From: a virus
IMG/VR virus record: IMGVR_UViG_3300014050_001143
Coordinates: 1 to 21,610 of that record
Reading direction: 5' to 3' (one strand)
DNA length: 21,610 nucleotides
Position 1 is the first letter of the stretch. Each line of letters opens with the position of its first letter. A program made the position numbers and the translations under genes. Positions 1 through 21,610 of this stretch are shown piece after piece. Below the pieces are notes generated by a model. The model was not told the DNA's origin, ran no database searches, and was given only the letters and a program-made list of their open reading frames with translations.

Positions 1-131
1 TGAAAACAAAGTTAGCACCCCTAAATGAAAAATTAAATAATATCAATGGCGTTGGATTGTGCAAACTTGAATACAGTGATATTCAAAGAAATGGTATATT
101 AGGAGCGATTTTACACGCGTTAGAGGAATAG
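1..131 (+). CDS. C-terminal part (or nearly all) of a small hypothetical protein, cut by the left edge
   Basis: An open frame enters from the left edge and stops at TAG 129-131. It reads 42 codons beginning KTKLAPLNEKLNN and ending ILHALEE. The first two bases of the window are TG, in frame, so an ATG, GTG or TTG start with its first base just outside the window would give a 43-residue protein; a longer gene continuing leftwards cannot be excluded. I do not recognise it. The next gene starts two bases after this stop, with a GAGGAA ribosome binding site inside this gene's last codons, so the two are probably co-transcribed and translationally coupled. Confidence 0.5.
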   Translation, partial: KTKLAPLNEKLNNINGVGLCKLEYSDIQRNGILGAILHALEE

Positions 132-132
132 A

Positions 133-489
133 ATGCCAACTTATGATTATAAGTGTGATAGTTGTGAAAATGAGCTAAACGATGTATATCAGTCATTTAG
201 CGAAGAAGCATTAACCAAATGCCCATCATGTAGTCAAGAGTCGCTCGTTAGAGTAATATATGGTGGGCTTGGAACATTTGTAAAAGAAGCCAAAACTATT
301 GGACAATTGGCTGATAAAAACTGGAAGAATATGGGGCATTATAAAAGATCAGAAGTAGAAAGTGATATGAAACAAAAAGCACAAGATTCAGAATCCCCAT
401 TATCATCTCTAGGTAAAGCATCACGCAAACAGATAAATAAAATGACCCCGGAACAAAAAAAGAAATACATCATTACTGGTGAAACATGA
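133..489 (+). CDS. FmdB-type zinc ribbon protein
   Basis: This 118-residue protein opens with MPTYDYKCDSC, the hallmark start of the FmdB / CxxC_CxxC_SSSS zinc ribbon family. Cys8, Cys11, Cys30 and Cys33 form two CxxC knuckles that should bind one zinc. FmdB family members are often labelled putative regulators, but their biochemical role is poorly defined, and phages commonly carry one. The ribbon takes up about the first 40 residues. The rest is a charged, Lys/Gln-rich tail with no fold I recognise, longer than in minimal family members. ATG 133 follows a GAGGAA site. The end overlaps the next gene by 4 bp (ATGA). Confidence 0.8.
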   Translation: MPTYDYKCDSCENELNDVYQSFSEEALTKCPSCSQESLVRVIYGGLGTFVKEAKTIGQLADKNWKNMGHYKRSEVESDMKQKAQDSESPLSSLGKASRKQINKMTPEQKKKYIITGET

Positions 490-824
490 AATTTATAGAC
501 TCTCACGATCAAAAAATTACCAAAGAAACAACAGAAGCGTTTTTTAATATTCGCGGAGAAATGACAGATGGAAAACAAGAAAAAGTATATTCAAAGTCAC
601 TAAGTATAAACTTAGGTAATGGCAAAATTCAAAACAAGTACTTTGTTAGAATATTTAACAGTGTGCCACTAGATCCATTTGGTCCAGAAGCTGGTAGAGA
701 AATTTGGAATAGAACAGAATTAAAACCAGTGTCAGGCACAACATTTGAGAACTATAACAATTATCTTTTAACCAGAAATAGAATATTTTTGACTAAAACT
801 AATAGGAGCTATATAGATGGCTAG
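486..824 (+). CDS. hypothetical protein
   Basis: This 112-residue protein is not recognised. It is polar and probably soluble, with alternating hydrophobic residues around 38-58 (SLSINLGNGKIQNKYFVRIF) suggesting a small beta-rich fold. No cysteine pairs, signal peptide or membrane segment is visible. The ATG overlaps the FmdB-like stop as ATGA, and the last 8 bp overlap the next gene, so it belongs to a compact operon. The overlaps, the same-strand neighbours and the absence of a better alternative frame make it a real gene. Confidence 0.7.
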   Translation: MKFIDSHDQKITKETTEAFFNIRGEMTDGKQEKVYSKSLSINLGNGKIQNKYFVRIFNSVPLDPFGPEAGREIWNRTELKPVSGTTFENYNNYLLTRNRIFLTKTNRSYIDG

Positions 825-1125
825 TAAAAGAGGACCGTTGAGTAAGGCTGAATTATTTTATGTTGCAGAACACGCAAAGACCGGAAAAGACATAGACGAA
901 ATCGCTTCCGATCTAGATAGACCAGTTAAGTCTATAGAAAAGTGTTACACAAAAGCACAAAAAGAAAATGCTCCAAAGCAATTAACCGCTGGAGAACAAT
1001 TTGCTAAACATAAAGGCTCTGTGGTTATGACAGAAAATGCATCAACACTAGGTGATGCCTCAAGAAAAGCAAGAGTTCCAGCAAGCAAACAAAATTGCGT
1101 AACAGTTGTAAGAAAAGAAGAATAA
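817..1125 (+). CDS. small protein with probable helix-turn-helix
   Basis: This 102-residue basic protein has a likely helix-turn-helix at about residues 9-45. The stretch KDIDEIASDLDRPVKSIEKC has the pattern of homeodomain-like or sigma-region-4-like DNA-binding helices. The tail holds a short motif, VVMTENASTLGDASRKAR, which I associate from memory with small phage proteins; I cannot name a family. AGGAG lies 8 bases before ATG 817, a strong ribosome binding site. A role in DNA binding or phage gene regulation is inferred from the helix-turn-helix pattern and the neighbouring zinc ribbon protein; no target site is visible. Confidence 0.65.
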   Translation: MASKRGPLSKAELFYVAEHAKTGKDIDEIASDLDRPVKSIEKCYTKAQKENAPKQLTAGEQFAKHKGSVVMTENASTLGDASRKARVPASKQNCVTVVRKEE

Positions 1126-1559
1126 TGTCGCTCATATCATCATACGAAGCATGGCTTCAAGAATATAGAAAAGACAAGTATAATATTTGGATAAGAGCAA
1201 TCTTATCTAATAACAACGAATACTATCTAACAACCTACAAGGATTGGTTCGAAATAAAAAATATTTGCGAATCTCAAAAATTGAATGTTAACAAAATCGG
1301 TCTACAGTATAGGTCGCACTCTATAGAGGTTGACACGACCGATTGCGATGGTGTATACTTGGTTAAATCTCTTGTTGGGGTAATGGGAGAAAACACAAGA
1401 CACAGTTTTACTATCGGTAAAATACATGGCGATAAGGTTAAGAAACAAATTTGGATTACTCCAGAATTAATTGAAGATTCTTCTAATGAGGATGGTATAG
1501 AGGAATGTTTTGCTGAAGCGGTTATATATCACAATGACAAATCGACCAGAACTATTTAA
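1125..1559 (+). CDS. hypothetical protein
   Basis: This is a 144-residue protein that I do not recognise. The start is set at ATG 1125, which overlaps the previous stop by one base (TAATG) with AAGAAG just upstream. The frame is open from 1095, but that would begin inside the preceding gene with no ribosome binding site. The protein is rich in Trp, Tyr and Ile, with a probable alpha/beta composition, and has no cysteine cluster, membrane helix or nucleotide-binding loop. The 3' end overlaps the start of the next gene by 26 bp in a different frame. Confidence 0.65.
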   Translation: MSLISSYEAWLQEYRKDKYNIWIRAILSNNNEYYLTTYKDWFEIKNICESQKLNVNKIGLQYRSHSIEVDTTDCDGVYLVKSLVGVMGENTRHSFTIGKIHGDKVKKQIWITPELIEDSSNEDGIEECFAEAVIYHNDKSTRTI

Positions 1560-2043
1560 TCAAAACTATCAAAAGCAATGGTCTGAAACACATAAGTATA
1601 AACATATTCACACGGGTGAGTATTGTACATTTGAAGCTTATGTTGCAGAATTTATTGTGATAAGAAGATCAGAAAAGCTTAATCTAGGTAAGCCTTCGTA
1701 CAAATTTTGGACAAAGGGCGATCCACTGCATTGGCTTTGGAAGAAACAATATGGTGCGGCTGTTCAATTAAAAAAGAAATACAGCGAAGAAGCTATTCTA
1801 TCCGCCATCAAATCCAAAGATTTCGATAGTCTGCTAGTTATTGGAATCCAAAATGGTAGAGGCTATAAAGTTAATCCATTAGCAGAAAAAGTAATAGCAA
1901 AACACCAAAAGCTTATAGATGATAAGTCAAACAAAGTAGAGATAAATCTTGACGTTGAACAAGAAGTCAAGCATGTTGAAACAAGATCGACTCAAGGGTA
2001 TAATACAAAAAAGACATCGATGAACCAACTGAGGAAACTATGA
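1534..2043 (+). CDS. hypothetical protein upstream of the recombinase
   Basis: This 169-residue lysine-rich protein is not recognised. ATG 1534 is preferred; the frame extends to a TTG at 1510, which has a GAGG-containing sequence close upstream and remains possible. The middle contains a compact aromatic stretch, KFWTKGDPLHWLWKKQYG, and the last 40 residues are polar and probably flexible. Its stop overlaps the recombinase start as ATGA, so it is translationally coupled to it and may be the first gene of the recombination and replication block. No catalytic motif is visible, so no function is offered. Confidence 0.6.
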   Translation: MTNRPELFNQNYQKQWSETHKYKHIHTGEYCTFEAYVAEFIVIRRSEKLNLGKPSYKFWTKGDPLHWLWKKQYGAAVQLKKKYSEEAILSAIKSKDFDSLLVIGIQNGRGYKVNPLAEKVIAKHQKLIDDKSNKVEINLDVEQEVKHVETRSTQGYNTKKTSMNQLRKL

Positions 2044-3143
2044 GTAAAGTAAAAAAGGTTGCAAAATTTTCGGAAGATAGCGTTAGTAGCTCTATTGTAT
2101 CAAAATATGGCGATGTTGTGCGTAGCGGAACAGAAGTTTTAGCAAACATAAACAATCTAGAAGTGATTGGTATATCTCCAGCCTTAGATATAGCTCTTGG
2201 TGGCGGTCTTAGGGAGGGTTCTGTTGTTGTAATGACGGGCGACCCAAAGAGTGGAAAAACCACAACTGCCCTACACTTTGCTTCCAAGTGTCAACAAAAG
2301 AACAAGCGTGTTATTTATGTCAATACCGAAGGTAGACTATCTAAGCAAAATTTTGATGGTATCAAAGGATTACAGCCAGACAACATTTTGATTGTGGAAT
2401 CTACAGACGAACGAGTTTTGTCGGCGGAAGATTTTTTGAATATTATTGAGTTTTATATCAATAATGATCCCGGTTGCTTGATTATTGCTGACTCGTTATC
2501 CAACATGGTGCCAGCTTGCGAACTAGAGGGAGAAGTTCGTACAGGTGTTAGAAATGCACTGCCTCGACTACTTTCCATGTTCTTCAAGCGAATCAGCGGT
2601 ACTCTTATGAAGAACAAAACTATGCTGATATGTATCACTCATAATATCGCTAATACTGGCGGTTCTCCCTACGCACCGCAAAAGATGGCTGATTGCGGAA
2701 ATATGTTACAATATCAAGCGGGAACAAATATGGTTATTACTCATCGTGGTAAGTGGCAGGTTCCAAAGGATACTGGCCCTCACGTTGGGCAAATTGCTAA
2801 TTGGGTTATTAAAACATCTAATGCTGGCGGTAGACCAAACAGTACAGCAGAAAGTTGGATTAAATATGGAATAGGTATTGATGAAGCACAAGAGATTATA
2901 CAAATAGCGTGTGAATTCAGACTAATCAAAGCTTCTGGAGCTTGGTATACTATTCAGTGTGCGGTAGACGATATTGATAATCCAGTTGTATCTAAAGTTT
3001 TGGAAATCAATAGCGTCAACAAGACTCCCGATGAAATTGAGCGATTCTTTAAGTTCCAAGGCATAAATAACGTTGCGGAGTTTATTAACAATAATCCATC
3101 AATTGCAAATTTCCTATATCAAAAAATAAAGGAGCTACATTGA
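2040..3143 (+). CDS. recA: RecA-type recombinase
   Basis: This 367-residue protein is an ATP-dependent strand-exchange protein of the RecA/UvsX superfamily. Walker A is GDPKSGKT (residues 67-74), a RecA-like VNTEGRL follows beta-strand 2 and probably carries the catalytic Glu, and Walker B is CLIIADS with Asp151. The C-terminal part of the core, ending ASGAWYTI, matches RecA's segment ending in KAGAWYSY, so it is closer in layout to cellular RecA than to T4 UvsX. The role would be homologous recombination, repair and recombination-dependent phage replication. About 60 residues after the core form a C-terminal domain. It is coupled by ATGA overlap to the gene before and by 4 bp to the nuclease after. 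The functional name uvsX would be equally acceptable. Confidence 0.9.
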   Translation: MSKVKKVAKFSEDSVSSSIVSKYGDVVRSGTEVLANINNLEVIGISPALDIALGGGLREGSVVVMTGDPKSGKTTTALHFASKCQQKNKRVIYVNTEGRLSKQNFDGIKGLQPDNILIVESTDERVLSAEDFLNIIEFYINNDPGCLIIADSLSNMVPACELEGEVRTGVRNALPRLLSMFFKRISGTLMKNKTMLICITHNIANTGGSPYAPQKMADCGNMLQYQAGTNMVITHRGKWQVPKDTGPHVGQIANWVIKTSNAGGRPNSTAESWIKYGIGIDEAQEIIQIACEFRLIKASGAWYTIQCAVDDIDNPVVSKVLEINSVNKTPDEIERFFKFQGINNVAEFINNNPSIANFLYQKIKELH

Positions 3144-3562
3144 AAGTAGTTGGTATTAATGGTAAAGAATATGTTTGGAATCTAACGGGATATGATGTTT
3201 TTAATGATGATAAAAGAAAAAGATCGAAGTTTCATGTTAGGGCAAGGAAATTATTAAACGAACTGTTTAATAGCTATAGAATATTAGAAGAAGTAAAATT
3301 GCCGGGAAGCACAGAGTTGCACAGAAAATCAGTATTGTACCTTGACTTTTACATTCCTTCGATTAAACTAGCTATAGAGGTTCATGGACAACAACACTAT
3401 GAATTCTGCCCATTTTTTCATAAGAGTAAAGCAGATTTTTTGAAGGGAAAAGCTAGGGATGAGGATAAGATAGCTTGGTGCGAATTAAACGACATACGAC
3501 TTGTAACTTTAAAATATACAGAAAGCGACGATGAGTGGCGACAAAGAATTAAAAGCGTCTGA
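3140..3562 (+). CDS. Vsr/DUF559-like PD-(D/E)XK endonuclease, TTG start
   Basis: This 140-residue protein carries a restriction-endonuclease-like core: Asp69 in YLDFYIP, then IEVHGQQHYEF with Glu80, His82 and His86. This is the Vsr/DUF559 style, where the lysine of PD-(D/E)XK is replaced. It should cut or nick DNA in a metal-dependent way; the substrate is unknown. The start is TTG 3140, preceded by AAGGAG at a normal distance and overlapping the recombinase stop by 4 bp; I see no ATG that keeps the N-terminal region. Position between recombinase and putative mediator suggests recombination or repair of branched DNA, but a mobile free-standing nuclease is an alternative. Confidence 0.75.
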   Translation: MKVVGINGKEYVWNLTGYDVFNDDKRKRSKFHVRARKLLNELFNSYRILEEVKLPGSTELHRKSVLYLDFYIPSIKLAIEVHGQQHYEFCPFFHKSKADFLKGKARDEDKIAWCELNDIRLVTLKYTESDDEWRQRIKSV

Positions 3563-4007
3563 TAGACTAGCAGAACACCTTGAGTCTATTAACAATTACA
3601 TAAACAGTACTAATACAAAGTTCTCTTCTTTTAGAGAAGAATATTTGCTAGTGTCAGATTTATCAATGGATCAACTTAGAAAATTGACACAGCAAGAATT
3701 ATTTGATGCTGCATACCTAATGTATGGATATGCTACATATATTCAAGATGAAATTAATAAAAACAAAGTTGCTTTAAGCTGGTGTCATGATCAGATGGAA
3801 AAGCTTATTGTGAAGCATACCCAAGAATTCAATCAGTATACCAAGCACGAATCTAAGAAACATATCTTAGCACAGTCTAATTCGTATGCAGCAGCACTAG
3901 AAAATATGAGAGAAGTAGCAGAGGCTAGACTGAATCTATTAGATGGCAAGGTTTATGAATTAAAGAGAAAAGCAGATATTCTGCTAGAGAAAGGAAAACG
4001 ACAATGA
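3531..4007 (+). CDS. helical protein, possible UvsY-like recombination mediator
   Basis: This 158-residue protein is predicted almost entirely alpha-helical, with coiled-coil-like heptads in the second half and a basic C-terminus. No catalytic motif is visible. The size, helical make-up, the aromatic/aliphatic helix around ELFDAAYLMYGYATYIQDEI and the position two genes after the recombinase resemble T4 UvsY, the 137-residue mediator that loads UvsX on SSB-coated DNA. This is inference from layout and fold style, not from a diagnostic motif. It overlaps the nuclease gene by 32 bp; ATG 3531 is the only nearby start, since the next methionine is about 45 residues in. Coupling to the next gene is by ATGA. 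Confidence 0.6.
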   Translation: MSGDKELKASDRLAEHLESINNYINSTNTKFSSFREEYLLVSDLSMDQLRKLTQQELFDAAYLMYGYATYIQDEINKNKVALSWCHDQMEKLIVKHTQEFNQYTKHESKKHILAQSNSYAAALENMREVAEARLNLLDGKVYELKRKADILLEKGKRQ

Positions 4008-4411
4008 CCGATTTTAATGATTTTATCGCATCGTTAACTGATGAACAAAAAGCTAAATTTATGGCTGCTTTGTCGCAAAATACAACCAAGCCAGCCACTC
4101 CAGAGCCAGAAAAGAAAACTCAACCACGACAGAGTTCTGTCACTGTCGGGGATAATTTTGTAGTTACAAAGACAGAAGATACTTCATCAAATAGCAGGAG
4201 AAGAGAACCCGTGAGAGCCAAGAAGAATCAGTGGACAGACGATGGGGAATTTAGAGACATTGAGACTAATTATGGCGAAAAAACCCCAAGAAATAGAAAG
4301 CCACAAAAGAAGATAGACGTTGAATGTAGTGTGTGTGGAAGATCATTTAAGACAGACCCGCGATATGTTTACGGAGAATATCATCGTTGCAGCAGGTGCG
4401 TTGGTAAATAA
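4004..4411 (+). CDS. zinc-ribbon protein with disordered middle, upstream of the helicase
   Basis: This 135-residue protein has three parts: a short N-terminal helical stretch (about residues 1-25, FIASLTDEQKAKFMAAL), a long Pro/Thr/Ser/Arg-rich region likely to be disordered, and a C-terminal zinc ribbon with Cys108, Cys111, Cys129 and Cys132 (CxxC-17-CxxC). It is highly charged and probably binds nucleic acid or a protein partner. It sits between the putative mediator and the helicase, ending one base before the helicase start, so an accessory role such as helicase loading or primosome assembly is possible but not shown by any motif. Confidence 0.7.
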   Translation: MTDFNDFIASLTDEQKAKFMAALSQNTTKPATPEPEKKTQPRQSSVTVGDNFVVTKTEDTSSNSRRREPVRAKKNQWTDDGEFRDIETNYGEKTPRNRKPQKKIDVECSVCGRSFKTDPRYVYGEYHRCSRCVGK

Positions 4412-4412
4412 T

Positions 4413-5888
4413 ATGGATAGCAAATTAACTGATATAGGTGCGGAACGTGCGGTATTGGCAGGAATCATGCAGCACGGAATAGATGGATACGTTACGGTAT
4501 CCGATCTTATAACTATTGATTCGTTTGGTCATGCAAACAATCAGATTTTGTTCAAGTGTATAGACAGAGTTATAAACAATGAGCAAAAGATTGATATCCC
4601 CGCGATATTAGCCGCTGCCTCACAGTTAAACCTTTATGATTCCATCAATACTCCTCAAGAGTTGAAGTATGTAAAATCCCTTTTTGATTTTCCTATCAGT
4701 AAGGAAAACATTTTCAGTTTTGGAATACAGTTAAAGAAGTTTGAGTTTGCCCGCAAGATTAAAAAACTAACCGCCAAGATTCATAAAGATATTGACGATG
4801 TTACTGGTTCAGAAACTATCAATGATATTATACAAATACTGGAGAATCCCGTCACAGAGTTTTTGCGAGAAGATGACGGTGCAGAGAATCCAGAAAAAAT
4901 TGGTAAGGATATCAAGCAATATATAGAGTTTCTAGAGAATAACAAGTGCGATATCATAGGAATTCCCACGGGCTTTACTCGGTTTGACGAGGCTATCGGT
5001 GGAGGTCTACGGCGAAAGTGCGTTGATTTAATTGCCGCCAGACCCAAAGTTGGTAAAAGCGTTTTTGGTGATAATGTTGCATTAAATGTAGCAAGCAAAG
5101 GATATCCCGTTCTAATGCTTGATACGGAAATGAGCAAAGAAGATCATTTAAATAGACTATTAGCAAACATCAGTGGAGTGCCAATCAATGAAATTGCTAC
5201 AGGCAGATTTATTGATGATGAAGAAAAGCACGAAAAGGTAGTTGACGCTATGAAAAAGCTAGAGTCATTACCGTATAGCTATATTAGCGTAGCAGGAAAA
5301 CCATTTGAGCAAATTCTAAATCTCATCAAAAGATGGGTAATGCAAGAAGTTAAAACAGATGATAGTGGAAAGACTAATGACTGTCTTATCATATATGACT
5401 ATTTAAAGCTAATGTCTTCTAGCTCTATTACTAATAATATCCAAGAATATCAAGCACTAGGTTTTCAGATTACGTCGCTACACAATCTGTGTGTCAAGCT
5501 AGATATACCCTGTTTATCTTTTGTGCAGTTAAATCGTGACGGTATCACAAAAGAAAGTACCGACGCCGTAAGCGGATCGGATAGATTAATTTGGCTATGC
5601 ACATCGTTCACCATCTTCAAGATTAAGTCTCCAGAAGAACTAGCAGAAGATGGGCCAAACGCTGGAAATCGTAAACTAGTTCCTATTGTGGCACGACACG
5701 GTTCTGGCTTGGATGATGGAGATTATATCAATATGTTGATGCAAGGTTCTCATTCTAAACTTAGAGAATTAAAAACACGCAATGAATTTAAAAATCAGCC
5801 CATTGGCGATACTGGACTTGTTAATAACGAAACACTAGAAAAGCTAAGAGCAGATGGACTTACAGAAGATCAAACAGACTCTGAATAA
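4413..5888 (+). CDS. dnaB: replicative DNA helicase, DnaB-like
   Basis: This 491-residue protein is a hexameric RecA-fold helicase for unwinding at the fork. The N-terminal domain begins with the typical GAERAVLAGIMQHG. The ATPase domain has Walker A ARPKVGKS (residues 209-216), the LDTEMS segment after it, Walker B CLIIYD with Asp329, and SGSDRLIWLC where DnaB proteins have their SGSIEQDAD-type motif. Length matches DnaB (about 450-500). ATG 4413 is chosen because the DnaB homology starts a few residues later; the frame stays open to 4320 inside the preceding gene. Its 3' end overlaps the primase gene by 35 bp, fitting a helicase-primase pair. Confidence 0.92.
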   Translation: MDSKLTDIGAERAVLAGIMQHGIDGYVTVSDLITIDSFGHANNQILFKCIDRVINNEQKIDIPAILAAASQLNLYDSINTPQELKYVKSLFDFPISKENIFSFGIQLKKFEFARKIKKLTAKIHKDIDDVTGSETINDIIQILENPVTEFLREDDGAENPEKIGKDIKQYIEFLENNKCDIIGIPTGFTRFDEAIGGGLRRKCVDLIAARPKVGKSVFGDNVALNVASKGYPVLMLDTEMSKEDHLNRLLANISGVPINEIATGRFIDDEEKHEKVVDAMKKLESLPYSYISVAGKPFEQILNLIKRWVMQEVKTDDSGKTNDCLIIYDYLKLMSSSSITNNIQEYQALGFQITSLHNLCVKLDIPCLSFVQLNRDGITKESTDAVSGSDRLIWLCTSFTIFKIKSPEELAEDGPNAGNRKLVPIVARHGSGLDDGDYINMLMQGSHSKLRELKTRNEFKNQPIGDTGLVNNETLEKLRADGLTEDQTDSE

Positions 5889-6873
5889 TAGAGCAACAGA
5901 AGTATTTGATAAACTAGGCATGAAATATGAAGTCTTTGGTGACAACATATACTCTACATGTCCTGTTCATGAATCTAGTGATAACCCTAGAGCTTTTTCA
6001 TTCTCTATAGAAAAGGGAATATGGAAATGCTGGACTAGAGATTGTCAGCATCAATACAGAAATGATATATTTGGACTTATACGCGGAACTCTTTCCAATA
6101 GAGAAGGAGAGGATGTAGGATTTTCTCAGGCTCTTAAGTGGGCCTGTGGCTTACTAGATGTTAAAAGAACAACTACTCCAGCACCAGCACAAGACTATAG
6201 CGATGAATTTACAAAGCTAGTAGATATTATTAGTGAAGAAGAAATCGTTAAGAAATCTGCTGATCCAATAGAGATAGGAAAGTTATCATATCCATCAAAG
6301 TATTTTATCGGCAGAGGATTTAAAGAAGATACATTGAATCATTTTGGCGTTGGAGATTGTACCACCTCAACATCTAAGATGTATGATAGAGCCGTGATAC
6401 CTATCCATGACGAAGAGGGCAAAAACATTGTTGGTATGATAGGGAGAACCATCAAAGAATATAAGTCGCCTAAATTTTTAATATATCCAAAGGGATTCAA
6501 CAAATGTGATTTTTTCTACAACTATCATAGAGCAATAGAACATGTTAATAAAACTGGAACACTGTTTTTAGTAGAGGGACAAGGGGATGTTTGGAGACTA
6601 TATGAAGCCGGTATTCATAATGCTATGAGCCTTTTTGGTAAAACTCTTAGTAGAGAACAAGAAAACAAATTACACAAAATGCCCCTCACGCATATAATAG
6701 TACTAACGGATAATGATCAAGCCGGTAGAGAATCTAAAACTCAACTTCAAAGACAATTAAACAGAATGTATAAACTAACCTTTCCAAAGTTAGTTGCCAA
6801 AGATGTTGGCGACATGTCTATCGATCAAATTAAAGAAAAGATATTGCCACAAATCAAAGGATTTATTTCATGA
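5854..6873 (+). CDS. DNA primase, DnaG-like (zinc ribbon + TOPRIM)
   Basis: This 339-residue protein should make RNA primers for lagging-strand synthesis. An N-terminal CHC2-type zinc site is formed by Cys36, His39, Cys59 and Cys64. A TOPRIM domain follows, with the acidic Glu241 in LVEGQGD and Asp286/Asp288 in LTDNDQAG, the metal-binding pattern of DnaG-type primases and topoisomerases. It is much shorter than cellular DnaG (about 600) because it lacks the C-terminal helicase-interaction domain, as in several phage primases. ATG 5854 leaves a sensible leader before the zinc site and overlaps the helicase by 35 bp. It ends with an ATGA overlap onto the dNMP kinase. Confidence 0.9.
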   Translation: MDLQKIKQTLNNRATEVFDKLGMKYEVFGDNIYSTCPVHESSDNPRAFSFSIEKGIWKCWTRDCQHQYRNDIFGLIRGTLSNREGEDVGFSQALKWACGLLDVKRTTTPAPAQDYSDEFTKLVDIISEEEIVKKSADPIEIGKLSYPSKYFIGRGFKEDTLNHFGVGDCTTSTSKMYDRAVIPIHDEEGKNIVGMIGRTIKEYKSPKFLIYPKGFNKCDFFYNYHRAIEHVNKTGTLFLVEGQGDVWRLYEAGIHNAMSLFGKTLSREQENKLHKMPLTHIIVLTDNDQAGRESKTQLQRQLNRMYKLTFPKLVAKDVGDMSIDQIKEKILPQIKGFIS

Positions 6874-7607
6874 AAATTATCGGAATATCGGGTAAGAAGC
6901 AGTCTGGTAAAAACACTGTTGCGAATTACATCAATGGAGATGTTCTTAATCGTAGAGAAATGGTTAAGGATTTCTATATCGATGATGATGGGAAGTTGGT
7001 AGTTCAAACAACAGATGCCAATGGCGAATTAGGATTTGGAGTATTTGATGTTACCAGAAAGGACTCAGATTTTATAGAGTATGCTCATATAGGCTTGTGG
7101 CCCTACATTAAAGTTTATCATTTTGCTGATCCTCTCAAGGAAATGGCTATTAATCTTTTTGGATTAAACCCGAATCATGTATATGGAAATGACGATGACA
7201 AAAATCAGCTTACTGATATTTCATGGGATTCTTTACCAAACAATGACAACAAAATTGGACTCATGACAGTAAGAGAATTCCTAGAGTATTTTGGAACTAA
7301 GATTATTAGAAGGATTAGGAACAATGCTTGGAGTAAGTATTCTTTAAACAGAATATTAGCTGAACAATCTCAGATAGCAATAGTTCCCGACGTTAGATTT
7401 CCAAACGAAGTTGAAGCCATTAAAGACGCTGGCGGAATCGTAATTAGACTAACCAGAAATGTTTTTGATAGCAAGTCAGAACCAGAAGTAGCACTTGACC
7501 AAGACAATTTTGATTGGTCCAACTTTGATCTTGTTATAGATAATAGCAAAACTACTCTAGAAGGCTTGTGTGAAGAACTAAAAAATAACACTTGGATATG
7601 GAGATAA
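6870..7607 (+). CDS. deoxynucleoside monophosphate kinase (T4 gp1-like)
   Basis: This 245-residue P-loop kinase has Walker A GKKQSGKNT at residues 8-16 and the family signature DVRFPNEVEAI at about 174-184, seen in T4 gene 1 dNMP kinase and its relatives. It would phosphorylate dNMPs, possibly including modified ones, to dNDPs for phage DNA synthesis. An insertion after the P-loop (about residues 22-65, acidic and low in hydrophobics) makes the distance to the central domain longer than in simple nucleoside kinases. It is coupled to the primase by ATGA and followed after one base by the nuclease gene. There is no sign in this window of base hypermodification enzymes that would explain a special substrate. 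Confidence 0.88.
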   Translation: MKIIGISGKKQSGKNTVANYINGDVLNRREMVKDFYIDDDGKLVVQTTDANGELGFGVFDVTRKDSDFIEYAHIGLWPYIKVYHFADPLKEMAINLFGLNPNHVYGNDDDKNQLTDISWDSLPNNDNKIGLMTVREFLEYFGTKIIRRIRNNAWSKYSLNRILAEQSQIAIVPDVRFPNEVEAIKDAGGIVIRLTRNVFDSKSEPEVALDQDNFDWSNFDLVIDNSKTTLEGLCEELKNNTWIWR

Positions 7608-7608
7608 T

Positions 7609-8628
7609 ATGCTAGTTACCTATATTAGATCATCAAGTTACAATAACTATGCGTATTGCCAGATGCAATACTTTATTACTTATGTTTTAGGTCATCAGCC
7701 CGACAGCGGTAAAAAGGCAGAGCTAGGCACCATAGTTCACAAAGTAATGGAAGTGCTTGCCAAGCTTAAGAAATTTAATCAAGATAATCCAAGTAAAAAT
7801 AAACTCATTATAACTGATGATGCTATAGGTAAAGTAGAAGCCAAAAAATCTGAACTATTTACAGATGACTTTGTAAAAGAAATTATCCAACGAAGTTTCT
7901 CTTTTTATACATCAGATTCTAAACATAATTTCACAAAGGGAGATCACAACGGGTGTGCCGAATTGGTGTGGAATACATTAGCATACAACGATGGACAGTT
8001 CGATCCCCGATATCGTAAAATCGTAGCAGCAGAGCCACACTTTGATATACCGATTGATGAAGATTGGGCTTTTTATGAGTACCAGATCAATGGTCAGACA
8101 GTCAAGGGTCAGTTAGCGATAAAAGGTACAATAGACCTTGTGACCGAATCCTCAGAAGGTATTATAGAGGTTATTGATTGGAAAACGGGCCGAAGACTAG
8201 ATTGGGCAACGGGCGAAGAAAAGACATATGATAAACTATGCTCAGACCCCCAATTATTGCTTTATAATTATGCTATTTCAAAGCTTTTTCCAGATTATAA
8301 GCAGGCCATTATGAGCATCTTTTTTATAAAGGATGGTGGACCATTTTCAATGTGCTTTGACAAGCAGGACGAGAAAAAGTTCCTAAAAATGCTTAAAAAC
8401 AAGTTCGAAGACATCAAAAATAACAATACTCCGCAGCCAATTTCGCAAAATAGAGACAATTGGAAATGCACTAAATTATGCCATTATTGCAAGAACAACT
8501 GGCCGGGAACCGATCAAAATATGTGTATATACATAGAGAATAGCCTTAAAAACAACGGAATGGAGCAAACTATCAAGGATTGCACCAGAGAAGGTTTTGA
8601 TATAGGGTTTTATTCTGCTCCCGGCTAA
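7609..8628 (+). CDS. Cas4/RecB-like PD-(D/E)XK nuclease with probable 4Fe-4S cluster
   Basis: This 339-residue protein belongs to the PDDEXK_1 / RecB-Cas4 superfamily. His44 (GTIVHKVME), Asp176 (GTIDLV), Asp190 and Lys192 (IEVIDWKTG) form the metal-dependent active site, and a downstream PQLLLYNYAI helix matches the QxxxY motif region. Cys17 near the N-terminus and a C-terminal set (Cys287, Cys291, Cys294, Cys306) are placed as in Cas4/AddB, where four cysteines bind a 4Fe-4S cluster that staples the fold. The likely activity is single-strand exonuclease or end processing in recombination or replication. No CRISPR array or other cas gene is present, so it should not be read as CRISPR adaptation. 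It starts one base after the kinase stop. Confidence 0.87.
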   Translation: MLVTYIRSSSYNNYAYCQMQYFITYVLGHQPDSGKKAELGTIVHKVMEVLAKLKKFNQDNPSKNKLIITDDAIGKVEAKKSELFTDDFVKEIIQRSFSFYTSDSKHNFTKGDHNGCAELVWNTLAYNDGQFDPRYRKIVAAEPHFDIPIDEDWAFYEYQINGQTVKGQLAIKGTIDLVTESSEGIIEVIDWKTGRRLDWATGEEKTYDKLCSDPQLLLYNYAISKLFPDYKQAIMSIFFIKDGGPFSMCFDKQDEKKFLKMLKNKFEDIKNNNTPQPISQNRDNWKCTKLCHYCKNNWPGTDQNMCIYIENSLKNNGMEQTIKDCTREGFDIGFYSAPG

Positions 8629-8637
8629 GAGGCTACA

Positions 8638-9492
8638 ATGTCAAATAAATTGTTAACTATCGCTATGGCGACCTATGATGATTATGATGGGGTATTTTTC
8701 TCCATACAATCACTAAGGATTTATCATGAACTTTGCAGGACTGATGCTGTACAATTCGTTTTGCTTGATGGAAACCCAAGCAGTGAACACGGAAAAGCCT
8801 GCAAATCTTTTGTAGAAAATCAAGTTCGTGGAAAATATATACCATATTCTGGTGTTCCAAGTTCTTTTAACAAATACAAGACTGTGGATTATGCTGATGG
8901 CAAATATATACTGATAATGGACTGTCACGTATTATTAGAATCGCAAGCTATATCAGCACTTATGCATTATTTTGCTAATAATCCAAATTGTAAAAATCTA
9001 GTGCAAGGCCCACTGTGGTATGATGATTTGTTAAACATATCAACTCACTTTGATCAAAAGTGGAGTGGAGATATGTATGGAACTTGGCAAACGAATAAAG
9101 AAGCATACGATGCTGGCGATCCTTTTGAGATAGAAATGCAGGGCATGGGACTGCTAGCTTTTGAAAAATCTGCTTGGCAAGGTATAAATCCTCATTTTAA
9201 AGGATTCGGTGCAGAAGAAGGGTATATAGCTGCAAAATTCAGACAATGGGGTGGGAAGAATATATGCTTACCACAACTCAAATGGAATCATCGTTTTGGT
9301 AGACCGAACGGTGTAAAATATCCGTTAATACTAGAAGATAGAATTTGGAACTATTTTGTCGGATGGCTGGAAATTACACAAGACCCAAATCATCAGATGA
9401 TATTAGATATTAAGAAATATTTCTCTGAAAGAATACCCGCTAGTAGCGTTGATAATATATTACAAGCTGCTATACAACAAACACTTAATTAG
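8638..9492 (+). CDS. GT-A (family 2-like) glycosyltransferase
   Basis: This 284-residue protein has an N-terminal GT-A nucleotide-sugar-binding region (TIAMATYDDYDGVFFSIQSL) and a DxH-type metal motif, Asp95-Cys96-His97 in IMDCHVLL, instead of the usual DxD; polypeptide GalNAc-transferases use the same DxH variant. A C-terminal acceptor-side segment (GFGAEEGYIAAKFRQWGG) matches the ED-like region of family 2 enzymes. It should transfer a sugar from an NDP or UDP donor; acceptor and sugar are unknown. It lies 9 bases after the Cas4-like nuclease, apart from the main glycan cluster after 15588. No membrane helix is seen, so it is probably cytoplasmic. Confidence 0.85.
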   Translation: MSNKLLTIAMATYDDYDGVFFSIQSLRIYHELCRTDAVQFVLLDGNPSSEHGKACKSFVENQVRGKYIPYSGVPSSFNKYKTVDYADGKYILIMDCHVLLESQAISALMHYFANNPNCKNLVQGPLWYDDLLNISTHFDQKWSGDMYGTWQTNKEAYDAGDPFEIEMQGMGLLAFEKSAWQGINPHFKGFGAEEGYIAAKFRQWGGKNICLPQLKWNHRFGRPNGVKYPLILEDRIWNYFVGWLEITQDPNHQMILDIKKYFSERIPASSVDNILQAAIQQTLN

Positions 9493-9501
9493 GAGACTAT
9501 T

Positions 9502-10512
9502 ATGCCTATCCCTCGTAGAAATAAAGATGAAGACAAATCAAAGTTCGTTTCTCGCTGCATGAGCAACGAAGTAATGAAAAAGGATTACCCGGATGAAAAA
9601 CAGAGGGTGGCTATCTGCATCGGGCAAGCAACGGCAGATTGCGACTGCGTAGAAGCAGCAGACTTTGAAATGCAGCTAGAATTATTCGGATACGAAGAAG
9701 AAGTCACAGAAGACAATCTTTATATTCCAACACAGGCAGAATATGAAGACTTTGGGGAAGAAACAGAAGAGTGGGATGTTGCTGGAGAAAAACCCGGTCT
9801 ATGGGAAAATATTAGAAAAAAGAAAGAAAGATTAGGCAAGAAGTATAAGCCAGCAAAGCCCGGTGATCCAGATCGTCCAGACCCCAAATCATGGAAAAAG
9901 GCTCAGTCTGGCGATGGCGATGAAATGGCACTAGAACAAATTCAAAAGATGCACGATCAATTAATGGAAATCGTGATGAAGCTAAAGGGCATGTCATTAT
10001 CTGTTGAATTCCAAGATTGGACAAAAGATATGATATCTAAAGCTGAGATTTATGTGCAAAATGTTTATGACTTTGTAAAGTATTATGAACCCGGAAAATA
10101 TGAAGATGTAGAAGAGCCTTCCGAATTAGAAACGGAAGAAGAGCCAGAAATGGAAATGGAAGAGGGAGCTTATGAATATCAAGACCCTCATACTGGCGAA
10201 ATTTATACATATCGTAGAAAAGGCTACTACGAAAAAGACGGAAGAATTTTGGTATACAGAGGAGAAGCCTCAGAATACCAAGGTCGTAAAGTTACTTTAA
10301 ATAAACCATTTAGAACTCCTAGCGGTCCAAAGAAGTTTGCGGTTTATGTTAAAAATGAAAGCGGTAATGTTGTTATTGTGCGTTTTGGTGATCCAAACAT
10401 GAAGATCAAGAAGAATATTCCAGAACGACGAAAAAGCTTTAGGGCTAGACACAATTGCGACAATCCCGGCCCCAAGTGGAAGGCTCGCTATTGGGCCTGC
10501 AAGAGTTGGTAA
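9502..10512 (+). CDS. modular acidic phage protein of unknown function
   Basis: This 336-residue protein is built from short modules. At residues 15-43, Cys19 and Cys39 sit in a SRCM...QRVAIC pattern that recurs in phage head-related proteins. At about 98-131 is a GLWENIRKKKERLG...PKSWKKAQ module, common in phage proteins. A helical region (about 135-200) is followed by a very acidic linker (about 205-225). The C-terminus (about 275-336) has a FGDPNMKIKKNIPERRKSFR...ARYWACKSW module with two conserved cysteines. I recognise these modules from memory as recurring in phages, without a biochemical role. A structural or head-assembly-associated role is possible but unproven. AGGAG precedes ATG 9502. 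Confidence 0.7.
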   Translation: MPIPRRNKDEDKSKFVSRCMSNEVMKKDYPDEKQRVAICIGQATADCDCVEAADFEMQLELFGYEEEVTEDNLYIPTQAEYEDFGEETEEWDVAGEKPGLWENIRKKKERLGKKYKPAKPGDPDRPDPKSWKKAQSGDGDEMALEQIQKMHDQLMEIVMKLKGMSLSVEFQDWTKDMISKAEIYVQNVYDFVKYYEPGKYEDVEEPSELETEEEPEMEMEEGAYEYQDPHTGEIYTYRRKGYYEKDGRILVYRGEASEYQGRKVTLNKPFRTPSGPKKFAVYVKNESGNVVIVRFGDPNMKIKKNIPERRKSFRARHNCDNPGPKWKARYWACKSW

Positions 10513-10513
10513 T

Positions 10514-10744
10514 ATGAACTTGAGAGAAAAATGGAAAAGCCACCTATCAGATAATAACATGACTTACTGTGAACATTTAAAGTTTGCAGTAGGTCATGGT
10601 CTGGTATGTTTAGAAGCCGGATTATTATTAATCATTCATGGGCTTTTACCGTGTTTCTTTGAGAGAACAGGATCATTCTTAGTAAGAAAGTTACAAAAAT
10701 CTTTTGATGTACATAGAAAAGAAATTATACAAAATAGGAGATAA
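10514..10744 (+). CDS. small membrane protein, DUF6356-like
   Basis: This 76-residue protein has one long hydrophobic segment at about residues 22-50 (HLKFAVGHGLVCLEAGLLLI onward), preceded by a TYCEH motif and followed by ERTGS and a basic tail. That pattern resembles the small membrane family I recall as DUF6356, which occurs in phages and some bacteria; the family number is from memory. No function is known. It probably sits in the host inner membrane with a single or re-entrant helix. It starts one base after the preceding stop and ends two bases before the bacterioferritin-like gene, with AGGAG just upstream of that gene. Confidence 0.65.
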   Translation: MNLREKWKSHLSDNNMTYCEHLKFAVGHGLVCLEAGLLLIIHGLLPCFFERTGSFLVRKLQKSFDVHRKEIIQNRR

Positions 10745-10746
10745 AA

Positions 10747-11268
10747 ATGGGGAAAATGCAAGATTTATTGAAAGATGAAACGGAAGCACAAACTGTTGAA
10801 GGTTATTCCAATCAGCAAGTTATTGATCTTCTAAAAGAGTCTCTGAATGTTCATTGGCAGCAATGCACTTCATTGACCGCACAGGCTATTCATTTAGAAA
10901 GATGGGGCTATACCAAGCTAGCTAGTATCATAAAGGCTGATGCGGATCAAGAACACGAACATGCTGCTATTAATATCGCTAGATTAGAATTCTTTGACGT
11001 TGATTATCAGCCAATCGTGATTACTCCACCGGTATGGACTAGACACAACATGATGGCTATGATACAATACAATTTAGACTCTGTTAAGCAGGCTGCTAGC
11101 GTTGAAAAAGCTACTATTGTTGCTGCTAGAGCCGTTGGAGATGAAATGACAGCTAATGTAATGATTCCATTACTTCAAGGTAGTGAAGACGGAATCAAGC
11201 TATATGAAGGATATCTAAAACTTATTGAACAGATGGGACTAGATAACTTCCTGTCAGTACAAGTCTGA
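10747..11268 (+). CDS. bacterioferritin-like four-helix protein with an altered di-iron site
   Basis: This 173-residue protein has the ferritin-like four-helix layout and the bacterioferritin C-terminal helix (LIEQMGLDNFLSVQV aligns with LIQKMGLQNYLQAQI of E. coli Bfr). Aligning by eye on Trp53-Gly54, Glu69 and His72 match the Bfr ligands Glu51 and His54. The positions of Glu18, Glu94, Glu127 and His130 appear as His36, Asn, Ser and Gly, and the haem ligand Met52 position is His70. So the fold is likely kept while the classical ferroxidase centre is mostly lost. Function is uncertain: a structural or DNA-protective shell, or a binder with a changed site. It is the last gene before a terminator. 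Confidence 0.78.
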   Translation: MGKMQDLLKDETEAQTVEGYSNQQVIDLLKESLNVHWQQCTSLTAQAIHLERWGYTKLASIIKADADQEHEHAAINIARLEFFDVDYQPIVITPPVWTRHNMMAMIQYNLDSVKQAASVEKATIVAARAVGDEMTANVMIPLLQGSEDGIKLYEGYLKLIEQMGLDNFLSVQV

Positions 11269-11290
11269 TTAGATTAATTTGAGTTATAGG

Positions 11291-11325
11291 AAACGCTGGC
11301 GGGTCACGCCCGCTAGTGTTTTCTT
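11291..11325 (+). terminator. rho-independent terminator
   Basis: A hairpin with a 12-bp stem (5' arm AACGCTGGCGGG at 11292-11303, 3' arm CCCGCTAGTGTT at 11309-11320, two G-T wobbles) and a 5-base loop TCACG is followed at once by a T-rich run TTTTCTT. A further A-T pair can extend the base of the stem. It lies 23 bases after the bacterioferritin-like stop and should end transcription of the operon to its left. Confidence 0.85.
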
Positions 11326-11376
11326 GACAGTTTAGCGTTATAATACTTTGATTGAGTCTCCAGTTGCGAGGAAAAA
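11316..11376 (+). promoter_or_regulatory. promoter and leader for the polymerase operon
   Basis: Two overlapping candidates lie between the terminator and ATG 11377. One pairs TATAAT (11339-11344) with GTGTTT (11316-11321) at a 17-base spacing, a form that recurs upstream of ssb. The other is a perfect TTGACA (11324-11329) with a 17-base spacer to TTTGAT (11347-11352), a weak -10. TTGACA and TATAAT cannot work together, as they are only 9 bases apart. A GCGAGG ribosome binding site lies 5 bases before the ATG. This is the longest non-coding gap in the window (108 bp with the terminator), so a promoter is expected here; which elements are used is undecided. Confidence 0.6.
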
Positions 11377-12984
11377 ATGCCTTGGTTCCCATTGAAAAAT
11401 TACACACATTATAGTCTACTAAAGGGCTATTCTAAGCCCGATGAATTAGCCGCAAAGTGCAAGCAAAATGGATATAAAGCTTGCGGTATTTGTGACTACA
11501 AAACCATTTCTGGTTCTGTTGCGTTCTTTCAAGCTTGTAAAAAGGCCGGTATAAAACCAATCATAGGCTGCTCTTTTGACAACTTTATACTATTTGCTAA
11601 AAATAAGGCTGGATGGCACGACTTGATAGAACTCGTTTCATCCCTTGATGATAACGATAATGTTCCAGATTCTGTGTTGTCCGACGTTCTCAAGAGAAAC
11701 AACCTACTTAAGTTTTCGGATGCTCCCGCAAAATCTATGCCTATTAGTTATTATACGAATCAAGAGGATGCTAAACTACATAGAATACTTCTATGCTCAG
11801 ACATGAAGACAACGCTACCAAAGGTTCTTAAAAGCATCAAAAGTGACAAAGAATTATCTCAGGATCATGCAGATAAAGTAAAGTATTTTTTACATGACAC
11901 ATTTTACGTTTTGAATAGCGATGAATCCAAAAATTTACCATCAGATGAATTAGATAAGATTTATGAACAGTGCGAGGATTATGATATTCTTAATAAGCCA
12001 ATGCTTCCCAAGTTTGAGTGTCCCAATGGTCAAACAGAAGAAGATTACCTAAAAGAACTTTGTAGGGATGGCTGGAAAAATCTATTGATGGCAAAGGGTA
12101 AGGTATCACAAGATGAAGATAAGCAGAAATATCTTGATAGATTCAAAGAAGAGTTTGATGTTATTAAGGGTGCTAATCTATTCGGATATTTCCTCATTGT
12201 GCGAGATATCATTAACTATGTGAACAATCAAGGGTGGCTTTCTGGTCCCGGTCGAGGATCAGCGGCTGGATGTTTAATCTCTTATCTTGTTGGTATCACA
12301 AAGATCGATCCACTAGAATTTGATCTTCTTTTTGCAAGATTCTACAATGCTGGAAGAAATAGTGCCGACCATATATCATTGCCAGATATTGATATGGACG
12401 TTCCCGGTAAACATAGAGATGCAATTATCGGATATATCAAAGACAAGTACGGACATGATCGCGTTAGTCAAATGTTAACATTTGGAAGACTCCAAGGGAA
12501 AAGTGCCATTAAGGAAGTTTTACGAGTTAATGAAGCCTGCTCTTTTGCAGAAATGAATGCCATAAGTAACTGTATTCCAGACGAGGCTAAGATTTCTGAT
12601 CAATTAGCGGAAATGGATGATGAAGACCGATCTATTATTAGATGGGCATTAATTAACAATGCTGATGATCTAAGAGACTTTTGCAGAATAAATGACGATG
12701 GAGAACTAGAAGGTGAATACGCTGATTATTTTAATCAAGCTATTCGGATCGAAGGAACATTTAAAACACAAGGTAAACATGCTGCTGGCGTTGTTATTTC
12801 AGCAGAGCCGTTGTGCAAAGTGTGTCCTATGGTAAAGCAGAAGGGGTCACAGGAAAAGATTGCAGGATTGGAAATGGCAGACCTAGAAGCATTAGGACAC
12901 GTTAAGTTTGATGTGTTAGGTATCAATTTGCTTGATAAGATTATGAAGATACAGGAAATAACAGGAGCAACAGATGGCAAATAG
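11377..12984 (+). CDS. dnaE: DNA polymerase III alpha (DnaE-type), N-terminal half of a split polymerase
   Basis: This 535-residue protein is the first half of a C-family replicative polymerase. Residues 1-70 align with the PHP domain start (YSLLKGYSKPDELAAKCKQN, AGIKPIIG), but the His-x-x-x-His metal site of bacterial DnaE is replaced (PLKNYTHYS), so PHP catalysis is unlikely. The palm has GPGRGSAAG and PDIDMD (336-341; Asp339 and Asp341 match E. coli Asp401/Asp403), then VSQMLTFG, KHAAGVVIS and VKFDVLG with Asp512, matching the third catalytic Asp555. The protein stops 23 residues later, where E. coli DnaE continues to the fingers. The rest is encoded from 13644. Alone it would carry the active site but not the fingers, thumb-side contacts or OB domain. 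Confidence 0.92.
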   Translation: MPWFPLKNYTHYSLLKGYSKPDELAAKCKQNGYKACGICDYKTISGSVAFFQACKKAGIKPIIGCSFDNFILFAKNKAGWHDLIELVSSLDDNDNVPDSVLSDVLKRNNLLKFSDAPAKSMPISYYTNQEDAKLHRILLCSDMKTTLPKVLKSIKSDKELSQDHADKVKYFLHDTFYVLNSDESKNLPSDELDKIYEQCEDYDILNKPMLPKFECPNGQTEEDYLKELCRDGWKNLLMAKGKVSQDEDKQKYLDRFKEEFDVIKGANLFGYFLIVRDIINYVNNQGWLSGPGRGSAAGCLISYLVGITKIDPLEFDLLFARFYNAGRNSADHISLPDIDMDVPGKHRDAIIGYIKDKYGHDRVSQMLTFGRLQGKSAIKEVLRVNEACSFAEMNAISNCIPDEAKISDQLAEMDDEDRSIIRWALINNADDLRDFCRINDDGELEGEYADYFNQAIRIEGTFKTQGKHAAGVVISAEPLCKVCPMVKQKGSQEKIAGLEMADLEALGHVKFDVLGINLLDKIMKIQEITGATDGK

Positions 12985-13654
12985 AGATTTTATTATATTC
13001 GACTTTGAAACTGGATCAAGAAATCCCCATAAGACACAACCAACCCAAATTGCTGCTTTAGCGTTGGATGGAAGAAATTTAGCGGTAAAGGGACAATTCA
13101 ATAGCGAGATTCAGCCCATATTTGATGACGAAAAGGCTATATCTCTTGGTCTTGATCCAATTGAAGATGAGGCATTAAAGATTACAAATAAAACTAGAGA
13201 TCAGTTATCATCAGCACCGTCATTAAAGTCTGTGTGGTCGAAGTTTACAAAATTTGTGTCACAATATAATTGGAAAGGTGACACGTTTTTTAATCCTATT
13301 CCTGTTGGTTTCAATATTATTGGATTCGATCTTATTATTGTAGATAGACTGTGCAGAGAGTATGGACCATATGATGATGAGAGAAGGCAGCAAAAACTAT
13401 TCAGTAAGGTTTATAAGATAGATATTATGGATAATATCTTTACATGGACAGAGAGCGATCCATCAGTAAAGTCAATCAGTATGGATTCTCTTAGAGAGCG
13501 AATGGGATTAAGTGCAAACGGAGCGCACGACGCTCTACAAGATGTTAAGGATGAAGCGAATATATTCATCAAATTGTTGAAAACACATAGGGCGGTGTAT
13601 CAAAATGTTAACTTTGACAAGGCATTTGCAAGCGGGGAATTGTATGTTAAATGA
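12974..13654 (+). CDS. DEDDh 3'-5' exonuclease (DnaQ-like) lying between the two polymerase halves
   Basis: This 226-residue protein has all DEDDh residues: Asp10 and Glu12 in FDFETG, Asp119 in GFNIIGFD, and His185/Asp190 in HDALQD. It should remove mismatched 3' ends, acting as epsilon-type proofreader for the neighbouring split polymerase. Its ATG follows AGGAG at 7 bases and overlaps the end of the first half by 11 bp (ATGGCAAATAG). Its own end overlaps the second half by 11 bp (ATGTTAAATGA). Length fits a stand-alone DnaQ domain, with no C-terminal linker beyond about 35 residues. No homing-endonuclease domain is visible. The arrangement implies co-production of three subunits in order. 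Confidence 0.9.
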   Translation: MANRDFIIFDFETGSRNPHKTQPTQIAALALDGRNLAVKGQFNSEIQPIFDDEKAISLGLDPIEDEALKITNKTRDQLSSAPSLKSVWSKFTKFVSQYNWKGDTFFNPIPVGFNIIGFDLIIVDRLCREYGPYDDERRQQKLFSKVYKIDIMDNIFTWTESDPSVKSISMDSLRERMGLSANGAHDALQDVKDEANIFIKLLKTHRAVYQNVNFDKAFASGELYVK

Positions 13655-15215
13655 TTTGGATTATAACGATAAGGCTACTTGGCAATTATTCGCAGAGGGT
13701 AAAACCAAGGGTATTTTCCAGCTAGAAAGTAACCTTGGTAAATCTTGGGCTAAGAAATTAGCACCAACCAATATCGAAGAATTGTCAGCACTTATTGCTA
13801 TTATCCGACCGGGAACACTGAAAGCCTACGTTGATGGTAAAAGCATGACACAGCATTATGTTGATAGAAAGCATGGACGAGAAGAAGTTACATATCTTCA
13901 TCCAGCCCTAGAAGATATTCTAAAGACAACGTATGGGGTTCTTGTGTATCAAGAGCAGTCCATGCGTATAGCTGAAAAGATTGCCGGTTTTAATCTACAA
14001 GAAGCAGATGTTTTACGTAAAGCTATTGGCAAGAAAAAAGCAGACCTTATGAATGAGGTCAAAAAGTCTTTTATTGCGGGTGCTGAACGTGTTGGCATCG
14101 TAACAAAAGAAGAGGCAGAACAAATTTTCGGCTGGATTGAGAAATCCTCTAGATATGCATTTAATAAGTCTCATAGCGTTTCGTATGCTGTCTGTTCATA
14201 TTGGAGTGCATACTTTAAGGCTCACCACACTTTGGAGTTCTTTTTGTCATACCTTTATTATGCTAATGAAAAGCAAGACCCTCATCAAGAAATATATGAA
14301 TTAATATCAGAAGCCAAGCTGTTTGATATTCAAGTTAAAACTCCAAGTTTGGCTAACTTTGATACGAAATTCAATATTCAGAAGAACAAGATATTCTTTG
14401 GTATTAAAGATATCAAATCTCTTACCGGTAAGACGGGTGATAAACTCATAGAGTCTATAGAATTAGCAGAAAAAGAGCTTGATAAGAACATTACAAAATT
14501 CACATGGCTAGAAATTCTACTTTTCTTTAGCCCTTTGATAAGTTCAACCGCATTTAAGGCATTGGCATCAATAGGATTCTTTAGGGGTTTTGCGGATAAA
14601 ATCACTAGAAATAAAGCCCTATATGACTATGATATTTTTAAGACTTTAACCAAAGCAGAACAAACATGGATTCAAACTCACTACAAAGAGAAAAATTGGG
14701 GTTCGTTTGTTGACTGTTTAAAGGATTTGGCACCAACCAAAAAAGAGGGTGGTGGTACAAGTAAAGCGGACAGAAAGCAAGCTATAGAAAATGAAATACA
14801 GCTACTTATAAATCCACCTTATGATTTAGAGGATGATCCGTCTTGGGTAATCGATCAAGAAGTTAAATTCTTGGGTTGTCCTGTAAGCATGACCAAAGTT
14901 GAAACATCTGATACTTCGGCAGCAAATACCACTTGCAAAGAAATTATCAACGGCAAGAAAGGTAAAGATTTATGTATAGTTGCTAATGTTCAGCGTGTTT
15001 CAGAATATAAAATAACTAAGGGCGAGTCAAAAGGTCAACTGATGGCCTTCTTAACTATAGAGGATGATACTTGTATGCTTGATAGTGTGATAGTTTTTCC
15101 AAAAGTTAAGGAGAAGTACAAGTACGTTCTATATGAAGGCAATAATTTGACATTTTGCGGTGCGGTTGGCGAAAATGATAATTCATTCATTGTTAATCAA
15201 ATACACGAAGTGTAG
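13644..15215 (+). CDS. dnaE: DNA polymerase III alpha (DnaE-type), C-terminal half of a split polymerase
   Basis: This 523-residue protein picks up where the first half stops. It begins near the point that matches IPLDDKKSF of E. coli DnaE and runs through KGIFQLES, RPGTLKAYVDG, YVDRKHG, LVYQEQSMRIAEKIAGF, VLRKAIGKKK and AFNKSHSVSYAV, all fingers and palm-extension motifs of C-family polymerases. The last about 85 residues (VANVQRVSEYKITKGESKGQ onward) form an OB-type domain. ATG 13644 is preferred because of the GCGGGGAA site before it and the 11-bp overlap with the exonuclease; the frame opens at 13605 inside that gene. Together the halves total 1058 residues, close to normal DnaE size, so little is missing. 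It must associate with the first half to be active. Confidence 0.9.
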   Translation: MLNDLDYNDKATWQLFAEGKTKGIFQLESNLGKSWAKKLAPTNIEELSALIAIIRPGTLKAYVDGKSMTQHYVDRKHGREEVTYLHPALEDILKTTYGVLVYQEQSMRIAEKIAGFNLQEADVLRKAIGKKKADLMNEVKKSFIAGAERVGIVTKEEAEQIFGWIEKSSRYAFNKSHSVSYAVCSYWSAYFKAHHTLEFFLSYLYYANEKQDPHQEIYELISEAKLFDIQVKTPSLANFDTKFNIQKNKIFFGIKDIKSLTGKTGDKLIESIELAEKELDKNITKFTWLEILLFFSPLISSTAFKALASIGFFRGFADKITRNKALYDYDIFKTLTKAEQTWIQTHYKEKNWGSFVDCLKDLAPTKKEGGGTSKADRKQAIENEIQLLINPPYDLEDDPSWVIDQEVKFLGCPVSMTKVETSDTSAANTTCKEIINGKKGKDLCIVANVQRVSEYKITKGESKGQLMAFLTIEDDTCMLDSVIVFPKVKEKYKYVLYEGNNLTFCGAVGENDNSFIVNQIHEV

Positions 15216-15269
15216 TGTGTTTTTTAAACGTGTTCTTGCTAAAATATTAGGATCAAGGAGAATAGATTC
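15202..15269 (+). promoter_or_regulatory. possible weak terminator and promoter in the ssb leader
   Basis: Around the polymerase stop lies a small hairpin, TACAC-GAA-GTGTA (15202-15214), with a run of six Ts at 15220-15225, at best a weak terminator. A promoter-like GTGTTT (15217-15222), 17 bases, TAAAAT (15240-15245) follows. This is the same shape and spacing as GTGTTT-17-TATAAT before the polymerase operon. AAGGAG (15255-15260) is the ribosome binding site for the ssb start at 15270. Activity is unproven. Confidence 0.4.
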
Positions 15270-15581
15270 ATGAATATGTGTTCTTTTACAGGGTATTTGG
15301 TAGAAAATCCAAGAATATCCGTTATTGATGATATTGTTAAGGCGGAATTTATGATGGTAGTCTATACTTATCGTAGAACCAAGAGTGGCGAAAAGAATAG
15401 AATACCAACATATCTTTACTGTGAAGCTTGGCATACTGGTGCGGAAACTCTAGAAAAGTATGCAACCAAAGGAACAAAATTAAATGTTCTTGCTTCCGCA
15501 AAGAATGTTTCTAAGGATAATCGCTCTGTGATTTTTAGAATCAATGAGTTTGATTTTTGTCACCAAGACTTTGAAGACTAA
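15270..15581 (+). CDS. ssb: single-stranded DNA-binding protein (SSB-like OB fold)
   Basis: This 103-residue protein has the SSB OB-fold pattern: an N-terminal MCSFTGYLVENPRI strand pair, FMMVVYTYRRTKSGEKNR, a TYLYCEAWHTGAETLEKYATK segment (matching the typical W...AE....yl.KG) and a final beta strand. It would coat single-stranded DNA at the fork. It is shorter than bacterial SSB (about 150-180) and lacks the long flexible tail with the acidic DDDIPF-like tip, ending only in a short HQDFED. Partner recruitment through the classical tip is therefore doubtful. ATG 15270 has AAGGAG 9 bases upstream. It sits between the polymerase genes and the glycan cluster and may have its own promoter. Confidence 0.8.
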   Translation: MNMCSFTGYLVENPRISVIDDIVKAEFMMVVYTYRRTKSGEKNRIPTYLYCEAWHTGAETLEKYATKGTKLNVLASAKNVSKDNRSVIFRINEFDFCHQDFED

Positions 15582-15587
15582 TCAATA

Positions 15588-17249
15588 ATGAGAAAGAAAC
15601 GAATACTATTTTGTAGCGAAGCTACATTTTTAAATACCGGTTATGCTACTTATACTAGAGAGATACTAAAGTATCTATATAGTACGGGCAAATATGAGCT
15701 AGCAGAATTAGCATCATATGGCGAAAGAAACGATCCAAGAGCATCTAATATACCTTGGAAGTTCTATGGAGTAATACCACCGCAAGACGCATCGGAAGAA
15801 GAAAAGGCTCAGTATGCCAATAATCCTTTGGCTCAATTCGGAGAATGGATATTTGAACCGGTTTGTTTAGATTTTCAGCCAGATATAGTATGTGATATTA
15901 GAGATTTCTGGATGTTGGACTTTGCAGAAAGATCACCATACAGAAAATTCTTTAAGTGGTGTATTATGCCAACCGTTGATGCCAAGCCGCAGGCTAGACA
16001 ATGGATTGCGACTTATGAATCAGCAGATGCTTGTCTAACATATTCAGAGTGGGCTGGAGAAGTTCTAAAGGAACAATCCGGTGGAAAAATAAACTATCTT
16101 GGTATATCTCCACCCTCTGCTCATGAAGCATATCAACCCATAGAAGATAAGGCAGGATTACGAACATCACTTGGAATTGATCCAAATGCCAAAATTATAG
16201 GAACAGTTATGCGTAATCAAAGACGCAAACTATATCCAGATTTATTTAAAGCGTTTCGTATTTTACTTGATAGTGTAGAAGATAACTCAAACTACTATCT
16301 ATATTGTCACACTAGTTATCCCGATTTAGGTTGGGATATACCAGAATTACTACAAGAATACAAGCTATCATCTAAAGTATTATTTACATATATGTGCGGT
16401 CAAACCAACAGACCGTTTGTATCCTTATTTAAAGGAGCAATCGCTCAGTCGCCATACACTGGACAATATGGAGCTTCACTTTCCAACGTTAAAAACGGTG
16501 TAGAGTATGAGGATTTAGCAAAGATTATCAACTTATTTGATATCTATGTGCAATATGCCAACTGCGAAGGTTTTGGTCTTCCTCAAGTAGAAGCAGCGGC
16601 GTGTGGCACACCAGTAATGGCTACTGACTATTCTGCTATGGAAAGTGTTGTTAGAAATCTTGGCGGTATACCTATCAAGCCAAAAGCTCTCTACAAAGAG
16701 TTGGAAACCGGATGTTTAAGAGCAGTTCCAGATAATGAACTAGCAGCACAAAAGCTTATAGAGTTTTTTAACAAGCCCATTAGTGTTAGAAAAAAGATGG
16801 GCTTTGAAACACGGCAAGCATTTCTAAAACATTATCAATGGGATCAAAGCGGAAAGGCTTGGGAAAATTATTTTGATAGCGTAGATATCGTACCAGAAGA
16901 TTTGACTTGGAAATCTCCTCCTCGTATTTTTTATCCAGAACCAAAGCCCGAACAGTTACCACCAAATATTAGCCACCAAGACTTGGCTAGATGGTTAGTA
17001 ACAAAAGTTCTTTGTGAGCCAGATAAAGTAAATAGTTTTATGGAAGCAAGACTTGTGCGTGATTTGATGTATAAAGCCACAACATCTACAACTGGCGGAA
17101 TGTACTTTAACGAAAGTTCAGCAGCTTTTGATGGAAAGCAAGGTAGAACGCCTTTTGATTTTAATATGGCATATCAACATATGGCAGCACTATGTAGCAG
17201 AAGAAATTTTTGGGAACAAAAAAGAGCAGAGGCATTTAGACTCATATGA
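15588..17249 (+). CDS. GT-B glycosyltransferase with C-terminal extension
   Basis: This 553-residue protein is a GT4-like GT-B enzyme. The N-terminal Rossmann domain begins ILFCSEATFLNTGYATYTRE. The donor-binding domain contains CEGFGLPQVEAAACGTPVMA, where Glu327 and Glu335 give the EX7E motif that contacts the sugar nucleotide. The GT core ends near residue 440. About 110 further residues follow, beginning after a Pro-rich linker (PEPKPEQLPPN), with no recognisable family; they may bind the acceptor or a partner. No signal peptide or membrane helix is visible, so it should act in the cytoplasm. It begins 6 bases after ssb and overlaps the next glycosyltransferase by 4 bp. Donor and acceptor are unknown. 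Confidence 0.85.
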   Translation: MRKKRILFCSEATFLNTGYATYTREILKYLYSTGKYELAELASYGERNDPRASNIPWKFYGVIPPQDASEEEKAQYANNPLAQFGEWIFEPVCLDFQPDIVCDIRDFWMLDFAERSPYRKFFKWCIMPTVDAKPQARQWIATYESADACLTYSEWAGEVLKEQSGGKINYLGISPPSAHEAYQPIEDKAGLRTSLGIDPNAKIIGTVMRNQRRKLYPDLFKAFRILLDSVEDNSNYYLYCHTSYPDLGWDIPELLQEYKLSSKVLFTYMCGQTNRPFVSLFKGAIAQSPYTGQYGASLSNVKNGVEYEDLAKIINLFDIYVQYANCEGFGLPQVEAAACGTPVMATDYSAMESVVRNLGGIPIKPKALYKELETGCLRAVPDNELAAQKLIEFFNKPISVRKKMGFETRQAFLKHYQWDQSGKAWENYFDSVDIVPEDLTWKSPPRIFYPEPKPEQLPPNISHQDLARWLVTKVLCEPDKVNSFMEARLVRDLMYKATTSTTGGMYFNESSAAFDGKQGRTPFDFNMAYQHMAALCSRRNFWEQKRAEAFRLI

Positions 17250-18361
17250 AAACATTATTTATAGGACACTACAAAGAGGGTAGTGGATGGTCACACGCTG
17301 CGATAAATTCACTGCTTGCTGCAAATTCTGTTGGAATTGATATTGTAGCTAGAAATATAAAGCTAACAAATTATCAACCCAAAATAGACGAGAGAATCAT
17401 AGCATTAGAAAATAAATCAGTGCATGATATAGATTTTTGTATTCAAAATGTTTTACCGCATCATATAGTTGGAACACAAAAATTTAAGAAAAATATTGCC
17501 TATTTTGTTGGAGAATCAAATACGCTAAAGTATAATCATTGGCTTACTAATCTTCAACTTGTTGACGAAGTTTGGGTTCCTAATGAATCCCTTAGAGATT
17601 CACTATTACGCGATGGTCTAAATAAAGTAAAAGTTGTTCCATATGCATTTGATTTAAACAAATACTCGACAACTAAAAATAGTGTAAACTTTGGTCCTCA
17701 CAATCATAAATTTAAATTCTATTACATAGGTGATCTTAATGATCGCAAAAATATAGAATCCATTATTAGATGCTTTCATAGTGAATTTCATCATTTTGAA
17801 CCTGTGAGCTTAGTATTAAAAGTCAAAAAGTTTGGCATCAATCCAAAAGATTTGTTCCAACACGTTACAAATATTTGCTCTAGTATCAAAAAAGAGTTAA
17901 GAATATATGGGGATATAAACCAATACCATAAAGAATTGATTATCTGCGATGATTTAACTGATGATCAAATACTAGCTATTCATAATTCTTGTGATTGCTT
18001 TGTGGCTCCTTCTCATGGAGAGGGATGGTCTATTCCAGCTTTTGATGCTATGTGCTTTGGTAAAACGCCCATTTGTAGCAAAGAAGGTGGACCTCAAGAA
18101 TTTATAGATGATAATAATAAGAGTACGGGATGGTTAGTAAATGGAGTATATTCTATTTGCAATCATTCCGATCCAGCTTTTCCTAACTTGTTTACCGGAA
18201 GAGAAGAATGGTTTACTCCTAGTGAGCAAGAAATTAAGAAAGCTATGAGATTTTACTATGAGAATAAAGATTCTATTGACAAACAAGCCGGAATAAAGCA
18301 AGCCGCAGAATTCTCTTATGAAAAAGTGGGACAAAAGATAAAGGATGCTCTCAATGATTAA
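17246..18361 (+). CDS. GT-B glycosyltransferase (GT4-like)
   Basis: This 371-residue protein carries a GT-B donor domain with SHGEGWSIPAFDAMCFGKTP; Glu259 and Asp267 occupy the EX7E positions, with Asp at the second. The N-terminal domain starts TLFIGHYKEGSGWSHAA, the glycine-rich acceptor-side loop seen in family 4 enzymes. The size is standard for the family. It overlaps the previous gene by 4 bp (ATGA) and the next by 8 bp, so the three glycosyltransferases are probably translated together and may add successive sugars. The sugar and the target are unknown. No transmembrane segment is seen. Confidence 0.85.
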   Translation: MKTLFIGHYKEGSGWSHAAINSLLAANSVGIDIVARNIKLTNYQPKIDERIIALENKSVHDIDFCIQNVLPHHIVGTQKFKKNIAYFVGESNTLKYNHWLTNLQLVDEVWVPNESLRDSLLRDGLNKVKVVPYAFDLNKYSTTKNSVNFGPHNHKFKFYYIGDLNDRKNIESIIRCFHSEFHHFEPVSLVLKVKKFGINPKDLFQHVTNICSSIKKELRIYGDINQYHKELIICDDLTDDQILAIHNSCDCFVAPSHGEGWSIPAFDAMCFGKTPICSKEGGPQEFIDDNNKSTGWLVNGVYSICNHSDPAFPNLFTGREEWFTPSEQEIKKAMRFYYENKDSIDKQAGIKQAAEFSYEKVGQKIKDALND

Positions 18362-19352
18362 TAATTCTGTTGATAGACTAATTAGCATTGCTAACAAAAA
18401 GAAACCAGAAAAGTACAATATTCTTACTTTTCCAACACACGAAAGATACGAAACTCAACTATGTAAAACAGGACATAATTTCTATTCTTTTCATTTGCCC
18501 AATCTAAAGAAATGGAATTATTCGCAGATTCCCACTCCAGCAAATTATCATATTCTGCCAGAGTCAATAGTTTCTGAATTTATAGGATATGATTTTATAC
18601 TAGTGCAAAGCAAGTACTGGCAGTATCAAGTAGCTCAACAAATAAATCAACAGCTTAATATACCAATTATATGCTTAGAACACACACTACCAACTCCGCA
18701 AACACTAAGCAAAGAACATATAGAAGCTATGACTAATATGGTGGGTCATATCAATGTATTTATTTCTAAGTTTTCTATGGATGCATGGAATATAAGATAT
18801 AACTCCGTAGTCATTCATCACGGAATAGACTCAGAAACATTTAAGCCTAATGATGAGCCAAAGCAAGATTACGTTCTAACTGTGGCAAATGATTTTGTAA
18901 ATAGAGATTATTGCTTAAATTATCATGGATGGCAGAGAGTAACGGGTCAATTAAAAACTAAGCTTGTGGGAGAAACCAAAGGATTATCTAAGTCAGCATC
19001 TTCCACGGAAGAACTTGTGCGAGAATACAATGCTTGCGGCGTTTATTTTAATAGCTCAATACTTAGTCCTATTCCAACATCTTTACTAGAAGCCATGAGT
19101 TGTGGTTGTGCGGTTGTGTCAACAGCAACGTGTATGATACCAGAAATTATTCAAAATGGAGTAAATGGTTTTATTTCAAATGATGAAAAAGAATTAGAGA
19201 TGTATTTAAAGCAAATACTCAAAGACAAAGACCTACAAAAAACTTTGGGAGAAAATGCTAGAAAAACAATTGTGGAACGTTTTTCAGAAGATGCATTTAT
19301 CAAAAAATGGAACGAAATTTTCGATATAACTTATGAGGTTTCAATAAGATGA
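18354..19352 (+). CDS. GT-B glycosyltransferase, divergent active-site motif
   Basis: This 332-residue protein has a GT-B C-terminal domain with SLLEAMSCGCAVVSTATCMI, followed by PEIIQNGVNGF. The first Glu of the EX7E motif appears to be Ser238, while the second, Glu246, is kept; this may weaken or change catalysis. The ending ENARKTIVERFS...W is typical of GT4 family members. ATG 18354 is preferred to ATG 18345 because AAAGGA stands 8 bases before it; it overlaps the previous gene by 8 bp. It ends by ATGA overlap with the small methyltransferase-like gene. The N-terminal half is less conserved than in the two preceding glycosyltransferases. Confidence 0.82.
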   Translation: MINNSVDRLISIANKKKPEKYNILTFPTHERYETQLCKTGHNFYSFHLPNLKKWNYSQIPTPANYHILPESIVSEFIGYDFILVQSKYWQYQVAQQINQQLNIPIICLEHTLPTPQTLSKEHIEAMTNMVGHINVFISKFSMDAWNIRYNSVVIHHGIDSETFKPNDEPKQDYVLTVANDFVNRDYCLNYHGWQRVTGQLKTKLVGETKGLSKSASSTEELVREYNACGVYFNSSILSPIPTSLLEAMSCGCAVVSTATCMIPEIIQNGVNGFISNDEKELEMYLKQILKDKDLQKTLGENARKTIVERFSEDAFIKKWNEIFDITYEVSIR

Positions 19353-19783
19353 AAGTTTACATTACTGAAAATATTGATAAGGTTGTGGAGGGGTACATAA
19401 TGGTGCCTATTATATATGGCAAAATAGACTTGGGGCAGGTTCCTAATAATGCTGCTCAATCTATTGTTGCTATAGATGCTCTTGATAGTATTCCTGTCCA
19501 ATTCTTAGACACTTTTTTAGAAGACGTTAAGAGTAAAATGAGACTCAATAGTGAACTGATACTCGGTGGAACAGAATTGTCTATTGTCTCTAGAGATGTT
19601 TTATTGGGCAATTTGAATACACAAAAATATAACGAGTTGGTTTTTTCTAAACGCGGATTATACAATGTTAGTGATATAATCTCTTTATTGCAGAATAAGA
19701 ACTTAGTTATCAATAAATCATCTATCAAGGGATATAATTATGAAATCTCAGTCACAAGATCGCAAACTTCAAACCAGTTGTAA
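19349..19783 (+). CDS. small methyltransferase-like protein lacking the SAM loop
   Basis: This 144-residue protein resembles the C-terminal half of small Rossmann methyltransferases. It has a SIVAIDALDSIP strand-helix, a KSKMRLNSELILGG strand like the L.pGG.l segment, and a final YEISVTR-like strand. The N-terminal SAM-binding motif I (GxGxG) is not visible, so methyl transfer is doubtful. It may be a reduced or scaffolding derivative kept within a glycan cluster. It starts with ATGA overlap on the preceding glycosyltransferase and overlaps the next gene by 44 bp in another frame. An alternative view is a hypothetical protein with only chance resemblance. Confidence 0.6.
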   Translation: MKVYITENIDKVVEGYIMVPIIYGKIDLGQVPNNAAQSIVAIDALDSIPVQFLDTFLEDVKSKMRLNSELILGGTELSIVSRDVLLGNLNTQKYNELVFSKRGLYNVSDIISLLQNKNLVINKSSIKGYNYEISVTRSQTSNQL

Positions 19784-20471
19784 AAATTGTACATTCGCTG
19801 TCTATAATGAACTAACTCAAACCGGATGTTCAGCTGATAGAATAGACAAATTTGATAAGTCTGACATCATAGAAGCATATGATAATGAAAAAGAATTCTA
19901 TGTTATTAATAAGTTCTGTAATCTATATCGACCGCTATCTTGGAACGGGGGTGTATCAAATTTAGAAAAAGCAACAGCAGAGTCTGCTTTAGACTTTGAC
20001 GTTATGGTTGATTGTAACAATATATCCGAACCCTTTAAAAACTATCTAATTGACACCATCCCCAGTATAGAGTATTATAAAGATAAGGTTAACATCAATC
20101 TTTTTCATGACTATACTTCATCATCAGATGTAAAGTCTATGGTCTTGGATGTATATTCTAAGTATAAAAGCATTAAAATTTCAATTTGCTTGTTGTCCAA
20201 TAGATTTTTACATGAATTTGCACTTAAGTCTAAAAGAAATTGTCATCTAGTTTTATCAAATAAATTCGACTTTACAAAATTATCCAAATTAAATGATCTA
20301 GTCAACCAAGACTTAAAAAGATTTATAGTGGCTAATTGTAATGGGGTGTTAGTAATTTCTAATATGGCCTACAAAATGAACTATGCTAATAGCCAAATTG
20401 ATAATTATAAAAGTAACATAAGTGATATTGTTGAAACCTCAAAGAATATAGGGATGTATATCGATATTTGA
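19740..20471 (+). CDS. four-cysteine protein with possible degenerate GT-A domain
   Basis: This 243-residue protein starts with a cysteine module: Cys14, Cys17, Cys30 and Cys60, in SCKNCTFAVYNELTQTGC and KFCNLYRP. The four cysteines suit one zinc ion or an iron-sulfur cluster. From about residue 85 an alpha/beta region begins FDVMVDCNNISEPFKNYL and reads like a worn family 2 glycosyltransferase start, but without a clear DxD. I do not recognise a named family. It overlaps the previous gene by 44 bp and ends beside the nucleotidyltransferase-like gene. A role in the same glycan pathway is inferred only from position. Confidence 0.65.
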   Translation: MKSQSQDRKLQTSCKNCTFAVYNELTQTGCSADRIDKFDKSDIIEAYDNEKEFYVINKFCNLYRPLSWNGGVSNLEKATAESALDFDVMVDCNNISEPFKNYLIDTIPSIEYYKDKVNINLFHDYTSSSDVKSMVLDVYSKYKSIKISICLLSNRFLHEFALKSKRNCHLVLSNKFDFTKLSKLNDLVNQDLKRFIVANCNGVLVISNMAYKMNYANSQIDNYKSNISDIVETSKNIGMYIDI

Positions 20472-20473
20472 TT

Positions 20474-21214
20474 ATGAAAACGAAATGCATAATATCACCA
20501 AAAGCGGGACTTTTGCCTAAAACAACTTCGGAGTTGGTAACAGTTATTTTGCTATGCGATTCTCCGGGTTATAGGATGAAGTCATATGGTCCGCTACCAT
20601 TAATAAATATAGCGAAAAAGAAACTCATAGATTTACAAATTCAAGCCATACAACAGACTTTTGTTAATAATGAAATCATTCTGTGTGTTGGCTTTGATGC
20701 AGAAAAAATATGTAAGTACGTTCGAACCTTTCATAACAAAACCAATATAAGAATAGTAGAGAATCAACTATTTAATAGCTGTAACTCCTGCGAAAGTGCT
20801 AGAATAGCCCTAAATAATACTTTGAATGATAAGATTGTTATATGCGACGGTAATTTACTATTAAATAGCAAGAGCCTATCTCTAATTCAAAGCCACGAAA
20901 CATGCGTATTAACTGAAACAAATCCATCGGAAAATCTAGAAATTGGAATAAATATTAACGAAAAGCATGACGCAGAATATTTTTCTTTTGGAGCAAAGGC
21001 TATCTGGTCAGAGATACTTTATCTACATAACTTTGAAACGGTCGAATTGTTTAGAAAAATTATAGTATCTCAAGACAATAAAAGTAAGTTTTTATTTGAA
21101 GCACTAAATGAACTATTAAAGACAAAACATAAAATTAAATGCATTCCAAATAAACATCAACTTCAAAAGATAAGCAACATCAAAACCTATCATGCCATAA
21201 AGGAAAAAATATGA
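20474..21214 (+). CDS. divergent nucleotidyltransferase-like (GT-A fold) protein
   Basis: This 246-residue protein resembles sugar-nucleotide or MobA/LicC-type nucleotidyltransferases. It has a VTVILLCDSPGYRM start, a PLPLINIAKKKLIDLQIQAI region, EIILCVGFDAEKI, and VICDGNLLL where the metal-binding Asp of the family lies. The signature GxGxRM...PK is altered: SPGYRM replaces the glycine loop and the conserved Lys after Pro is Leu. Activity is therefore uncertain. If active, it would make an NDP-sugar or CDP-alcohol donor for the neighbouring glycosyltransferases. ATG 20474 is used; a TTG at 20468 is possible. No clear ribosome binding site is seen, suggesting coupling to the gene before. Confidence 0.65.
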   Translation: MKTKCIISPKAGLLPKTTSELVTVILLCDSPGYRMKSYGPLPLINIAKKKLIDLQIQAIQQTFVNNEIILCVGFDAEKICKYVRTFHNKTNIRIVENQLFNSCNSCESARIALNNTLNDKIVICDGNLLLNSKSLSLIQSHETCVLTETNPSENLEIGININEKHDAEYFSFGAKAIWSEILYLHNFETVELFRKIIVSQDNKSKFLFEALNELLKTKHKIKCIPNKHQLQKISNIKTYHAIKEKI

Positions 21215-21610
21215 ATTTTGTTATTAGCAACTATTCGTCTTTTACACATACTGAACCTATGTATATTGATGCTACTCTGAGAGCGATAGGGTGCAAATCT
21301 GTTATTTGGAATCCATCGAAGATAAGTGCGTATGATATATTCGACATGGTTAAACCTGACTATCATATTACCCATATCACAAATATTTTAACCGATGTGC
21401 TTTTATATATCAAAGAAAATGGCGGAACTCAATTAATTATCAATATTACTGGAGTAGATCAAGATGTGGTTTCTAATACAGAAAAGATTCTAGAAGAACA
21501 CAATGTTCCTGTGGCTTTTTTGTTTACTAATAATGATGAAACCAATATAGAATCCAAGTCCAGATTATTAAAGGTGGGATTTGGTGCGGATTTATTTCTA
21601 AGTAAGGGAA
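21211..21610 (+). CDS. N-terminal part of an alpha/beta protein running off the right edge, possibly GT-B-like
   Basis: An open frame starts at ATG 21211, overlapping the previous stop as ATGA and preceded by AAAGGA, and continues to the window end without a stop: at least 133 residues. It starts MNFVISNYSSFTHTEPMYID and alternates beta strands and helices (VIWNPSKISAYDIFDMVKPD, TQLIINITGVDQD), a Rossmann-like layout compatible with the N-terminal domain of a GT-B or CgeB-like glycosyltransferase. The diagnostic C-terminal half is outside the window, so the family is uncertain. It is likely the next member of the glycan cluster. Confidence 0.6.
   Translation, partial: MNFVISNYSSFTHTEPMYIDATLRAIGCKSVIWNPSKISAYDIFDMVKPDYHITHITNILTDVLLYIKENGGTQLIINITGVDQDVVSNTEKILEEHNVPVAFLFTNNDETNIESKSRLLKVGFGADLFLSKG

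Follow-up and report, generated by a model that had tools for sequence, protein, structure and literature searches.

The window, the whole stretch of viral DNA analysed here (21,610 nt, positions 1 to 21,610 of IMGVR_UViG_3300014050_001143), carries a DnaE-type DNA polymerase encoded as two genes, N and C, with an exonuclease gene, X, between them (Table 1). N matches PHP PF02811 (6e-18) and DNA_pol3_alpha PF07733 (2.6e-67, positions 1-260 of 260), and C matches DNA_pol3_finger PF17657 (4.3e-50). X matches RNase_T (1.3e-11) and phrog_192, annotated as DNA polymerase exonuclease subunit (5.8e-22). The start of X overlaps the end of N by 11 nt, and the start of C overlaps the end of X by the same length. 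The third ORF opens at 13605 and its conserved start is the ATG at 13644; this start codon and the overlap are conserved among relatives. The three ORFs lie in three different frames, and no single polypeptide in the window corresponds to a whole DnaE. X stands alone between the halves, with no endonuclease gene there of the NrdA/MobE kind. The SSB-like gene that follows C is part of the same replication block.

Table 1. Features of the window, with the evidence for each.
Feature	Position (nt)	Strand	Evidence
Further feature in the window	4320..7607	+	Pfam
Shine-Dalgarno-like motif ahead of N, GCGAGGAAAAA-ATG	11362..11376	+	sequence
N chain of split DnaE-type polymerase, PHP and palm, 535 aa	11377..12984	+	Pfam, predicted structure
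Palm Asp337	12385-12387	+	alignment
Palm Asp339	12391-12393	+	alignment
Palm Asp512	12910-12912	+	aligns with E. coli Asp555
Shine-Dalgarno-like AGGAG ahead of X, ACAGGAGCAACAG-ATG, within N end	12958..12973	+	sequence
X, free-standing DEDDh 3'-5' exonuclease, 226 aa	12974..13654	+	RNase_T, phrog_192
X catalytic residues Asp10, Glu12	13001-13003, 13007-13009	+	DEDDh set
X catalytic residues Asp119, His185, Asp190	13328-13330, 13526-13528, 13541-13543	+	DEDDh set
G-rich Shine-Dalgarno-like motif ahead of C, GCGGGGAATTGT-ATG, within X end	13632..13643	+	sequence
C chain of split polymerase, fingers, (HhH)2 region and OB fold, 523 aa	13644..15215	+	PF17657, predicted structure
SSB-like OB-fold protein, directly downstream of C	15270..15581	+	PF00436 (6.5e-06)

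The two chains together cover nearly the whole of the polymerase. The predicted structure of N spans residues 4-578 of E. coli alpha (Z 17-20) and that of C aligns to 585-1073 (Z 16.7); against DnaE structures, the models gave Z 17-22 and Z 13-18, respectively, each over a contiguous range. Structure alignment thus places the break between E. coli DnaE residues 578 and 585, in the palm/fingers linker. Because the N model ends at 578 and the C model starts at 585, almost nothing is lost from the joined polymerase, and the near-complete linker claimed in the preliminary description is borne out, with about six residues missing. Alignment also confirmed its claims that N ends 23 residues after Asp512, the equivalent of E. 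coli Asp555, and that all three palm Asp are kept; at each of Asp337, Asp339 and Asp512, 198-200 of 200 aligned rows carry the residue and the others have a gap. The DEDDh site of X, described there as complete, is indeed so, and its five residues are invariant across 204 rows. A domain equivalent to the tau-binding C-terminal domain of the E. coli protein is absent from C.

The three-gene order, whose recurrence the same description had proposed to map, recurs in 204 distinct loci of environmental phages, drawn from many independent metagenomes, which places the N-X-C arrangement far beyond chance. X is fused to neither half in any of these loci, and in-register overlaps of 8-20 nt are conserved among relatives. 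The arrangement persists over divergence down to ~40% identity. Comparison of the window with its nearest relative (L002) gave Ka/Ks values of 0.045 for N, 0.011 for X and 0.015 for C, which points to strong purifying selection on all three genes. A fused relative or a second intact polymerase had been named as evidence that would speak against the split. None of the 204 loci is fused, and the 16 large related contigs (108-174 kb) hold no second intact polymerase: each has one PF07733 and one PF17657 match, family A or B polymerases (PolA, PolB) were not found in them, and the DNA_pol_B profile matched 0 of 17 records. The split DnaE is thus apparently the sole recognisable polymerase of these phages, as judged from their gene content; for the window, whose own contig is 25 kb, this reading rests on the relatives. 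A phage-encoded beta clamp (PF02767) was likewise absent from the 16 related contigs, and the terminase model PF17289 gave no match. In cultured phage records, N and C reached at best ~31% identity and X 28%, and no cultivated member of the clade was found there.

The joints between the genes vary widely among relatives. Spacing ranges from overlap up to 6,142 nt at the N-X joint and up to 3,811 nt at the X-C joint, and in about three quarters of the loci at least one joint contains extra sequence, frequently genes for endonucleases or other proteins. The endonuclease ORFs comprise 33 EndoVII-like at X-C and HNH at both joints. Other genes take up 2.6-6 kb at three joints, and at a few N-X joints the cargo is metabolic and reaches ~6 kb.

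In a sister lineage, the polymerase is broken at the same place with no exonuclease between the halves. The halves point in the same direction but are far apart, by 11.8 kb with ~15 genes between in one case (G029) and by ~19 kb in another (G032). In the trees, every N-X-C locus falls into a single clade (SH-aLRT 100), with the far-split lineage as its sister (100). Outside both lineages, the gene runs uninterrupted through the break point in the bacterial DnaE sampled and in nearly all of the phage DnaE sampled; a viral scan with a gut phage polymerase served as a control for uninterrupted genes. A search of the far-split lineage for X gave no match, a result that shows nothing by itself. Since a DEDDh exonuclease gene lies elsewhere in 3 of 4 contigs of that lineage, the putative tie between X and the polymerase comes from N-X-C synteny only.

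We propose that this C-family replicative polymerase very probably consists of two separate chains, that the break arose once, and that X is its proofreader. N, which carries PHP, palm and all catalytic Asp, and C would be translated independently from overlapping cistrons. The two chains would then associate non-covalently, with the fingers of C closing over the active site of N, and X would act as the proofreading 3'-5' exonuclease made from the same transcript as N and C. A single break in the palm/fingers linker would predate the last common ancestor of the clade and its sister lineage and would have gone unrepaired in every locus sampled. Once free, the joints may have come to tolerate endonuclease genes and other cargo. 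Physical assembly of N with C into an active polymerase, and binding of X to the split enzyme as its proofreader, are predicted from the sequences. The preliminary description had read the locus as a three-chain polymerase-exonuclease made from one operon. What stands of this is two separate chains, a cognate-looking DEDDh exonuclease and predicted co-transcription in the window layout, long conserved; the three chains may assemble into an N-X-C complex.

How the break arose is a separate matter. An exonuclease gene, alone or together with a homing endonuclease, may have cut the linker of an intact dnaE, and we regard such an origin as possible, though with rather less than even chances. X is located exactly in the linker, both joints are now frequent sites for the EndoVII-like and HNH endonucleases, and the splitting of a phage reductase gene by a homing endonuclease offers a precedent (cited in PMC10448857). 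However, the halves of the sister lineage are separated at the same point without an exonuclease between them, so a wedge is not needed for the break; the exception would be a loss of X from that lineage. Moreover, two loci (L469 and L471) have the exonuclease gene directly upstream of an uninterrupted dnaE, an order that permits a duplication (X-NC X-NC) followed by part losses to give N-X-C. The earlier reading of the exonuclease as a wedge is weakened to this extent: the exonuclease is conserved between the halves in one daughter lineage, and it need not have split the gene. The likeliest history is a single ancient break, after which the C-family polymerase persisted as two chains. It is doubtful that the clade-wide obligate heterodimer is itself a functional design, in which chains are made unequally, exchanged or separately replaced, with the proofreader between them.

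The halves might instead be rejoined by a self-splicing intron, a cryptic split intein or ribosome bypassing, in which case the break would be merely apparent. A true split intein does cut the N gene a second time in two relatives (L057 and L058, at the junction of GPGRG and S), which demonstrates that protein trans-splicing occurs in this gene family. In the window halves, however, no Hint or intein match was found, and the N end and C start are native linker sequence. There was no Rfam intron match at the gathering threshold in the window or eight relatives, the window ORFs occupy different frames, and the gap is filled by a conserved, selected and complete X and, in some relatives, by up to ~6, 12 or 19 kb of unrelated genes. 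Gaps of 2.6-6 kb at three joints and of ~12 and 19 kb in the sister lineage make RNA splicing or frameshifting very unlikely, and we consider rejoining of any kind improbable.

It is more improbable still that N and C are relics in decay, their function having passed to a polymerase of the host or to a second one of the phage. Split genes are frequently decay products and the PHP His11 position is variable within the clade, but the strong purifying selection on N, X and C, the invariant catalytic residues in ~200 loci, the absence of other polymerase families from the 16 large contigs and the retention of the arrangement at ~40% identity all argue against decay. An assembly or sequencing error, conceivable for a single metagenome contig, is refuted because N-X-C recurs, with in-register overlaps, across many independent metagenomes (204 distinct loci), and can be practically dismissed.

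DnaE is the bacterial replicative polymerase and is treated as one chain. The split enzyme follows bacterial Pol III alpha (DnaE; PDB 2hnh, 5fku, 3e0d) in its PHP, palm, fingers, (HhH)2 and OB order and, like DnaE with epsilon, combines the same three catalytic Asp with a separate DEDDh exonuclease. Unlike bacterial alpha, it is made of two chains and lacks the C-terminal tau-binding domain. PolC and Bacteroidetes DnaE1 both carry the exonuclease as a built-in part of the polypeptide, placed within or before PHP (PMC3919608, Timinskas et al.); the exonuclease of the present clade is also closely coupled to a C-family polymerase, but as a separate gene between the polymerase genes.

The two-chain state has precedents in an NrdA split by a homing endonuclease gene, a PolB with a split intein and the minimal split alpha of jumbo phages. 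Fractured genes with split inteins were reportedly described by Dassa et al. 2009, and Friedrich et al. 2007 is said to have dealt with the NrdA/MobE split or with the split gene 43 polymerases of T4-like phages. As in the NrdA/MobE and gene 43 cases, an essential phage enzyme is kept as two chains after a break; those breaks are recent and local with an endonuclease between, whereas the one described here is clade-wide with a proofreader between. PMC10448857 cites this reductase split; the homing endonuclease concerned, in an Aeromonas phage, is MobE. The PolB of phage MIJ3 is a fractured gene with a split intein (PMC6892783). Our locus resembles such genes in having a phage replication gene in two ORFs, a gene between them and joint endonucleases in relatives, but it has no intein halves at the window N/C joint, and the split intein of L057 and L058 is at another site. 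Group 2.2 jumbo phages encode a minimal split Pol III alpha as two stand-alone proteins thought to reconstitute the enzyme; the cut lies inside the nucleotidyltransferase region, the genes are distant and a family B polymerase is also present (PMC7824862, Iyer et al. 2021). Other Pol III domains are absent from the jumbo-phage version, whereas PHP (by Pfam) and OB (by structure) are kept here, the cut is at the palm/fingers linker, the 16 related contigs have no PolB, and the proofreader lies between the halves. In the literature searched, split DnaE or related polymerases in phages were limited to this minimal version and split PolB, and no example turned up of a two-chain DnaE that has the full set of domains and is apparently the sole polymerase.

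A clade-wide two-chain DnaE, apparently the sole polymerase of its phages, would mean that the enzyme can do without the palm/fingers linker and that separate parts can build a replicative polymerase. Such an enzyme would provide natural, non-engineered halves for probing the role of the linker and the docking of the fingers, and a case of permanent gene breaking rather than a recent accident. C-family polymerases of environmental phages may be undercounted where gene callers and surveys look for a single long polymerase gene. In reference phages, PHROG matches hint at a further break that precedes the SLPDIDMD motif.

The polymerase of the window is encoded as a PHP/palm half (N) and a fingers half (C) of a DnaE-type enzyme, with the gene for a DEDDh exonuclease (X) between them. 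The three ORFs occupy three different reading frames, overlap by 11 nt at both the N-X and the X-C joint, and each start is preceded by a Shine-Dalgarno-like motif. In profile alignments with solved structures, Asp512 of N corresponds to E. coli Asp555, and C begins near E. coli 585-589. AlphaFold2 models of N and C, for which alignments of the clade itself served as input (mean pLDDT 78 and 83, respectively), align to E. coli alpha 4-578 and 585-1073, and thus the break lies in the palm/fingers linker with about six residues missing. The E. coli tau-binding domain has no counterpart in the split polymerase. Deep branches and the sister lineage carry an N-terminal extension of C with a CxC motif (L196, L203, L277, L278, L480 and L483; e.g. 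FSSCDCQVEKGKFD). This extension, which may form a metal site or serve in docking, was lost in the window's lineage.

Features of the window and of related environmental loci (L numbers)
Feature	Location	Strand	Remarks
Ferritin-like protein gene	window 10747-11268		directly upstream of polymerase block
N	window 11377-12984	+	535 aa; matches PHP and full DNA_pol3_alpha profile
X	window 12974-13654	+	226 aa; matches RNase_T and phage family 'DNA polymerase exonuclease subunit'
C	window, ORF from 13605, conserved start ATG 13644, end 15215	+	matches DNA_pol3_finger
Three glycosyltransferase genes in a row and a DUF6564 gene	window 15588-21214		downstream of SSB-like gene
Small ORF in N-X gap (examples)	L440:6101-6283; L425
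Split intein cutting N again at GPGRG/S	L057:6001-7966; L058:4076-6840
Second break just ahead of SLPDIDMD catalytic motif	L060:5950-7963; L127:2353-5204; L440:3108-6101; L445; L463; L464
In-frame HNH-type intein in C, near conserved RPG segment	L260:6688-9036; L483 (contig G032)
In-frame intein-like insertion after IDWKG in RecB-like nuclease gene	L440:1123-3111		gene upstream

IMG/VR was scanned with each protein and with alignments, and HMMs for N, X and C were then run in Python over the several hundred loci returned. All three genes were present in 204 distinct loci, invariably in the order N-X-C (204/204), and none of these loci contained a fused polymerase or an X joined to either half. 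The same order occurs in two loci from bacterial (Flavobacteriales, L277) and archaeal (Lokiarchaeota, L278) MAG bins, which look like phage contigs within those bins. The same HMMs were applied to 25 control loci retrieved with phage polymerases from outside the clade: 19 were uninterrupted at the N/C joint across the entire chain, two (L463 and L464) were intact at this joint and cut at another site, and four (L476-L479) had only N at the locus. Sampled DnaE proteins outside the clade were likewise uninterrupted in bacteria (12/12) and cultured phages (8/8).

Several observations bear on whether the halves function. The palm and exonuclease catalytic residues are invariant over about 200 alignment rows, and Ka/Ks between the window and its nearest relative, L002 (132,557 bp; 93-97% protein identity), is 0.045 for N, 0.011 for X and 0.015 for C. 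The window's own contig being only 25 kb, evidence for a single polymerase comes from relatives: 16 related contigs of 108-174 kb carry exactly one N and one C half apiece, and DNA_pol_A and DNA_pol_B are absent from them. Despite the DnaE-type polymerase, no bacterial-type beta clamp was detected in these 16 contigs (G001-G011, G014-G018).

Within the clade, the spacing between the halves runs from overlapping genes to gaps of over 6 kb; in the sister lineage it reaches about 12 kb and about 19 kb. On G019, the contig of L203, seven genes separate N from X (49800-59800), including putative aldehyde dehydrogenase, dimethylarginine hydrolase, aminotransferase and UDP-sugar dehydrogenase genes. 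Because the gaps vary so widely and hold genes, rejoining of the halves by RNA splicing or ribosome bypassing is not credible; no RNA intron was found, and neither half in the window contains an intein. The simplest account is that N and C would be two proteins that associate with each other.

The closest case in the literature searched is the minimal split Pol III alpha found in jumbo phages of group 2.2 (PMC7824862). That enzyme has none of the other Pol III domains, its cut falls within the nucleotidyltransferase region, and it occurs alongside PolB. The nearest mechanisms are a phage PolB with a split intein (PMC6892783) and a reductase that a homing endonuclease split, as cited in PMC10448857. 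The literature searched, which took in few subscription papers or preprints, gave no match for a two-chain DnaE that is full-domain, clade-wide and apparently sole, with the proofreader gene between its halves.

In a 65-row tree, every N-X-C row falls on one side of a branch (SH-aLRT 100), and the tree with L476 makes it sister to the entire clade (SH-aLRT 100); trees came from quick searches without bootstrap, and the deep order among phage DnaE groups is weak. The sister lineage is broken at the same site, with C 11.8 kb downstream of N on G029 (L476's contig; about 15 intervening genes, many resembling sugar or nucleotide-sugar enzymes) and about 19 kb downstream on G032 (L479's contig). 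No exonuclease gene was found between these halves, and three of the four far-split contigs have a DEDDh gene elsewhere. Therefore, the break probably predates the N-X-C layout, or else X disappeared from the gap in the sister lineage. In L469 (225-4375) and L471 (4255-7454), an uninterrupted phage DnaE gene has a DEDDh exonuclease gene as its immediate upstream neighbour. This order is a possible pre-split layout, and would allow tandem duplication and loss as a path to N-X-C. A mobile endonuclease element may have caused the original break.

Both joints are tight in only 50 of the 204 loci. X-C inserts are mostly EndoVII-like HNH ORFs (33), and N-X inserts include HNH ORFs, FkbM methyltransferases, a uracil-DNA-glycosylase-like ORF and, in deep branches, two small-ORF families (about 60 aa in 42 loci and about 75 aa in 23). 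Neither small family has a PHROG match; they may represent an extra subunit. A 163-aa ORF family occupies either joint (N-X, 11; X-C, 4), and its presence in L002 and absence from the window is a recent gain or loss. Other parts of the polymerase gene are invaded as well and carry split or in-frame inteins or a second break associated with LAGLIDADG. We read the whole as a region that tolerates breaks and in which mobile endonucleases take up residence. L058 has a fractured-gene arrangement, its intein halves being separated by a DUF7487/TnsA-like ORF. At the second break, which occurs in several lineages, L127 and L440 have a LAGLIDADG-like ORF in between; in these two loci and L060, the first fragment terminates in a degenerate motif copy (ISF-EFS) and the second has a similar head of about 85 aa.
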